DNA of 64,000 nucleotides from Bacteroidota bacterium (lineage in GTDB: Bacteria > Bacteroidota > Bacteroidia > Bacteroidales > UBA12077), in contig JAHLLG010000002.1 of the NCBI GenBank assembly GCA_020444275.1, forward strand, positions 669,991-733,990. The letters are read 5' to 3'. The position numbers and the translations under genes are program-made. A model generated the notes under the pieces. It did not search any database. It was not told the DNA's origin and worked only from the letters and a program-made list of their open reading frames with translations. How positions within the stretch are numbered: position 1 is the stretch's first letter; every line of letters starts with the position of its first letter. This document shows, one piece after another, positions 1 through 64,000 of the stretch.

Positions 1-1
1 G

Positions 2-55
2 TCCGAAGTTTTAGATAATATCCTTAAAAGGGATAGAAGAAGAGTAGGTTTTTAA
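2..55 (+). CDS. Possible 3' end of an upstream gene (partial)
   Basis: The only open plus-strand frame entering the window runs to a TAA at 53-55 and ends with a basic tail, LKRDRRRVGF. The other two plus frames stop within the first 20 bases. The stop lies inside a hairpin followed by T residues (41-67), as expected for the end of a transcribed gene. Only 17 residues are visible, so no function can be assigned, and the reading could be chance. Confidence 0.35.
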   Translation, partial: SEVLDNILKRDRRRVGF

Positions 56-67
56 CCTGCTCTTTTT
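41..67. terminator. Rho-independent-type terminator hairpin
   Basis: The arm AGAGTAGGTT (41-50) pairs with AACCTGCTCT (54-63) with one G:U pair and a 3-base loop, and is followed by a T run. It lies between a plus-strand gene end and the end of the minus-strand hydantoinase gene, so it could serve both. Confidence 0.65.
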
Positions 68-1436
68 ATTTAACAGGTCTCTTTAAAAACTTTCCTTTGC
101 TTTCATAAACCAATTTATTATTCTCCACTTTTATTTCTCCATTAGCAATAACAATTTCAGGTTCACCAATAGTTTTAAATCCTTCATAAATTTCCAAATC
201 GCAATTTTGGTGATGATTATCAACGAAAATTTCATTTTCAGTTTTAGGATTCCAAATTAACAAATCGGCATCGGAACCAACTGCAATTTCTCCTTTTTGT
301 GGATATAAACCAAAGGTTTTAGCAGCTTGAGTGGAGGTGATATCCACAAATTGGTTATAACTAATCCGGTTTTGCAGTACACCATAGGTAAAAAGTAATT
401 TCATTCGATGCTCCACACCACCAGCACCGTTGGGAATGTTCCTGAAATCATTTTTTCCTTTAAGTTTTTGTTCCAAATTAAACGGACAATGATCTGTTCC
501 AATAGTTTTAACAATGCCTTTGCTTATGGCATTCCAAAGGGTTAGCTGGTCTTCTAATTTTCTCAAAGGAGGGCTCATTACATATTTACAAGTTTCTTCA
601 AATCTTCCATTATATTTTGAATCATCTAAAAGTAAATATTGAGGGCAGGTTTCAGAATAAATTGGATAACCTTCTTTTTGTGCTTTCTCAATAATTTCAA
701 TGGACTCACTAGTTGAAGTATGAACAATGTAAATAGGACATTTTGTTATTTTAGCCATTTCTATGGCCATTTGAACAGATTCTGATTCGGTATATGCCGG
801 ACGAGAGACTGGATGAAATTCCGGGCTTAATTTGCCCTTTACTGCCAATTCATTTCTTAGTTTTTCTATTTCATCACCATTTTCACAATGCAATGTAACC
901 ATTCCACGATTTTTGCCAACAACGTGCATTACTCTGAATATATCATCATCATTTAATCCGATACTGTCTTTATAGGCCATGTAAACCTTAAAGGATGTAA
1001 TTCCGGAATCGATACAATCTTTTATCTCCTGTTCGGTTGATTTGGTCCATTCTATTGGACTTACATGAAAAGAATAATCACAAAGAGATTGATTAGCTTC
1101 TGCTTTACGGTCAATTAATGCATCAATTAACGATTGTCCTTTTTGAGGAGTAACAAAATCCAGTAAGCTGGTAGTTCCTCCCAGCAGTGCAGCTTTACTT
1201 CCCGTATCAAAATCATCTGCAGAAAATCCGGCAGGCGTAGGGAGGTGCATATGAACGTGAGGATCAATACCCCCGGGAAAAATGAAGCGCCCTTTAGCAT
1301 CAATTGTGCGATCTACAGGTTCAAGAATATTTAGTGAAGTTCTAATTTGTACTATTTTTCCTTCCGAAATATAAATGTCGGCATTAAAAGCATTTCTGGA
1401 TGTAACAATTGTTCCGTTTTTGATTAAGATGTTCAT
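66..1436 (-). CDS. hydA: Dihydropyrimidinase / D-hydantoinase (HyuA-like amidohydrolase)
   Basis: A cyclic amidohydrolase that hydrolyses dihydropyrimidine, hydantoin or related ureide rings in the cytoplasm. With the start at 1436 the protein has 456 residues, typical of the family. Metal-site residues are visible: H60-x-H62, the Lys expected to be carboxylated (K150, in SFKVYMAYK), H183, H239, and D315 in GTDHCPFN. An in-frame ATG at 1478 exists, but it would add 14 residues without family similarity and would place the start inside a palindromic repeat (1472-1552), so MNILIKNGTI is preferred. The gene is the last of a minus-strand series with ssnA and an XdhD-like hydroxylase. E. coli hyuA lies in an equivalent group, which favours a role in purine or ureide breakdown over pyrimidine breakdown, though the sequence does not settle the substrate. 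Confidence 0.9.
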   Translation of the reverse strand: MNILIKNGTIVTSRNAFNADIYISEGKIVQIRTSLNILEPVDRTIDAKGRFIFPGGIDPHVHMHLPTPAGFSADDFDTGSKAALLGGTTSLLDFVTPQKGQSLIDALIDRKAEANQSLCDYSFHVSPIEWTKSTEQEIKDCIDSGITSFKVYMAYKDSIGLNDDDIFRVMHVVGKNRGMVTLHCENGDEIEKLRNELAVKGKLSPEFHPVSRPAYTESESVQMAIEMAKITKCPIYIVHTSTSESIEIIEKAQKEGYPIYSETCPQYLLLDDSKYNGRFEETCKYVMSPPLRKLEDQLTLWNAISKGIVKTIGTDHCPFNLEQKLKGKNDFRNIPNGAGGVEHRMKLLFTYGVLQNRISYNQFVDITSTQAAKTFGLYPQKGEIAVGSDADLLIWNPKTENEIFVDNHHQNCDLEIYEGFKTIGEPEIVIANGEIKVENNKLVYESKGKFLKRPVK

Positions 1437-1471
1437 ATCTGTAAATGTAGTGAATCTTTTGAGAAATTTCA

Positions 1472-1552
1472 TTGTCATATTGAGCTGGTCGAAATATGAC
1501 TTCTGTGTTATTCATCTTCTCTCGATGTTATTGGGAATTCTCAGAATGACAA
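1472..1552. repeat. Imperfect palindromic intergenic repeat
   Basis: An outer pair TTGTCATATTGAG (1472-1484) and CTCAGAATGACAA (1540-1552) is inverted with two mismatches. A perfect inner hairpin joins GTCATATT (1474-1481) to AATATGAC (1493-1500). GTCATTCTGAG-type palindromes are common dispersed repeats in Bacteroidota. It fills the gap between two minus-strand genes and overlaps the spurious 5' extension of the hydantoinase gene. Confidence 0.6.
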
Positions 1553-1558
1553 AAGTTT

Positions 1559-2191
1559 TTATTTTGTTTTATCCAAAACTTTAAAAAACATTCCTTCTGA
1601 GTCTTCGGTAAATCCAAGTTTTTTTAAATACTGGCAGTACTTCTCGCTTTTAGCAGAAGCTTTTACAATATCAAATCCATCTTGAATAAAATGTTTTCGG
1701 AGTCGCATATAAATAAATCGACCATTCTTAAAATCGCGATATTCAGGAATAACATAATCCAGTCCAACACGTAAAACATTGTCTTCCTCCCTATGAGCTA
1801 AAAAAAGACCTGTAACTGCCATATTTCGTAATACAAAGAAGCTGATTGTATTCATTTCAGGATTGTATTTAAAACCCGGAAAAAATCTTTGAATTTCTTT
1901 ATTGTGAAACTCTAAAAAACGCATTAAATATTTATTATCTGCACGTACTGCTAAAGTCTCAAATGTTTCTTTTTTGGAGTATATCTTCATTAAATAGTAA
2001 ATATCTACGACAACAATAAAACCATTCAAAAAACCAACGGGTAACGCACCGATTAAAAAACCATAGGTTGAAAATGTAGCAGCCCCAAGTAAATTAATCC
2101 ATCTGAATTTAACAATGGAATTCATGGTCATCGACAGTGCAATGATTACGGATGCCGCATAGCCAATCCATTCAAGTATATTTAGTTCCAT
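1559..2191 (-). CDS. YgjV-like inner membrane protein with C-terminal acetyltransferase-like part
   Basis: A 210-residue protein. The first ~75 residues contain about three hydrophobic segments (IGYAASVIIALSM, a central LLGAATFSTYGFLIGAL and GFLNGFIVVVDIYYLMKIY), resembling the small YgjV inner-membrane family. Residues ~75-210 are soluble and look like a GNAT-type fold: conserved-looking strands around AVTGLFLAHREEDNVLRVGLDYVIPEYRD (split in two strands) and a closing KLGFTEDSEGMFFKVL, as in many N-acetyltransferases. No catalytic assignment is possible. It lies between the hydantoinase and ssnA genes on the same strand, but the spacing (~90-120 bases, with palindromes on both sides) does not prove cotranscription. 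Confidence 0.6.
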   Translation of the reverse strand: MELNILEWIGYAASVIIALSMTMNSIVKFRWINLLGAATFSTYGFLIGALPVGFLNGFIVVVDIYYLMKIYSKKETFETLAVRADNKYLMRFLEFHNKEIQRFFPGFKYNPEMNTISFFVLRNMAVTGLFLAHREEDNVLRVGLDYVIPEYRDFKNGRFIYMRLRKHFIQDGFDIVKASAKSEKYCQYLKKLGFTEDSEGMFFKVLDKTK

Positions 2192-2216
2192 AAGTTTAAG
2201 ATAAAAGATAAATTGT

Positions 2217-2265
2217 AAAGATAAAAGTAAATTTTATGCAAATAATACTTTTTACTTTTATCTTT
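2217..2265. repeat. Perfect 15-bp inverted repeat
   Basis: AAAGATAAAAGTAAA (2217-2231) is exactly inverted at 2251-2265, with a 19-base spacer. It lies between ssnA and the YgjV-like gene. The stem is nearly all A+T and the loop is long, so it would make a weak terminator. Its role is unknown. Confidence 0.6.
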
Positions 2266-2280
2266 TGCCGTTGGTCTTAT

Positions 2281-3546
2281 TTAATCCTGCATCTTTTTCC
2301 AAAGTCGAAGTGATTGTTCTCTCGAGAACTCAAGTATTTCAGATTCATCCACATTTTGGATCTTTCTGTCCTTTACGATTAGCTTACCATTGGAAATAAC
2401 ATCGTTTACATGATTTGAATTTATACCAAATATGAAATGACCTAGAAAATTATCTTGATTAATTACTGTAGGAGAGTCGTAATCTAAAATAACCAGGTTG
2501 TTTTCTCTATCACCTTCGAATTTATTTATTTCTAAGTAATTATGAACTTTTCGAAATCTTTCATAAGCCGTATCAAAACCAATACTATCAAATCCCTGAC
2601 CAACAAAAAATGCAGCTTTGGCACTTTGAAGCATATCGCTGTGCATTCCGTCGGTTCCCAGCATAATGCTATCGCCCAGATCTTTAGCATTAAAATAACC
2701 CACTTTATTATTGAGGTTGCTTTCCATATTTTGAACTACAAAAGCTTTGGAATTTTTAATGATCTCTCGTTCTTTCTCATTAACATGAAGGCAATGTCCC
2801 AGAATGGTTTTGGCTGAATCTAAAACGCCAAACTCATTTAATCGTTCAACAACACGTTTGTCATAATGATCATGACAATGCCGTTGATCATATAAATCTT
2901 CGGCCACATGAATATGAATACCAGAATTATATCTATTCATCAAGTTTACAGCACGCCGCATAATTTCATCATTCACGGTAAACGATGCATGTAATCCAAC
3001 TAATCCCTGGTTTGATTTTAGGTATCTTTCGGTTTCTTCAAGTCCTTTTTCAGCTTTTTCAATGCCATCACGATCTGTAATTTCGTAACACAACAGATGA
3101 CTGACACCTATTTTATCAAAAGCGTTGGCAATAACATCTAGCGAACCTTCAATGCAGTTGGGTGATGCATGGTGATCGATTACAAATGTCGATCCCGTTT
3201 TAGCACAAGCCATTGCGGTATATAAAGCACTGGCTTCAATCATATCTTTATCCAATGATTTATCCAAAGTCCACCAAACATACTCAAGTATTTCATAAAA
3301 ATTTTCAGGATTCTTCTTAGGTGCACCCATCCCTCGGGCTAAAGCCGAATATACATGATGATGCCCAACAGCAAAGGCTTTTGTAACCAGTTTGCCTTTG
3401 CAATCAATTACTTCGCTTGCATTTATATTCTCATCATTTATTAACTGGATTTTTCCATTAACACCTTCTTCTATAAGAATATTGGTATTCTTGAATTCTA
3501 AGGTTTTCCAGTCGATATATGTTGCGTTTTTTAGTAATATTGACAT
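2281..3546 (-). CDS. ssnA: SsnA-type putative aminohydrolase / amidohydrolase
   Basis: A 421-residue metal-dependent amidohydrolase of the chlorohydrolase/guanine-deaminase superfamily. Visible active-site elements are the HxH motif in GHHHVYSALARGMG (H62, H64), the His of GLHASFTVND, the His of ILGHCLHVNE, and the Asp of MLGTDGMHSD. The HVYSALARGM signature is close to SsnA, which occurs beside ygfK, hyuA and XdhD-like hydroxylases in several bacteria and has been linked to anaerobic purine degradation. The expected reaction is deamination or hydrolysis of a purine-derived intermediate in the cytoplasm; the exact substrate is not known. It lies 90 bases downstream of the XdhD-like gene on the same strand, with a palindromic repeat between them. 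Confidence 0.8.
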   Translation of the reverse strand: MSILLKNATYIDWKTLEFKNTNILIEEGVNGKIQLINDENINASEVIDCKGKLVTKAFAVGHHHVYSALARGMGAPKKNPENFYEILEYVWWTLDKSLDKDMIEASALYTAMACAKTGSTFVIDHHASPNCIEGSLDVIANAFDKIGVSHLLCYEITDRDGIEKAEKGLEETERYLKSNQGLVGLHASFTVNDEIMRRAVNLMNRYNSGIHIHVAEDLYDQRHCHDHYDKRVVERLNEFGVLDSAKTILGHCLHVNEKEREIIKNSKAFVVQNMESNLNNKVGYFNAKDLGDSIMLGTDGMHSDMLQSAKAAFFVGQGFDSIGFDTAYERFRKVHNYLEINKFEGDRENNLVILDYDSPTVINQDNFLGHFIFGINSNHVNDVISNGKLIVKDRKIQNVDESEILEFSREQSLRLWKKMQD

Positions 3547-3552
3547 AGTTCA

Positions 3553-3636
3553 TTTTTAGTGTTTCTTAGTGTTTTTCGTGTCTAAGTGGTTAAACTTTAC
3601 CACTAAGTCTCTAAGGACACAGAGTTTCACTAAGGT
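3553..3636. repeat. Palindromic repeat of the CTTAGTG/CACTAAG type
   Basis: The left half contains repeated TTAGTG and GTG units ending CTAAGTGGTTAAA (3582-3594). The right half begins TTTACCACTAAG (3596-3607) and continues with CTAAGG and CACTAAGG. The halves are imperfectly inverted about 3595. Repeats of this style are dispersed between genes in many Bacteroidota. It fills the gap between ssnA and the upstream hydroxylase gene. Confidence 0.6.
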
Positions 3637-6189
3637 TTATTTATCTCTCATTAATGGTAATTTATATCTTCTTACTCCATCAAATTTTGTAAATGCGTTA
3701 GCTACAGCTCCTGCAGTAGGAACTAAACCAATTTCACCAATTCCTTTTGCTCCGTATGGTCCCACAGGATCCTTCACTTCGATCATCCGAACATCAATTT
3801 CCGGTGTTTCGTGTGCTTTTAATATTTTAAGGTCGCGCATTTTATCGCTAATCAGATATCCATCTTTCATAGGGAGTTCTTCGGTTAAAGCGTATCCTAA
3901 TCCCATATGAACGCCGCCTTCAACTTGCCCTTCGAATAGCATGGGATTCATGATTTTACCACCATCGTGTGCTGCAATCATTTTTTGAATTTTTCCTTCA
4001 TCGTCCAAAATACAAACTTGTGCAGCATAACCATAGGAGTAGTGTGTAATCTGCTCATCAACATCACTTCCTGGTTTTGTTGTCCAATCACATTCATACT
4101 GTCCTTTATAAGATTTACCGGCTAATTCTTTTAACGATTTGGTTTTTAAATCTTCCTTGAGAGCTTTAGCAGCATTAATTACTGCCAATCCAACCAATGC
4201 CGTTGCACGGGAAGATGTCGTCATGCCGGTTTTGATCTGAGCTTCGGTATCAACAATTACTTCAATAATTTCAGGAGATACAGAAGTTTCTTCACATAAG
4301 GTTTGCAAAGCCATATTGTGAACGCCTTGTCCCATTTCTGTCCATCCGTGTTGCAAAATAATTTTGTTTTCGGAAACGATATCAATAATCACTTTCGATT
4401 CATCAACCATGCCATTTCCAACACCTGAATTTTTAATAGCACAAGCCAATCCTGCATATTTAGCTTTCTTAAAATCTTCTTTAACAGCATCCAGACAGGC
4501 ACGAATTCCAACACCAAAAACTTTTTGTCCTGTAGATGTTTTTAATCCATCCACTAAAGCATTATCGTAGCGGAATTGCCAACGATCAAATCCGGCTTTT
4601 TCGCAGATATCATCAATACAACTTTCTAAAGCAAATGAAACCTGGTTAGCACCAAATCCACGCATAGCGCCACAAGGAATATTATTTGTATAGACTGTTT
4701 TTGCTTCGATATCAATTTCAGGAATAAAATATCCACCTGCTGCATGTCCTGCAACACGTTCCAAAACTTTCATTCCTACCGAAGCATAAGCTCCGGTATC
4801 ACCAACAGCTCGTAGTTTTAATGCGGTTAGTTTACCTTTTTCGTCAGCTCCCAGTTCCATATCCATAAAAACAGGATGTCGCTTAGGATGTAGTCGAATT
4901 GATTCTTCACGTGTAAGCGTTAATTTAACAGGCTTTTGAAGAAGAAATGCAAATAAGGATGTATGGCCTTGAATACTTAAATCTTCTTTGCCACCAAATC
5001 CACCGCCATTAGGAACCAGGGTAACTCGTACTTTATCCTCCGGTAAACCAAGAATCATTGCTACTTGTCTTCGATCTTCATATACACCCTGACTTTGGCT
5101 TAATAACTCTATTCCACCACAACAATTCGGATATGCTATGGCTGCTTCTTTTTCCAGGAATGCATGTTCAACTCGTTGGGTTTCAAATCGCCCTTTGGCT
5201 GTGTATTTTGATTCCTTTAATACTTTATTTGCATCACCTATGGTAAATTGTGTGGTATCAAAATTATTGGGTCGTTCAGGGTGAACACGTTCCCCATCAA
5301 TTGCTTTAAATACATCTGTAACAGGCTCTAAAACTTCGTATTCAACCTTGATTAGTTGTACAGCTTTACGTGCAATTTCATCAGAATCAGCAACAACACC
5401 AGCAAGTACATCACCAATATAATGCGTTTTTTCTCCTTCATCGATCATTACACTCCAGTCTTGAAGAATTAAACCAACTTTCTTTTCACCTGGTATATCT
5501 TTGGCAGTAAAAACGCGATGAACTCCTTCTAAATTTTCAGCTTCAGAGGTATCAATATTTAAAACCTTTGCTTTAGGATAATCACTAAACTTAAGGGATG
5601 CATAAAGCATGCCTTCAATAAAAATATCATCCACAAAATTACGTTTCCCTAATGCTGTATTGTATGCATCATATTTTGGTTGCGATATACCTACCTTACC
5701 AGATGTTTTGGTTATCTCAAGTTTTTTATTTTCACGGATAGATAATGCTGCTGTTTCAATAGCTTTTTCAATCTTTTTATAGCCTGTACATCGGCAAATA
5801 TGAGGTTTTATAGCTTTCTGAATTTCTTCAATTGTAGGAGCAGGGTTTTCTTGTAAAAGTACTTTGGTTCGACTAATAAAACCGGGAGTGCAAAAACCAC
5901 ATTGCACAGCACCTTCATTAACAAAGGCTTTAGCAATAGTATCTTTAACATATTCAGGAAAACCTTCAGGAGTATAAATCTCAGCTCCATTAAGGGTTTT
6001 CATTTTTTGCACACATGCAAGTTTAGCTTTACCATTAATTTCTACTGTACAGGCGCCACATACAGCCTGACCTGAGCAGCCGTCTTTGGCAGATGTAATA
6101 TGTTTTTCTAATCGTAAATATTTTAAGAGGGTTTGTTCAGGATCGCCCGAATACGTTTCTTGAACACCGTTTAAGGTAAATTTGATCAT
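3637..6189 (-). CDS. XdhD-like ('selenium-dependent') molybdenum hydroxylase, fused 2Fe-2S and molybdopterin domains
   Basis: An 850-residue cytoplasmic hydroxylase of the xanthine dehydrogenase family. The N-terminal ~155 residues bind two [2Fe-2S] clusters: C38, C44, C47, C59 and then C97, C100, C132, C134 (CRCTG). Residues ~165-850 form the molybdopterin part with GGGFGGKED, AMRGFGANQ and the catalytic Glu in GAKGIGEIGL. There is no FAD domain, so electrons must leave through a partner; the YgfK-type oxidoreductase at 10587-13808 is a candidate. Length and fused layout match XdhD and the group named selenium-dependent xanthine dehydrogenase in genome surveys. Selenium use there is as a labile cofactor, not selenocysteine, and cannot be read from this sequence. 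The start overlaps the stop of the upstream PLP-enzyme gene by 4 bases, indicating translational coupling. Confidence 0.87.
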   Translation of the reverse strand: MIKFTLNGVQETYSGDPEQTLLKYLRLEKHITSAKDGCSGQAVCGACTVEINGKAKLACVQKMKTLNGAEIYTPEGFPEYVKDTIAKAFVNEGAVQCGFCTPGFISRTKVLLQENPAPTIEEIQKAIKPHICRCTGYKKIEKAIETAALSIRENKKLEITKTSGKVGISQPKYDAYNTALGKRNFVDDIFIEGMLYASLKFSDYPKAKVLNIDTSEAENLEGVHRVFTAKDIPGEKKVGLILQDWSVMIDEGEKTHYIGDVLAGVVADSDEIARKAVQLIKVEYEVLEPVTDVFKAIDGERVHPERPNNFDTTQFTIGDANKVLKESKYTAKGRFETQRVEHAFLEKEAAIAYPNCCGGIELLSQSQGVYEDRRQVAMILGLPEDKVRVTLVPNGGGFGGKEDLSIQGHTSLFAFLLQKPVKLTLTREESIRLHPKRHPVFMDMELGADEKGKLTALKLRAVGDTGAYASVGMKVLERVAGHAAGGYFIPEIDIEAKTVYTNNIPCGAMRGFGANQVSFALESCIDDICEKAGFDRWQFRYDNALVDGLKTSTGQKVFGVGIRACLDAVKEDFKKAKYAGLACAIKNSGVGNGMVDESKVIIDIVSENKIILQHGWTEMGQGVHNMALQTLCEETSVSPEIIEVIVDTEAQIKTGMTTSSRATALVGLAVINAAKALKEDLKTKSLKELAGKSYKGQYECDWTTKPGSDVDEQITHYSYGYAAQVCILDDEGKIQKMIAAHDGGKIMNPMLFEGQVEGGVHMGLGYALTEELPMKDGYLISDKMRDLKILKAHETPEIDVRMIEVKDPVGPYGAKGIGEIGLVPTAGAVANAFTKFDGVRRYKLPLMRDK

Positions 6190-7436
6190 GAGATTAATTT
6201 TTTCAGACTTTCGATATTAGGACTGATAGATTTCGGCATATTTAAAATGGATTGGACCGAATTAAGATCTTTGAGTCCACTGCCAGTTAAAAGTACAACA
6301 TTTTTGGAATTGTTGTCAAGTTTATTTACGTGGTAATAACGCAACATTCCTGCATAAGCTGTTGCTGCGGCAGGCTCGGCAAAAATGCCTGTATTTCTTG
6401 ATAATATAGCTGATGCCTCAATAATTTCCTGATCGGATACTGTTAAAACTTCTCCTGCATACTTTTTAATAAAATGCTTAACCATATAAAAATTTCGTGG
6501 TATATCCACAGATATTGAATCAGCAATAGTGTTGCTTTCTTTTATTTCAAACTTATCGCTATAAATATTTCTTGAGATATTATCGCTGCCTTCGGATTGT
6601 ACAGCAATAATAGTTGGTATTTTATCGATTATTTTTAAATTGAAAAGATCTTCAAAACCTTTGTATACTCCCGAAATAATAACACCATCACCCACCGGTA
6701 CAAATATTCTATCAGGAATTGTTTCGCCTAATTGATCGAATAACTCAAATGAAACCGTTTTTTTACCTTCAATGGTAAGCGGGTTAAAAGCTGTATTGCG
6801 ATTATACCATCCAAATTCTTTAGTTGCTTCAATGCTTAAGTCAAATGCATTATCATATGTGCCTTTTACAGGCACAATGGTTGCTCCATACATTAGTATC
6901 TGAGTTAGCTTGGCAATGGGAGCTTTTTCAGGTACCATAATAATAGCTTTTTGCTTTTGTGAAGCACAAATACCGGCTAACGATGATCCGGCATTTCCGG
7001 TTGATGCCGTAACAATCGTTTTGAAACCATTTTCTTTGGCATAAGCGGAAACTATGGCAGAAGCTCTGTCTTTAAAAGAAAAAGTAGGATTCTGGGAATC
7101 ATCTTTTAAATACACTTGAAATGGCAGTTTCTGATCATCTATTGAATTAAAAACATATAAAGGTGTATTGCCAACTTTCAATTTAGGTAAGTTTTGAGCA
7201 GCACTAATCGGCAAAATATCCAGAAAATTATTCTTTTTAATCGTTCTAAATAGAAAATTATTCTGAATTAATACAGAAAAGTTATAAACAATTCTAAGAA
7301 CTCCTTTGGGAGGATTTAATTCGTTGTTTTCCTTACTGCATGAAGGACAGAGGTACATCGTTTCTGATGAAGAGTATTGTTTTCCACAATCAATACACTC
7401 ATATACAAACTTTTCCAATGATAAATTTTGAGCCAT
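6186..7436 (-). CDS. Threonine-synthase-like PLP enzyme with N-terminal zinc ribbon
   Basis: A 416-residue fold-type-II PLP enzyme. C14-x2-C17 and C30-x2-C33 form a probable zinc ribbon, as in some threonine and cysteate synthases. PTFSFKDRAS carries the probable PLP lysine K122, followed by TASTGNAGSS and a phosphate-binding VPVGDGV loop. Near the C-terminus TGSGLKD is also typical. The gene overlaps the downstream XdhD-like gene by 4 bases, and the next upstream gene is a second PLP enzyme, so a biosynthetic threonine synthase is less likely than a role in the same catabolic pathway, for example on a diaminopropionate-like or other beta-substituted amino acid. That assignment is inference from context; no substrate residues were identified. 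Confidence 0.75.
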   Translation of the reverse strand: MAQNLSLEKFVYECIDCGKQYSSSETMYLCPSCSKENNELNPPKGVLRIVYNFSVLIQNNFLFRTIKKNNFLDILPISAAQNLPKLKVGNTPLYVFNSIDDQKLPFQVYLKDDSQNPTFSFKDRASAIVSAYAKENGFKTIVTASTGNAGSSLAGICASQKQKAIIMVPEKAPIAKLTQILMYGATIVPVKGTYDNAFDLSIEATKEFGWYNRNTAFNPLTIEGKKTVSFELFDQLGETIPDRIFVPVGDGVIISGVYKGFEDLFNLKIIDKIPTIIAVQSEGSDNISRNIYSDKFEIKESNTIADSISVDIPRNFYMVKHFIKKYAGEVLTVSDQEIIEASAILSRNTGIFAEPAAATAYAGMLRYYHVNKLDNNSKNVVLLTGSGLKDLNSVQSILNMPKSISPNIESLKKLIS

Positions 7437-7510
7437 ACTATTTGAACAACTACTAATTTAATTATTTTTGTTAATCAATACTCTATGATCTAAATATAAT
7501 TTGAAAAAAC

Positions 7511-7618
7511 AAAGGTGTCTCTGTAGTCTTAAAGGTTTGGTATACCTGTCGTATTTCTCTTGTAAAAATATTACAAAATAGTTCAATCAGGTAATTTACA
7601 CTACAACGAGGCACCTTT
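7511..7618. repeat. MITE-like element or long inverted repeat between the PLP genes
   Basis: AAAGGTGTCTCTGTAGT (7511-7527) is inverted at 7600-7618 as ACTACAACGAGGCACCTTT, imperfect with a 2-base insertion. An internal hairpin joins TTGTAA (7560-7565) to TTACAA (7571-7576). The unit of about 108 bases occupies most of the 195-base gap between two minus-strand genes and has no coding frame. It could be a small non-autonomous mobile element or an mRNA-processing hairpin; no target-site duplication was confirmed. Confidence 0.45.
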
Positions 7619-7631
7619 CATTTAAAAAAAA

Positions 7632-9113
7632 TTATAGTTCCTTAAGTAATCCGGTTCTTTCGTTAAATTCATTAATTAATTCATCCCAACGTTTTACCTG
7701 GTTAAACTGATTTTGCCATACATCTCTGTCATTCCACAACTGATTTAGATCTTCAAGCTCTTTTTCCTGTTGTTCTATCCAAGTAAAATATTTAAGGTTA
7801 TGAATTGCTTTTCTGTCGTAGTAGTTTAACTCTTTAGCATAATCTATAGTTGAACCTAAAATGCATTTTTCAAAATCTTTTGCAGCCTGTATTTCTTTAT
7901 AATCTCCGCGCTCTTCGTTTAATTCCTGAATTCTGGATTGGTACATATCTGCTGAGTCAGTTGCTACGGTAAAAATCACATCATCTTCGTTCATTTCGTA
8001 ATATTTAGCTGCTTTTATAGATGATAACAGATTACTGATACTTGATATCCCAAGTAGATGTAAATTTTCGATAACAGACTGATCTATTCCAATAGATTTT
8101 AAGTATTTGTGTCCCTCTTTTTCGTTGAACAGTCGAAGAATGCGCATGCAATCCTCATCATCGATGGCTGTAACCATATCCGTATTTTTTGTATTATGAA
8201 TCCATGGAACATGCTTATCGCCAATTCCTTCAATTCTATGGCCACCAAATCCGTTTAGTAATAGCGTAGGGCATTGTAATGCTTCAGACGCAACAACCTT
8301 TAGTTGTGGAGCTATGGTTCTAAGATAATCTCCTGCTGCTATTGTACCGGCTGAGCCTGTCGCTGAAATATAAGCAGCTAAATTAGATTTTTCGGTTTTT
8401 AGTTCATTGTATACTTCCTCAATGGCGTGTCCGGTTGTATTGTAGTGCCAAACCGCATTTCCAAATTCGTCAAATTGATTAAAAATAACGCAGTCGGGTC
8501 GGGTTCTTCTAATTTCCCAGCACTTATCATATATCTCTTTAACGTTAGATTCACATCCTGGAGTAGCAATAACTTCCGAACCAATCTCATTTTTTAACCA
8601 GTTAAACCGTTCCTGGCTCATCTCTTCCGGCAAAATAGCTACAGATTCAGTTCCCATTAGTTTAGAATCGAATGCACCTCCACGACAGTAATTTCCAGTT
8701 GAAGGCCACACTGCTTTGTGATAGGTAGGATCATACTCGCCGGTTGTAATCCGTGGTGCCAGGCAACCATAAGCAGCACCTACTTTATGCGCACCTGTGG
8801 GAAACCACTTGCCTATTAATAAAACAATGCGTGCGTTAACACCTGTAATTTCTTTAGGTAGCTCGATATGATTTACGCCTCCATATAATCCGCCTTTTTC
8901 CTTAGGTTCGTTTTTCCAGGTAATTCTGAATAAGTTTAAAGGATTAATTTCCCATAATCCTACATTTTTTAGCTTATTTTTTATATTATCCGGAACCAAT
9001 TCAGGATTTTGCTGTTGTTCAAATGTGGGGAGAATTATATTTCGTTCTTTAAATCTTTGAACAGCATTTTCTAATGCTTTCTGATTCGTTACTTTATCGA
9101 TTATTTGTATCAT
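7632..9113 (-). CDS. Fold-type-II PLP-dependent enzyme (tryptophan-synthase-beta superfamily)
   Basis: A 493-residue cytoplasmic PLP enzyme. FPTGAHKVGAAYG carries the probable Schiff-base lysine K110, comparable to the GAHK-type motif of TrpB-like proteins. WPSTGNYCRGGAF resembles the substrate-binding loop, and SATGSAGTIAAG the phosphate loop. It is longer than cysteine synthase (~310) and diaminopropionate ammonia-lyase (~400), with an extra helical C-terminal ~100 residues. A lyase acting on an amino acid released in purine or ureide breakdown is a reasonable guess, because it is adjacent to the XdhD-like operon and divergent from an Lrp-type regulator. The precise reaction cannot be stated. 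Confidence 0.7.
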   Translation of the reverse strand: MIQIIDKVTNQKALENAVQRFKERNIILPTFEQQQNPELVPDNIKNKLKNVGLWEINPLNLFRITWKNEPKEKGGLYGGVNHIELPKEITGVNARIVLLIGKWFPTGAHKVGAAYGCLAPRITTGEYDPTYHKAVWPSTGNYCRGGAFDSKLMGTESVAILPEEMSQERFNWLKNEIGSEVIATPGCESNVKEIYDKCWEIRRTRPDCVIFNQFDEFGNAVWHYNTTGHAIEEVYNELKTEKSNLAAYISATGSAGTIAAGDYLRTIAPQLKVVASEALQCPTLLLNGFGGHRIEGIGDKHVPWIHNTKNTDMVTAIDDEDCMRILRLFNEKEGHKYLKSIGIDQSVIENLHLLGISSISNLLSSIKAAKYYEMNEDDVIFTVATDSADMYQSRIQELNEERGDYKEIQAAKDFEKCILGSTIDYAKELNYYDRKAIHNLKYFTWIEQQEKELEDLNQLWNDRDVWQNQFNQVKRWDELINEFNERTGLLKEL

Positions 9114-9167
9114 TATAATTATAGATTAATTTGCTTTGCAAGGTAATAAAAATATAAACATATTCTT

Positions 9168-9175
9168 CAAATGTA
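9168..9175 (-). promoter_or_regulatory. Candidate -7 box for the PLP-enzyme gene
   Basis: On the minus strand this reads TACATTTG, matching the Bacteroidota -7 consensus TAnnTTTG, about 55 bases before the start at 9113. No clear TTTG at -33 was seen. It lies in the divergent region shared with the Lrp-type gene, where that regulator could bind. Confidence 0.4.
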
Positions 9176-9225
9176 AAAAAGAATAGTAAAAAGAACTGTA
9201 AAATGCATATATAAAAGAATTTTAT

Positions 9226-9233
9226 TATATTTG
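9226..9233 (+). promoter_or_regulatory. Candidate -7 box for the Lrp/AsnC gene
   Basis: TATATTTG fits TAnnTTTG and lies 40 bases before the regulator's ATG at 9274. A clear -33 element is missing. Confidence 0.4.
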
Positions 9234-9273
9234 TACAATAACTAAATCTTACGAACAGGAAAATAGACTAACC

Positions 9274-9735
9274 ATGAAACCACTCGATGAAATTGACAGG
9301 AAACTACTGAATATACTACAAACTAATAGTAGAATCACTATTAGAGAGCTTTCAGAACAACTTCATTTATCTACAACTCCTATACATGAACGTATAAAGA
9401 AACTGGAAAAAAGCGGTTATATCAAACAATATATAACTCTGGTAGATCCAAAAAAGATAGGCAAGAAACTTATTGTCTATATTTCGGTATCTCTTAATAA
9501 GCATACCAAAGAAGCAATAGAAGAGTTTGAGCGCCAGATGGACAAAATGGATGAAGTGATGGAATCGTATTATATTTCAGGCAGTTCAGACTTTCTGTTA
9601 AAAGTATATTGCAACGATATGGATGATTTTCATCATTTTATTACCAATAAATTTTCGGTTATCGGCAATATAACTCAGTTCTATAGCTCCTTTGTAATGT
9701 CTGAGAATAAGGTTAAACGAAATTTTAAATTGTAA
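9274..9735 (+). CDS. Lrp/AsnC family transcriptional regulator
   Basis: A 153-residue regulator with an N-terminal winged helix-turn-helix (residues ~5-60: LDEIDRKLLNILQTNSRITI, then ELSEQLHLSTTPIHERIKKLE) and a C-terminal RAM/ligand-sensing domain (~65-145). Members bind amino acids or small metabolites and often control a divergent amino-acid metabolism gene. Here the divergent neighbour is the PLP enzyme at 7632-9113 with a 160-base shared region, so local control is likely but inferred. The gene is followed closely by a REP-like hairpin that may act as its terminator. Confidence 0.9.
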   Translation: MKPLDEIDRKLLNILQTNSRITIRELSEQLHLSTTPIHERIKKLEKSGYIKQYITLVDPKKIGKKLIVYISVSLNKHTKEAIEEFERQMDKMDEVMESYYISGSSDFLLKVYCNDMDDFHHFITNKFSVIGNITQFYSSFVMSENKVKRNFKL

Positions 9736-9754
9736 GTTAATTATATAGTTTATT

Positions 9755-9787
9755 AATCCTGTCAGGGTTCAAAACCCTGACAGGATT
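9755..9787. repeat. REP-like palindrome, copy 1
   Basis: A perfect 15-bp stem: AATCCTGTCAGGGTT (9755-9769), loop CAA, inverse arm 9773-9787. It lies 19 bases after the Lrp/AsnC stop and is followed by T residues, so it can double as a terminator. All 33 bases are identical to the copy inside the transposase gene at 10142-10174. Confidence 0.9.
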
Positions 9788-9810
9788 TTTAGTAGGAGGT
9801 TAGAATATAA

Positions 9811-9842
9811 AACCTGTCAGGTCTTTTGAGACCTGACAGGTT
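9811..9842. repeat. REP-like palindrome, copy 2
   Basis: A perfect 14-bp stem: AACCTGTCAGGTCT (9811-9824), loop TTTG, inverse arm 9829-9842. It shares the CCTGTCAG/CTGACAGG core with copy 1 but has a different apical part. A GTAG/GGAG-like string (9792-9798) lies between the two palindromes; similar tetranucleotides mark REPs recognised by RAYTs in enterobacteria, though relevance here is unproven. Confidence 0.85.
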
Positions 9843-9919
9843 CTCTGTTTAGTTAGGTTTTTTTTGTTTAATAAGATAAAAAGTTATTATTTTTAAGATA
9901 GGATAATAAAACTTATATC

Positions 9920-10534
9920 ATGCAAATCATTGAACCCGGAAGGTATTATCATATTTATAACAGAGGTATAAACTCTTGTAATTTATTCGAGGAAAACACA
10001 AATTATGAGCATTTTTTACGTTTGTACGAAAAATATATTCACCCTATAGCCGATACGTATGCATGGTGTTTAATGAAAAATCACTTTCATTTTTTGGTTC
10101 GTATTAAAGAAGAAGAAGAAGTGAATTTGAATGATTTACCTAATCCTGTCAGGGTTCAAAACCCTGACAGGATTTCTAAAAATATAAAACAACCTCATTT
10201 ATATTTTTCACACCTATTTAATGCATATACACAGGCTTTTAACAAAAAGTACAAACGTCACGGCAGTTTATTCGAACGCCCTTTTAAAAGAATACTTATA
10301 GAGAATGAATTGTACTTGAAATACCTAGTTTATTATATTCACCATAATCCGGTTAGTCATGGTTTTGTTGATGATATGTTAGAATATCCCTGGAGTTCAT
10401 ATTTAACCATTGCTTCGCCAAAGAAAACAAATTTAAAGCGAAAAGAAGTAATTCGTTGGTTTGATGATCTGGAAAACCTGAAAACCTTTCATCAACAGGA
10501 ACATGATTTGGATAAAATAAAACATTTAATTTGA
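9920..10534 (+). CDS. REP-associated tyrosine transposase (RAYT, IS200-like Y1 family)
   Basis: A 204-residue single-strand transposase-like endonuclease. The HUH motif is H55-F56-H57 in LMKNHFHFLV, and the probable catalytic tyrosine is Y139 in YYIHHNPVSHG. GSLFERPFKR and the final YPWSSY are also typical of the family. RAYTs are usually single-copy and are thought to mobilise REP palindromes. Here two palindromes lie upstream, one immediately downstream (10539-10578) and one inside the gene (10142-10174), where it encodes residues 75-85 (NPVRVQNPDRI) in the acidic linker after the HUH core. All family motifs remain, so the gene is probably functional despite the insertion. It interrupts the catabolic island. 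Confidence 0.92.
   Translation: MQIIEPGRYYHIYNRGINSCNLFEENTNYEHFLRLYEKYIHPIADTYAWCLMKNHFHFLVRIKEEEEVNLNDLPNPVRVQNPDRISKNIKQPHLYFSHLFNAYTQAFNKKYKRHGSLFERPFKRILIENELYLKYLVYYIHHNPVSHGFVDDMLEYPWSSYLTIASPKKTNLKRKEVIRWFDDLENLKTFHQQEHDLDKIKHLI
10142..10174 (+). repeat. REP-like palindrome, copy 3, in frame inside the RAYT gene
   Basis: All 33 bases are identical to copy 1 (15-bp perfect stem, CAA loop). It starts exactly at codon 75 of the transposase gene and spans 11 codons without a stop. One of the three forward frames of this repeat has a TGA, so the observed frame is one of two that allow read-through. Confidence 0.92.
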
Positions 10535-10538
10535 TAAA

Positions 10539-10578
10539 AATAACCCTGTCAGAGTTTAAAAACTCTGACAGGGTTATT
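10539..10578. repeat. REP-like palindrome, copy 4, probable bidirectional terminator
   Basis: A perfect 19-bp stem AATAACCCTGTCAGAGTTT (10539-10557) with a 2-base loop and inverse arm 10560-10578. It lies 5 bases after the RAYT stop and 9 bases from the convergent ygfK stop, so it probably terminates both. The core CCTGTCAG is shared with copies 1-3. Confidence 0.85.
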
Positions 10579-10586
10579 GGGTTATT

Positions 10587-13500
10587 CTATTCAAATACTA
10601 ATTTCTTAGCTTCATGCAACAAAATACTCATCTCAGCGGCCCTGTAAATTTGAGCTTCTTTTACATTTTCTGATTTAAATTGTATGTTCTGTATAGAAAA
10701 ATCAGATTTATTTATGGTTGCTTCAAATTTTCCAGCATCATAAAAATAATCATCTTGGTTTTCTTTTAATATCAAGTGTTCTCCTTTATGCTTGAATATT
10801 AAAGTTTGATTGTTTTCCAAATAAAATCCTTCTTCAGCCAAATCAAAAGATGTTCTGGTTAACCAAAACTTAGGTTTTTCTTTGTATGGAGCACTATTTG
10901 TTGGGCAGAAGGTATTGCAATTTCCACATTCGTTGCAGAAGTTAGCTATATTCAATATCTGATATTTTTGATTTACTTCAAATAAACCTTCATTTTGAAT
11001 TTCAATATCGCCATCTGAATGCTTAACTGCTTTTTGCAGATAATAACCAACAGGTTCAATTTCATATGAATAATTTGCAAAATTGGGACATACAGTAGTA
11101 CATATATTACACATTTCGTCGCATTGTAAGCAACGATCAGCTTCTTTTACAATGGTTTCTTTGTCAAGCGTTTCGCTTACCAGCTTAAAGTTTTTACGAT
11201 CCGATAATTCAAGTTCTTTCAATTCCGGTGCATATTGTCTTTTCGCTCTTTTAAGAATCAACTCTTTTTTGGTAAATTCTTTTCCTTTAGATTTTTTCTC
11301 AATTTTAAAATCAATAGCAGCTTGTTTTAGAATTTGATCAGCTGCTTTACGGCCATCGCCAATGGCTTTAATTGCAGTTGCAGCACCTCTCAATGCATCA
11401 CCACCAATAAATACATTTTCGATTTGCGTTTGGTAGTTACCGACTTTTGCATTCAGCAAGTCTTGTTGAACAAACTGAATGTCTAAACTTTGTCCTATAG
11501 CAGGAATTATGGTATCGCAAGGAATTTCAAATTCTGAGTTAGCAATTTTTACAGGTCTTGGTCTGCCGGATTCATCAGCAGTTTTTAATTCCATTCTACT
11601 GCATTGTAAGGCTTTCACTTTTCCATTTTCGTGGATTACAGTTTCAGGACCAGCTAATTCTATAATTTCCATTCCCTCTTCCAATACAGCTTTTATTTCG
11701 CCCTGATCAGCCGGCATTTCATTTATTGTACGGCGATAAACGATGGTTACTTTACCTTCCTTTCCAACCAAACGATACGCTGTTCGTGCAGCATCCATAG
11801 CGGTATTACCACCACCAATGATTACCACATTTTTACCAATTCCTGTTTCTAATCCTTTTCTGGCATTAAATAGAAAATCTAACGAATCTAAAACTCCCTT
11901 TGAATTTATTCCTTCCAACTTGAAAGGAGCAGAGAGTTGCGCACCAGCGCCAACAAAGATGTAATCAAAATCAGTTTTTAAATGCTCAAATCTGTTTTTA
12001 TCAATGGATTGATTGTAATTGATTTGTACTCCAAGATCAGTTACTCGTTTAAAATCTTTTTCGATAGCTTCATCTGTTAGTCTGAAACCCGGAATAGCAT
12101 ATTGCACCATTCCACCTGCTTTGGATTTTGACTCAAAAACCTCAACAGAAAAACCTGCTAACGCAAGATAATAGGAGCAGGATAATCCCGAAGGACCGGC
12201 ACCAATTACAGCAACTTTTACGTTGTTCCTTTCTGTTGGATTTAATTTTACTTCATCCTGTTCTGAAATAAATCGCTTTACTTCGCGAATCAGCAATGAA
12301 TCATCATAATTTACCCGTGTACATTTATTCTGGCACAAATGATCACAAACCATGCCCGTTATAGCAGGGAATGGATTGGTTCTTAAAATTACTTCATAGG
12401 CTTTACTAAACTGTCCGGTAGAAGTATAATACATGTAATCGGGAATATCCTGGTTTGTAGCACATGTATCTTTACAAGGTGCAGATATACAATCGAAAAA
12501 CTCTAAGTTTCGATCGGTTTTTATATCAGGATCTTTGATTGATTTGCGCTTGTATTTATCTGATTCTAGAACTTTATCAGCATATTGATTTAGATTTTCT
12601 AAGGCTTTTTCGTTGGATATTTTTAAATCTATATTATGTTTAGTCAATTCTTCGAAATACTGGTTAAAACGCATGTATCCACCCGGCTTTAGTAAATCGG
12701 AACTTACGGTAACTGTTTTAAAACCACTGTTTAAAATGTCGGTAATATTGAATGCATCTGCGCCACCAGAGAACGATAACTGCAATTCACCTTTAAACTT
12801 GTTTTGTAATTTCTTAGCAACGTTTATTGAAATAGGATGTAACGATCGACCACTCATATACATCATTTCCACATCTTGACCAAAAACGGTTTTGTTGTTT
12901 GCTGATTCGAGCGTATTGGTTAATTTAAGACCAAATTGAAGGTTTTTCTTTTCTGCAGTATCCAATAAGGATCTGATAATTAAAAGAGCATCAGCATACT
13001 TTAAATCGTGCTCAAAAGCTATATCAGGAACAACTGTCTTAAATTGTAATTTATCATTTAAAATATCTTTGAGTTCAGGGCCTAATAGTGTTGGATTTAG
13101 CTTAACGTAGGTGTGCAGATTTTTTTCTTCCAGTAAGTATTTTGCGATATCTTCAATTTCATTAGCAGGGCAGCCATGCATGGTTGATAATGTGATATTA
13201 TCCGAAATCTGAGTTGGAATATGGATTGATTCTATTTCAGGATAAAGTTCCTTAATTTCATTAATTCGTGCATTCAGTTCAGCAGAACAATTATTCATTT
13301 TTTCGAAAAACCACTGAACGTTGTCTTTTAAAATTCCTTCCAGGTTATAACCAACGCTCATGTTAAAGATTGTGTTGATTTTATCTCCATAACCAAATTT
13401 ATGATTGAGAATATGAATAATGATCCAGGCATTCAGGTATTCATCAAAGCTTTCCTTAATTTTTAATTCTTGCGACCATTCGCAATTGTATCCTTCGTCC

Positions 13501-13808
13501 TGCATATCAATGCACGGTTTGGCAATTTCAAGTTCATCGAGTGTTTGAATGGTTTTTAACTCAATGTAACGAGTCCCCAAGAGCCATGCCGCAACTATAT
13601 TTTGTGCCATTTGCGAATGTGGTCCTGCAGCAACGCCCAATGGAGTATCTATGGTTTGATTAAACTGAGTTTGCTTAAACTCCTTCGAAACTGAAGGATT
13701 AAAAAACAGTTCTTCAGGTATTCCAAAAATAGACTTATCTGTTGTATATTCTTTTAGTATAGTCTTTAAAAGATGCGCTATGGATATAGGATAGAATTTG
13801 TCAGTCAT
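10587..13808 (-). CDS. ygfK: YgfK-type putative oxidoreductase (putative selenate reductase subunit family)
   Basis: A 1073-residue multidomain flavin/Fe-S protein. Residues ~1-400 resemble a dihydroorotate-dehydrogenase-like TIM barrel. Residues ~435-500 hold Cys clusters (CISAPCKDTC, CDHLCQNKC) like the glutamate synthase small subunit. Residues ~525-860 form FAD/NAD(P)-binding domains (VAVIGAGPSGLSCSYYLA, then VVIIGGGNTAMDAAR). A C-terminal ferredoxin-like region carries CLQCDEMCNICTTVCP and CNECGNCNTFCP. The layout matches YgfK, which accompanies SsnA and XdhD-like hydroxylases. The selenate-reductase name is historical. In this setting it is a likely electron-transfer or ring-reducing partner of the molybdenum hydroxylase in purine breakdown (inference). 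It is convergent with the RAYT gene and divergent from mocA. Confidence 0.88.
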   Translation of the reverse strand: MTDKFYPISIAHLLKTILKEYTTDKSIFGIPEELFFNPSVSKEFKQTQFNQTIDTPLGVAAGPHSQMAQNIVAAWLLGTRYIELKTIQTLDELEIAKPCIDMQDEGYNCEWSQELKIKESFDEYLNAWIIIHILNHKFGYGDKINTIFNMSVGYNLEGILKDNVQWFFEKMNNCSAELNARINEIKELYPEIESIHIPTQISDNITLSTMHGCPANEIEDIAKYLLEEKNLHTYVKLNPTLLGPELKDILNDKLQFKTVVPDIAFEHDLKYADALLIIRSLLDTAEKKNLQFGLKLTNTLESANNKTVFGQDVEMMYMSGRSLHPISINVAKKLQNKFKGELQLSFSGGADAFNITDILNSGFKTVTVSSDLLKPGGYMRFNQYFEELTKHNIDLKISNEKALENLNQYADKVLESDKYKRKSIKDPDIKTDRNLEFFDCISAPCKDTCATNQDIPDYMYYTSTGQFSKAYEVILRTNPFPAITGMVCDHLCQNKCTRVNYDDSLLIREVKRFISEQDEVKLNPTERNNVKVAVIGAGPSGLSCSYYLALAGFSVEVFESKSKAGGMVQYAIPGFRLTDEAIEKDFKRVTDLGVQINYNQSIDKNRFEHLKTDFDYIFVGAGAQLSAPFKLEGINSKGVLDSLDFLFNARKGLETGIGKNVVIIGGGNTAMDAARTAYRLVGKEGKVTIVYRRTINEMPADQGEIKAVLEEGMEIIELAGPETVIHENGKVKALQCSRMELKTADESGRPRPVKIANSEFEIPCDTIIPAIGQSLDIQFVQQDLLNAKVGNYQTQIENVFIGGDALRGAATAIKAIGDGRKAADQILKQAAIDFKIEKKSKGKEFTKKELILKRAKRQYAPELKELELSDRKNFKLVSETLDKETIVKEADRCLQCDEMCNICTTVCPNFANYSYEIEPVGYYLQKAVKHSDGDIEIQNEGLFEVNQKYQILNIANFCNECGNCNTFCPTNSAPYKEKPKFWLTRTSFDLAEEGFYLENNQTLIFKHKGEHLILKENQDDYFYDAGKFEATINKSDFSIQNIQFKSENVKEAQIYRAAEMSILLHEAKKLVFE

Positions 13809-13858
13809 GGTTTTTATTTTCAGATTTCAGTTACAAGTTATCTATTCTTTTGGTGCAA

Positions 13859-13888
13859 CTTTGAGACTTAGTGCTTTTGTGGCAAAAG
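13859..13888. repeat. Short degenerate intergenic repeat
   Basis: CTTTGAGACTTAGTGC followed by a perfect 6-bp hairpin CTTTTG-TGG-CAAAAG (13874-13888). The GAGACTTAGTG...GTGG string is related in style to the repeat at 3553-3636. It lies in the ygfK-mocA divergent region. Confidence 0.35.
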
Positions 13889-13982
13889 TTCAATTTACCA
13901 AAAGAATTAATATAACAAATTTACGCAAATCGACTGATATTCTTAAATATCTTCTATATTTATACCTTATTTCAGGAAAAAG

Positions 13983-14594
13983 ATGAACAAAACGAGTGAA
14001 AAGCAAAAAGATTTTTCTGTAATTGTATTAGCAGCTGGAAAATCAGAACGCGTAGGTTATCCAAAGCTTTTGTTAAAATATGACGAGTGCAATACTTTTA
14101 TTGAGCATATAATAAAAGAATATAGTCACTTTGGAGCAAAGGAAATAATTGCTGTTGTAAATACTGCAAGTGAAGGTAGCCTGAGGAAACATCAGGTTAA
14201 ATTATCTGCAAACGTAAAGCTTACAATTAATACGCATCCCGAATGGCACAGGTTTTACTCATTAAAATTGGGAGCAAAATCGTTAACGGAAAATCATTCT
14301 GTATTTGTGCATAATGTAGATAATCCATTTGTAAATTATGAGGTTCTAGATGAATTGATCGGAAGTGCTGATAAAGCAGGTTATTTAAGTCCTGAATACG
14401 ATAGGAAAGGAGGGCATCCATTTCTAATTTCTGGAAAAATAATTCAGGATTTAAAAGATTCTGAATCAAATCAGATGCATTTAAAAGAATTCTTAAATCA
14501 ATATTCAGCTCTAAAAGTGCCTGTTAAGGATAAAAATATTTTGGTGAATATTAACACCTTAGAGGAATATCGAAAGTATTTTAAAAAAAATTAG
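13983..14594 (+). CDS. mocA: MocA-type molybdenum cofactor nucleotidyltransferase
   Basis: A 203-residue GT-A-fold nucleotidyltransferase. The N-terminal VIVLAAGKSERVGYPKLLL fits LAAGxSxRMGxxK with Val in place of Met, followed by VHNVDNPFVN (metal-binding Asp) and KGGHPFLIS. MocA and its YgfJ relatives attach CMP to molybdopterin to make the dinucleotide cofactor needed by xanthine-dehydrogenase-type enzymes; both such enzymes flank it here. It is the only plus-strand metabolic gene in this part and is transcribed away from ygfK. The gap to the convergent next gene is only 6 bases. Confidence 0.8.
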   Translation: MNKTSEKQKDFSVIVLAAGKSERVGYPKLLLKYDECNTFIEHIIKEYSHFGAKEIIAVVNTASEGSLRKHQVKLSANVKLTINTHPEWHRFYSLKLGAKSLTENHSVFVHNVDNPFVNYEVLDELIGSADKAGYLSPEYDRKGGHPFLISGKIIQDLKDSESNQMHLKEFLNQYSALKVPVKDKNILVNINTLEEYRKYFKKN

Positions 14595-14600
14595 AATTTG

Positions 14601-16310
14601 TTACGAAACAATCTGATCATGAATTACATTACTCACGCTGGTATAATCATGGTCAGTAATGTGAAAAACCTGATAATTATTTAACGTCCACTTTTCTACA
14701 ACTTTTTCGACAAAACTATCGCGAATAACAAGCAGTATATGGTTTTGAGAATTCCGCACCAGTTCTTCTATGTTTTTTGCCCAGCCCTGGTTTTGTAGTT
14801 CAAGCAAGCCTACTTCATCAATAATTACCATTTTGGTGTTCTGATTATTCGAGCTTTGTATAGCTTTAATGCCTTTTTTTAATCCTTCAAGATGAATGTT
14901 AAAACGGCCTATTTTCATTTCATCAGGGTATGATGCTTGTCGGAGAAAAATTTCTCTTTCGGCCGTATTAATATCAATGATATCATAACCAATCGTTTCT
15001 TTATCTTTTAAAACACGAGGAGAATAAATACCACCTATAGTTATTCCCTTATGCTGGAAAAAATCGATAAGCTTTTGTAAATAGGTTGTTTTTCCCTGGC
15101 CGATGCTTCCAGTAAGAATAAAAACTTTCTGGCTAAAATCTGCCTGGTTTTTTAGTTGTTGAAGTCTTCTCTCAGCATCTGAAATAATATGATGTAATGT
15201 ATCAAACGGATTTTTAAAAATATCTTTAATACCGGGTATTGCTGCAATCGTTTTGGGAAGACTATTAAATGCAAGTTCTAAAGCTACAGGTATTTGCTTA
15301 AAACGCGATTTAAAAAACAAATTACGTATTTTGGGGCTATATAGTTCAGTTCCTAAAACACTAAAACCAATAATAATAAGTGCAGCTCTAAAATTCATTT
15401 GAATGCCTATGCGTAATCCGGTGAAGATACTTTGCGATTGAATTTTTGTAAATACAAATGCTGTAATCATGGTAATTACAAAAAAATATATCCAGAATTT
15501 TGATTTGGTTAGTTGCCGTAAAGCTCTCTTATATCTGAAAATCCAGATGGACACTGTACTTATGATAACAAGAGACCATGCATACCACGGAGAATAGTTT
15601 AACCAAAATAGTCCATTAATCATTAATAGTAAATTAACAATTAACCAGGTGATGGAATAATCGAAGTGGTGCTTTTGGTTATTTATGTTAAATTTTGAAT
15701 CTGAATTGCGTTTTTCTAAATCTGTGGTCAAAGGTTTCTTTAATAGCTTTTTACCAATATTAATTCCAATGATAGCGGCAATTAATCCAAAAATACTATA
15801 GAGAGCAAATAGAACAAGTATTGGATGCCAAATGGTTTCAATATCAACCTTTAACTGTCTTTGTGCATATAGTACCAGATCCTTATATACTTTAACTATA
15901 TCAGAGCCATAAAAGATGATATAGTTTATTAGTTTCTGAAAAAGATTCCATGACATGGCCAGCATCGAACCGATAATGTAACCTGCAACTGATTTTCCAA
16001 GAACTCTTACTGCTATTTCCAGTAAAATACTTTGACTAAAAATGGCTATCATTGGCCCAAATATTACAGCGCTGGGCGATAAGGTTTTCATAATGGCGCA
16101 TACTAAACCTGCTCTCCAGATTATACCTTTTTCATACCACTTATAACTAACCGAAATCAGAAGAATAAGTCCTATGGCTGTTAATATATTGCCACTTAAA
16201 GGAATGTTTAAATTGTGTAAAAAGCTTCCTAATACAATTTCAGATGCAGCCCAAATGGTACCCAGAATTGATGCTTTGATCCACTTTTCACTTATAACCG
16301 GTTTTGTCAT
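14601..16310 (-). CDS. Membrane protein fused to THEP1-like NTPase (ECF-transporter-like)
   Basis: A 569-residue protein. Residues ~12-190 have several hydrophobic helices in a small-residue-rich style like ECF transporter substrate-binding (S) subunits. Residues ~218-330 add further helices, and residues ~298-362 (IQMNFRAALIIIGFSVLGTE, then IPVALELAFNSLPK) resemble the coupling part of EcfT/CbiQ. Residues ~395-569 are an NTPase of the THEP1/NTPase_1 type with Walker A GSIGQGKT (401-408) and Walker B MVIIDEVG (494-501). A single chain combining these parts is unusual. The gene lies 39 bases after the XdhB-type gene on the same strand and next to mocA, so a role in supplying or handling a cofactor (molybdate, molybdopterin, nucleotide) or a purine substrate is suggested by context only. 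Confidence 0.65.
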   Translation of the reverse strand: MTKPVISEKWIKASILGTIWAASEIVLGSFLHNLNIPLSGNILTAIGLILLISVSYKWYEKGIIWRAGLVCAIMKTLSPSAVIFGPMIAIFSQSILLEIAVRVLGKSVAGYIIGSMLAMSWNLFQKLINYIIFYGSDIVKVYKDLVLYAQRQLKVDIETIWHPILVLFALYSIFGLIAAIIGINIGKKLLKKPLTTDLEKRNSDSKFNINNQKHHFDYSITWLIVNLLLMINGLFWLNYSPWYAWSLVIISTVSIWIFRYKRALRQLTKSKFWIYFFVITMITAFVFTKIQSQSIFTGLRIGIQMNFRAALIIIGFSVLGTELYSPKIRNLFFKSRFKQIPVALELAFNSLPKTIAAIPGIKDIFKNPFDTLHHIISDAERRLQQLKNQADFSQKVFILTGSIGQGKTTYLQKLIDFFQHKGITIGGIYSPRVLKDKETIGYDIIDINTAEREIFLRQASYPDEMKIGRFNIHLEGLKKGIKAIQSSNNQNTKMVIIDEVGLLELQNQGWAKNIEELVRNSQNHILLVIRDSFVEKVVEKWTLNNYQVFHITDHDYTSVSNVIHDQIVS

Positions 16311-16349
16311 TCCTTTAGCTGAGATTACTCATTACACAATGCGGTGTTT

Positions 16350-18602
16350 CTATTTGCTATATAACCTCATAAGAACCTTTTCAGGCGTAAACGGGGCATC
16401 GAAATCTAACTTGTAGTTTGGATTAAATTCTCGAATTGCTTTAGCAATAGCAAAATATGCCCCAATTCCATACATAAACGGAGGTTCCCCTATGGCTTTA
16501 GATCGTAATAGTGCTAATTCTGGCCCTTCTGTTTTTAAGGGAGTAATTTCAATATTTTTTGGAACAGAATAAATATCAGGCACTTTATAAGTTGATAAGC
16601 TATTGGAAAGCAATTTACCATTCTTGGCAAAAACCACTTCTTCCATGGTTGCCCATCCAATTCCTTGCACTACAGCACCTTCAACCTGTCCATTGTCAAT
16701 GATTGTATTCATGCTGTTTCCAAAATCATGAACGATTTTTACATCTTCAAAATCATATGTTCCGCGAATGCAATCGAGAGTTACCGTGATAATAGCTGTA
16801 CCATAAACATGATAAGCAAATGGATGTCCTTTTTCTTTGGTTTTATCGAAATGAATAATCGGGGTAGCATAATGACCGTTTTCGGTTAAACATACCCGAT
16901 CCAGAAAGGCTGTTTCAATAAGTTTTTCCCAGGTAATATCCGATTTTTCACTATTGAAGAGTATTACCTCATCTTTAATATCAACTTCTGATGCTGTACA
17001 AGATAACATGTTTGCAGCAGTGTTTTTTAAACGCTCTAAAAGTTTTGTGCATGCTATTTTAACCGCGTTTCCATTTAAATCGGCACCGGTACTGGCAGCA
17101 GTTGGTGAAGTGTTAGCAACACGAGTTGTATTTGTCGATTCAATCTTTATGCGATCAGGATTTATAGAAAGAACTTTTGCTGCTACCTGCACTAACTTGG
17201 TATTTACACCTTGTCCCATTTCAACAGCAGCAGTACTAATCCCAACACTACCATCCTGATAGATGTGAACCAATGCACGAGCTTGGTTCATAGGTGTTTT
17301 GGTAAATGAAATGCCAAAGCAAACGGGCATAATAGCCATTCCTTTCTTATTCTCAATGCTATTAACATTAAAATCATCTACTTCTTTTTCTAAATGTTCA
17401 ATATGATATTTTTCATCAGCAGTTTTATAACTAGGTATCATATTCGCATTTTTTGCGATCTGACCATACTGAAAAGTGTCATTTTCCTGGATAAAATTTC
17501 GCTCCTGGATTATTCTTTTTGAAATACCAAGTTCGCATGCTGCCTTTGCTATTGCCGATTCAATAACAAACATTCCCTGTGGCGCTCCAAATCCACGAAA
17601 TGCTGTATTAGGAGGTAGGTTTGTTTTACAACTGTAAACGGTTACTTCTGTATTCGGAATAAAATAAGCCCCTGTAGAATGAAACAGTGTACGTTCCATT
17701 ATGGCAGGAGATAAATCGCTAGCAGCCCCACCATTCTGATACATGTTGGTTTGAAATGCTACAATTTTTAGATCTTTTGATAATCCTATTTTGAAATCTG
17801 AACTATACGGATGACGCTTACCAGTCATGTGCATATCATCCAGTCGGTGTAAAATGATTTTTATTGGTTTTTGCAGAATATAAGAAGCTAAAGCTGCCAT
17901 GCAAGCATATGGAGTAGCCTGGTCTTCTTTTCCACCAAATGCGCCACCTAAACGGGCTACATCAACCTCTACACGATGCATCGGTAAATTAAGTATTCTG
18001 GCAGCCATTTTCTGAACCAGGGTAGCTCCCTGAGTTGAAGAGTGAATCTTTATACTACCATTATCCATTGGATAACAATATGATCCTTGTGTTTCGATAT
18101 ACAAATGTTCCTGCCCGCCATTATCAACTTTTCCTTCAAAAATAAAATCACAATTTTTCCATTCGTTTTCAACATTTCCCATTTTAAATGTTCTGGGAGG
18201 AATAAGCAATTGATTCTTTTTAAATGCTTCGCGAGGATCAGTGATAACTTCCAGCTCTTCAATTTCAATTTCGATCAGTTTGGTAGCTTCACGTGCAATC
18301 GATTCGTTTTTTGCCACAACAACGGCAATTGCGTGTCCCACAAAATGCACTTCTTCTTCAGCTAAAAGTGCTTCATCTTCAATAATACCGCCAATTTGAT
18401 TTCTTCCGGGAATATCTTTATAAGTTAGAATTCGTTCAACACCTGCAAGTTCTAGCGCTTTAGTTAAGTTAAGATTCTGAATTTTTCCGTGTGCTTTTGG
18501 TGATCCAAATACAGCTGCATATAAAGTGCCTGTTTGAACAGGTATATCATCTACATAAATAGATTTTCCGGTAACATGATTGATAGTATCTACATTTTTC
18601 AT
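16350..18602 (-). CDS. xdhB: Xanthine dehydrogenase molybdopterin-binding subunit (XdhB-type)
   Basis: A 750-residue large subunit of a molybdenum hydroxylase that oxidises purines such as xanthine or hypoxanthine. Characteristic segments are GGAFGGKEDQAT, AFRGFGAPQGMF, VEMGQGVNTK and the catalytic Glu in SKAIGEPPFMYG. The preferred start is MKNVDTINHV at 18602: it leaves 11 bases after the upstream xdhA stop, whereas the ATG at 18653 would overlap xdhA by 40 bases and add unconserved residues. Together with the Fe-S/FAD subunit upstream it forms a complete conventional dehydrogenase, distinct from the fused FAD-less hydroxylase at 3637-6189. Sequence alone does not distinguish xanthine from another heterocycle. 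Confidence 0.88.
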   Translation of the reverse strand: MKNVDTINHVTGKSIYVDDIPVQTGTLYAAVFGSPKAHGKIQNLNLTKALELAGVERILTYKDIPGRNQIGGIIEDEALLAEEEVHFVGHAIAVVVAKNESIAREATKLIEIEIEELEVITDPREAFKKNQLLIPPRTFKMGNVENEWKNCDFIFEGKVDNGGQEHLYIETQGSYCYPMDNGSIKIHSSTQGATLVQKMAARILNLPMHRVEVDVARLGGAFGGKEDQATPYACMAALASYILQKPIKIILHRLDDMHMTGKRHPYSSDFKIGLSKDLKIVAFQTNMYQNGGAASDLSPAIMERTLFHSTGAYFIPNTEVTVYSCKTNLPPNTAFRGFGAPQGMFVIESAIAKAACELGISKRIIQERNFIQENDTFQYGQIAKNANMIPSYKTADEKYHIEHLEKEVDDFNVNSIENKKGMAIMPVCFGISFTKTPMNQARALVHIYQDGSVGISTAAVEMGQGVNTKLVQVAAKVLSINPDRIKIESTNTTRVANTSPTAASTGADLNGNAVKIACTKLLERLKNTAANMLSCTASEVDIKDEVILFNSEKSDITWEKLIETAFLDRVCLTENGHYATPIIHFDKTKEKGHPFAYHVYGTAIITVTLDCIRGTYDFEDVKIVHDFGNSMNTIIDNGQVEGAVVQGIGWATMEEVVFAKNGKLLSNSLSTYKVPDIYSVPKNIEITPLKTEGPELALLRSKAIGEPPFMYGIGAYFAIAKAIREFNPNYKLDFDAPFTPEKVLMRLYSK

Positions 18603-18613
18603 TGTAAAAACTT

Positions 18614-20020
18614 TTAGCTTAATAATTCTTTTAACGTGATGCTTGTTGGACAAATCTTAATAAAATGAGCAAAAAACAATTGTCTCAATAAAAGTCTTTT
18701 ATAATCAGCACTTCCTCGAACATCACTAATAGGAGTAATCTCTTGCTGTAATATTTCGTTCGCTTTTATAATTGTTCCGTTGGTGATTTTTTTACCCTGC
18801 AAATAATCCGACGTTTCTTTTAGGTATTTCGGAATTGCACTTACTCCACCCGCTGAAATAGAACACTCTTCGATAATATCTTCATTTAATGTAACATGAA
18901 TAGCACTGTTAACACTGGCAATATCCAGATGAGTTCTTTTGCTAACCTTTTCAAAATTGAATTTGGTATTCTTTTTGGGTGTAGGCACTGAAATATATTC
19001 AATAAACTCACCATCTTTTAAATCCAGTTTTTTATAATCCAGAAAGAAATTTCGAAGTGGAATATTTCTTTTATTATTTGATTCCTTAAGAATAATGCTG
19101 GCATTTAATGCGAGAAATATTATACTTAAATCGGCAATGGGAGATGCATTCACAAAGTTGCCGGCAATAGTTCCCATATTGCGTATTTGCTGCGATGAAA
19201 TGAGTTTGAAATAAGATGCAATATCAGGAATATGTTTTTGAATAATTGAGGAGTTCATTATCTCGGTAGCATTAACTCCCGAACCAATCTGGATCGAATT
19301 ATTTTTTTCATCAATAGCTTTTAGATCAGTTCGATTGTACAATAGATTTAAATCTGCATTTGCTATTTCTTCAGGCTTTTGAACCATAAGATCAGTTCCC
19401 CCTGCAATAATTTTTGAACTATTTTTAAATGTTGGGTTAACCTCAATTTCTTTTAATCTGCTACCAATTTCTAAAAAGTAATGTGGTAAAAAGTTATTTT
19501 CTACCATCCATTTTATAGGATCTTTAATATCTTTTAGTTTAAGTAGTTCGTTAATAGTATCGGCTGCTTTTTCAACTGATTTATAACCAGTACAACGGCA
19601 TATATTGCCGCTAATAGCCGCTATGGCTTTATTGTATGTCGATTTTTCTTCTGCTAAACCGTGTCCTGTAAACGACATGACAAAACCCGGTGTGCAGAAA
19701 CCACATTGTGTTGCCGAATCATCTACCATGGCTTTCTGAATAGGAGATAGATCTTTCAAATTAACACCTTCGATAGTCACAATGTGTTTTCCATGAGCGT
19801 TTCCTAAAGGAGTAAGACAAGATACTATACTTTTATACTTCACTTTTCCATCAACTAAAGTTCCTTCAAGTACTGTACAAGCTCCACAATCTCCTTCGCG
19901 GCAACCGATTTTTGTACCTGGTAGATTTTCGGTATAACGAATAAAATCAAGAAGAGTAGTACCCGGATGAGTATCTGTTTTAATGGTTTTATTGTTTAAT
20001 ATGAATGTGATCATACTCAT
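18614..20020 (-). CDS. xdhA: Xanthine dehydrogenase 2Fe-2S/FAD subunit (XdhA-type)
   Basis: A 468-residue small subunit. Two [2Fe-2S] clusters are bound by C40, C45, C48, C68 and by C106, C109, C141, C143 (CRCTG). From about residue 195 a FAD-binding domain follows: IIAGGTDLMVQ, and TIAGNFVNASPIADL for the isoalloxazine site. It transfers electrons from the molybdenum subunit to NAD+ or another acceptor. It is the first gene of the xdhAB unit, with a dyad element at 20066-20118 upstream. A start at the second Met (20014) is equally possible. No XdhC-type maturation gene is adjacent. Confidence 0.9.
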   Translation of the reverse strand: MSMITFILNNKTIKTDTHPGTTLLDFIRYTENLPGTKIGCREGDCGACTVLEGTLVDGKVKYKSIVSCLTPLGNAHGKHIVTIEGVNLKDLSPIQKAMVDDSATQCGFCTPGFVMSFTGHGLAEEKSTYNKAIAAISGNICRCTGYKSVEKAADTINELLKLKDIKDPIKWMVENNFLPHYFLEIGSRLKEIEVNPTFKNSSKIIAGGTDLMVQKPEEIANADLNLLYNRTDLKAIDEKNNSIQIGSGVNATEIMNSSIIQKHIPDIASYFKLISSQQIRNMGTIAGNFVNASPIADLSIIFLALNASIILKESNNKRNIPLRNFFLDYKKLDLKDGEFIEYISVPTPKKNTKFNFEKVSKRTHLDIASVNSAIHVTLNEDIIEECSISAGGVSAIPKYLKETSDYLQGKKITNGTIIKANEILQQEITPISDVRGSADYKRLLLRQLFFAHFIKICPTSITLKELLS

Positions 20021-20065
20021 TTTCTTTAAGTTGAAAAGTTTCTTTAATTGATCTGAAATATGGTG

Positions 20066-20118
20066 TTTTATACTGGTATAACAATAAACTTTATAAATCG
20101 TTTATTATCAGTATAAAA
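20066..20118. promoter_or_regulatory. Dyad element upstream of xdhA
   Basis: TTTTATACTG (20066-20075) is exactly inverted at 20109-20118, and inside it AATAAAC (20083-20089) is inverted at 20100-20106. The nested dyad spans 53 bases, 46-98 bases before the xdhA start, in an otherwise featureless 340-base gap. It could be an operator or a 5'-leader hairpin; no known regulator motif was recognised. Confidence 0.4.
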
Positions 20119-20310
20119 TTACGAAAAATAAGTTATTTACCCGATTTCGGATTAATAATTAGGTGCTTATTCTGTGAAGAAAACCAAAAGATGTTAATTT
20201 TTCTTTACCTGAATAAATCTACTGTAAAAAACTAAAAATTTTCTGACACGGTTTAAATCACGAAGGGAGAGATGCGATGTCAGATTCTTACAGCTATAGC
20301 ATAAACAAAG

Positions 20311-20336
20311 AAAGAGCTCCTAAAAAGGAGCTCTTT
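20311..20336. terminator. Terminator downstream of dnaA
   Basis: AAAGAGCTCC (20311-20320) and GGAGCTCTTT (20327-20336) form a perfect 10-bp stem with a 6-base loop, flanked by A/T runs on both sides. It lies 25 bases past the dnaA stop on the minus strand. Confidence 0.8.
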
Positions 20337-20360
20337 TAACATGTTTAACCAAAGGTTAAC

Positions 20361-21794
20361 TTAAACTTTTAACTTTTTTTCAATGGATTCAATTTGTGCT
20401 TTAAAGCGTTTGTCGGTATCCATTAAATTATTAACTGTTTTGCAGGCGTGTAATACTGTTGCGTGATCTTTTCCACCAATCATTGCACCAATCGATGCCA
20501 ACGAAGATTTTGTCAATGATTTAGAAAAGAACATAGCAATTTGTCGGGCCTGAACAATTTCTCTTTTTCGTGTTTTAGATTGTAATAAATCTGGCGAAAG
20601 GCTGAAATAGTCGCAAACAACTTTCTGAATATAATCAACAGATATTTCTTTTTTGGAGTTTTTAACTAATCGATCAATCATTTGTTTTGCCAGCTCAAGC
20701 GTAATTTCTTTTTTATTTAAAGTAGACTGGGCCAACAAGGATATCAGAGCGCCTTCTAATTCACGAATATTTGATGTAATATGAGATGCTATATATTCAA
20801 TTACTTCTTCGGATATATCAATGCCATCGTGGTATATTTTCTGACGCAATATAGCCATTCTGGTCTCATAATCAGGTGATTGTAAATCTGCGGATAAACC
20901 CCATTTAAAACGCGATAAAAGCCTTTGTTCCATTCCCTGCATTTCAACAGGTGCTTTATCCGATGTTAATATTAATTGCTTGCCCGATTGATGCAAATGA
21001 TTAAATATATGGAAGAATATATCCTGTGTTTTTTCTTTTCCTGCAAATTCGTGAACATCATCAATTATTAGTACGTCGATCATTTGATAGAAGTGTAAGA
21101 AATCATTTTTGTTATTATTTCTTACCGATTCAACAAATTGTGTTTGAAACTTATTGGCGTTCACATAAAGCACCGTTTTTTCAGGAAACTTTTCTTTTAC
21201 CTTAATTCCAATTGCCTGGGAAAGATGAGTTTTTCCTAAACCAGAGTCTCCATAAAGGAAAAGTGGATTAAATGCTGTACCTCCAGGATTATCTCCAACA
21301 GCATCACCAGCCGATCGTGCTAAACGATTACATTCTCCTTCAACAAAGTTTGAAAAACTATTATCGGGATTTAATCTGGGATCAACATGCAATTTTTTAA
21401 TACCTGGAATAACAAAAGGATTTTTTATAGATTTTTCCTCAGAACCCATAGGCACAGAAACCGGTTTATTCTTAAGTTCGGTTTTATAATTTGTCGGAAA
21501 CTTAACCGTAAATGGTTTATTGTTAGAATAAATGCTGTTTTCCATAACCACACTATACTCTAACTTAGCATGTTCACCTAATTCTTTACGCAGAGTTTTT
21601 CTTAAAATATCAATATACTGTTCTTCCAGATATTCATAGAAAAAAGGGCTTGGCACTTGGATTGTTAGTACGTTTTCTTCTAACTTCAGCGGAACAATTG
21701 GTTCAAACCAGGTTCTAAAACTAATTGAAGGCACATTGTCTTTAATAATTTTTAAGCAATTGTTCCAAATTTCACGGTAGTTTTTATTATCCAT
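20361..21794 (-). CDS. dnaA: Chromosomal replication initiator protein DnaA
   Basis: A 477-residue replication initiator. Residues 1-80 form the N-terminal interaction domain (FRTWFEPIVPL), followed by a variable linker, the AAA+ core with Walker A GDSGLGKT (182-189) and Walker B VLIIDDVHEF, and the C-terminal DNA-binding domain with the DnaA signature near the end (SIGAMIGGKDHATVLHACK). It binds DnaA boxes and opens oriC. No dnaN or gyrB is adjacent, and no TTATCCACA-like boxes were noticed in the flanking gaps. The upstream 337-base gap is very A+T-rich but otherwise unremarkable. Confidence 0.97.
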   Translation of the reverse strand: MDNKNYREIWNNCLKIIKDNVPSISFRTWFEPIVPLKLEENVLTIQVPSPFFYEYLEEQYIDILRKTLRKELGEHAKLEYSVVMENSIYSNNKPFTVKFPTNYKTELKNKPVSVPMGSEEKSIKNPFVIPGIKKLHVDPRLNPDNSFSNFVEGECNRLARSAGDAVGDNPGGTAFNPLFLYGDSGLGKTHLSQAIGIKVKEKFPEKTVLYVNANKFQTQFVESVRNNNKNDFLHFYQMIDVLIIDDVHEFAGKEKTQDIFFHIFNHLHQSGKQLILTSDKAPVEMQGMEQRLLSRFKWGLSADLQSPDYETRMAILRQKIYHDGIDISEEVIEYIASHITSNIRELEGALISLLAQSTLNKKEITLELAKQMIDRLVKNSKKEISVDYIQKVVCDYFSLSPDLLQSKTRKREIVQARQIAMFFSKSLTKSSLASIGAMIGGKDHATVLHACKTVNNLMDTDKRFKAQIESIEKKLKV

Positions 21795-22131
21795 TTAACT
21801 CACAAACATTTAAAATTTTCACTAGTTTCTTAATTGCTCAAACAAATTTGTGAAAAAAAAAAGTAAAAAAAAATTGTAATCCAGTTGTTTTTTTAGAAAA
21901 AAAGATATGGGTTTTTATATCAGTAATTTAAAATTAAAAACTTTTTAGTATATTATTTAATGTATTGATAATCAATATAATAAATAAAACAAAAGTTAAA
22001 TCTTTGTTAACGAATTGTTTAATTAAAATTAACTAAACTTTTAATTAATTCAATTAATAGATTCGTCAAAAAAAAGAGTAAAAACAAGAAATTTAAAATT
22101 AGTCTAAGCAAATAGAAGATATGTTTCTCTT
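21795..22131. other. A+T-rich gap upstream of dnaA, no gene seen
   Basis: This stretch of 337 bases is dominated by A and T runs. It presumably holds the dnaA promoter, but no clear TAnnTTTG box was found on the minus strand and no DnaA-box consensus was recognised. A short palindrome ATTGATAATCAAT lies near 21965. Confidence 0.4.
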
Positions 22132-23064
22132 TTATTTTTTATCCTTTTTTCCAAATAATGAAAAATGAACATATCGCTTAGGATTTTCATTTAAATCAAT
22201 AACCAAACTGTCCAAATCAGCGGCCAGTTTATTTAGATTCATATAAAGCGAATCATTATGAATTAACATACCCACAGTGCCTTCACCACTATTAATTTTT
22301 TGCGATATTTCACTGAATTCTGCCAATGTTTTATTAGCATTGGTAATGGTTGTTTTGATATCGGCTTTATTAACCGAATCGCTTATCTCAGAGAAGTTAC
22401 CAAGAATATTTGTGAGTTGTTCGTTATTGTTTTTTAAGTTATTGGTTATTGATTCAACATTATTTAAAATATCAGCAAGTTTAGAATTGTCCGAATCAAC
22501 CAAGGTGCTTACATCTGTAGTTATTTTATTTAAATTATCCAATGAGCTTTTTAAATCTTCTCTTCGCTTATGGTCAAATATGGCCAGAACAGAATCGATC
22601 GAAACCACTAAATTTTCTATTTTATTTTTTACAGGGAGTAACTCATCACTTAAACTGCTAACAAGATCTTGTTCTAAAATTCCAACTACAGTGTCGCCTT
22701 TAGCATAAAAGTCAGTATTATCCGATAAGTTTAGTTTTATAGCTTTTCCAGCAATTAATGTTGCCGGGTATATAATGGCTTGTGTATTTCGGGGTAGTTT
22801 AATATCTTCTTCAACCGAAAATTTTACCACTATTTTATCTTTTTTTGCCTTATGCAATTTAATGGTTTCTACTACACCAACTTTATACCCGCTTATATAT
22901 ACCGGACTAGCTTCTTCTAATCCATCAATATTTTCGTAAACAGCAAAATAAGAATCGTTTGTAGACAATATGTTTTTTCCCTTAAGGAAGTTATAACCCC
23001 AAATAAAAAAGGTAATGATAATAACTGCTGTTAAACCAATTTTTGTTTCTTTCTTTAGTTTCAT
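22132..23064 (-). CDS. MlaD/MCE family protein
   Basis: A 310-residue envelope protein. One N-terminal membrane helix (residues ~8-26, GLTAVIIITFFIWGYNFLKG) is followed by an MCE domain (~35-115, DGLEEASPVYISGYKVGVVE) and a long helical, coiled-coil-like periplasmic tail. MCE proteins form rings or tubes that move lipids between inner and outer membranes. No MlaE or MlaF partner is beside it; instead it lies 19 bases after a cell-wall amidase gene and near an LptD-like gene, an envelope neighbourhood often seen in Bacteroidota. Confidence 0.87.
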   Translation of the reverse strand: MKLKKETKIGLTAVIIITFFIWGYNFLKGKNILSTNDSYFAVYENIDGLEEASPVYISGYKVGVVETIKLHKAKKDKIVVKFSVEEDIKLPRNTQAIIYPATLIAGKAIKLNLSDNTDFYAKGDTVVGILEQDLVSSLSDELLPVKNKIENLVVSIDSVLAIFDHKRREDLKSSLDNLNKITTDVSTLVDSDNSKLADILNNVESITNNLKNNNEQLTNILGNFSEISDSVNKADIKTTITNANKTLAEFSEISQKINSGEGTVGMLIHNDSLYMNLNKLAADLDSLVIDLNENPKRYVHFSLFGKKDKK

Positions 23065-23083
23065 ATATAAATTGAGTATAATT

Positions 23084-24244
23084 TTACATTTTTAATTTTT
23101 CCAATGCTTCATTTAAGGGTATGATGTTGTTGCTTTCATCAACGGCAATAATAAACGCATCGGGAAATTTTTCTTCTACAATTTTTTTAAACTGCACTAT
23201 CTTTTCAAAACTTGATGTAGAGCCAACGGTATATTTATAAAGTTCATTAATTTTAAATTCCTCAACATTTTCAAATCCTTTAAAAAAATCAGAATCTATA
23301 GGTACTGAGTTTGATGATGATGCAATCTGAACTTTGAATTTAACACTACCGGTAGTATTTTCATTGATTTCATTCTCAGTAATCGAATCCTTCCTTAATC
23401 TACTCGAATCTACTTTAGCAACAAATTTACTTTTTGCTTCAATAGCCGATTTATAACTTTTAAATGCACGATAAATGGCAGAAGCTATGTACTCCTGACC
23501 ACTGGTGCTCATTAAAAATCTTTCTTCCGACGGATTGGTAATAAATCCGGTTTCTACTAAAACACTTGGCATAGTGGTTTTCCATAGTACAAGAAATCCT
23601 GCTTGTTTTACTCCACGACTTTTTCTTAAAGCCCGTGTTTCAAATTCATTTTCTACATGTGCAGCATAATTTAAACTTTGTTCTAAATAGGTGTTTTGTA
23701 AAAATGAGAAAATAATGTACGATTCAGCTGAATGAGGATCAAATCCTTCGTATTTGGTTGTATAATCTTCTTCGAAAAGAATCGCTGAATTTTCCATTTT
23801 GGCAACTTCCAAGTTTCCGTCCGATTTGTGAAGCCCCATAGCAAATGTTTCTGTACCATATGCTCTGGCATCTTTATTGCCATTACAATGAATAGATATA
23901 AATAAATCAGCCTTATTTTTATTTGCTATATCAGCTCTTTCATCTAAAGGAACAAATACATCTGTTGTACGGGTATAAATTACTTTAACATCCGGAATGT
24001 TTTCTTCAATATAAGTACCTAACTTTAATGAAATATCCAGAACTATATCTTTTTCTTTTGATTTTCTACCTCTGGCTCCGCTGTCTTTCCCTCCATGACC
24101 CGGATCAATAACTACCGTTTTTAATGAATATTTCTCTTCAATTTGAGAATATCCATTGTGGTTGATACTCAAATTAAGAAATATTAACACAATTATTCCT
24201 AATTGGTATCTAATTTGTTTAAAAAAAATCGTTATAAAGTACAT
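23084..24244 (-). CDS. N-acetylmuramoyl-L-alanine amidase with SPOR-like tail
   Basis: With the start at 24244 the protein has 386 residues, beginning MYFITIFFKQ with a signal peptide ending near NGYSQ. The Amidase_3 domain follows: VVIDPGHGGKDSGARG, a zinc His in ISIHCNGN, and VLVETGFITNPSEE with the catalytic Glu. Residues ~300-386 (KFKVQIASS, YKYTVGSTSSFE, FPDAFIIAV) resemble a SPOR peptidoglycan-binding domain. It cleaves the amide bond between MurNAc and the stem peptide, probably at division. An upstream in-frame ATG (24409) would overlap the divergent lptD-like gene and precede a poor N-terminus, so it was not chosen. Confidence 0.88.
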   Translation of the reverse strand: MYFITIFFKQIRYQLGIIVLIFLNLSINHNGYSQIEEKYSLKTVVIDPGHGGKDSGARGRKSKEKDIVLDISLKLGTYIEENIPDVKVIYTRTTDVFVPLDERADIANKNKADLFISIHCNGNKDARAYGTETFAMGLHKSDGNLEVAKMENSAILFEEDYTTKYEGFDPHSAESYIIFSFLQNTYLEQSLNYAAHVENEFETRALRKSRGVKQAGFLVLWKTTMPSVLVETGFITNPSEERFLMSTSGQEYIASAIYRAFKSYKSAIEAKSKFVAKVDSSRLRKDSITENEINENTTGSVKFKVQIASSSNSVPIDSDFFKGFENVEEFKINELYKYTVGSTSSFEKIVQFKKIVEEKFPDAFIIAVDESNNIIPLNEALEKLKM

Positions 24245-24274
24245 CTTCTTTACTAATCTATACAATATTTTAAT

Positions 24275-24282
24275 TAGTTTTG
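24275..24282 (+). promoter_or_regulatory. Candidate -7 box for the lptD-like gene
   Basis: TAGTTTTG fits TAnnTTTG, 24 bases before the proposed TTG start at 24306. No good -33 element is visible, so support is modest. Confidence 0.35.
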
Positions 24283-24305
24283 GAGCTCTAAAAAAACAAC
24301 AGTAA

Positions 24306-26987
24306 TTGCACAAAAATAGTATAATTAAATTGTATATAAAATTTAGATATTTCGTTTTTCTCTTTGTTTTGATTATTTCTATTCCAATCAAGAATTTTGC
24401 CCAAGTCAACAGAGGTGGTCAAAGTTTAGAATCGGATGGTAATAATAATTCAGCAATTACAGATTCCATAGCTATTTCAGATTCGATTGCTACACAGAAT
24501 CAGAAGAAAACTAACTTTATACAAACGCAAGTTATTTATAATGCACAGGATTCAATTATACTATCAAGCGATGCCAAAAAGGTTTACCTGTTTAATAAGG
24601 CTAAAATAGTTTATGGTGATATTGAATTAGAAGCCGATTATATTGAATACGACGAGGAGAATAACTTTGTTTTCGCAAGAGGGGTAGAAGATTCTTTAGG
24701 AAATATATCCGGGAAACCAAAGTTTAAGGAGAACAACGAAGAGTTTGTTGCCAGAACCATTAAATACAATTTCAAAACCAAAAAAGGATATATACAGGAG
24801 GTTTTTACTGAGGAGGAACAAGGTTTTTTGCATAGCGAAGAGACAAAAAAACTTGAAGATAACAGCTTCCTTCTAAAAAACGGTAAATATACTACTTGTG
24901 AGAATGAAGAACATCCGCACTTTTACCTGAAAATGTCGAAAGCTAAGGTTATTCCAAATGATAAGATAATTTCAGGTCCTGCATTTTTGGTAATGGAAGA
25001 TATTCCAATAAAGTTTCTTGGTGTTCCTTTTGGTTTTTTCCCTAACCAAAGTCAGTACTCATCAGGAATAATAATTCCCAGTTATGGTGAAGAAACCAAA
25101 AGAGGTTTTTACTTGCAGGATGGTGGATATTATTTTGGCATTAGCAATAAGATGGATCTTGCCATTACAGGGGATATTTTTTCGAAAGGATCGTGGGGAA
25201 GCGATATGCAATTTAGGTATAAAAAAAGATATAAATTCAATAGTAACTTTCATTTTACGTATGCAGAATTTATTCAGAGTGAGAAAGGCCTGGAAGATTA
25301 TAGCAAAACAAAAAATATGGCAATTCGCTGGACACATACGCAAGATCCCAAAGCTAATCCGAATACTACATTTAAAGCAAGTGTTAATTACAGTACTTCA
25401 GAATATGATAAGTTCAATAGTAAATCGATAGAACAGCTAAATACCAATACAAAGCAATCGAGTATTTCATATGGAAAGAACTGGGCTGGTAGTCCATTCC
25501 GGTTTAATATGGACTTAAAGCATTCGCAGAACAGTAAGAACAATAGTATAAATCTTACTTTACCTGTCATGACTTTTAATATGGACAGGCAATATCCTTT
25601 TAGAAAAAAGAATTCAACAGGTGAAACTAAATGGTACGAAGATATTGAAATACAATATTCATCTAAAGCCGAAAATAAAATAAGTACAGTTGATTCATTG
25701 CTTTTTAAAGAAACTGAATGGACTGATTTTGATAATGGTTTCCAGCATAATATTCCTTTAAGTACTAACTTTAAAATTTTACAGTATTTTAATTTAAGTC
25801 CACGTGTTGAATATACTGGTATACTATATCCGAATTATCTTGAATATTCATACGTGGAAAATGTTGATACAGTAAGTGGAGTAACGAGCTATGAGTTGGT
25901 GGAGGATACCGTTCCTACTGTAAGATATGCACAAATGGTAACTCCATCTATTTCGTTAAGTGTTAGTCCGAATATCTACGGAATGTACCAGATGAGAAAC
26001 CCGGATTCCAAAATTGTTGCAATAAGGCACGTATTAACTCCATCAGTTAGCATATCCTACAGACCTGATATGGGAAGTATGATTGATGGTTATTATTTTA
26101 GCGATACCATTTCAGGAAGAGATTATTCAATTTTTGATAATGGTATTTATCGTCTTCCTTCTGCTCCCGGAGAAAGTGGTACAGTTAATTTTGGCTTAAA
26201 CAATAACCTGGAAATGAAAGTGAGAGATTTTGAAGATACAACCGGCACCGGAACAAAAAAAATAAAGCTTTTAGAAAGTTTCAGATTATCAACAAGTTAC
26301 GATCTATTTGCGGATTCGTTACATTGGAGCCCAATATCGTTTAATGCAAGAACCTCAATGTTTGAGAATAAGTTGAGCTTTCAGGTTAATGGCAGACTTG
26401 ACCCGTATGCTCTAAACCAGACAACAGGAAGAGTGTACGATGAATTTATGTGGAATACAAACCAGGGAGGTTTCGTAAGGTTAACAAGTTTTGATTTTTC
26501 AATAGATGTTAAGCTAAATTCACCGAAAGATGGAACGGAAAACAGAGGACAAAATCAACCGGCAATGACCCAACTAGATGATCGTTTTTCAAGAACTGGT
26601 GATGAACTAAACACCATTCAGGATCACATCGTAACATATGTTGATTTTGAAATACCATGGAATTTAAGTGCTAATTTTAAATATAACTATTCTAAATCTG
26701 GGTTAGAAGCTACAAAAAGAATAACCCAGACGATGAGTATTACTGGAGATGTTAGTCTAACCAAGAAATGGAAAATTAGCCTAAGAACCAATTATGATCT
26801 GGTTGCCAACGAATTGTCAAGTACATCGATTAACATACACCGGGATTTACACTGTTGGGAGGCTTCATTTAACTGGATTCCGGTTGGTCGAATGCAGAGT
26901 TATAATTTCACTATTAACGTAAAAGGTTCTACACTAAAAGACTTCCTTAAGTACAATAAACGTAAATCTTGGCAGGATAATTTATAA
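24306..26987 (+). CDS. lptD: LptD/OstA-like outer membrane LPS-assembly protein
   Basis: An 893-residue outer membrane protein. A signal peptide (RYFVFLFVLIISIPIKNFAQ) is followed by an OstA/LptA-like jellyroll (residues ~75-200: AKKVYLFNKAKIVYGDIELE, YIEYDEENNFVFARG) and a large beta-barrel ending in FTINVKGSTLKDFLKYN. It is the expected acceptor of lipopolysaccharide at the outer membrane. No in-frame ATG precedes the signal peptide, so the start is a TTG at 24306 or 24330. It is divergent from the amidase gene with a gap of ~60 bases. Confidence 0.85.
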   Translation: MHKNSIIKLYIKFRYFVFLFVLIISIPIKNFAQVNRGGQSLESDGNNNSAITDSIAISDSIATQNQKKTNFIQTQVIYNAQDSIILSSDAKKVYLFNKAKIVYGDIELEADYIEYDEENNFVFARGVEDSLGNISGKPKFKENNEEFVARTIKYNFKTKKGYIQEVFTEEEQGFLHSEETKKLEDNSFLLKNGKYTTCENEEHPHFYLKMSKAKVIPNDKIISGPAFLVMEDIPIKFLGVPFGFFPNQSQYSSGIIIPSYGEETKRGFYLQDGGYYFGISNKMDLAITGDIFSKGSWGSDMQFRYKKRYKFNSNFHFTYAEFIQSEKGLEDYSKTKNMAIRWTHTQDPKANPNTTFKASVNYSTSEYDKFNSKSIEQLNTNTKQSSISYGKNWAGSPFRFNMDLKHSQNSKNNSINLTLPVMTFNMDRQYPFRKKNSTGETKWYEDIEIQYSSKAENKISTVDSLLFKETEWTDFDNGFQHNIPLSTNFKILQYFNLSPRVEYTGILYPNYLEYSYVENVDTVSGVTSYELVEDTVPTVRYAQMVTPSISLSVSPNIYGMYQMRNPDSKIVAIRHVLTPSVSISYRPDMGSMIDGYYFSDTISGRDYSIFDNGIYRLPSAPGESGTVNFGLNNNLEMKVRDFEDTTGTGTKKIKLLESFRLSTSYDLFADSLHWSPISFNARTSMFENKLSFQVNGRLDPYALNQTTGRVYDEFMWNTNQGGFVRLTSFDFSIDVKLNSPKDGTENRGQNQPAMTQLDDRFSRTGDELNTIQDHIVTYVDFEIPWNLSANFKYNYSKSGLEATKRITQTMSITGDVSLTKKWKISLRTNYDLVANELSSTSINIHRDLHCWEASFNWIPVGRMQSYNFTINVKGSTLKDFLKYNKRKSWQDNL

Positions 26988-27013
26988 TTTTAGGTTTCAA
27001 ATTTGCCTTATTA

Positions 27014-27577
27014 TTATGAATTTATCCAGTTTTTTAAAATCTGTTTTCCATATTTGGTCATAACTGATTCCGGATGAAATTGCACTCCGCGAATATCAAA
27101 TTTTGTGTGGCGTATTGACATGATGTTTTTTGTTGCGTTATCAACAGAGGTTATTTCCAGATTTTTAGGAAAAGACTCTCTACTAACTATCCATGAATGG
27201 TAGCGCGCAGAATTAAATTTATCAGGAATGTTTTGAAAAAGATAATCCTGTTGAATTATTTCTGTTTCAAATTCACGTCCGTGATTCACTTCTGGCATGT
27301 TAATTAGTTTGCCGCCAAAATATTCGGCAATAGCTTGATGGCCAAGGCAAACTCCCAGTATTGCTTTAGATTCTTTATAGGTTTCAATGATTTGATACAT
27401 GATATTAACCTCTGATGGAATTCCGGGACCGGGAGAAAAAACAATCTTATCAAAATCTTTTAGCTCGGATAGTTCTACTTCGTCATTCCGTTTAATTTTA
27501 ATACGGGCAAATTGTTCAATGATATGAACCAGGTTATATGTAAAGGAGTCATAATTGTCTAAAATAAATATATTCAC
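27014..27577 (-). CDS. pabA: Glutamine amidotransferase, anthranilate/aminodeoxychorismate synthase component II
   Basis: A 187-residue class-I glutamine amidotransferase. It has the family N-terminus NIFILDNYDSFTYNL, an oxyanion segment SPGPGIPSE, the catalytic Cys in AILGVCLGHQAIAEYF, and the catalytic His-Glu in GVQFHPESVMT. The start chosen is GTG at 27575-27577, which aligns with the usual family start; a TTG 27 bases upstream is the only alternative. It provides ammonia to chorismate-using synthases for folate or tryptophan. No pabB or trpE is adjacent, so PabA versus TrpG cannot be decided. It converges with the lptD-like gene. Confidence 0.87.
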   Translation of the reverse strand: MNIFILDNYDSFTYNLVHIIEQFARIKIKRNDEVELSELKDFDKIVFSPGPGIPSEVNIMYQIIETYKESKAILGVCLGHQAIAEYFGGKLINMPEVNHGREFETEIIQQDYLFQNIPDKFNSARYHSWIVSRESFPKNLEITSVDNATKNIMSIRHTKFDIRGVQFHPESVMTKYGKQILKNWINS

Positions 27578-27647
27578 TTGAAAATATGTTTTATTCGCAA
27601 GCAAATTAAGTTATTTTTGTTATTCGAAACAAAATAATAACATACTC

Positions 27648-28022
27648 ATGAAAAAAATAATTTATACTGAAAAAGCACCCAAGGCTATTGGTCCGTATAG
27701 TCAAGCTGTTGAAATAAATGGAACGTTGTATATTTCTGGTCAGGTGCCGGTTAATCCTGAAACGGGTAATATGCCAGAAGGTATCAAGGCTCAAACTGAG
27801 CAAGTGATGAAAAATATTGGAGCAATATTAGATGAAGCTGGGTATACATTTAATGATGTTGTTAAATCAACATGTTTATTGAGCGATATGGATAACTTCC
27901 AGTCTATGAACGAGGTATATGGAAGTTACTATAAAGAAAATCCACCAGCACGAGCAGCATATGGTGTTGTTAAATTACCTTTGGGGGCCTTAGTAGAGAT
28001 TGAAACAATTGCAGTTAAATAG
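27648..28022 (+). CDS. ridA: RidA family reactive imine deaminase
   Basis: A 124-residue YjgF/YER057c/UK114 family enzyme that hydrolyses reactive enamine/imine intermediates made by PLP enzymes. Recognisable segments are KAPKAIGPYSQAV, LYISGQVPVNPETG, the substrate-binding Arg in ARAAYGVVKLPLGALVEIE, and the C-terminal Glu region. The length is typical. The gene is divergent from pabA and is followed 7 bases later by a strong terminator shared with the convergent rplI gene. Confidence 0.95.
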   Translation: MKKIIYTEKAPKAIGPYSQAVEINGTLYISGQVPVNPETGNMPEGIKAQTEQVMKNIGAILDEAGYTFNDVVKSTCLLSDMDNFQSMNEVYGSYYKENPPARAAYGVVKLPLGALVEIETIAVK

Positions 28023-28029
28023 AACATAA

Positions 28030-28059
28030 AAAAAGCTTCCTCGATAAAGGAAGCTTTTT
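28030..28059. terminator. Bidirectional terminator between ridA and rplI
   Basis: AAAAAGCTTCC (28030-28040) and GGAAGCTTTTT (28049-28059) form a perfect 11-bp stem with an 8-base loop between convergent genes. Confidence 0.85.
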
Positions 28060-28079
28060 AAAAATATCTCAAATGGTAG

Positions 28080-28526
28080 TTATTCAGCAACAATTTCGAA
28101 TTCGATTTCAACACTTACTTCTTTGTGTAATTTAACTGTAGCTGTGTATTTACCAACTTCTTTAATTTGATCTTCAGGTATAGAAATATTCTTTCTGTCA
28201 ATTTCATATCCTTTTTCTTTCAATGCTTCTGCAAGCTGAATAGTGTTAACAGAACCAAAGATTTTACCTGTAGAGCTTGTCTTAGCACCAATCGATAATG
28301 ATACTTTTTCAAGTTTTTTAGCAGTTTCCTGAGCTTCATTCTTAATTTTTTCTTCTTTATGAGCTCGTTGTCTAATGTTTTCTTCGTGCATTTTCTTTGC
28401 AGAAGTCGTAGCGATAACTGCCAATCCTTTAGGAATTAAATAATTTCTTCCGTAACCATTTTTTACTGTTACGATGTCGTTTTTATGTCCTAAGTTTTGT
28501 ATATCTTCTTTTAAAATTACGTCCAT
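28080..28526 (-). CDS. rplI: 50S ribosomal protein L9
   Basis: A 148-residue ribosomal protein with the L9 N-terminal motif MDVILKEDIQNLGHKNDIVT followed by VKNGYGRNYLIPKGLA, the long connecting helix and a C-terminal rRNA-binding domain. It is the last gene of the rpsF-rpsR-rplI unit, 17 bases after rpsR. Confidence 0.97.
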   Translation of the reverse strand: MDVILKEDIQNLGHKNDIVTVKNGYGRNYLIPKGLAVIATTSAKKMHEENIRQRAHKEEKIKNEAQETAKKLEKVSLSIGAKTSSTGKIFGSVNTIQLAEALKEKGYEIDRKNISIPEDQIKEVGKYTATVKLHKEVSVEIEFEIVAE

Positions 28527-28543
28527 TTTTTATCCTCCGTTTC

Positions 28544-28813
28544 TTATTTTAACATATCAGTTACATAAGGTAGTAGAGCTAAATGACGAGCTCTTTTTAT
28601 CGCCTTAGCAACTTTTCTTTGATATTTTAACGATGTTCCTGTAATTCTTCTTGGAAGAATTTTACCTTGTTCGTTTACGAATTTTTTTAAGAACTCAGGA
28701 TCTTTATAATCGATATACTTTATTTTGTTCTTTTTAAAACGACAGTATTTTTTCTTCTTAATTTCTACTGTTGGGGGGGTAAGATATCTAATTTCTGATT
28801 GATTTTGTGCCAT
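28544..28813 (-). CDS. rpsR: 30S ribosomal protein S18
   Basis: An 89-residue protein carrying the S18 core: [40 protein letters not shown] and [15 protein letters not shown]. It pairs with S6 on the small subunit. It follows rpsF by 3 bases, the usual operon order. Confidence 0.97.
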
Positions 28814-28816
28814 GAC

Positions 28817-29161
28817 TTATTCCTCCTTTTTTGCTTCTTTTTTACTTCTTTTCTTAATACTGTATTCAACAGCATATTTATCCATCTTGAACGTTAAAAA
28901 ACGGATGATTCTTTCATCTCGTCTGTATTCAGTTTCAAGTTTCTGGATAGCATGTCCTTCGGCTTTAAATTCAACTAAATAATAAAATCCAGTCGATTTC
29001 TTTTGGATAGGATAAGCAAGCTTCTTTAAGCCCCAGTTTTCTTCGTGCACTATTTCTGCACCTTCATTCTTTAAAATTCCTAAGAATTTTTCAACCGCTT
29101 CCTTCATCTGAACTTCAGACAAAACGGGAGTTGTAATGAAAACGGTTTCGTAATGATTCAT
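28817..29161 (-). CDS. rpsF: 30S ribosomal protein S6
   Basis: A 114-residue protein from [14 protein letters not shown]. It has the S6 ferredoxin-like fold with [20 protein letters not shown] and [13 protein letters not shown], plus a lysine/glutamate-rich tail. The start could be one codon earlier (29164). It leads the rpsF-rpsR-rplI operon. The 300-base gap upstream is shared with the divergent dnaX gene and holds no other gene. Confidence 0.97.
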
Positions 29162-29429
29162 CATAACTTTAATTATTTTAATTAGTATTAATCGAGCCGC
29201 AAAATTAGAATATTTTTTATTTAATGCAAAGAAAATAACATGTAAATGATTAAATGAAAGTGTAATGGATGCATAGAAAAGAAAAGTGTATAGCCAAATT
29301 AAATGATTACGTATAAAAATAGCATTCTAAGTATAATATAAACAATTGATATAAAACAACATAATCTAAAATGTGAATAAAAAGTTTGAAGGCAACCAGC
29401 AGTTTCTAAATCTAATAACGTAATAATTT

Positions 29430-29437
29430 TATCTTTG
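29430..29437 (+). promoter_or_regulatory. Candidate -7 box for dnaX
   Basis: TATCTTTG matches TAnnTTTG, 27 bases before the dnaX ATG at 29464. No convincing -33 TTTG was found at the usual distance. Confidence 0.45.
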
Positions 29438-29463
29438 TAAAACGAAGTTGAAAAAAAGGATTT

Positions 29464-31188
29464 ATGGAAAATTTTATTGTTTCTGCGCGAAAATACAGGC
29501 CTTCTACTTTTAAGTCAGTTGTTGGACAAGCATCTATAACAACAACTTTAAAGAACGCGATAAAAAATAATCATTTAGCGCAGGCTTACCTGTTTTGTGG
29601 CCCACGAGGAGTAGGAAAAACAACTTGTGCCCGGATATTTGCAAAAACGATAAATTGTAAAAGCCTTGATGAAAATGTTGAACCGTGTAATACCTGTGAA
29701 TCTTGCCAGTCATTTAATCAAAACAGATCATATAACATTCATGAACTGGATGCTGCTTCGAATAACTCGGTTGAAGATATACGTACTTTAATAGAACAAG
29801 TACGCATTCCACCTCAGGTTGGAAAGTATAGTATTTATATCATTGATGAGGTTCATATGCTGTCTTCTCAAGCTTTTAATGCCTTTTTAAAAACACTCGA
29901 AGAGCCACCGGCACACGCAATATTCATCTTAGCAACAACTGAAAAACATAAAATAATTCCAACTATTTTATCACGATGTCAGATCTTCGATTTTAACAGA
30001 ATTCGTGTTGATGATACCGTTGAATACCTTGAGTATATTGCCAAAGAAGAAAAAATAAACTACGAAGTTGATGCGTTTAATATAATAGCTCAAAAAGCTG
30101 ATGGTGCTATGCGTGATGCATTATCTATTTTTGATCAGGTGGTTAGTTTCTCTGGGAATAACATTACCTATCAAAATGTGATCGACAACCTTAATGTTTT
30201 AGATTATGATTATTATTTTAAGGTTACAAATGGTTTTTTAAAGAATGATATACCAGAGGTTTTACTTATTTTTGATGAGATAATTGAAAAAGGATTCGAT
30301 GCACATCATTTTATTAATGGTTTAAGTGAACACTTTCGAAACCTATTGGTGTGTAGAGATGAAACTACTTTAAAATTGTTGGAAGTCGGTGCTTCTATTC
30401 GTGAAAGTTATCAGGAACAGACTCAAAAATGTAGTCAGGAGTTTTTATTTGCTGCACTTGAAATATCAAATAAATGTGATGTTTCATATCGTTTAAGCAA
30501 AAATAAGCGATTACACGTTGAGTTGAGTTTAATTGAGTTATGTAATATTACATCCGAAAAAAAAAAGCCTAATGATGAGGTAACGGAAAACCAGGATACA
30601 AAAAAAAACATAGCTACTCAACAACAAGCTGAACCACAGTATAAAAAGAGCGAAGAAAAAAAAGAAGTTGTTCAAGAACAAAAGTCTAAACCTATACTTA
30701 AAAGTAAACCCAAATCGCTTACAACATTTTCAATTAAAGATAAGATGAAACAATCATCTCAAGAAAATGTTATTGAAGAAGAAACTGGAGTAGAAGAAAA
30801 AAAGGAGCCTGATCAAATCCTAAGTAATGAATTTTCCGAAAAAGAATTAATTGATAAGTGGCATGAGTTTTCAAATAAAGTAGGAGACAAGCCGAGAATT
30901 TTTAATACACTAACCTCAAAAGATCCAAAGCTTGAAGAAAAAAATATAATTACATTCAATATCGATAATAATTTACAGGAGCAAAAAATCAACGAAATAC
31001 GAAATGAATTAATGGATTATCTTAAAAGAGAATTGAAGAATAATCAAATTGATTTAAAGCTAATTCTAAGCGAGGTTGAAGAGGAAAACAATAAATTATA
31101 TACTTCTGAGGATAAGTTTAAACACATGTTATCTAAAAATCAAAATTTAAACACGTTAAAGCAGGAGTTTAATTTAGATCTTGAATAA
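29464..31188 (+). CDS. dnaX: DNA polymerase III subunit gamma/tau
   Basis: A 574-residue clamp-loader ATPase. It has Walker A GPRGVGKT (46-53), the four-Cys zinc module around C65 to C81 (NC...CNTCESC), Walker B IYIIDEVHML and sensor motif LATTEKHKI with arginine finger SRCQ. Residues ~365-450 form a charged low-complexity linker rich in K, E and Q, and the last ~100 residues form a tau-like domain. Runs of A in the linker (for example 30557-30566 and 30601-30609) could allow slippage to a gamma form, but this is not shown. Confidence 0.96.
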   Translation: MENFIVSARKYRPSTFKSVVGQASITTTLKNAIKNNHLAQAYLFCGPRGVGKTTCARIFAKTINCKSLDENVEPCNTCESCQSFNQNRSYNIHELDAASNNSVEDIRTLIEQVRIPPQVGKYSIYIIDEVHMLSSQAFNAFLKTLEEPPAHAIFILATTEKHKIIPTILSRCQIFDFNRIRVDDTVEYLEYIAKEEKINYEVDAFNIIAQKADGAMRDALSIFDQVVSFSGNNITYQNVIDNLNVLDYDYYFKVTNGFLKNDIPEVLLIFDEIIEKGFDAHHFINGLSEHFRNLLVCRDETTLKLLEVGASIRESYQEQTQKCSQEFLFAALEISNKCDVSYRLSKNKRLHVELSLIELCNITSEKKKPNDEVTENQDTKKNIATQQQAEPQYKKSEEKKEVVQEQKSKPILKSKPKSLTTFSIKDKMKQSSQENVIEEETGVEEKKEPDQILSNEFSEKELIDKWHEFSNKVGDKPRIFNTLTSKDPKLEEKNIITFNIDNNLQEQKINEIRNELMDYLKRELKNNQIDLKLILSEVEEENNKLYTSEDKFKHMLSKNQNLNTLKQEFNLDLE

Positions 31189-31265
31189 TTAAACAATTTC
31201 TTACTTATTTTGTAATTAGTATTGAAATTATAAATTAAATTAAATTAAATTTAAATCGAAACGCT

Positions 31266-31760
31266 ATGTTACCAAAGAAAATTGAGAAAATACTCAACGA
31301 ACAAATTCAAAAAGAAGGATATTCTTCAAACTTGTATTTAGCAATGGCTTCATGGGCCGATACTGAAGGTTATGCAGGAATATCACAATGGTTATTTGCT
31401 CAGGCACAAGAAGAATTAGAACATATGATGAAATTTGTTCATTTTATTAATGAACGTGGTGGGCATGCTATAATTCCTGCTTTTGAGCAACCTCCGGTAA
31501 AGTTCGATGGAATAAAAAAACTGTTCAACCAGGTTTTAGAACATGAGCAGTATATTACAAGCTGCATTAATGATATTGTAGCACTTGCAATTAAAGAAAA
31601 CGATTTTGCCACACATAATTGGATTCAGTGGTTTGTTACAGAACAAATAGAGGAAGAGTCATCAGTTCAGACAATTATTGATAAATTGAATTTATTAGGT
31701 GATAAGAACCTGTATCTATTTGATCGTGATATAATGAGTCTGAGAGGAGCAGGGAAATAA
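31266..31760 (+). CDS. ftnA: Ferritin
   Basis: A 164-residue non-haem ferritin that oxidises and stores iron in a 24-mer cage. Ferroxidase-centre residues are visible: the Glu in LNEQIQKEGYSSNLYLAMAS, the E-x2-H in AQEELEHMMKF, and the E/Q residues in FVTEQIEEESSV. It lies 77 bases after dnaX with its own likely promoter and is followed by a terminator at 31793-31819. Confidence 0.95.
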   Translation: MLPKKIEKILNEQIQKEGYSSNLYLAMASWADTEGYAGISQWLFAQAQEELEHMMKFVHFINERGGHAIIPAFEQPPVKFDGIKKLFNQVLEHEQYITSCINDIVALAIKENDFATHNWIQWFVTEQIEEESSVQTIIDKLNLLGDKNLYLFDRDIMSLRGAGK

Positions 31761-31792
31761 AGAGAGAATTAATCTATAAAAAAATTATAAAA

Positions 31793-31819
31793 AAACCTCA
31801 CGAAGAATTCGTGAGGTTT
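31793..31819. terminator. Bidirectional terminator after ferritin
   Basis: AAACCTCACGAA (31793-31804) and TTCGTGAGGTTT (31808-31819) form a perfect 12-bp stem with a 3-base loop between the ferritin gene and the convergent T9SS protein gene. Confidence 0.88.
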
Positions 31820-31842
31820 ATCTTTTTAATAGTTAAGGTATT

Positions 31843-34800
31843 CTATTTTCTTAGTTGAATTTTTTGTGAATAAACTTCACCTTCATGCTCAAGACGGATA
31901 ATATATAAGCCGTCTTTTAAGTTGTAAAGATTAATTCTGTTATCCGATTTACTAACTACTGTAGAGTAAACCTGAGCTCCCGAGATTGAATATACATTTA
32001 AGTTATAATTACCATTAAAGTTTTGTGGTAATTCAACTGTAATATTTCCTCTTGTTGGGTTAGGATAAACCGTTAAATCATTTATTTTACTAATATTATT
32101 TAATCCTGTATAGGTGAAACTAAGCGTTTCTTCATTTGATTTAGACGCTGTTCCATTGATATAACCATAAATATAGAATGTATACGAACCTGTTTCGGTT
32201 AAATCGATTATTTTACTAAAATCAGTTGATGGTGCATCAATAGAAGTATTGTAGGAATCATTTACAAATACTTGCACAGAATCGTAATTTTCAGTAAAAG
32301 TAGATGTAATTTCTACACTGTTTTCTCCTGTAACTTTAGCAACAGCTATTTCAGCTTTGAAATCAACTGGAACAACAGTACTTGCTGAATTATATTCGTT
32401 TCCTGCATAGAATGATTTTACCTGAACTGCATATTCACCTTCATCCACAATATTAATATCAAATACATTAGAGCCAGCTACAACTGTTTCTTCAGTTATA
32501 AGATACTCATTATCAACATAAATTTGAACAGAATCAACAGCGTCGACAACTTCAACCTCTGCTACAATTATCTGGAATCCCGCATATGTAGCATCAAGAT
32601 TGGGTACATAATCGAGTTCATCTATTTCTGCTGTCCAAATTCCTCTGCCATGTGTTGCAACAACAACCTGTCCATCCTGTACAAACATATCGTAGACAGA
32701 AACTGCTGGTAAATCCGAATTTAATAAATTCCATGTTGCTCCTCCATCTGTTGATTCAATTATTCCTATATCGGTTCCTACCCAAATAGTATTCGGATCA
32801 TATGGCATCACAACTAAACAATGTGTTACAACATCCGGGAAGCCATTTGAGCTTGAAGTATTACTACCGAATCCTGATATGTCTTCCCATGTTTCACCTA
32901 AATCTTCAGTTTTTAGTATTTTAGGTTCTTTAGCAAATGAGAATAACAAATAGGCGGTAGAATCTTCAGTAGGGTGTGTTGCAATCCCACTAATTAATCC
33001 GTTTAAATCTGCTCCTGAGTATTCTGTAACCGCATGAAATGAATCTCCTTGATCAGTTGAAACAAAGATTTTCCAACCATTAACATTACTCATTGCACCA
33101 CCTGCCCATACGATGTTTTTGTTGGCCAATGAAACCTCAATGTTTTGTGCGCTGGAAACGTATTGATTTTCAGTCCAATATTCACTATTCCAACCTTCTC
33201 CAATTTCTGTTTTAGTCCAGCTATTTGCAAAATTAGTTGATTTATAGATACCATTATAACCTACAGCGAATAAAACATCCGGATCGTTTTTGTGATACGA
33301 TATTTTGGAAATAAAAGGTCCGTCGTACTGTGTATCTCCTCCAAATGGTGTTACTTGCTCTATTCCATTGTATGAACCAGCCCAGCTATCACCACCATTT
33401 ACAGTTTTTCTGAATGAGTTATAGTACACACTTCCAATTATTTTATCAGCATCGTCTGGATGCCATACACATTCAAAACCATCACCACCAATATGGAAAA
33501 TATAGTCGGTGGTAGATGATGAATTTTCACCATCAGGTGTTGCCCAGGTACCATTATCCTGCATTCCACCAATGTATTCATCAGCACCAGATTTTTTAGC
33601 TACACCATAAAACTGGGTAGTAATATAATTATCTGGCAATTGTTCAAAAGTTGTTCCTTCATCTTCAGATATAGCTAATCCACCATCGTTTGCATTAATT
33701 ATGGTGAATTTCTCATTTGCTTCATCTGTTTTGACCATAACAATATTATGATGATCAGGATGTAAACCAGGTATTTTTGTTGTTCCGAAGCCAGCACTTT
33801 GATCATAATTGTTAACAGAACCATAAGCATCGGCTACTGTTGTTAATGAACCTGTTACCTCTGTTACCGTTCCATAACTAATAGCAACCTTTGATTCTGG
33901 TAAATTATTTGGATCCCATGTAGCACCTTCTGCTAATCGAGGCCATAGAAAGTACATTTGTTTGTATGCATGACCACCATCTTGCGCAATTTCTGCATTC
34001 TCTGTTTCAGCATATTGAATAGCATTTATAAAAAAGTATTCTCTTGCTTTAGTATCATCTAATGCATCTTCTACTTCTAGATCAAATATTTCATTTTCTG
34101 CTTGATCTCTGAACGATACCATAAGTTGTCTGTCATTTGTAATATCCCAAACTTCAAATGGAACTGATACATAATCTTCATAGATATAATCTGCATCAGC
34201 AACACCGGGGCCCTGTCCACCAACAGTAAAGCGATGAGCTTTTTGCGATAATCCAGGTCCAAATCGAACTTCTACAGAAACAAAATCAGCATCTGTAATA
34301 CCATTATCAATAGTATTTCCTATACCTAAAATATCAGCAAAATTAGCATTAGTATATTCAACAAAGTCTATGAAAGATTCAGTACCAATTTGATCTATTC
34401 TATACACTTGTGGATCAGAGTCTTCTGTTGTTCCCGGGTCAGAAAAGTCCAGTTTAAACATATTTACCCCTGCTATAAAAACTACGTCTTCATCGTATGG
34501 GTGTCCTGTAATGATATTATCATAATCACCTTGTCCTAAAAGGTCTGGTAATGTACCTCCAGTAACAAATTTTTCCCAGGTTGCACCGTAATCTGTAGAT
34601 CTATATGCCATAGGAGGTGACGCATTAATACTTAAATAAACTTTTGCAGGATTAATTTCCGAAACAGTTATTTCATATCTTGATCCCTGTTCTAGTCCAG
34701 CAATTGCTAAATCCCAGGTTTCACCAGCATCGGTCGACTTAATTACACCAACACCATGTTGTGTTGCGTATTGAGTATTAAAATCGGTTGGATCGGCATC

Positions 34801-35580
34801 TATATCTTCAATTCGTGATGAAGAAGAGTATTTCTTTGTCCATGTGGCACCTCCATCAATTGTTTTCATTACACCTGCATTGGTAGCTGCCAAAACAATA
34901 TCTTCATCTGTTGGATCAATAATTAGTCTGTTTACAAATTGAAAATCATCTGTAATAGTACTGGTTAACTGAGTCCATGTTACACCTCGGTCGATTGATT
35001 TATAAATCCCATTTCCTCTCAATGAAGCACTTCCGCCTACGACTTCACCAGTACCTACGTAAATAACATTGTGATCTGTTTCAGCCATTGCAAGCCATAC
35101 GGTAGCTAAATTAGCTAGCTGATCATCAGTTAGACATTCCCAGGTTGATCCACCATCTTCAGTTTTCCAAACGCCACCTGTTGATGAACCTGCATACCAA
35201 GTATTATTGGTTGCATCATCTGGATCAATAATTAATCCACGGGTTCTACCTCCAACATTCGCAGGACCTCTTTGTGTCCATGTTATGGTGCCTGCTTTCA
35301 TATCTTTTGGTAAAGCTTTTAACTTTGATTTAGCTGTTTCTAATTCATTTACTCTATAGTTTAATGGATAATTATCTTCATCCTCTCCAAACTTAGTAGT
35401 AATTGCTTTAAAATACTTAGTGTATTCATCAGGTTTGTCTGCCTCTTTTGATTCTGAGTAAGAATCTCCAGCCATTCGGTTTTCTATAGAGGAGTCGTAT
35501 GATTTATTCCCAATAAAGTAGAAATAACTCAATGTCCCTCCTAAAATTACAGTTAATAGTAATAAATAGAGTTTTTTCAT
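31843..35580 (-). CDS. Secreted Asp-box (sortilin/BNR-like) propeller protein with T9SS sorting domain
   Basis: A 1245-residue exported protein. It has an N-terminal signal anchor (LYLLLLTVILGGTLSYFYF) and at least ten Asp-box repeats of the form S/T-x-D-x-G-x-T-W, for example WKTEDGGSTW, MKTIDGGATW, IKSTDAGETW and IESTDGGATW, forming one or two beta-propellers. A region with no Asp boxes (~395-600, GPGLSQKAHRFTVGG, EVEDALDDTKAREYFF) is inserted between blades. Two beta-sandwich-like domains follow, and the last ~80 residues are a type-A T9SS C-terminal domain (VYPNPTRGNITVELP to IRLEHEGEVYSQKIQLRK). It is probably surface-attached or secreted through the type IX system. Enzymatic function is unknown; Asp-box propellers occur in sialidases, photosystem assembly factors and binding proteins, and no sialidase active site was recognised. 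Confidence 0.88.
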   Translation of the reverse strand: MKKLYLLLLTVILGGTLSYFYFIGNKSYDSSIENRMAGDSYSESKEADKPDEYTKYFKAITTKFGEDEDNYPLNYRVNELETAKSKLKALPKDMKAGTITWTQRGPANVGGRTRGLIIDPDDATNNTWYAGSSTGGVWKTEDGGSTWECLTDDQLANLATVWLAMAETDHNVIYVGTGEVVGGSASLRGNGIYKSIDRGVTWTQLTSTITDDFQFVNRLIIDPTDEDIVLAATNAGVMKTIDGGATWTKKYSSSSRIEDIDADPTDFNTQYATQHGVGVIKSTDAGETWDLAIAGLEQGSRYEITVSEINPAKVYLSINASPPMAYRSTDYGATWEKFVTGGTLPDLLGQGDYDNIITGHPYDEDVVFIAGVNMFKLDFSDPGTTEDSDPQVYRIDQIGTESFIDFVEYTNANFADILGIGNTIDNGITDADFVSVEVRFGPGLSQKAHRFTVGGQGPGVADADYIYEDYVSVPFEVWDITNDRQLMVSFRDQAENEIFDLEVEDALDDTKAREYFFINAIQYAETENAEIAQDGGHAYKQMYFLWPRLAEGATWDPNNLPESKVAISYGTVTEVTGSLTTVADAYGSVNNYDQSAGFGTTKIPGLHPDHHNIVMVKTDEANEKFTIINANDGGLAISEDEGTTFEQLPDNYITTQFYGVAKKSGADEYIGGMQDNGTWATPDGENSSSTTDYIFHIGGDGFECVWHPDDADKIIGSVYYNSFRKTVNGGDSWAGSYNGIEQVTPFGGDTQYDGPFISKISYHKNDPDVLFAVGYNGIYKSTNFANSWTKTEIGEGWNSEYWTENQYVSSAQNIEVSLANKNIVWAGGAMSNVNGWKIFVSTDQGDSFHAVTEYSGADLNGLISGIATHPTEDSTAYLLFSFAKEPKILKTEDLGETWEDISGFGSNTSSSNGFPDVVTHCLVVMPYDPNTIWVGTDIGIIESTDGGATWNLLNSDLPAVSVYDMFVQDGQVVVATHGRGIWTAEIDELDYVPNLDATYAGFQIIVAEVEVVDAVDSVQIYVDNEYLITEETVVAGSNVFDINIVDEGEYAVQVKSFYAGNEYNSASTVVPVDFKAEIAVAKVTGENSVEITSTFTENYDSVQVFVNDSYNTSIDAPSTDFSKIIDLTETGSYTFYIYGYINGTASKSNEETLSFTYTGLNNISKINDLTVYPNPTRGNITVELPQNFNGNYNLNVYSISGAQVYSTVVSKSDNRINLYNLKDGLYIIRLEHEGEVYSQKIQLRK

Positions 35581-35634
35581 TGTTTTAATTATTAAATTGA
35601 TATTTAATTGATTTTTCGTTAAGTAAAAGTTGAT

Positions 35635-36099
35635 TTATTCTAGGTTTTTTTTGTTTGCAGTATATTCTTTCATTTCATTTGTTTCAATATCTATAAGATA
35701 CTGAATAAATCCTTTGCCTGTTTCTTTATCCAAAACACCTAATTGTTTTGTTAATAAAAGGTTTTTATTATCAAACCATTTAACGCTTGACCTGGTAAAT
35801 TGGTTTTTATATAAAACTTTACTGTTGGATTTATCTACAACAATGAATTTAACTTCATTAATAGGTTCTGATGCGCTTAAAGTTTTATTTGATACATAAA
35901 GCTCACAATTTCCTTCGTCATTTGGAATAACTTCGACAGAGTCTTTTTCCACAAAATAATCTGCTATAATTTGAGTAATATTCTTTTGTTGTTGTAAATT
36001 ATCATCAACAGAAGTGGTCGTTTTATTTGATTTACATGAAATATTCCAGGCAATAACTGAAACAATTAAAAAGATTTGAAAAATACGAATAGCTTTCAT
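35635..36099 (-). CDS. Small lipoprotein, function unknown
   Basis: A 154-residue protein with a lipoprotein signal: hydrophobic FLIVSVIAWNIS then Cys in WNISCKSN. The mature part is soluble and unrecognised; it contains VKFIVVDKSNSKVLYKNQF-like strands. It lies 54 bases upstream of the T9SS propeller gene on the same strand, suggesting shared expression. A CAAATCTA sequence at 36127-36134 (TAGATTTG on the coding strand) could be its -7 box. Confidence 0.75.
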   Translation of the reverse strand: MKAIRIFQIFLIVSVIAWNISCKSNKTTTSVDDNLQQQKNITQIIADYFVEKDSVEVIPNDEGNCELYVSNKTLSASEPINEVKFIVVDKSNSKVLYKNQFTRSSVKWFDNKNLLLTKQLGVLDKETGKGFIQYLIDIETNEMKEYTANKKNLE

Positions 36100-36266
36100 A
36101 GGTTAATAAGTGTTATTTTGAATATACAAATCTACTTTTTTTATCGAAAAACGAAAACAAAGTTTGACAAAAGTTTACTAATTAAGCAGATGAATTAAGT
36201 TCTTTATAGCTAAAACAAGGATACTTAAAAAAAGTTAAAACATTCAACGTTTTCAGTGTAAAATAT

Positions 36267-36274
36267 TACATTTG
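36267..36274 (+). promoter_or_regulatory. Candidate -7 box for secA
   Basis: TACATTTG fits TAnnTTTG, 37 bases before the secA ATG. The -33 region lacks a perfect TTTG. Confidence 0.45.
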
Positions 36275-36310
36275 TAGATTAATTCGATTTAAAATCTAAT
36301 AATACATATA

Positions 36311-39300
36311 ATGAGCTTAGTTACTAATGTTTTAACCAAATTTTTTGGTAATAAATCCGAAAGAGATATTAAGGAAATAACTCCTATTCTTGAGAAGATA
36401 AAGGTAGAATACGAAAATGTTGTTTCATTATCAAATGACGAATTAAGGTCGAAATCAGCAAAGGTAAGAGCTGATATTCATAACTACATAAAAGAAGAAA
36501 GTAATAAAATAAAGTCGTTAAAGGAAAAGGCTGAAAGCGATGAAGTGGATATTTTCGAAAAAGAGAAGCTTTACGATGAGATTGATAAAATTGAAAAAAT
36601 AATTGATGATAAGTTGGAAGATAAGCTTAACGAAGTTTTACCAACAGTTTTTTCAGTCGTAAAAGAAACAGCAAAACGATTTAAAGAGAATGACATAATT
36701 GATGTAACTGCAAATGATTTTGATCGTAATCTGGCAGCTAATTTCGATAATGTTGAAATTGCAGGAGATAAAGCTAAATATCATAATACATGGATAGCAG
36801 GAGGTAATGAAACAAAATGGGAGATGGTTCATTATGATGTTCAGCTAATTGGAGGTATTGTACTTCATCAGGGTAGAATTGCTGAGATGGCTACTGGTGA
36901 AGGAAAAACATTAGTTGCAACATTACCTGTATTTCTTAATGCACTTACCGGACGTGGGGTTCATGTTGTAACCGTTAACGACTATCTTGCCAAACGTGAC
37001 TCCGAATGGATGGGGCCTATATTCCAATTTCATGGTTTATCTGTGGATTGTATTGATAAACACGAACCAAACTCTGAAAGCAGAAGGCAAGCTTATTTAG
37101 CAGATATTACGTATGGTACCAATAATGAATTTGGTTTCGATTATCTGCGTGATAATATGGCCATTAACCCAGACGATTTAGTTCAACGAAAACATAATTA
37201 CTCCATTGTCGATGAGGTTGACTCGGTTTTAATTGATGATGCAAGAACGCCATTAATTATTTCAGGACCAATCCCAAAGGGAGACATGCAACTTTTCGAA
37301 GAGTTGAAACCTAAAGTAGAGGTATTGGTTGAAGCCCAGAAAAAATTAATGAATCAGATTTTAGCTGAAGCTCGAAAAGAGTTAAACGATAAAAATTCTG
37401 AAAAAGCAGGATTCTTATTGCTACAAGCATATAAAGGTCTACCCAAAAGTAAAGCGTTAATCAAACTATTATCTGAAGAAGGAAATAAGTCGCTAATGTT
37501 AAAGACCGAAAACTTTTATATGCAGGATAATAGTAAAAACATGCATAAAGTTACTGACGACCTTTACTTTATTATTGATGAGCAGCACAATTCCATTGAA
37601 ATGACCGATAAAGGAATTGACCTGATTACTTCAAAATCTGATGATTCCACTTTCTTTATATTACCGGATATTGGATCGGAAGTAGCAGAATTAGAGAAGT
37701 CTGAGTTAAAAGAGAAAGAAAAACTAGCCAAGAAAGATAAATTATTACAAGATTACGCGATTAAGTCCGAACGTGTTCATACCATAAATCAGTTACTTAA
37801 AGCATATGCATTATTTGAAAAAGATGTTGAGTATGTAGTAATTGACAATAAGGTTAAAATTGTTGATGAACAAACGGGTCGTATTATGGAAGGACGTCGA
37901 TATTCTGACGGACTGCACCAGGCAATTGAAGCAAAGGAGCGCGTAAAAGTAGAAGCTGCAACACAAACTTTTGCAACCATTACGTTACAGAACTACTTTA
38001 GAATGTACCATAAACTTGCGGGTATGACTGGTACTGCGGAAACGGAAGCAGGTGAATTCTGGGATATTTATGAATTAGATGTTGTGGTTATTCCTACAAA
38101 CAGACCAATTGCACGAAATGACCATGAAGACTTTGTTTATAAAACTAAACGAGAAAAGTATAACGCTGTAGCAAACGAAATTTCTGATTTAATCGATAAT
38201 GGAAGACCAGTACTTGTGGGTACAACTTCCGTAGAGATTTCTGAGCTGTTAAGTCGAATGCTTAAGATAAAGGGTATTAAGCACAATGTTTTAAATGCGA
38301 AATTACACCAACGTGAGGCTGATATTGTTGCAGAAGCTGGTAAATCCAAAACAGTTACAATTGCAACAAATATGGCAGGTCGTGGTACGGACATTAAATT
38401 ATCGAAAGAAGTAAAAGAAGCTGGCGGACTAGCCATTGTTGGTACGGAGCGACATGAGTCACGACGTGTTGACCGTCAGTTACGTGGTCGTGCCGGACGT
38501 CAGGGTGATCCTGGATCTTCGCAGTTTTTTGTTTCGTTAGAAGATGATTTGATGCGTTTGTTTGGTTCGGATAGAATTGCGGGAATTATGGACCGACTTG
38601 GTTTGAAAGAAGGTGAAGTAATTCAGCATTCAATGATTTCCAAATCGATCGAAAGAGCGCAGAAGAAAGTTGAAGAAAATAACTTTGGTATTCGTAAGCG
38701 ATTACTGGAGTATGATGATGTGATGAACTCGCAACGTGAGGTAATCTACAAAAAACGTAGAAATGCCTTGTATGGCGAACGGTTAAGCGTTGATATTGCC
38801 AATATGATGTCGGATGTGTGCGAAAGTATTGTAGATGAATATCAGAATAACGGTGATTTCGAAGGATTCAAATTTGAATTGTTACGTACTTTCTCTGTAG
38901 AATCGCCATTTGATGAAGAACGATTCTTGAAAGATAATGCAACCGAACTTACAGATGAACTGTATAAGCTTGTATTAGAAACATATAAGCGAAAGGAAGA
39001 AGCTATTGCTAAGCAGGCATATCCGGTTATCAAGGATGTGTACGAAAAGAGTGGTCACACCTATGAAAATATTGTGGTTCCTGTAACAGATGGAACTAAA
39101 ACCATACAGGTAATTACAAATCTCGAAAAATCCTATAAAACCGAAGGTAAAGATTTAGTAAAATCTTATCAGAAGTCAGCTATTTTAGCACATATCGATG
39201 AATCGTGGAAAGAGCATTTACGTGAACTGGATGATTTGAAACAATCGGTTCAGGCAGCTACATATGAGCAGAAAGATCCATTATTGATCTACAAATTTGA

Positions 39301-39604
39301 ATCGTTCGAATTGTTTAAAGCTATGATCGATAAAGTAAATCGTGATGTAGTGGCTACGTTAGTTAAAGGTCATATACCAATTCAAGATCCTGATAAGGTA
39401 CGGGAAGCCGAACAACGCAGAAGAACCGATTATAGTAAACTTCAAACAAGTCGACCTGATCAACAGAGTGGAGAACAAGGAGAGAAGAAGCAAAAAGCTC
39501 AACCAGTGAGAGTAGAGAAGAAGGTCGGGCGAAATGAGCCTTGTCCATGTGGTAGTGGTAAAAAGTACAAAAATTGTCACGGAAAAGCACAAGCACAGGG
39601 TTAA
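36311..39604 (+). CDS. secA: Preprotein translocase ATPase SecA
   Basis: A 1097-residue motor that drives proteins through SecYEG. It has Walker A MATGEGKT, the [19 protein letters not shown]-like box, the second helicase domain with [12 protein letters not shown] and [18 protein letters not shown], and a C-terminal SEC-C zinc motif ([13 protein letters not shown]). It is longer than E. coli SecA (901), with an inserted helical region around residues 335-400 and 455-480, as usual in Bacteroidota. It is monocistronic, with a terminator after it. Confidence 0.98.
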
Positions 39605-39625
39605 ATCATAAAGTATTGAAAGTAT

Positions 39626-39657
39626 AAAGGCTGTTTAATTCAAATTAGACAGCCTTT
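39626..39657. terminator. Terminator between secA and a convergent lipoprotein gene
   Basis: AAAGGCTGTTTAAT (39626-39639) pairs with ATTAGACAGCCTTT (39644-39657) with one G:U pair and a 4-base loop. Confidence 0.8.
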
Positions 39658-39658
39658 C

Positions 39659-41062
39659 TTATTTACTCGCAATAGTATGATAAGCATGAAAGTAAGTTTT
39701 CCCTTGTTCGCCTTGAAATCTAAAAGTTTGAACATTCGTTCCTCCGTTTGGAGCATATGTTTTTAGGTTAACTTCATTCAAACCTTCATTTAAAGGTAAG
39801 CGTGCATAAGAAATAGAGTAGGGAAGTGTTTGCCAGTTTCGTGTATCGGCTTTTTCAGTTACAGTATTTACTATGTTTACTAAGGTTCCTAATGCTTCGT
39901 CTTGCTCGTCGGCTAAAGCTTCAAGAGCTTTTTTGGTAGCCAGTCTCATGATAGCCGAAGCCATTTCGCGTACCATACGATCTTTCAGTGTTTTAAATGC
40001 AATATCGTTGATGTCTTGCATGAGTTCCAGGTCGTATGATCGGGAATTATTCGTTAAACTGGCCTTTTTATAGTAGGGTTCTCGTTCCACGTATTTTGGG
40101 AAAGCTACTCTGAAAAAACGTAGCTCTTCAAATGCATCTTTCTCCTTTTTCGATTTATCGCCAATGTACAATGGAAACGACAGGTTATATTCGTCATTAA
40201 CCATCGTTACATAACCTCGTTTTTGATTGGGAATTTTTACAAAATTGATCGATGTTTCTGCTTTATAAGGACCAAATCCGTTTAACCAGAAAAATACAAG
40301 TTCTCCATTTTCAGCAGGTTGATATTCAAACTGCATGTTAAACTTTTCTTCGTAATACGCTAATTCATCAGTAAATCCGGTAAGATATGCCGATCGTAAG
40401 ATATCCTGTTTTAATTGCTCAGGTGCTGAAATTCCAAAATACTCTTTGTAATCTGTTTCATAAACTTCCAGAGCATTTCTGTAAGCAATAAAAGCATTGT
40501 TATAATCTCCATTGGCTTCGTAAATAATACCCATTAAGTTGTGTGCAAAAGCATCGCGTTGGTATCTGTTTTTATGATCTTTGTATTTATCGTTAAGCTG
40601 ATTAAGTTTTATATTAATTCGTTTACATTCTACAATAGCATCATTGTACTGTCCAAGCTGAATGTAGTTTAAAGCCATAAAGTAGTTAACCATAACAACT
40701 TCAAAATCTTCTGGTTTGTAAGGCTTAACATTCGGGTTTGAGATCAGCGTTAAAGCTTCCAGATAATAATTTTGAATGTAGTCTTCAATTACTTTTTCGG
40801 CAATGGAGAAATAATGATTACTTTCTTTATAGTTTTGCCTGATCCACGAAACATAACCTCTGTTCAGATAGTAAAGCATTTGGTTTTTTCCATCGGAATC
40901 TTTAGTATTTTTATCAAGCCAGCGATCTGCCTTTTCAAAACTTCCCTGTGCAATATAATTCTGAAATTCAATATTTTTGGTGTAGTAGGTTGCACAACCA
41001 GCAAATAGAATTAAGCTCAATAAGATGATAGAAAAGTGTTTATGTTTCCCGGAAAGGTTCAT
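39659..41062 (-). CDS. COG3014-like lipoprotein with TPR-type repeats
   Basis: A 467-residue lipoprotein: signal FSIILLSLILFAGCATYYT with the lipobox Cys. Residues ~30-220 are helical with TPR-like repeats (FMALNYIQLGQYNDAIVECK, AHNLMGIIYEANGDYNNAFI). Residues ~220-467 are mixed alpha/beta. The family is conserved and is often encoded with LpoB-like proteins, as here: the upstream LpoB-like gene ends only 5 bases away. A role in cell-wall synthesis or envelope assembly is inferred from this pairing; the biochemical function is unknown. Confidence 0.75.
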   Translation of the reverse strand: MNLSGKHKHFSIILLSLILFAGCATYYTKNIEFQNYIAQGSFEKADRWLDKNTKDSDGKNQMLYYLNRGYVSWIRQNYKESNHYFSIAEKVIEDYIQNYYLEALTLISNPNVKPYKPEDFEVVMVNYFMALNYIQLGQYNDAIVECKRINIKLNQLNDKYKDHKNRYQRDAFAHNLMGIIYEANGDYNNAFIAYRNALEVYETDYKEYFGISAPEQLKQDILRSAYLTGFTDELAYYEEKFNMQFEYQPAENGELVFFWLNGFGPYKAETSINFVKIPNQKRGYVTMVNDEYNLSFPLYIGDKSKKEKDAFEELRFFRVAFPKYVEREPYYKKASLTNNSRSYDLELMQDINDIAFKTLKDRMVREMASAIMRLATKKALEALADEQDEALGTLVNIVNTVTEKADTRNWQTLPYSISYARLPLNEGLNEVNLKTYAPNGGTNVQTFRFQGEQGKTYFHAYHTIASK

Positions 41063-41067
41063 ACTTT

Positions 41068-41667
41068 CTATCGGTTAATATATTTTTTGATTTTCTTTTC
41101 TCCAATCCACACGATCTCGTTGGTCTCAAGGTTAGAGAGTTCCAGATTGATCTGGTAATATACAATTTTCTCTTTTTTGTATGTGTCGACAATCGAATTG
41201 ATCGTTCCTTGTAACATAAAATCGGCACCTAATTCTAATCCCCAGTCTTTTGCTGTTTCTGATGAGGCAAAATTTTGTTGATCAACACGCTCGTTACGCA
41301 ATGCTTCCCGTTTATCTCCTGCCTGTACCAGCCTTGCTGCTCCATCCTGAATAATAGCGCGTTCAATATTTTTAATGAAAGTATTGGCATCGATATGTTC
41401 ATGACTTTTGTTTCTTACCAAACCTACTATTAAGATAGGTCTTTCACCGGAATTTTTCGATAGATAATCAGTAATCCAGTTATCGTGCAATAACTGTTTT
41501 GTTAATGCTTCAGAAACTGCCCTGGAGTCAGAATCGTTCCATCTTCCACTTAAATCAACCGTTTGGTCAGATTCAATTCGTTGCACCTTTCTCTTAGGAG
41601 CACAACTAAAAGTCAAGGTTATAATTAATACTATACCGGTAAGTTTGTAAAGTTTTTCCATATTCAT
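41068..41667 (-). CDS. lpoB: LpoB-like penicillin-binding-protein activator lipoprotein
   Basis: A 199-residue lipoprotein from MNMEKLYKLT (the second Met, 41661, is equally possible). The lipobox is TLTFSCAP. The mature domain has the LpoB pattern: DLSGRWNDSDSRAVSEAL, PILIVGLVRNKSHEHID, FIKNIERAIIQDG, GLELGADFMLQGTINSI and NEIVWIGEKKIKK. In enterobacteria LpoB activates the bifunctional penicillin-binding protein PBP1B from the outer membrane. Whether it does so here is not known, and the family also occurs beside COG3014 proteins, as in this pair. Confidence 0.82.
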   Translation of the reverse strand: MNMEKLYKLTGIVLIITLTFSCAPKRKVQRIESDQTVDLSGRWNDSDSRAVSEALTKQLLHDNWITDYLSKNSGERPILIVGLVRNKSHEHIDANTFIKNIERAIIQDGAARLVQAGDKREALRNERVDQQNFASSETAKDWGLELGADFMLQGTINSIVDTYKKEKIVYYQINLELSNLETNEIVWIGEKKIKKYINR

Positions 41668-41730
41668 GTGTTTTAAACGTGAAAAAGTTATCAAAAATTA
41701 GACCAGAAAATAACAATATACTAAAAAATG

Positions 41731-41781
41731 AAACACTGGTAATTCAGTATTCACAGATTATAATCCGTCTGATCAGTGTTT
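41731..41781. repeat. Inverted repeat between dapA and lpoB
   Basis: AAACACTG (41731-41738) is exactly inverted at 41774-41781 with a 35-base spacer. It is in the gap after dapA and could be a weak terminator or a chance dyad. Confidence 0.35.
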
Positions 41782-41791
41782 ACATAAAACG

Positions 41792-42676
41792 TTAAACTTT
41801 CTGAATAAGCTCATCAATTTTTTCGTAGGTTTTGTTACTAACCTTAACCAAAGGTAAACGTAGGTTATTTTCAATAATTCCAAGAATTTCTAATGCGGCT
41901 TTAATACCTGCAGGATTTCCTTCAATAAACAAGTTATCAATTAATTCCAATAGGCGATAGTGTATCTTCTCTGCTTCTGCAAAGTCATTGTTTAAAGCGA
42001 ACTGAACCATTGACGAGAATTCCTTTGGAAAAGCATTAGCAACTACCGAAATAACGCCCGATACACCGGTAGCCATCAAAGGCAATGTTAATGCATCTTC
42101 GCCGGAAATTACAATAAAATCTTCAGGTTTATCTTTAATTATGTACATGGCTTGTGAAAAATCACCTGAAGCTTCTTTTACAGCTACAATGTTTTTAAAA
42201 TCATGTGCTAATCTTAAGGTGGTTTCGGCTTTTATATTTGATCCTGTTCTTCCGGGTACATTGTAAAGTATAACATCGACAGGACAAGCTTCGGCAATGG
42301 CTTTAAAGTGCTGGTACAAACCTTCTTGTGATGGTTTGTTGTAGTAGGGTGCTACCGATAATATGGCATCAATTTGATCGAAATCAGTTTTTTGGATTTG
42401 ATCAACAACTGCTTGTGTATTATTTCCCCCAACGCCCAATACAATCGGAATTCTGTTATCTACTTTTTCCTTGATAAAAGCTACCAACTGCTTTTTTTCA
42501 TCTTCGGTTTGTGTAACCGACTCACCAGTAGTACCTAGAACAACCAAATAATTAATGCCATTAGCTATTAAGTGCTCTATTTGTTTTTCAAGTCCTTCAA
42601 AATCTATAGATAAATCCTTTTTAAATGGAGTAATGATTGCTACACCTGTTCCTGAAAATTTATGTTGTTTTGCCAT
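41792..42676 (-). CDS. dapA: 4-hydroxy-tetrahydrodipicolinate synthase
   Basis: A 294-residue TIM-barrel aldolase that condenses pyruvate with aspartate semialdehyde in lysine and diaminopimelate synthesis. The Schiff-base lysine is K167 in VAVKEASGD, the catalytic Tyr is Y138 in ILYNVPGRTG, and the substrate motif is LGTTGESVT. It follows a DUF6913 gene by 4 bases and so is probably cotranscribed with it and ligA. Confidence 0.96.
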   Translation of the reverse strand: MAKQHKFSGTGVAIITPFKKDLSIDFEGLEKQIEHLIANGINYLVVLGTTGESVTQTEDEKKQLVAFIKEKVDNRIPIVLGVGGNNTQAVVDQIQKTDFDQIDAILSVAPYYNKPSQEGLYQHFKAIAEACPVDVILYNVPGRTGSNIKAETTLRLAHDFKNIVAVKEASGDFSQAMYIIKDKPEDFIVISGEDALTLPLMATGVSGVISVVANAFPKEFSSMVQFALNNDFAEAEKIHYRLLELIDNLFIEGNPAGIKAALEILGIIENNLRLPLVKVSNKTYEKIDELIQKV

Positions 42677-42680
42677 ACTG

Positions 42681-43220
42681 TTAATTTTTAATGAGATTTA
42701 AATAATGTTTAATTTGCTCTGTCAGATAATCTACCGAATTATTCTTATCGATATCAATAACCAGGTCGTGGTAGGCATTTTCACGGCTTTTACCTACTTT
42801 AAAAGCTGCTTTCGATAATGAACCTACATACTTAGTTGTAAAATAATCCTCGAGGTTTAAATCAAATAAGATATCAAAATCCTGTTTAATAAACTGATCT
42901 ATCAGCTCGTTTTTTGGTTTGTAGTACCAGTTTAGATCTGTTTTACAATAAAAATTAATTCCTTTTCGCATTAAATAGTTTTCCGGTATTTTTTTACCCG
43001 GATAATAACCCAGAGCAATGACTTTCATATCTTTTTCTGATAAAAAAGAAAGAAAGTTCTTTACCGTGTTAAACGATTCTTCGTTGGCCGGACTAAAAAG
43101 TATACCGGCCGATTGAGCTGTTTCAAAATTATGCGTTTTTACCTTACGGTTAAGAGTTTTAAGTCGTTTCCTTAGGTTAAATCGACCTATTTTGCATCTT
43201 ATGTTTTTTAGTATACTCAC
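42681..43220 (-). CDS. DUF6913-like protein, function unknown
   Basis: A 179-residue soluble protein with a basic N-terminus (IGRFNLRKRLKTLNRKVKTH) and an alpha/beta region (IGILFSPANEE-like AGILFSPANEES, MKVIALGYYPGKKIP, DFDILFDLNLED). It resembles a Bacteroidota-specific family usually found beside dapA. No catalytic motif was recognised. It lies 29 bases after ligA and 4 bases before dapA. Confidence 0.7.
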   Translation of the reverse strand: MSILKNIRCKIGRFNLRKRLKTLNRKVKTHNFETAQSAGILFSPANEESFNTVKNFLSFLSEKDMKVIALGYYPGKKIPENYLMRKGINFYCKTDLNWYYKPKNELIDQFIKQDFDILFDLNLEDYFTTKYVGSLSKAAFKVGKSRENAYHDLVIDIDKNNSVDYLTEQIKHYLNLIKN

Positions 43221-43249
43221 CTTTTTAAATTTCTATGTTGATTCTAAAA

Positions 43250-45331
<2,082 letters not shown>

Positions 45332-45474
45332 TTAGGTTTAATTAACAAATAATTTTTAATGCAAATGCAATCTGTATATAGAATAAAATTTGAGTTATCA
45401 TTCTAAATTTAAATATTATTTGCATCAAATAGAACATTTATCTATTTTCGGGAGGTAAATTCGAACGCTGATAT

Positions 45475-46182
45475 ATGAAAGTTGCACCCTTATTTTTAAT
45501 TTTTATACTAGTTCTTTTCGGATGTACCGATGAAGATACATTCGATACGGATTATGCCGATTTCGAAGAATTGGAGTTAGCAAATGATTCATACTGGAGC
45601 GGAGCAGATGGAACAGGTCAGTTTATTGATGGAAACAAGATTTTTTATAATAACTATTATCCTGACTGGAATAGCTGGAGTGGCTTTATTTACTCAAACA
45701 AAATTTATTATTTGTATTTTGATGAAACCGCAAAACATGCAGCATTTCCAAGTGGTGGAGCGAGTGAATCGGAAAATTATGTAGTTGGTCATCAGTTTGA
45801 AAAAATGATTGTGGAGTTTATGGAACCGGAAGAACCACGAGATATTCAAATAACAAACTGTACCTATACAGCACTTGCCATAAAATATGGTTATGGTTAT
45901 GCCAAACAATTTGGCGGGAGAGATGGTAGCGATCCGGATTGGTTTAAATTAACTATTACAGGCATTGGTAGTGTTGAGCAAATAACCGGACAGATAGAAT
46001 TCTTTTTAGCAGATTTTAGATTCGAAGATGATACAAAGGATTACATTGTGAATAAATGGGAATATGTTGATTTAAAAGAATTAGGTATTGTTAAAAGGCT
46101 GGAATTTGAATTGTCTTCGTCGGATGTCGGAACACCACTCTATTTTTGTTTAGATAATTTAAAGGGTAGAATTCACTATTAA
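45475..46182 (+). CDS. DUF4465 lipoprotein
   Basis: A 235-residue lipoprotein with signal LFLIFILVLFGCTDE. The mature part fits DUF4465: SYWSGADGTGQFIDG, NNYYPDWNSWSGFIYSNK, QITNCTYTALAIKYGYGYAK, DWFKLTITGIG and a terminal SSDVGTPLYFCLDNL. Such proteins are surface lipoproteins of Bacteroidota, likely beta-sandwich binding proteins, sometimes near vitamin B12 or nutrient uptake genes. The stop overlaps the convergent kinase stop by 4 bases (46179-46182). Confidence 0.8.
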   Translation: MKVAPLFLIFILVLFGCTDEDTFDTDYADFEELELANDSYWSGADGTGQFIDGNKIFYNNYYPDWNSWSGFIYSNKIYYLYFDETAKHAAFPSGGASESENYVVGHQFEKMIVEFMEPEEPRDIQITNCTYTALAIKYGYGYAKQFGGRDGSDPDWFKLTITGIGSVEQITGQIEFFLADFRFEDDTKDYIVNKWEYVDLKELGIVKRLEFELSSSDVGTPLYFCLDNLKGRIHY

Positions 46183-48035
46183 TTTAAGTACTTATTTAGC
46201 GTGGAAATCAACACATTTCGTTTAATTGGTTTGGTTAAATAATCTACACAGCCAACATTTAATGTTGTTTTTTTATCTTCGCTCATGGCATAAGCTGTTT
46301 GGGCTATAATAGGCAATTCTGGTCTAATTTTTTTTATTTCCCTGGTTGCTTCAATACCATTTAATACAGGCATTTTTAAATCCATTAACACCAGGTTAAT
46401 TTTCTTATTCGATTTACAGATTTCAATAGCTTCTTTACCATTTTCTGCTCGAAGTATGTGAATGTTGGTTCGTCTTAATGCCATTTGAAGTACACGGTAA
46501 TTACTATCTTCATCTTCGGCAATTAGTATCGTGTTGTTTTTCCAGTCTTTAAGTGTTTCATTCAGTTCAGGTTCTTCGGATAATTGTCCCTTAAATTCTT
46601 CTACCGGAAGTGTAAAATGAAATGTAGATCCCACATTTTCCTTAGAATGTAGCCAGATTTTACCACCCAGCATTTCAACCAAATTCTTCGTTATGGTTAA
46701 TCCCAAACCTGTGCCCCGGTAAAGTTTTGTTTTATTATCTTCGACCTTACTAAAGCGCTCAAAAATATGTTGGTGTTTATCTTTTGGGATTCCAACACCA
46801 GTATCTTTAACATAAAATTCGAGATAAGATTTTTCTTGTTCTGCCTTAACCTGGTAGCCACATTCAATGCTTCCCTTTTCGGTATATTTTATGGCATTAC
46901 CTATTAAATTAATAAGTATTTGCTGAAATCGAACCGGATCGGTGTGAATGGTAAAATTATCGTTAGTAATTCCCTTCTGAAGCTTTAACCGAACTGCACC
47001 CTGGTCTCTTAAGTTATTTGTTTCAATAAACGATTGAAATACATCATTAAGTATCTGATTAATATTTGTTTCTGTCTTATTTAACTTTAATTGTCCGGCT
47101 TCTATTTTAGCTATATCAATGATATCATCAATGAGGTACACTAACGTGTTGGTATTTTTATTAATCAATTCAATGAGTTCCTGTCGTTGTTCGTCATTTA
47201 AATCATGATCGCTCAATAAATCAGCAAACCCTACAATAGCGTTCATCGGCGTTCTTATTTCGTGCGACATGTTAGCCAAAAATGCAGATTTTAACTTATC
47301 GCTTTCTTCAGCTTTTTCTTTGGCCAGTTGGAGCTCTTTGGTACGTTCTCTAACTTTCTCTTCAAGATGAGCCTGATATTGATGTAATTCGTCTTCAATT
47401 CGCTGTTTTTCAGTAATATCAGTATGTGTACCAACAACACGAATGGCAACTCCGTCTTTATTAAAAATTGCCTTTCCCCGGTCAAGTATCCAGATGTAAT
47501 GCCCGTCTTTATGTTTTAACCGAAACTTATTTTCATAATAGCTGGTTTTTTTATTGAGGTGATTCTCATACTCGTTCATAACCATTTCGTAGTCATCGGG
47601 ATGTATGCGATCTTCAAAGGCTTTAATTTCATTGGGGAATTCTTCATTTGTAAACCCCAACATACTTTTCCAGCGTTCAGAGTAATATACGGTGTTATTA
47701 ACTAAATCACGATCCCAGAGTCCATCGTTGGAACCTTGCATAGCTAAATGTAATCTCTCTTCACTTACTTTTAGCGACTGCGCAGTTTTTTTATGTTCTT
47801 CTATCTCTTTTTTAAGTTTTTTACCTGATCTCTTTTTTTGTGCTAATCGCTTAATTACAGCAATAATATAGAGAATAAAAATTATTGTAATTAGAGCAGT
47901 AGAAAGAATGATCAGTGTTGAATTGCTATTTTTCAACTGTGAAAGATTAAGCTTTGAGATTTCAAAAACCAGATTATTACTCCATGCCAGCGAAGGTATT
48001 AGTAAAAAAGATATATAAAAAAAACACTTAATCAT
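46179..48035 (-). CDS. Hybrid sensor histidine kinase (PAS, HisKA, HATPase, receiver)
   Basis: A 618-residue membrane kinase. A signal-like N-terminus and one helix (~41-62) are followed by a PAS domain (~92-210, LHLAMQGSNDGLWDRD), a coiled coil (~212-248), HisKA with H258 in FLANMSHEIRTPMNAI, an HATPase domain (~365-478, with N380 and GTGLGLTITKNLVE) and a C-terminal receiver with phospho-accepting D552 in LVLMDLKMP. There is no output DNA-binding domain and no adjacent response regulator. It lies 15 bases after a paralogous kinase, so the two probably share a transcript and may act on the same phosphorelay. Confidence 0.9.
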   Translation of the reverse strand: MIKCFFYISFLLIPSLAWSNNLVFEISKLNLSQLKNSNSTLIILSTALITIIFILYIIAVIKRLAQKKRSGKKLKKEIEEHKKTAQSLKVSEERLHLAMQGSNDGLWDRDLVNNTVYYSERWKSMLGFTNEEFPNEIKAFEDRIHPDDYEMVMNEYENHLNKKTSYYENKFRLKHKDGHYIWILDRGKAIFNKDGVAIRVVGTHTDITEKQRIEDELHQYQAHLEEKVRERTKELQLAKEKAEESDKLKSAFLANMSHEIRTPMNAIVGFADLLSDHDLNDEQRQELIELINKNTNTLVYLIDDIIDIAKIEAGQLKLNKTETNINQILNDVFQSFIETNNLRDQGAVRLKLQKGITNDNFTIHTDPVRFQQILINLIGNAIKYTEKGSIECGYQVKAEQEKSYLEFYVKDTGVGIPKDKHQHIFERFSKVEDNKTKLYRGTGLGLTITKNLVEMLGGKIWLHSKENVGSTFHFTLPVEEFKGQLSEEPELNETLKDWKNNTILIAEDEDSNYRVLQMALRRTNIHILRAENGKEAIEICKSNKKINLVLMDLKMPVLNGIEATREIKKIRPELPIIAQTAYAMSEDKKTTLNVGCVDYLTKPIKRNVLISTLNKYLN

Positions 48036-48050
48036 GGATAAAAATATTCG

Positions 48051-50513
48051 TTATACACTGTGATTAATCCATTTTTCTAATAAAGATATAAGTTTTTCTT
48101 TTTTTATAGGTTTGGCAATGTAATCGTCGCAACCGGCATTTAAGCTTTCATTTTCATCGTTCTGCATTGCATAAGCAGTTTGAATAACGATAGGTATATC
48201 TGGTTTTATCTCCTTTATTTTACGCGTAGCTTCCAAACCATTCATACCTGGCATTTTAATATCCATAAGAATCAGATCAATGTGTTCTGTACCTTTTGAT
48301 ATTTCAATCGCTTCAAAACCGTTTTCGGCTCTAAGAAGGTTAATTCCCTTATTTTTCAAAAGCATTTCCAAAAACTTATAATTACTTTCTTCATCTTCAG
48401 CAATAAGTATGGTTTTGCCTACCCAATTCTTGTGGTTGTCAACAATATATTTTTTTATGTTATTTTTTTCAGTACTTTTTGAATAATCAAGTGGGAGCGT
48501 GAAATAGAAAGTTGATCCTTTATCCAATTCCGACTCTAAGTCTATTGTTCCACCCAATCGCTCAATTAAATTTTTTGTAATGGTTAGTCCCAAACCGGTA
48601 CCTCGGTATAATTTTGTTGAATCCGACTCTATTTTGTTAAAACGTTTGAAGATCGATTCTTGTTGTTCGGCTGGTATGCCAATGCCGGTATCCTTTACAT
48701 AAAATCTAACATATTTTAAATCTTCATCTGTAGTATAACCAATAAGCACAGTTCCATTTTCTGTGTATTTTAATGCATTATCGGTTAAATTGGTTAAAAT
48801 CTGACTTAAACGGTAAGGGTCCGTTTTTAAATGAAAATCTTCCTTAAAGCCTGATTCATCCAGCTTGATTTCAATTTGTTGCTTATTAATTCTTTTCTTA
48901 ACCTCGTTAAATGTATCATGTAGGTCGTTCAAAATCGCATTAACATCAGTATCCTTAATATAAATTGTAAGCTCATTGGATTCAATTTTTGCTAAATCAA
49001 TAATATCATCAATAAGATGCAATAATGTATTACAGTTATTGTTGATATGAGATACTAACTCTTCTCTTTCGTCAAAATCTGTTTCCGGATCAACCAGTAA
49101 ATCAGAGAAACCAATAATGGCATTCATTGGTGTTCTTATTTCATGTGACATATTGGCTAAGAATGAAGATTTTAATCGATCCGACTCTTCAGCTTTTTCT
49201 TTCGCATTTTTTAAATCAATTTCGGTATTAAAACGTTCAGTAATATCGTGGCATATACCTACAATTCCCAGTGGATTTCCATCTTTATCGGTAAATGGAA
49301 CTTTTAATGTGTCGAGTAAAAATCTATTCCCCTCACGATCAGTTTCCCATGATTCCATTCTGAAGATCTGCTTTTCTTCGATGAGTTTATTGTCTGTATC
49401 ATAAAAACGTTGAGCCTGATCTGGTGGGAATATTTCAAAATCATCTTTACCAATAATATCTGTTGCTTTCATGTTGTTAAACTTGCAAAAAGCTTCGTTA
49501 CAACCGATATATACATTATTTCTGTTTTTATAAAATATAAGATCGGGAATAGCATTGATCATCGAATTGAGTAAAGCCTTTTCATGAATTAATTGCTTTT
49601 CGGCTTTTTTTCGCTCATTTAGTTCCTTTTGCAGTTCTTTAGTTTTTGAGGTAACTTGTTTACGTAATGTCCACGACCAAAAAAGTATGAGAAATAATAG
49701 TATAACAACAGGAAGTAATATTAACGTTATTATTCTATATACCTGAGTTTTAATATCGTTTTTTTCATAAATACCAAACCATTTTTCATATAATTTATCA
49801 TATTCACCGGTGCTCTTTATAATTTGCAATCCATCGTTTATTTGGGCTAGTAAATCTTCTCTATCATTTGATACGGCTATACAAATTTCCTTGGGCTGAA
49901 TTGTTTTACCGACCGATTGTAAATTGGATAAATTGTATTCTTTAATTACATATTGCCCCTGTAACTTATTTATTAAAGCACAATCGTACTCCCCAACTGA
50001 TAATAACCGCAGTGCTGTTAAGTAGTTCTTAACCGGAATGATATAGTTTGTTAAATTGTTACTGATAAGGTAATCGTGCATAATGTCACCTTTAACTACC
50101 AGCACTTGCTTGTCGCGAATATCTTCAAGTGATTTGATGTTGCTTTTGTTGCGAACAAATAAAGAATGAGTAATGTAAATGTATGGTGCGGAAAATTTAA
50201 CTTTTAAACTCCTTTCTTCCGAATAGGACATACCTAATACAGCATCTATTTTGTTATTTTCCAACTCATTACGAACGGTTGTCCATTCATCAAGCTGTAA
50301 GTTGATATTTAATCCCATAGTTTTTGATATGGCATTCATTATATCAATACTAAAACCATTGGGATTTAAATTTTTATCTAAAAAATGATAAGGTGGATAG
50401 TCGTAATTGGCTTTAAAATATACCGTATCTTGCCCTAAATAACTGGCGTGTAAAGTAAATGAACAAAAAATAAGACTAAACGAAAAAATGAAACGAAATA
50501 TTTTTTTAATCAT
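48051..50513 (-). CDS. Hybrid sensor histidine kinase with periplasmic solute-binding domain
   Basis: An 820-residue kinase starting MIKKIFRFIF at 50513, with a cleavable-looking signal. Residues ~30-245 are a type-3 solute-binding (amino-acid-binding-like) sensor (YDYPPYHFLDKNLNPNGFSI, VLGMSYSEERSLKVKFS). A membrane helix (~262-285, ITLILLPVVILLFLILFW) is followed by PAS (~310-430), HisKA (FLANMSHEIRTPMNAII), HATPase and receiver (LILMDIKMPGMNG). The sensor type suggests detection of a small solute in the periplasm. The kinase and receiver parts are very similar to those of the downstream kinase, consistent with tandem duplication and a change of the input domain. Confidence 0.9.
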   Translation of the reverse strand: MIKKIFRFIFSFSLIFCSFTLHASYLGQDTVYFKANYDYPPYHFLDKNLNPNGFSIDIMNAISKTMGLNINLQLDEWTTVRNELENNKIDAVLGMSYSEERSLKVKFSAPYIYITHSLFVRNKSNIKSLEDIRDKQVLVVKGDIMHDYLISNNLTNYIIPVKNYLTALRLLSVGEYDCALINKLQGQYVIKEYNLSNLQSVGKTIQPKEICIAVSNDREDLLAQINDGLQIIKSTGEYDKLYEKWFGIYEKNDIKTQVYRIITLILLPVVILLFLILFWSWTLRKQVTSKTKELQKELNERKKAEKQLIHEKALLNSMINAIPDLIFYKNRNNVYIGCNEAFCKFNNMKATDIIGKDDFEIFPPDQAQRFYDTDNKLIEEKQIFRMESWETDREGNRFLLDTLKVPFTDKDGNPLGIVGICHDITERFNTEIDLKNAKEKAEESDRLKSSFLANMSHEIRTPMNAIIGFSDLLVDPETDFDEREELVSHINNNCNTLLHLIDDIIDLAKIESNELTIYIKDTDVNAILNDLHDTFNEVKKRINKQQIEIKLDESGFKEDFHLKTDPYRLSQILTNLTDNALKYTENGTVLIGYTTDEDLKYVRFYVKDTGIGIPAEQQESIFKRFNKIESDSTKLYRGTGLGLTITKNLIERLGGTIDLESELDKGSTFYFTLPLDYSKSTEKNNIKKYIVDNHKNWVGKTILIAEDEESNYKFLEMLLKNKGINLLRAENGFEAIEISKGTEHIDLILMDIKMPGMNGLEATRKIKEIKPDIPIVIQTAYAMQNDENESLNAGCDDYIAKPIKKEKLISLLEKWINHSV

Positions 50514-50640
50514 ATCAGGAAAATGGCTAAGCATTTAAAGATAAAAAAACTATTGAAATATTATACGAATGTATACAGATAAAGTTAATAAGAATGGAAA
50601 GAATTAATTTAATAACTGTTTCTTTTATCTTGAATAAAAT

Positions 50641-50648
50641 TACTTTTG
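50641..50648 (+). promoter_or_regulatory. Candidate -7 box for the ABC importer operon
   Basis: TACTTTTG fits TAnnTTTG. It covers the TTG at 50646, so that codon is unlikely to be the start of the solute-binding protein; the GTG at 50673 lies downstream of the predicted transcript start. Confidence 0.45.
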
Positions 50649-50672
50649 CAAATAGTCTTAAAGTTAAATGAA

Positions 50673-51827
50673 GTGAAAATACAAAGCTATAGTTATATAT
50701 TATTTATTCTGTATTCAGTTTTTTCTTTTTCTTGTAAAACGGATCATTCAAATACAGAGTTTTCAGAAAATGTATTAATTACAGATAGTTTAGATTATGC
50801 CAGAGGATTTTCAATTCAAAAAAAGAATGATTATACCTTGGTTACGATAAAGAATCCTTGGCAAGGTGCAGAAAATATTGAATATAAGTTTGTTCTTGTT
50901 AAAGACGGCGAGAAGGTACCATCATTAAATGATAACATAAAGGTTATAAGAACTCCGGTAAAAAAAGTAATTTGCTTGTCTACTACACATATTGCATTTA
51001 TTGATGTATTGGAAGAAACCAGCAGCATTGTAGCTGTTTCGGGTAAGAATTATGTAAACAACCCGAAAATTGAAGAAAGAATTAAGAAAAACGACATATA
51101 TGATGTTGGTTATGATAACAGTTTAAATTATGAACTTATAACCAGTTTAGAACCAGACCTTGTTATTACATACGGAGTAGGAGGTCATGTTGCTGGATAC
51201 AATCAGAAATTAAACGATTTGGGAATTAATACTTTAATTATAGCGGAGTATCTTGAAAATGATCCGTTAGGTAAATTGGAATGGATTAAACTGATGGGCG
51301 AGCTATATAATAGACGCGAGGATGCTAATGAATATTTTGATCGTGTAAAGGCCGCCTATAATAAATTAAGAGGTTTAACTGAAGATGTGAAGAAAAAACC
51401 TAAAGTGCTGTTTGGATTGCCGTGGAAAGATACATGGCATGTTCCGGGAGGAAATTCATATCTGGCAAAAATGGTTGAAGATGCTGGTGGTGACTATATC
51501 TGGAAAAATAACCCATCAAGAGAAAGTTTACCGTTCGATATCGAATCTGTTTTTGCAAAAGCATCAGATGCAACGGTTTGGTTAAATACAGGTACAGCAA
51601 ATAGTAAAAATGATATTGTAAAAGTCGATGAACGTTTCAAGCAATTTAGACCATTCCAACAAAGTGCTATTTATAACAACAACCTGCGTATGAACAAATT
51701 TGGAGGGATTGACTATTGGGAAACAGGTTTAGTTGAACCGAATATAATTCTTAAAGATATGATTAAAATATTTCACCCAGATTTATTACCTGAACACAAA
51801 TTGGTTTATTATAAGATTATTGAATAG
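50673..51827 (+). CDS. ABC transporter substrate-binding lipoprotein (siderophore/cobalamin type)
   Basis: A 384-residue BtuF/FhuD-like helical-backbone binding protein. From the GTG start it reads a signal SYSYILFILYSVFSFSC with a lipobox Cys. The first lobe has CLSTTHIAFIDVLEE and LITSLEPDLVITYG, the second KPKVLFGLPWKDTWHVPGG and YLAKMVEDAGGDYIW. It is the first gene of a three-gene importer with a FecCD permease and an ATPase. The cargo (iron chelate, haem or cobalamin) cannot be told from sequence; no TonB receptor or B12 riboswitch is nearby. Confidence 0.87.
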   Translation: MKIQSYSYILFILYSVFSFSCKTDHSNTEFSENVLITDSLDYARGFSIQKKNDYTLVTIKNPWQGAENIEYKFVLVKDGEKVPSLNDNIKVIRTPVKKVICLSTTHIAFIDVLEETSSIVAVSGKNYVNNPKIEERIKKNDIYDVGYDNSLNYELITSLEPDLVITYGVGGHVAGYNQKLNDLGINTLIIAEYLENDPLGKLEWIKLMGELYNRREDANEYFDRVKAAYNKLRGLTEDVKKKPKVLFGLPWKDTWHVPGGNSYLAKMVEDAGGDYIWKNNPSRESLPFDIESVFAKASDATVWLNTGTANSKNDIVKVDERFKQFRPFQQSAIYNNNLRMNKFGGIDYWETGLVEPNIILKDMIKIFHPDLLPEHKLVYYKIIE

Positions 51828-51879
51828 ATCATATTGGAAAATCATTAAATTAGCACTTTAATTTTCAAACATAGTTGTT

Positions 51880-52917
51880 TTGTTAAACAGACGTCATCTT
51901 ATATTAATTTGGATTATCCTTTCATTACTGCTAACTGCACTGTTTGTTCTGGATATCATATTAGGTTCTGTTCAGATATCAGTTAAAGAGGTTTTTAATG
52001 TTCTTTTTACAAATAATACTGATCACCCCGAATATTCAACAATACTGTACCGTTTTCGTTTACCAAAAGCTTTAACTGCATTATTTGCAGGTTTTGCATT
52101 ATCTGTAAGTGGACTGCAAATGCAAACTGTTTTTAGAAATCCTCTGGCAGGCCCTTTCGTATTAGGAATAAGTGCCGGAGCAAGTTTAGGTGTTGCACTG
52201 TTAGTGATGGGGCTTTCGGCTTTTACTGTAGTAAGTGAAATAGGGGTTCTTGGCAATTGGTCGGTAGTAACAGCAGCCTGGCTGGGGTCAGGATTAATTC
52301 TTTTTTTAATTCTGGCGGTTTCAGCCCGGTTAAAAGATATTATGACAATTCTTATTTTAGGTATCATGTTTGGAAGTGCCACCAGTGCTTTGGTTAATAT
52401 TTTACAATATTTTAGTAACGAGTCTATGCTAAAAGCATTTATTGTTTGGACTATGGGAAGTTTGGGTGGTGTTTCTTTATCGCAGCTTAATGTGCTAATT
52501 CCGAGTGTTATTATTGGTTTAATTATATCCTTTTTACTTATAAAAGTGCTAAATGCTATGCTAGTTGGCGAGAATTATGCACGAAGTATGGGATTAAATA
52601 TTCGATTATCGCGAATATTCATATTTTTTAGTACCAGTTTACTGGCAGGTACGGTTACCGCTTTTTGCGGACCAATCGGATTTATAGGAATTGCTGTTCC
52701 ACATATAGCCAGGATTGTATTTAAAACAGCAAATCATAAGATATTGCTCCCCGGAACAATGCTAATTGGTGGAATAGTACTTTTGTTAAGTGATATTATA
52801 TCGCAACTGCCGGGATACGAAAAAACACTTCCAATTAATTCAATTACAGCTTTAGTAGGTATTCCTATTGTTATCTGGATTATTATTAGAAATCAAAAAA
52901 TGTCTACGATCTCTTAA
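51880..52917 (+). CDS. FecCD-family ABC transporter permease
   Basis: A 345-residue inner membrane permease with about ten helices. Typical segments are YRLPKALTALFAGFALSVSG-like FRLPKALTALFAGFALSVSG, QTVFRNPLAGPFVLGISAGA, and the family C-terminal FCGPIGFIGIAVPHIAR. The start is a TTG at 51880: an in-frame stop lies 18 bases upstream and no ATG or GTG precedes the first helix. It lies 52 bases after the binding protein and 1 base before the ATPase gene. Confidence 0.93.
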   Translation: MLNRRHLILIWIILSLLLTALFVLDIILGSVQISVKEVFNVLFTNNTDHPEYSTILYRFRLPKALTALFAGFALSVSGLQMQTVFRNPLAGPFVLGISAGASLGVALLVMGLSAFTVVSEIGVLGNWSVVTAAWLGSGLILFLILAVSARLKDIMTILILGIMFGSATSALVNILQYFSNESMLKAFIVWTMGSLGGVSLSQLNVLIPSVIIGLIISFLLIKVLNAMLVGENYARSMGLNIRLSRIFIFFSTSLLAGTVTAFCGPIGFIGIAVPHIARIVFKTANHKILLPGTMLIGGIVLLLSDIISQLPGYEKTLPINSITALVGIPIVIWIIIRNQKMSTIS

Positions 52918-52918
52918 C

Positions 52919-53929
52919 ATGAATAGAAAAGATAACATATTAAAGATTCATAATCTGGAAATAGGATACGAGGTAAAAAGAAATAAGAATAATGTTCTTT
53001 TTACAGATATTAATTTAACGGGTAATTCAGGTGAACTTATTGCATTAGTAGGAAAGAATGGGATAGGTAAAAGTACCTTGCTACGCAACATTGCCGGATT
53101 ACAAAGAGCTTTTCAAGGTGAGATTTTGTATTTTGATAAACCAAAAGATATTTATTCAAGAGGTGAGTTCGCCCGTTTAATAAGTTTTGTTTCAACGGAG
53201 ATTTTAAATGTATCGAATTTACGTGTTTTTGATTTGGTTTCATTAGGACGATTCCCACATACCAATTGGTTAGGTAAGCTTAAAGAAAAGGATATTAGCA
53301 GGTCGTTGCAAGCTTTGGATATGGTGGGTATGCAGGATTTCAAAAACAAGAATGTAAATGAAATAAGCGATGGTGAGCGTCAAAGGGTAATGATTGCCAG
53401 AACATTAGCTCAAAATACCAAAATGATTGTGTTGGATGAACCTACTGCCTTCCTTGATTTACCCAATAAGTATGAAATTGTTCATCTACTAAACTCATTG
53501 TCGAAAAATGAGCACAAAACCATCATTTTTTCAACGCACGATTTAAATATTGCCATACAGGAGGCCGATAAAATTTGGCTGATGCTTGATGATAAAATAG
53601 TTGAAGGAGCTCCCGAGGATCTAATTCTGAACGATACATTTAATCATATTTTTGAAAACTCCAGCCTCAATTTTGATAAGATAAAGGGTGATTTTAGAAT
53701 GAAAAGGAAGCATACGGAGAAAATTGGCTTGATAGGCGAAGGAAGTTATTACACCTGGACTAAAAAGGCACTGGAACGCTTAAATTTTTCAGTAGAAAAA
53801 GGAAATGAATCGATACGTCACATTAAAGTATATACTGAACAAGAGCAGGTTGTGTGGGAGTTAATTCCAAAAGAACATCAGCATTTGTTCAATAATATTT
53901 ACGATTTGTCGTTATATTTGAAATCATAA
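52919..53929 (+). CDS. ABC transporter ATPase of the siderophore/cobalamin importer
   Basis: A 336-residue ATPase starting MNRKDNILKI one base after the permease stop. Walker A is GKNGIGKST, the signature is EISDGERQRVMIAR, and Walker B is MIVLDEPTAF with H-loop STHDLN. The ABC domain ends near residue 245. The remaining ~90 residues (from about GDFRMKRKHTEKIGLIGEGSYY onward, closing WELIPKEHQHLFNNIYDLSL) form a separate small domain absent from most FecE/BtuD proteins; its role is unknown and may be regulatory. Confidence 0.92.
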   Translation: MNRKDNILKIHNLEIGYEVKRNKNNVLFTDINLTGNSGELIALVGKNGIGKSTLLRNIAGLQRAFQGEILYFDKPKDIYSRGEFARLISFVSTEILNVSNLRVFDLVSLGRFPHTNWLGKLKEKDISRSLQALDMVGMQDFKNKNVNEISDGERQRVMIARTLAQNTKMIVLDEPTAFLDLPNKYEIVHLLNSLSKNEHKTIIFSTHDLNIAIQEADKIWLMLDDKIVEGAPEDLILNDTFNHIFENSSLNFDKIKGDFRMKRKHTEKIGLIGEGSYYTWTKKALERLNFSVEKGNESIRHIKVYTEQEQVVWELIPKEHQHLFNNIYDLSLYLKS

Positions 53930-53967
53930 GATTTTAGCTTGAATAAATTCACTAATACACATTAGTC

Positions 53968-54180
53968 ATGAAAGGTTTAAAGAAATTAACATCGTACATT
54001 TTAATCACCTTTGTTTTGATTATTACCATTATATCACTCTTAGGTATTTGGGAAATCATTTCATTAGAAGATGTAATGCGAAAAATATTTACTTCATTGT
54101 TTATAATTTTCGTAGCATCGGTAATTGTATTATTTATTTTTTCGGTACTAATAAAAGACTCGCACGAAAACAAAGAATAA
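53968..54180 (+). CDS. Small two-helix membrane protein
   Basis: A 70-residue protein with two hydrophobic segments (YILITFVLIITIISLLGIWE and KIFTSLFIIFVASVIVLFIF) and a charged C-terminus. It lies 38 bases after the importer ATPase and just before a terminator, so it probably belongs to that transcript. Function is unknown. Confidence 0.65.
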   Translation: MKGLKKLTSYILITFVLIITIISLLGIWEIISLEDVMRKIFTSLFIIFVASVIVLFIFSVLIKDSHENKE

Positions 54181-54183
54181 AAA

Positions 54184-54205
54184 AAGAGCGCTTTATCGCG
54201 CTCTT
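54184..54205. terminator. Bidirectional terminator
   Basis: AAGAGCGC (54184-54191) and GCGCTCTT (54198-54205) form a perfect 8-bp stem with a 6-base loop, between the small membrane protein and the convergent thioredoxin-family gene, whose stop it overlaps. Confidence 0.8.
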
Positions 54206-55643
54206 ACTTATTTTCTTCAACTAAATTCTTTTTACCCAGCTCTATTTCCAGTATATTTTCCAACGTATCGTAACCAATTCTTTTGGCAATGATCTTCTTG
54301 TCTTTATCTAACAAATAGATGGTTGGCGTGCTGTAGATGTTATAAAAGAATCTGAAATTCGTTAAATTGTACTGATCCCAAACATTAATCCAGTCTTCAT
54401 AACCATGTTCAATGATATAATCAGACCACTCTTCTTTATCGGTTTGGGTATATACAGCAAAAACTTCAAATTCATCACGATCATATTTTTGATATAAATC
54501 GTGTACTTTAGGAGTTACTTTTTTACAGTGCCCGCAATTCGGTTCCCAGAAGTAAACTAATGTATATTTTGCATGAATTTCATGCAGTCTTGCATATTCC
54601 TGATGCAATGTTTCCATTTTTAAATCCTGCGCAATATTTCCAATAAGGTTAAATCGCAATTTGGCAACATGTTCTTTTAGTTTCTGAACATTTTCTTCCG
54701 ACATCCAATCTACTTTGTCTGTTAAATAATAATTATCGGCAAGATGCACAATTACTTTATCCATTCCCATAATATCGCTGTTCTGGAACGTATTGAAAAA
54801 GAAACGAATGACATACTCAAACATATCGTCGTTTGCTTCCGCTCTGGATGCCACCATATCGATGTAGTAATTAATGGTATCGGGATCCTGGATCAAAATT
54901 TTGGTAAAATAGGTTTCCAGTTTATTATGGAAAAATGGAGTAAATAATAATCGTTGATCAGAAAAATCAATATTATCAAAATAGTGCTGGCGATTATAAT
55001 TGTACGAATGAAACCAACGCACCGAATCTTTGTTTTCAACATCCTCAGGCACTTCTATTTCAGGTATTTCAGGATTTTTCATCGCTTTAATAATAACACC
55101 TAACAACGATCCCTGATGTTCTTCAATTAACTGATTCCAGTATTCCTTAATCTCTTTTGATGACTTATCAAGTTGATCTTCAATTATGGAAATGGAATCA
55201 GAACCTTCTGGTAAACTTCGTAATCGCTCGCGAAGCTTTGAAGATTCAGCTCCCTTTTTAATCATGAATTGCTGAAAATCTTTAAAAGCAACATTTTCGT
55301 CCGATCCTTTTATCTTTAAATTATCAATAATATTATCCGATTGGGTTTCAACAGAAAACTCCTGATCATTACCCACTAAAATCTCAAAATAGCTTTTGGT
55401 AGGCAGTACCACAAGATAAATACCTTGTTCTAACAAACTGTCACCTTTAAACGAACCTTTACCGGTTGCATCAAGTTGTATGGTATCTTTTACATAGGTT
55501 TTGCCATCGTAATAATATCCTAAATACACTTCCTGATTTGCAAGATCGTTAATTTTAACTTCAATATCATACGTTTGACCCAGTATGGAATTCCAAATAA
55601 AAACAAAAAACAATGCAGTAAATATGGTATATACGTTTTTCAT
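54204..55643 (-). CDS. TlpA-like thioredoxin-fold protein (DUF4369/DUF5106 type)
   Basis: A 479-residue exported protein: signal FTALFFVFIWNSILG, an N-terminal beta domain of the DUF4369 kind (YDIEVKINDLANQEVYLGYY), a long helical middle (DUF5106-like, ~180-330) and a C-terminal thioredoxin domain with active-site C-G-H-C in YFWEPNCGHCKKVTP. Such periplasmic or lipid-anchored proteins in Bacteroidota are thought to reduce or exchange disulfides; the specific partner is not known. It lies 5 bases downstream of a glycosyltransferase gene. Confidence 0.87.
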   Translation of the reverse strand: MKNVYTIFTALFFVFIWNSILGQTYDIEVKINDLANQEVYLGYYYDGKTYVKDTIQLDATGKGSFKGDSLLEQGIYLVVLPTKSYFEILVGNDQEFSVETQSDNIIDNLKIKGSDENVAFKDFQQFMIKKGAESSKLRERLRSLPEGSDSISIIEDQLDKSSKEIKEYWNQLIEEHQGSLLGVIIKAMKNPEIPEIEVPEDVENKDSVRWFHSYNYNRQHYFDNIDFSDQRLLFTPFFHNKLETYFTKILIQDPDTINYYIDMVASRAEANDDMFEYVIRFFFNTFQNSDIMGMDKVIVHLADNYYLTDKVDWMSEENVQKLKEHVAKLRFNLIGNIAQDLKMETLHQEYARLHEIHAKYTLVYFWEPNCGHCKKVTPKVHDLYQKYDRDEFEVFAVYTQTDKEEWSDYIIEHGYEDWINVWDQYNLTNFRFFYNIYSTPTIYLLDKDKKIIAKRIGYDTLENILEIELGKKNLVEENK

Positions 55644-55648
55644 AACAT

Positions 55649-56776
55649 TTAAATTTTATCCAGCAAATTTATCAATTTTTGAGCACTAAGCTCATTATTA
55701 ACATTTTTTAACAACGCTTCTTTTCTTTTGTTTATTTCTTGTTCCGAAAACGGTGTTTTGTATAGATCGTGTATTGATTTTATGATGCCTTCTGGTGTAT
55801 TGTTAATGTGGCACAAATCTTCCAAACCCGATCCGGAAACCATTTTTGCATTGGCAATACAGTGTCGGCCATTGTATAAAGCATTGATTAATTTCAGTTT
55901 AACACCAGTAGATTGAAAAGTGATTAAAAGGACGATTTGGGCGTTTTGTATTAAATCCTGCATTACGTCTTCCGAAGGATTAGCAATAAGTTGAGCATTG
56001 GATTGCTGTTTAATTAGCCTGGTTAATGAAAGATCAGGTTCTTTACCTGCAAAAATAAAAGGATAGTTAACCTGAGTACATATTTTTCGCAGTATATACT
56101 TAGCTGAAGCAATATTTTCATTAACAGATAAATTCCCCTGAAACAAAATATGTTTACCCAAACCTGGCAAACTTTTTGCTTGGTCGAAAGGATGGAATGC
56201 TTCAATAAATGTAGTATTCGGATTAATCTGTTTAAAATAATGATAATCATTCTCAGAAATTGCAGCTATAACATTATCTGACTGTAATATTTTTTCATAT
56301 CTCTTAAGTTTTCTAGCTTCTGTATAGTAGAATAGTTTGGTAAAAACATTGCTTTCTTGTTTTGCAAGGTTGTAGTAATAATCATGCTCTACATTGTGTG
56401 TTCTTACAACGATTTTTCTTCCATCTACAGCTAGTTTTTTGAGAAAATAGGTTGTATGCAAACCTTCAAACAGAATTGGGTGATTATCTGTCTGCAGCAT
56501 TTCCAGAAGTGACCTGCTTGAGCGTGTGCACACAATAAATGGCAACGAAGATAAAAAATACTTAAGCTTCTTTGGTCGTTTATAATAATGCACTGATTTG
56601 CAATAGTTATTTAATTCACCACTTCTTTTTCTGTCGTACAGAAAACAATGTAAATTGATTTTAACTCCCAGCTTATGTAGCGCTTTAATTTTATAAAACA
56701 CATCGATAACACCACCGTAGTTAGGCGGATACGGAATGGTAAAAGATACAATATGAATTTCCAGTTTAGATATCAT
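55649..56776 (-). CDS. Glycosyltransferase (GT-B fold, family 4-like)
   Basis: A 375-residue cytoplasmic transferase. The N-terminal half begins IHIVSFTIPYPPNYGGVIDV, typical of GT4 acceptor domains, and the C-terminal half has ILFQGNLSVNENI, FAGKEPD, LIANPSEDVMQDLIQNAQIV and a donor-site GVKLKLINALYNGRHCIA. Substrate is unknown. It is followed closely by the TlpA-like gene and no capsule or LPS cluster surrounds it. Confidence 0.85.
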   Translation of the reverse strand: MISKLEIHIVSFTIPYPPNYGGVIDVFYKIKALHKLGVKINLHCFLYDRKRSGELNNYCKSVHYYKRPKKLKYFLSSLPFIVCTRSSRSLLEMLQTDNHPILFEGLHTTYFLKKLAVDGRKIVVRTHNVEHDYYYNLAKQESNVFTKLFYYTEARKLKRYEKILQSDNVIAAISENDYHYFKQINPNTTFIEAFHPFDQAKSLPGLGKHILFQGNLSVNENIASAKYILRKICTQVNYPFIFAGKEPDLSLTRLIKQQSNAQLIANPSEDVMQDLIQNAQIVLLITFQSTGVKLKLINALYNGRHCIANAKMVSGSGLEDLCHINNTPEGIIKSIHDLYKTPFSEQEINKRKEALLKNVNNELSAQKLINLLDKI

Positions 56777-56912
56777 AAAATTAAAACATGAAAGTAAATA
56801 ATTTTATTTTGATAATGCATCTATTTCAGAAAAAATGCGTCTTTAAAGTGTAAAAGTTGTATCAAAAGCATCATTAGATCGTCCTATAATTGCAAGATAT
56901 AAACAAACCACC

Positions 56913-56918
56913 AGGAGG
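56913..56918 (+). promoter_or_regulatory. Strong Shine-Dalgarno site
   Basis: A perfect AGGAGG lies 7 bases before the ATG at 56926. Such sites are rare before genes of this group, and it fixes the start of the small secreted protein. Confidence 0.7.
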
Positions 56919-56925
56919 CTGCAAA

Positions 56926-57399
56926 ATGAAAACATTACTTTCCCAAATCAGATTTATCGCTGCCTTTATTATTATAATGATGATAAGCGTCGGCGCGAAC
57001 TCCCAAACAGTTATCTCTTCTATCGGTGCAGAAAACAGTGTAAAGATATTAAGTGAGCAAATGTCAAAAAGCTCCAAAACCAAAACAATTGAACTTAAAC
57101 AGGAAAATTGGATGTCGAACAAGGGTTATCTTGATTTCGATTCAAAATTAAGCATGAGCGATCTATTTTTTGTTTATGAAGAAGTTCGTGAACAAGATAA
57201 AAAGGTTGAAGATTGGATGAGCGAAAATGCATCATGGCAATTAAAGAAAAAGTCTGAACAAAATGATATTCTCGAGCAACCAAGAAAGCTAGAAGAATGG
57301 ATGCTCGATAATAATTTTTGGAAAATCAAGCGAGAAGATGAGCATTATCCATTAGAACGGTGGATGACAGATAGTAAATTTTGGGTTATGGTTGATTAA
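56926..57399 (+). CDS. Small secreted protein with W-M repeats, function unknown
   Basis: A 157-residue protein with a signal peptide (RFIAAFIIIMMISVGANSQT). The mature part has four degenerate repeats around a Trp-Met pair: ENWMSNKGYL, EDWMSENASW, EEWMLDNNFW and ERWMTDSKFW, each followed by a basic or acidic linker. No known domain was recognised. It has a strong Shine-Dalgarno site and its own terminator and no operon partners, which suggests high, independent expression. Confidence 0.75.
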   Translation: MKTLLSQIRFIAAFIIIMMISVGANSQTVISSIGAENSVKILSEQMSKSSKTKTIELKQENWMSNKGYLDFDSKLSMSDLFFVYEEVREQDKKVEDWMSENASWQLKKKSEQNDILEQPRKLEEWMLDNNFWKIKREDEHYPLERWMTDSKFWVMVD

Positions 57400-57453
57400 G
57401 TTACTTTCCTGTCCTTCATGTTCATATTTTCCCAATTTTATGAAGGGTAGTTT

Positions 57454-57480
57454 AGACCTGGCATTTGCCAGGTCTTTTTT
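57454..57480 (+). terminator. Terminator after the W-M repeat gene
   Basis: AGACCTGGCA (57454-57463) pairs with TGCCAGGTCT (57466-57475), followed by TTTTTT; a classic intrinsic terminator. Confidence 0.88.
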
Positions 57481-57609
57481 ATTGATTATACTATCTCTGT
57501 TTATGGAATGCAAAGTGAACATTCACCTAAATTAACTGTTGCTATATTAAAGATTGATAAGTTTAAATAATTAATATTAAATTAGTTACATAAAATATAA
57601 TTAAATAGT

Positions 57610-58482
57610 ATGGAGAACTTAAAATCAAAAAAAATTGGATGGATAGGATTAGGAGCCATGGGAACCCCAATGGCAAAGAATTTAATCAATGCAGGTTATA
57701 ATTTAACTGTATATAACAGAACTAGTTCAAAATCTAATAAGTTGGTGGAGATAGGAGCTCAAGCTTCTGACTCTCCTCAAAAACTTTTTGATGAAACAGA
57801 TATTGTTTTTCTGATGATATCGGATGATTATGCAGTTAAAAGTGTTTTCAACGGAGATGAAGGCCTGCTAAAGTCATCATCGAAAGGAAAAGTAATAATA
57901 AATATGAGTACCGTTTCTCCCCAAATAAGCCGTGATTTAGCTAAAACCTGCAATGAGAATGGAAATACATATGTTGATGCACCTGTTTCCGGTAGCATTA
58001 AGCAAGCTACTGATGCTTCCCTCGTAATTATGGTTGGAGCTGATGAGAACACTTTCAAAAGCATAGAGCCTTTACTTGAGGTGTTAGGTAAAAAAGCATT
58101 TCTTATTGGTAGTGTGGGTCGGGGCAATGAAACTAAGTTAGCTGTAAATCTTTTTTTATCAATAATTACACAGGGATTAAGTGAGGTAGTTCTTTTTGCC
58201 AACGAGCTCGGGGTTGAATCTAATCAAATACTCAATGTGATTAATGAAGGAGGACTAAGTAGCCCATATGTTAAAGCTAAAAGTCAGGCCATTTTGCACA
58301 ATGAATATCCATCTGCTTTTTCATTAAAACATATGGCAAAAGATTTGAAAATAGCCAAAGAAAATAATCTCAATTTTGCCTTAGGAAATGCGACATTTGA
58401 ATCTTTTCAGAATGCAAAAGAAACATTAGGAGATTTTGATGTGATGGCCATTATAAAATACCTGAAAAGCGAAAAATATTGA
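57610..58482 (+). CDS. NAD(P)-dependent beta-hydroxyacid dehydrogenase (3-hydroxyisobutyrate/glyoxylate reductase family)
   Basis: A 290-residue oxidoreductase. The Rossmann motif is IGWIGLGAMGTPMAKNL, the substrate motif is VDAPVSGSIKQA, and the catalytic Lys is in GNETKLAVNL. The family reduces small aldehydes such as succinic semialdehyde, glyoxylate or tartronate semialdehyde. It stands alone between two terminator-like regions, so the substrate is not indicated by neighbours, though reduction of C2-C3 aldehydes from purine breakdown is possible. Confidence 0.88.
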   Translation: MENLKSKKIGWIGLGAMGTPMAKNLINAGYNLTVYNRTSSKSNKLVEIGAQASDSPQKLFDETDIVFLMISDDYAVKSVFNGDEGLLKSSSKGKVIINMSTVSPQISRDLAKTCNENGNTYVDAPVSGSIKQATDASLVIMVGADENTFKSIEPLLEVLGKKAFLIGSVGRGNETKLAVNLFLSIITQGLSEVVLFANELGVESNQILNVINEGGLSSPYVKAKSQAILHNEYPSAFSLKHMAKDLKIAKENNLNFALGNATFESFQNAKETLGDFDVMAIIKYLKSEKY

Positions 58483-58513
58483 TTAAACCAATATAAAATT
58501 TAAACACGTTAAG

Positions 58514-58557
58514 TCCAAAAAGTATTCTCAACCTTACTTGAGATAATACCTTTCGGA
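58514..58557. terminator. Possible terminator hairpin
   Basis: TCCAAAAAGTATTCTCAA (58514-58531) is imperfectly inverted at 58538-58557 with a 6-base loop. It lies 31 bases after the dehydrogenase stop; no T run follows, so it is uncertain. Confidence 0.4.
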
Positions 58558-58596
58558 CATTCGTTTTATGAAACCAAATTCTATGTAAATATTAAA

Positions 58597-58628
58597 TTTG
58601 TATAATGGATATTTTGGAATTATCTTTG
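58597..58628 (+). promoter_or_regulatory. Promoter of argS
   Basis: TTTG (58597-58600), a 20-base spacer and TATCTTTG (58621-58628) match the Bacteroidota sigma-A consensus TTTG/TAnnTTTG with correct spacing, about 50 bases before the argS ATG. Confidence 0.7.
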
Positions 58629-58677
58629 TGCGCTAAAATTCAGGTTATACAATACAAATAAGGGTTAATTCAGGATT

Positions 58678-60471
58678 ATGGACATTGAATTTAAATTGCA
58701 AGAGTTTGTTTTAAAAGCTTTAAAAGATTTATACGAACAAGAGGTTGATAGTAAGGCAATTCAGATACAGAAAACAAGAAAAGATTTTGAAGGAGATTTT
58801 ACGCTGGTAGTTTTTCCGCTATTACGAATAACAAAGAAACCACCGGAACAAACTGCCGAAGAGATTGGTAACTATTTAAAAGACAATATAAAACAGATAA
58901 GCAACTTTAATGTAATTAAAGGTTTCTTAAATCTTTCGATTGATAAAAGTTTCTGGATTTCTTATTTAAATAATATTTCCGGTGAGGAAAATTTTGGTTT
59001 TGTAACTTCCAAAAAAGATCCTAAAACAATATTAATTGAGTATTCATCTCCAAATACAAATAAACCCTTGCATTTGGGTCATATCAGAAATAATTTACTG
59101 GGATATGCTGTTGCAAATTTACTGGAAACACAAGGCGACAAAGTGGTAAAGGTAAATCTGGTTAACGATCGAGGTATACATATATGTAAATCGATGTTAG
59201 CATGGCAAAAGTGGGGAGAAAATATTACTCCTGAAGGAGCGAGTAAAAAGGGGGATCATTTGGTTGGCGATTTTTATGTAAAATTTGATCAGGAATATAA
59301 GAAAGAAATTCAACAGTTAATTGATCAAGGTGTTGCAGAAGATGAAGCTAAACAAAAGGCTCCATTAATATTAGAAGCCCAGGAAATGTTGCGTAAATGG
59401 GAAGCAAACGACCCGGAAGTTAGAGAATTATGGCGAAAAATGAACGACTGGGTGCTTGATGGATTTGATGTTACCTATAAAAATCTGGGCGTTGATTTCG
59501 ACAAAGTATATTTTGAGTCTGATACCTATAAGCTGGGTAAAAAGCTTGTTTTAGAAGGACTAGAAAAAGATATTTTTATAAAAAAAGAGGATGGTTCGGT
59601 TTGGGCTGATCTTTCTAACGAAGGACTGGATCAAAAAATTCTGCTTAGATCAGATGGAACATCTGTGTATATGACACAGGATTTAGGAACAGCACAACAG
59701 CGATTCAATGATTTTAATGCCGATGAAGCCATTTATGTGGTTGGTAACGAGCAAAATTATCATTTCCAGGTATTAAAAATAGTTTTGGATAAATTGGGTT
59801 TTGAATGGGCCGAAGAGCTTCATCACCTTTCGTATGGTATGGTTGAACTACCCGAAGGAAAAATGAAATCGCGCGAAGGAACCGTTGTCGATGCTGATGA
59901 TTTGTTAGCAGAAATGACGAATACGGCAGAAGAAATGTCGCGTGAGTTAGGTAAGTTGGAAGGCTATTCTGAAGAGGAGCGTAGAAGAATTATTGAAACC
60001 ATCGGATTAGGTGCGCTCAAGTATTTTATCTTAAAGGTTGATCCGAAAAAAACAATGACTTTTGATCCAAAAGAATCCATCGATTTTAATGGTAATACAG
60101 GGCCGTTTATTCAGTATACCTATGCAAGAATCCAATCTTTAGTACGAAAGGCAAAAGATAATGGATTGGAACCATCTTCTAAGCTGAATGAAAATCTGGA
60201 GTTATCAGCAAAAGAATTACATCTTATAAAACTAATTTATTCCTATCCGGAAGTTCTTAAAGAAGCTGCAGAAGCGTATAGTCCTGCACAAGTAGCCAAT
60301 TATGTGTACGATATGGCCAAAGAGTTTAATCAGTTTTATCATGATCATCCTATTGTAAGTGAGGAAAATAAAAATTTGGCTTTATTAAGGCTTCAACTTT
60401 CTGGTCAAGTTAGCAAAATCATTGAGTCTGGAATGGGAATCTTAGGAATTCACGTACCGGAAAGAATGTAA
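58678..60471 (+). CDS. argS: Arginyl-tRNA synthetase
   Basis: A 597-residue class-I synthetase that charges tRNA-Arg. The HIGH-like motif is HLGHIRNNLLG, the N-terminal additional domain occupies ~1-110, a KMSKS-like region MKSREGTVVDADDLL follows FEWAEELHHLSYGMVELPEG in two parts, and a C-terminal anticodon-binding DALR domain ends GMGILGIHVPERM. It has its own promoter. Confidence 0.97.
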   Translation: MDIEFKLQEFVLKALKDLYEQEVDSKAIQIQKTRKDFEGDFTLVVFPLLRITKKPPEQTAEEIGNYLKDNIKQISNFNVIKGFLNLSIDKSFWISYLNNISGEENFGFVTSKKDPKTILIEYSSPNTNKPLHLGHIRNNLLGYAVANLLETQGDKVVKVNLVNDRGIHICKSMLAWQKWGENITPEGASKKGDHLVGDFYVKFDQEYKKEIQQLIDQGVAEDEAKQKAPLILEAQEMLRKWEANDPEVRELWRKMNDWVLDGFDVTYKNLGVDFDKVYFESDTYKLGKKLVLEGLEKDIFIKKEDGSVWADLSNEGLDQKILLRSDGTSVYMTQDLGTAQQRFNDFNADEAIYVVGNEQNYHFQVLKIVLDKLGFEWAEELHHLSYGMVELPEGKMKSREGTVVDADDLLAEMTNTAEEMSRELGKLEGYSEEERRRIIETIGLGALKYFILKVDPKKTMTFDPKESIDFNGNTGPFIQYTYARIQSLVRKAKDNGLEPSSKLNENLELSAKELHLIKLIYSYPEVLKEAAEAYSPAQVANYVYDMAKEFNQFYHDHPIVSEENKNLALLRLQLSGQVSKIIESGMGILGIHVPERM

Positions 60472-60510
60472 ATATTGTCCTGTATGTTTTTCATTAGGAT
60501 AATTAGATAT

Positions 60511-60541
60511 TTTGAAAATTGAGGCACATCCATTAATTTTG
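60511..60541 (+). promoter_or_regulatory. Promoter of ffh
   Basis: TTTG (60511-60514), a 19-base spacer and TAATTTTG (60534-60541) match the Bacteroidota promoter consensus, 26 bases before the ffh ATG. Confidence 0.7.
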
Positions 60542-60567
60542 TACGACTTTAAAAGAGATATAAGAAT

Positions 60568-61899
60568 ATGTTTGAAAATTTATCAGAACGGTTAGAAAAA
60601 TCCTTTAAAATATTAAAAGGACAGGGTAGAATTTCAGAGATTAATGTTGCTGAAACACTAAAGGACGTTAGAAGAGCGCTCTTAGATGCCGACGTTAACT
60701 TTAAAATAGCAAAGAACTTTACCGATACGGTGAAGAAAAAAGCGTTAGGAGCAGACGTATTAAATGCAGTAAAACCCGGTCAGATGATGGTAAAGATTGT
60801 TCGCGATGAGCTTGCTGAGCTTATGGGTGGACAAACTACTGACATCAATCTAAAAGGAAATCCTACCGTAGTTTTAATTTCCGGTTTACAAGGTTCTGGT
60901 AAAACAACATTTTCAGGTAAACTTGCTAATCATCTGAAATCTAAAAAGCAGAAGCATCCATTGCTTGTTGCGTGTGACGTTTATCGTCCTGCTGCGATCG
61001 ATCAGTTAAAGGTTTTAGGTGAGCAAATTAACGTACCTGTTTATACCGAAGAAGATAGCAAAGATCCGGTTAAGATTGCTAAAAATGCAATTAAACAAGC
61101 CAAGAAAGACGGGCAAAATCTGGTAATTGTCGATACGGCTGGTCGTTTGGCTATTGATGAGCAGATGATGAACGAGATCGCGGCAATCAAAAAAGCAATC
61201 GATCCGGAAGAAACACTTTTTGTTGTGGATTCCATGACAGGTCAGGATGCTGTAAATACTGCCAAAGAGTTTAACGATCGTCTTGATTTTGATGGTGTTG
61301 TATTAACCAAATTAGATGGTGATACACGTGGTGGTGCTGCTTTATCGATTCGTTCGGTTGTAAACAAACCAATCAAGTTTATTGGTTCAGGTGAAAAAAT
61401 GGAAGCGATTGATGTTTTCCACCCCGATCGTATGGCTGATCGTATTCTGGGAATGGGTGATGTGGTTTCGCTTGTTGAACGTGCACAGGAACAATACGAT
61501 CAGGAAGAAGCGCGAAAGTTAAGTAAGAAAATTGCTAAGAATCAGTTTGATTTTGATGATTTCTTATCGCAAATTGGCCAGATTAAGAAAATGGGTAACC
61601 TGAAAGATTTGGCTGGAATGATACCGGGAATGGGTAAGCTGATGAAGAAAATTGATGTGGATGATGATGCATTTAAAGGTATCGAAGCGATAATTAAATC
61701 AATGACACCTGAAGAGCGATCTAACCCAAAAATAATGAACGGAAGCCGAAGAAAACGAATCGCTCGCGGTAGTGGAAATGATATTCAAGAGGTTAATCGG
61801 TTAATCAAACAGTTTGACGAAACCAAAAAGATGATGAAGATGATGAAAGACGGGAAAGGAATGGCCGGATTAATGAACAGAATGCCTGGTGCCAGATAA
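60568..61899 (+). CDS. ffh: Signal recognition particle protein Ffh
   Basis: A 443-residue GTPase. The N domain is followed by the G domain (P-loop GLQGSGKTTFSG, DTAGRLAIDE, TKLDGDTRGG) and a methionine-rich M domain (~330-440, ending GLMNRMPGAR) that binds SRP RNA and signal sequences. It delivers nascent membrane proteins to FtsY. It lies 51 bases before folD on the same strand and may be cotranscribed. Confidence 0.98.
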   Translation: MFENLSERLEKSFKILKGQGRISEINVAETLKDVRRALLDADVNFKIAKNFTDTVKKKALGADVLNAVKPGQMMVKIVRDELAELMGGQTTDINLKGNPTVVLISGLQGSGKTTFSGKLANHLKSKKQKHPLLVACDVYRPAAIDQLKVLGEQINVPVYTEEDSKDPVKIAKNAIKQAKKDGQNLVIVDTAGRLAIDEQMMNEIAAIKKAIDPEETLFVVDSMTGQDAVNTAKEFNDRLDFDGVVLTKLDGDTRGGAALSIRSVVNKPIKFIGSGEKMEAIDVFHPDRMADRILGMGDVVSLVERAQEQYDQEEARKLSKKIAKNQFDFDDFLSQIGQIKKMGNLKDLAGMIPGMGKLMKKIDVDDDAFKGIEAIIKSMTPEERSNPKIMNGSRRKRIARGSGNDIQEVNRLIKQFDETKKMMKMMKDGKGMAGLMNRMPGAR

Positions 61900-61950
61900 T
61901 ATCTTGAACAAAAATTACAACATAACGTTGTTATCATAAAATAGTTAACC

Positions 61951-62838
61951 ATGGAATTAATAGACGGTAAAAAAGTTGCCAATCAAATAAAGCAGGAGAT
62001 AACTGCCGAAGTAGAACAGATCAAAAAAGAAGGTGGTAAAATACCTCATTTAGCTGCCATTATTGTAGGTCATGATGGTGCCAGCGAAACCTATGTAGGA
62101 CATAAAGAAAAGGCCTGTAACCAGGTTGGTTTTAACTCAACTGTATTACGTTTCGAAGACGATATTGCCGAAGATACTTTACTACGCAAAGTGGATGAGT
62201 TAAACAAAGATACCGAAATTGACGGTTTTATTGTGCAGCTTCCTTTACCGGATCATATTTCAGAACAAAAAATTATTGAAGCTATAGATCCTAAAAAAGA
62301 TGTAGACGGATTTCATCCAATCAATTTGGGTCGTATGGTAATAGGATTACCCGCTTATATTTCGGCGACTCCGGCAGGAATTATCGAACTTATTAAACGA
62401 TATAATATTGAAACATCGGGTAGAGATGTTGTGGTTATTGGCCGAAGTAACATTGTGGGAAAACCAATTAGCATTCTTTTAGGCCAAAAATCAGACACCG
62501 GTAATGCTACGGTTACCTTAACACACAGTAGAACCAAAAACTTAAAAGAAGTGGCTTCAAAAGCCGATATTATAATTGCTGCATTAGGTCAGGCTGAGTT
62601 CCTTACTGCCGATATGGTAAAAGAAGGAGCAACCGTTATTGATGTTGGAATTACCCGCGTTAAATCAGACAAAACCAAATCGGGTTGGAAACTATTGGGC
62701 GATGTTAAATTTGACGAAGTAGCCGAAAAAGCAGCTTATATAACACCAGTTCCGGGTGGAGTAGGTCCAATGACCATTGTTTCATTACTGCAGAATACAT
62801 TGAAAGCTTCCAAAGGCGAAATTTATCCGAGATTATAA
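61951..62838 (+). CDS. folD: Bifunctional methylenetetrahydrofolate dehydrogenase/cyclohydrolase
   Basis: A 295-residue enzyme interconverting methylene-, methenyl- and formyl-tetrahydrofolate. Family signatures are [19 protein letters not shown] with the catalytic Lys region, [25 protein letters not shown], the NADP motif [12 protein letters not shown] and [15 protein letters not shown]. The formyl-THF it makes is needed for purine synthesis and initiator tRNA formylation. A terminator follows. Confidence 0.97.
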
Positions 62839-62870
62839 CTATAACGTACATTTCTACGTGTTTAGAATAT

Positions 62871-62895
62871 AAAAGAGACTTTTTAGGTCTCTTTT
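62871..62895 (+). terminator. Terminator after folD
   Basis: AAAAGAGAC (62871-62879) pairs with GTCTCTTTT (62887-62895) over a 7-base loop, followed by further T residues. Confidence 0.85.
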
Positions 62896-63092
62896 TTTAT
62901 GGTTGTATTTTAATTGACTATTCAATAAATCCGCTTATTCATTTAACTTTAACATCTGGATTAATTGTCCATAACATTTTGACAAAAAAATTAACATGTG
63001 AATAAAAACCGCTTAACTTTTAATAACTTTAAAGATCATTTGCGAGTTAATCCAAAAAACAAGTGTAATTTCATGGTATAATTTATAAGATT

Positions 63093-64000
63093 ATGAAGAT
63101 CAAATCATTTTTGTATTATGTTTTGTTCGTTATATTCATGCTTTCTATTAGCCAGTGTAAGAATGACGATCAAACCAGGCTGCAAGCAGAGTGGACATCA
63201 AAGGACCCAATTGCTATTCCATTTAATGCCAGAAACAATGAACGTAAATTAGGAAATCTGGTGGTTAATCCTTCTTTCGAAACCGGAAAAATCTATTACG
63301 AAGAGAGCAATGTTAAATCCTACGATATTAACGGTTGGAAAAAAGTAGGACAAAATATACAATGGGTGAATTCTGAAAATGGAGATTGGACCAGTGAGGA
63401 TGTATACCATGGCAATCATGCTATAAAAATAGAACGAAAACACGCCGATGAAACTGAAACTACCGGTGAAGGTATTATCAGCGATTTTATTAAAGTTATT
63501 CCGGGTAACTACTCGCTAAAATTACACTTAAAATTAAAAGATATTTGCCCAAATCAATCACGGGTAGGTACAAAAATGTATGATGCGGTTAACATCCGGT
63601 TGCAATATTTCGATAAAAACAGGTTACCCATAAGTGAGCAAGAGCATAATGCTTTTAGTAATAAAAAGATAGATAACAGTTTTAAGGCATTAACACTTGC
63701 TAACTTTTGGCATATTGATGAGTTGGGATGGGGCGAAATTCATGGAAAAACTGCATATCATCCTTTTTATGATGGTGATATTCCGGATGAAGCACGTTAT
63801 GTTAAGATTTTTATCGGATTAAAAGGTACAGGTCAAATGTGGATCGATGATATTGACTTTAGATATACGGAACAAAATTTCACTATGCTGGAGCGTTTAA
63901 AACCATATTTTGATTCATCATATTTAGCGTGCGATAAAGTATATCCAACACCGCAAGTGGTTCAAAGAAAACAGGAGATAGAGTATATTAAACAGTTACC
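63093..64000 (+). CDS. Lipoprotein with carbohydrate-binding-like N-terminal domain (partial, cut by window end)
   Basis: An open frame from ATG 63093 runs off the window end (302 codons, no stop). It starts with a lipoprotein signal (FLYYVLFVIFMLSISQC) followed by KNDDQ. Residues ~50-265 look like a beta-sandwich carbohydrate-binding module: NLVVNPSFETG, NGWKKVGQN, YHGNHAIKIER, GTGQMWIDDIDFRY. Then VYPTPQVVQRKQEIEYIKQL begins a second domain; the YPTPQ string recalls the N-terminal domain of family-20 hexosaminidases, but too little is visible to say. It is preceded by a terminator and a 200-base gap. Confidence 0.8.
   Translation, partial: MKIKSFLYYVLFVIFMLSISQCKNDDQTRLQAEWTSKDPIAIPFNARNNERKLGNLVVNPSFETGKIYYEESNVKSYDINGWKKVGQNIQWVNSENGDWTSEDVYHGNHAIKIERKHADETETTGEGIISDFIKVIPGNYSLKLHLKLKDICPNQSRVGTKMYDAVNIRLQYFDKNRLPISEQEHNAFSNKKIDNSFKALTLANFWHIDELGWGEIHGKTAYHPFYDGDIPDEARYVKIFIGLKGTGQMWIDDIDFRYTEQNFTMLERLKPYFDSSYLACDKVYPTPQVVQRKQEIEYIKQL

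Follow-up and report, generated by a model that had tools for sequence, protein, structure and literature searches.

In-frame palindromes recur in one loop of a clade of RAYT-like transposase genes from Bacteroidota

The window, by which we mean the whole stretch of 64,000 nucleotides analyzed here (contig JAHLLG010000002.1 of a Bacteroidota bacterium), contains a REPtron-like unit that consists of a RAYT/TnpA-REP-type gene and three flanking copies of a palindrome, a further copy of which lies inside the gene. The gene (9920..10534, forward strand) was characterized from its ORF, an NCBIfam profile, an AlphaFold2 model and Foldseek, and is RAYT/TnpA-REP-like, encoding a protein of 204 residues that is predicted to be an HUH-Y1 single-strand nuclease with the fold of TnpA-REP. 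The NCBIfam profile NF047646 (REP_Tyr_transpos) matches the protein weakly, with an E-value of 4.5e-15 and 55.8 bits, under the 80-bit cut-off of the profile, and a Pfam search returned no match at E 0.001. The predicted model, based on 42 aligned proteins, has a mean pLDDT of 91.2, and its top structural match is 4er8, the E. coli TnpA-REP in complex with a REP hairpin (E 3.8e-8, TM 0.57 by query and 0.70 by target), followed by the IS608 transposase. A PDB search by sequence alone retrieved 4er8 only at E 0.22, and the two proteins are 14% identical. The HUH motif (H55-F56-H57; 10082..10090, forward strand) precedes the catalytic tyrosine Y139 (10334..10336, forward strand), and none of H55, H57 and Y139 varies across the 42 aligned proteins, which include that of the window.

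The region between H57 and F96 (10091..10204, forward strand), which leads from strand β3 to helix αC and is referred to below as the linker, is the low-confidence part of the model, with block means of pLDDT of 75 for residues 71–80 and 66 for residues 81–90. The window protein has LFE where WQ is expected, as well as the motifs YIHHNP and NHFH and a C-terminal SS. Across about 167 aligned rows, LFE is found in 70 and LFQ in 23, and YIHNNP, which fits YIxNNP, is found in 63. The gene is present as a single copy in its own genome, where five other matches are at most 57% identical. The element does not fit an IS200/IS605 insertion sequence, as the genome lacks near-identical copies of the gene.

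The in-gene palindrome (10142..10174), defined by sequence and folding, is a perfect palindrome of 33 bp with a 15-bp stem and a 3-nt loop. It starts at the first base of codon 75 and encodes, in frame, codons 75–85 (NPVRVQNPDRI). Sequence comparison identified an identical palindrome upstream of the gene (9755..9787); the two copies, 354 nt apart, agree over all 33 nt and at 97% over an extended 38 nt. Pattern searches located a second upstream palindrome of the family (9811..9842) and a downstream one (10539..10578), 4 nt past the stop codon; the coordinates of all four palindromes are given without strand. The original prediction had described a 33-base repeat identical to that at 9755–9787, which adds 11 residues from codon 75 without a stop, is open in two of the three reading frames, and sits just after the HUH motif such that the catalytic residues are retained. 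The ORF, the sequence comparison, the frame check and the invariance of H55, H57 and Y139 bear out each of these points. The window contains the 8-mer CCTGTCAG 8 times, where 0.59 would be expected, and the 28-nt pattern of the family palindrome has four matches (two sites, both strands), compared to 0.00 in shuffled sequences. The single-strand folding energy of the in-gene palindrome is −15.9 kcal/mol (shuffled mean −3.1), and the corresponding mRNA hairpin is predicted to be strong (z −6.3).

We searched the genome (4.2 Mb, 10 contigs) for the exact family pattern, CCTGTCAG(N4-30)CTGACAGG, which has nine sites, four of them at the window locus. The 27-nt core of the in-gene copy is found genome-wide only at its two window positions, and the reverse orientation of the pattern gives a single genome site, which covers portions of two palindromes of the window. 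The other five sites (L006–L010) are intergenic as far as ORFs tell; a 107-residue ORF that starts within the palindrome of L010 was taken as spurious. Thus, a genome search for other copies within open frames, which the original prediction had called for, found the exact pattern in no other plausible gene. Two further RAYT relatives were noted in the same genome. One (L124; G000:C4:120596-121159) is interrupted by stop codons and carries in its linker a perfect palindrome of another type, for which the pattern used gave no second site in the genome. The other (L141; G000:C10:199153-199347) is a short fragment that ends in the linker with yet another type of palindrome.

To place the window gene among its homologues, matches were drawn from the relatives of the window bacterium (35 of 59 genomes) and from its class (57 of 395 genomes at E 1e-25), both including its own genome, as well as from named genomes (72 loci). 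The survey comprised 217 loci, which represent part of the matches among relatives and class; 208 of these had a tblastn hit and gave 186 distinct ORFs, 167 of which were at least 150 residues long. An in-gene palindrome was called at a score of at least 11 and a G+C content of at least 25% inside the core gene. By this threshold, a strong palindrome is present in the core gene of 35 of the 167 distinct ORFs, and 34 of the 35 are located in the linker, the total length of which over all surveyed genes is 17,349 nt. Codon-shuffled controls of all genes contained 0, 3, 0, 0 and 0 palindromes in five rounds. The other 133 linkers are without a palindrome at this threshold; among them are the linkers of two large sets of Flavobacterium genes, even though palindromes flank those genes. 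The truncated genes L126, L130 and L137 are counted among the 34, and the short or broken L124, L134, L141 and L143, which have a palindrome near the linker, are not. The 34 in-gene palindromes fall into 13, 19 and 24 groups at 80%, 85% and 90% ungapped identity, respectively, where one-base length variants are placed in separate groups. Identity groups were preferred to type labels from a motif list, which are rough and in some cases wrong (L185 was labelled through its loop bases).

At a more stringent score of at least 13, palindromes were found in 31 of the 167 RAYT linkers, compared to five located away from the ends of neighbouring ORFs of at least 150 residues (317 kb in total). One of these five again falls within a RAYT linker, in a second such gene (L211), and two are in a single hsdR-like gene. 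This hsdR-like type I restriction gene (L029:2274-3437) adjoins a RAYT gene, and its two in-frame palindromes share both the type of that RAYT's palindromes and the frame in which the RAYT reads them. In ten other relatives (L050, L063, L064, L068, L070, L071, L084, L085, L086 and L128), the RAYT frame is open beyond its 5′ end and takes in the upstream palindrome, so that translation from an earlier start could cover it as well.

The survey bears on the remainder of the original prediction, in which a REP-like palindrome had been inserted in frame into its probable own transposase gene. That reading holds for the family as a whole. Forms with and without the palindrome at residues 75–85 both exist among the homologues, and the close homologues do not uniformly encode the same residues with non-palindromic codons. 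Insertion of a palindrome into its own gene is kept as the reading, but as a recurrent feature of the family and not as a single event. The suggestion that the repeat lands in genes at large as a neutral insertion is weakened, as no other plausible gene of this genome contains the exact pattern and the copies in relatives are concentrated in RAYT linkers.

Palindromes are found within 500 nt of the gene in 120 of the 167 relatives, and their density is 6.1 per kb in the 50 nt nearest the gene and falls to 0.37 at 200–400 nt and 0.08 at 1.5–2.5 kb; their spread is therefore local. Among 154 genes with enough flanking sequence, a palindrome is close by on both sides in 49, on one side in 49, and on neither in 56. 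For the 22 genes that have both in-gene and flanking palindromes, the mean best identity of the in-gene palindrome is 0.83 to its own flanks and 0.61 to the flanks of other genes, and none of 20,000 permutations was as good. The gene's own flanks ranked first in 12 of the 22 cases and among the top three in 17, and five in-gene palindromes (L130, L189, L178, L176 and L107) are clearly unlike their own flanks. Because related genes share palindrome types, we repeated the permutation test within one clade that has several types, using nine of its 11 palindrome-bearing genes (two had no usable flank); 2 of 20,000 permutations matched the observed value. In-gene copies are mismatch-free in 19 of 34 cases, compared to 115 of 211 for flanking ones. 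No clear motif was found around 89 flanking 33-mers, where only A-rich 3′ sides were seen, and GT[AG]G was present at the foot of 4 of 159 flank palindromes, compared to 10 of 159 at a control position.

The location of the palindrome within the linker is not constant. Its centre lies 11–49 residues after H57, and a fixed, conserved insertion site was rejected on this account. The codon phases of the centres of the 30 odd-length palindromes are distributed as 22/7/1, where 14.5/8/7.5 would be expected if open frames were equal; this bias is suggestive of selection, but falls short of proof since the genes are related. A gene tree was calculated from the 165 sequences that passed the gap filter, and changes were counted on 163 genes (32 with a palindrome; L039 and L041 were left out). 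The presence of the palindrome changes at least 19 times on this tree, compared to a mean of 29.6 for shuffled states, which indicates many gains or losses together with some inheritance. The frame changes at least nine times, and the groups at 80% identity at least 17 times.

Two relatives from the genus of the window bacterium, L126 and L134, carry a palindrome whose spacing and frame match those seen in the window gene, such that the identity between the in-gene copy and that at 9755–9787 is no proof of a recent landing. Between the window and L126, 28 of 32 aligned palindrome bases are identical, 25 of them consecutively, compared to 404 of 566 bases (0.71) in the rest of the gene. The corresponding values are 25 of 32 and 312 of 464 (0.67) for L134, and 29 of 33 and 423 of 567 (0.75) for L115. 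In L134, where pairing was read by eye, one paired change (A-T for G-C) costs an amino acid and one pair is broken. In-gene palindromes are also found in broken genes, namely L126 and, in the window genome itself, L124. A clean empty site between close relatives was not found.

Degenerate forms of the palindrome occur in several linkers. Those of L118, L043 and L130 are longer and contain two palindrome-like stretches in tandem and in frame (with peptides such as NSDRSKDSVRF and DLSEFEKPERV). The linkers of L116, L117 and L018 encode similar peptides with weaker pairing and look like decayed palindromes. Weak linker palindromes (score 8–10) were found in 13 genes, compared to about seven in shuffled sequences; as this excess is modest, the argument for decay depends on few cases. 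In L019, L093, L121, L123, L125 and others, the linkers were aligned by MAFFT to palindrome-like ones, and the linker of this clade may also be palindrome-derived. No flanking palindromes were found within 500 nt of L019, L093, L121, L123, L125 and L133, which have a long conserved linker and have possibly been freed from palindrome mobility.

We think that the cognate palindrome has probably entered its own mobiliser gene repeatedly, at a loop that tolerates it, to be inherited there and eventually to decay. The encoded protein would mobilise the palindrome, whose copies would spread locally around the RAYT gene and at times land in the gene itself. Extra residues would be tolerated in the loop that joins the HUH strand to helix αC, and insertions that leave the frame open could survive and pass to descendants, as the counterparts of the window copy in two other species of the genus may illustrate. 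Old in-gene copies would then decay into ordinary linker sequence, of which the degenerate forms are the likely products, and retention would reflect tolerance instead of a selected function. Local spread and a tolerant loop explain most of the palindrome excess in RAYT linkers. Counted against repeated entry and decay are the five of 22 in-gene palindromes unlike their flanks, the small share of genes that have a palindrome nearby on both sides (49 of 154, with none on either side in 56), and the palindrome of L126, which is better conserved than its gene. It is quite improbable that one ancient in-gene palindrome has been overwritten repeatedly by flanks of the same locus, in a form of concerted evolution by gene conversion and with no new insertion. 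Conversion would suit the exact identity to the copy 354 nt upstream, the spacing and frame common to three members of the genus, and identity groups that differ between relatives with a mostly constant frame, but not the spread of the centre over 11–49 residues after H57 or the frequent differences between in-gene and flank copies in the loop and outer bases, and linkers with two palindromes require at least one added copy. We give next to no credence to an ancestral coding sequence that was palindromic by chance or codon bias: it can draw on nothing beyond inheritance inside the genus, whereas copies occur outside the gene and relatives have other palindromes or none. Chance and codon bias were rejected in view of the codon shuffles, set against the 35 palindromes observed, and of the 8-mer and 28-nt excess in the window.

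Tolerance alone may be insufficient, because palindromes are present in 31 of 167 RAYT linkers compared to only five in 317 kb of neighbouring ORFs. This excess, together with the perfection of in-gene copies and their match in type to the flanks, leaves room for a selected role. Even so, we regard it as rather unlikely that the palindrome is maintained as a self-target, whether because the protein acts on its own gene or mRNA by binding or cleavage or because the mRNA hairpin curbs translation, with the in-gene type changing along with the flanks. Such a role would account for the type match that persists inside one multi-type clade, for in-gene copies as perfect as flanking ones, for the strong mRNA hairpin, and for a palindrome that outconserves the rest of the gene between the window and L126, which is less clear for L134 and L115; the paired change in L134, made at the cost of an amino acid, points the same way, although it stands beside one broken pair. 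It is at odds with the 133 linkers that have no palindrome, those of the two large Flavobacterium groups with flanking palindromes among them, with the variation of site and frame, and with the palindromes carried by the broken genes L126 and L124. Unlikely, too, is an elaborated form of this idea, in which selection keeps the in-gene palindrome for self-recognition, just ahead of the helix that in E. coli TnpA-REP reads the hairpin. The enzyme or the mRNA hairpin would in this way limit its own activity, the in-gene copy would be retyped as specificity changes, and in older lineages (L019, L093, L121, L125 and relatives, which lack flanking palindromes) the palindrome-derived peptide would have become a conserved part of the protein.

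In-frame REPs within tnpA-REP genes are already known from other RAYT subclasses. According to the available part of Quentin 2018 (PMC6006769), they lie generally between HuH and Y and are unique to subclass 2.4 (RAYT group 4), which is described as having WQ, YIxNNP and REPs with a GT[AG]G foot; REP insertion is also described there for some members of subclasses 2.7 and 2.8. The window clade resembles subclass 2.4 in its in-frame palindromes between HuH and Y (in 34 of 167 genes, each time within the linker), but the window protein has LFE instead of WQ, YIHHNP and a C-terminal SS, and the clade shows no enrichment of GT[AG]G. Since the YIHNNP of many relatives fits YIxNNP, the motif difference rests on WQ. 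Judged against its published description, subclass 2.4 was not accepted as the place of the gene, which lacks WQ and whose palindromes have no GT[AG]G feet. Subclass 2.6 (RAYT group 5) is described in the same source as found in Bacteroidetes, with atypical flanking structures that lack GT[AG]G and have copies elsewhere in the genome, YIH[QN]NP, and an SS in a C-terminal extension. Several of these features fit the window clade, namely the Bacteroidetes hosts, flanking palindromes without GT[AG]G that have copies elsewhere in the genome, YIH[QN]NP (in the family) and SS, but the window protein has LFE in place of WQ, and NHFH. Placed by the published subclass descriptions, the clade seems to fit subclass 2.6 better than 2.4. 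The available part of PMC6006769 contains no mention of REPs inside 2.6 genes, and no earlier report of in-gene palindromes in the window clade was found in the literature searched.

The E. coli REP, as described in the available part of PMC8266576, has a GTAG foot and a bulge, and helix α3 of E. coli TnpA-REP contacts the hairpin; this helix probably corresponds to that following the linker in the window protein. Intragenic REPs in assorted genes are discussed in the available part of PMC3733652, which cites the in-frame Rickettsia palindromic elements (RPE). As far as that account goes, the palindromes described here are similar in being in frame within protein genes; unlike those elements, which occur in varied and unrelated genes, almost all of them were found in the cognate transposase gene.

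What appears to be new is that a RAYT clade whose REPs lack GT[AG]G recurrently carries cognate palindromes inside its genes; most of these match their flanks, and in some lineages they seem to be on the way to becoming linker by decay. The presence of a mobiliser's own palindrome in its own gene is thus not confined to the RAYT subclass to which it had been called unique. The 34 natural cases, with many palindrome types, make it possible to test directly whether such copies persist as tolerated debris or serve as a built-in brake; they also suggest a route by which non-coding repeats become a protein linker.
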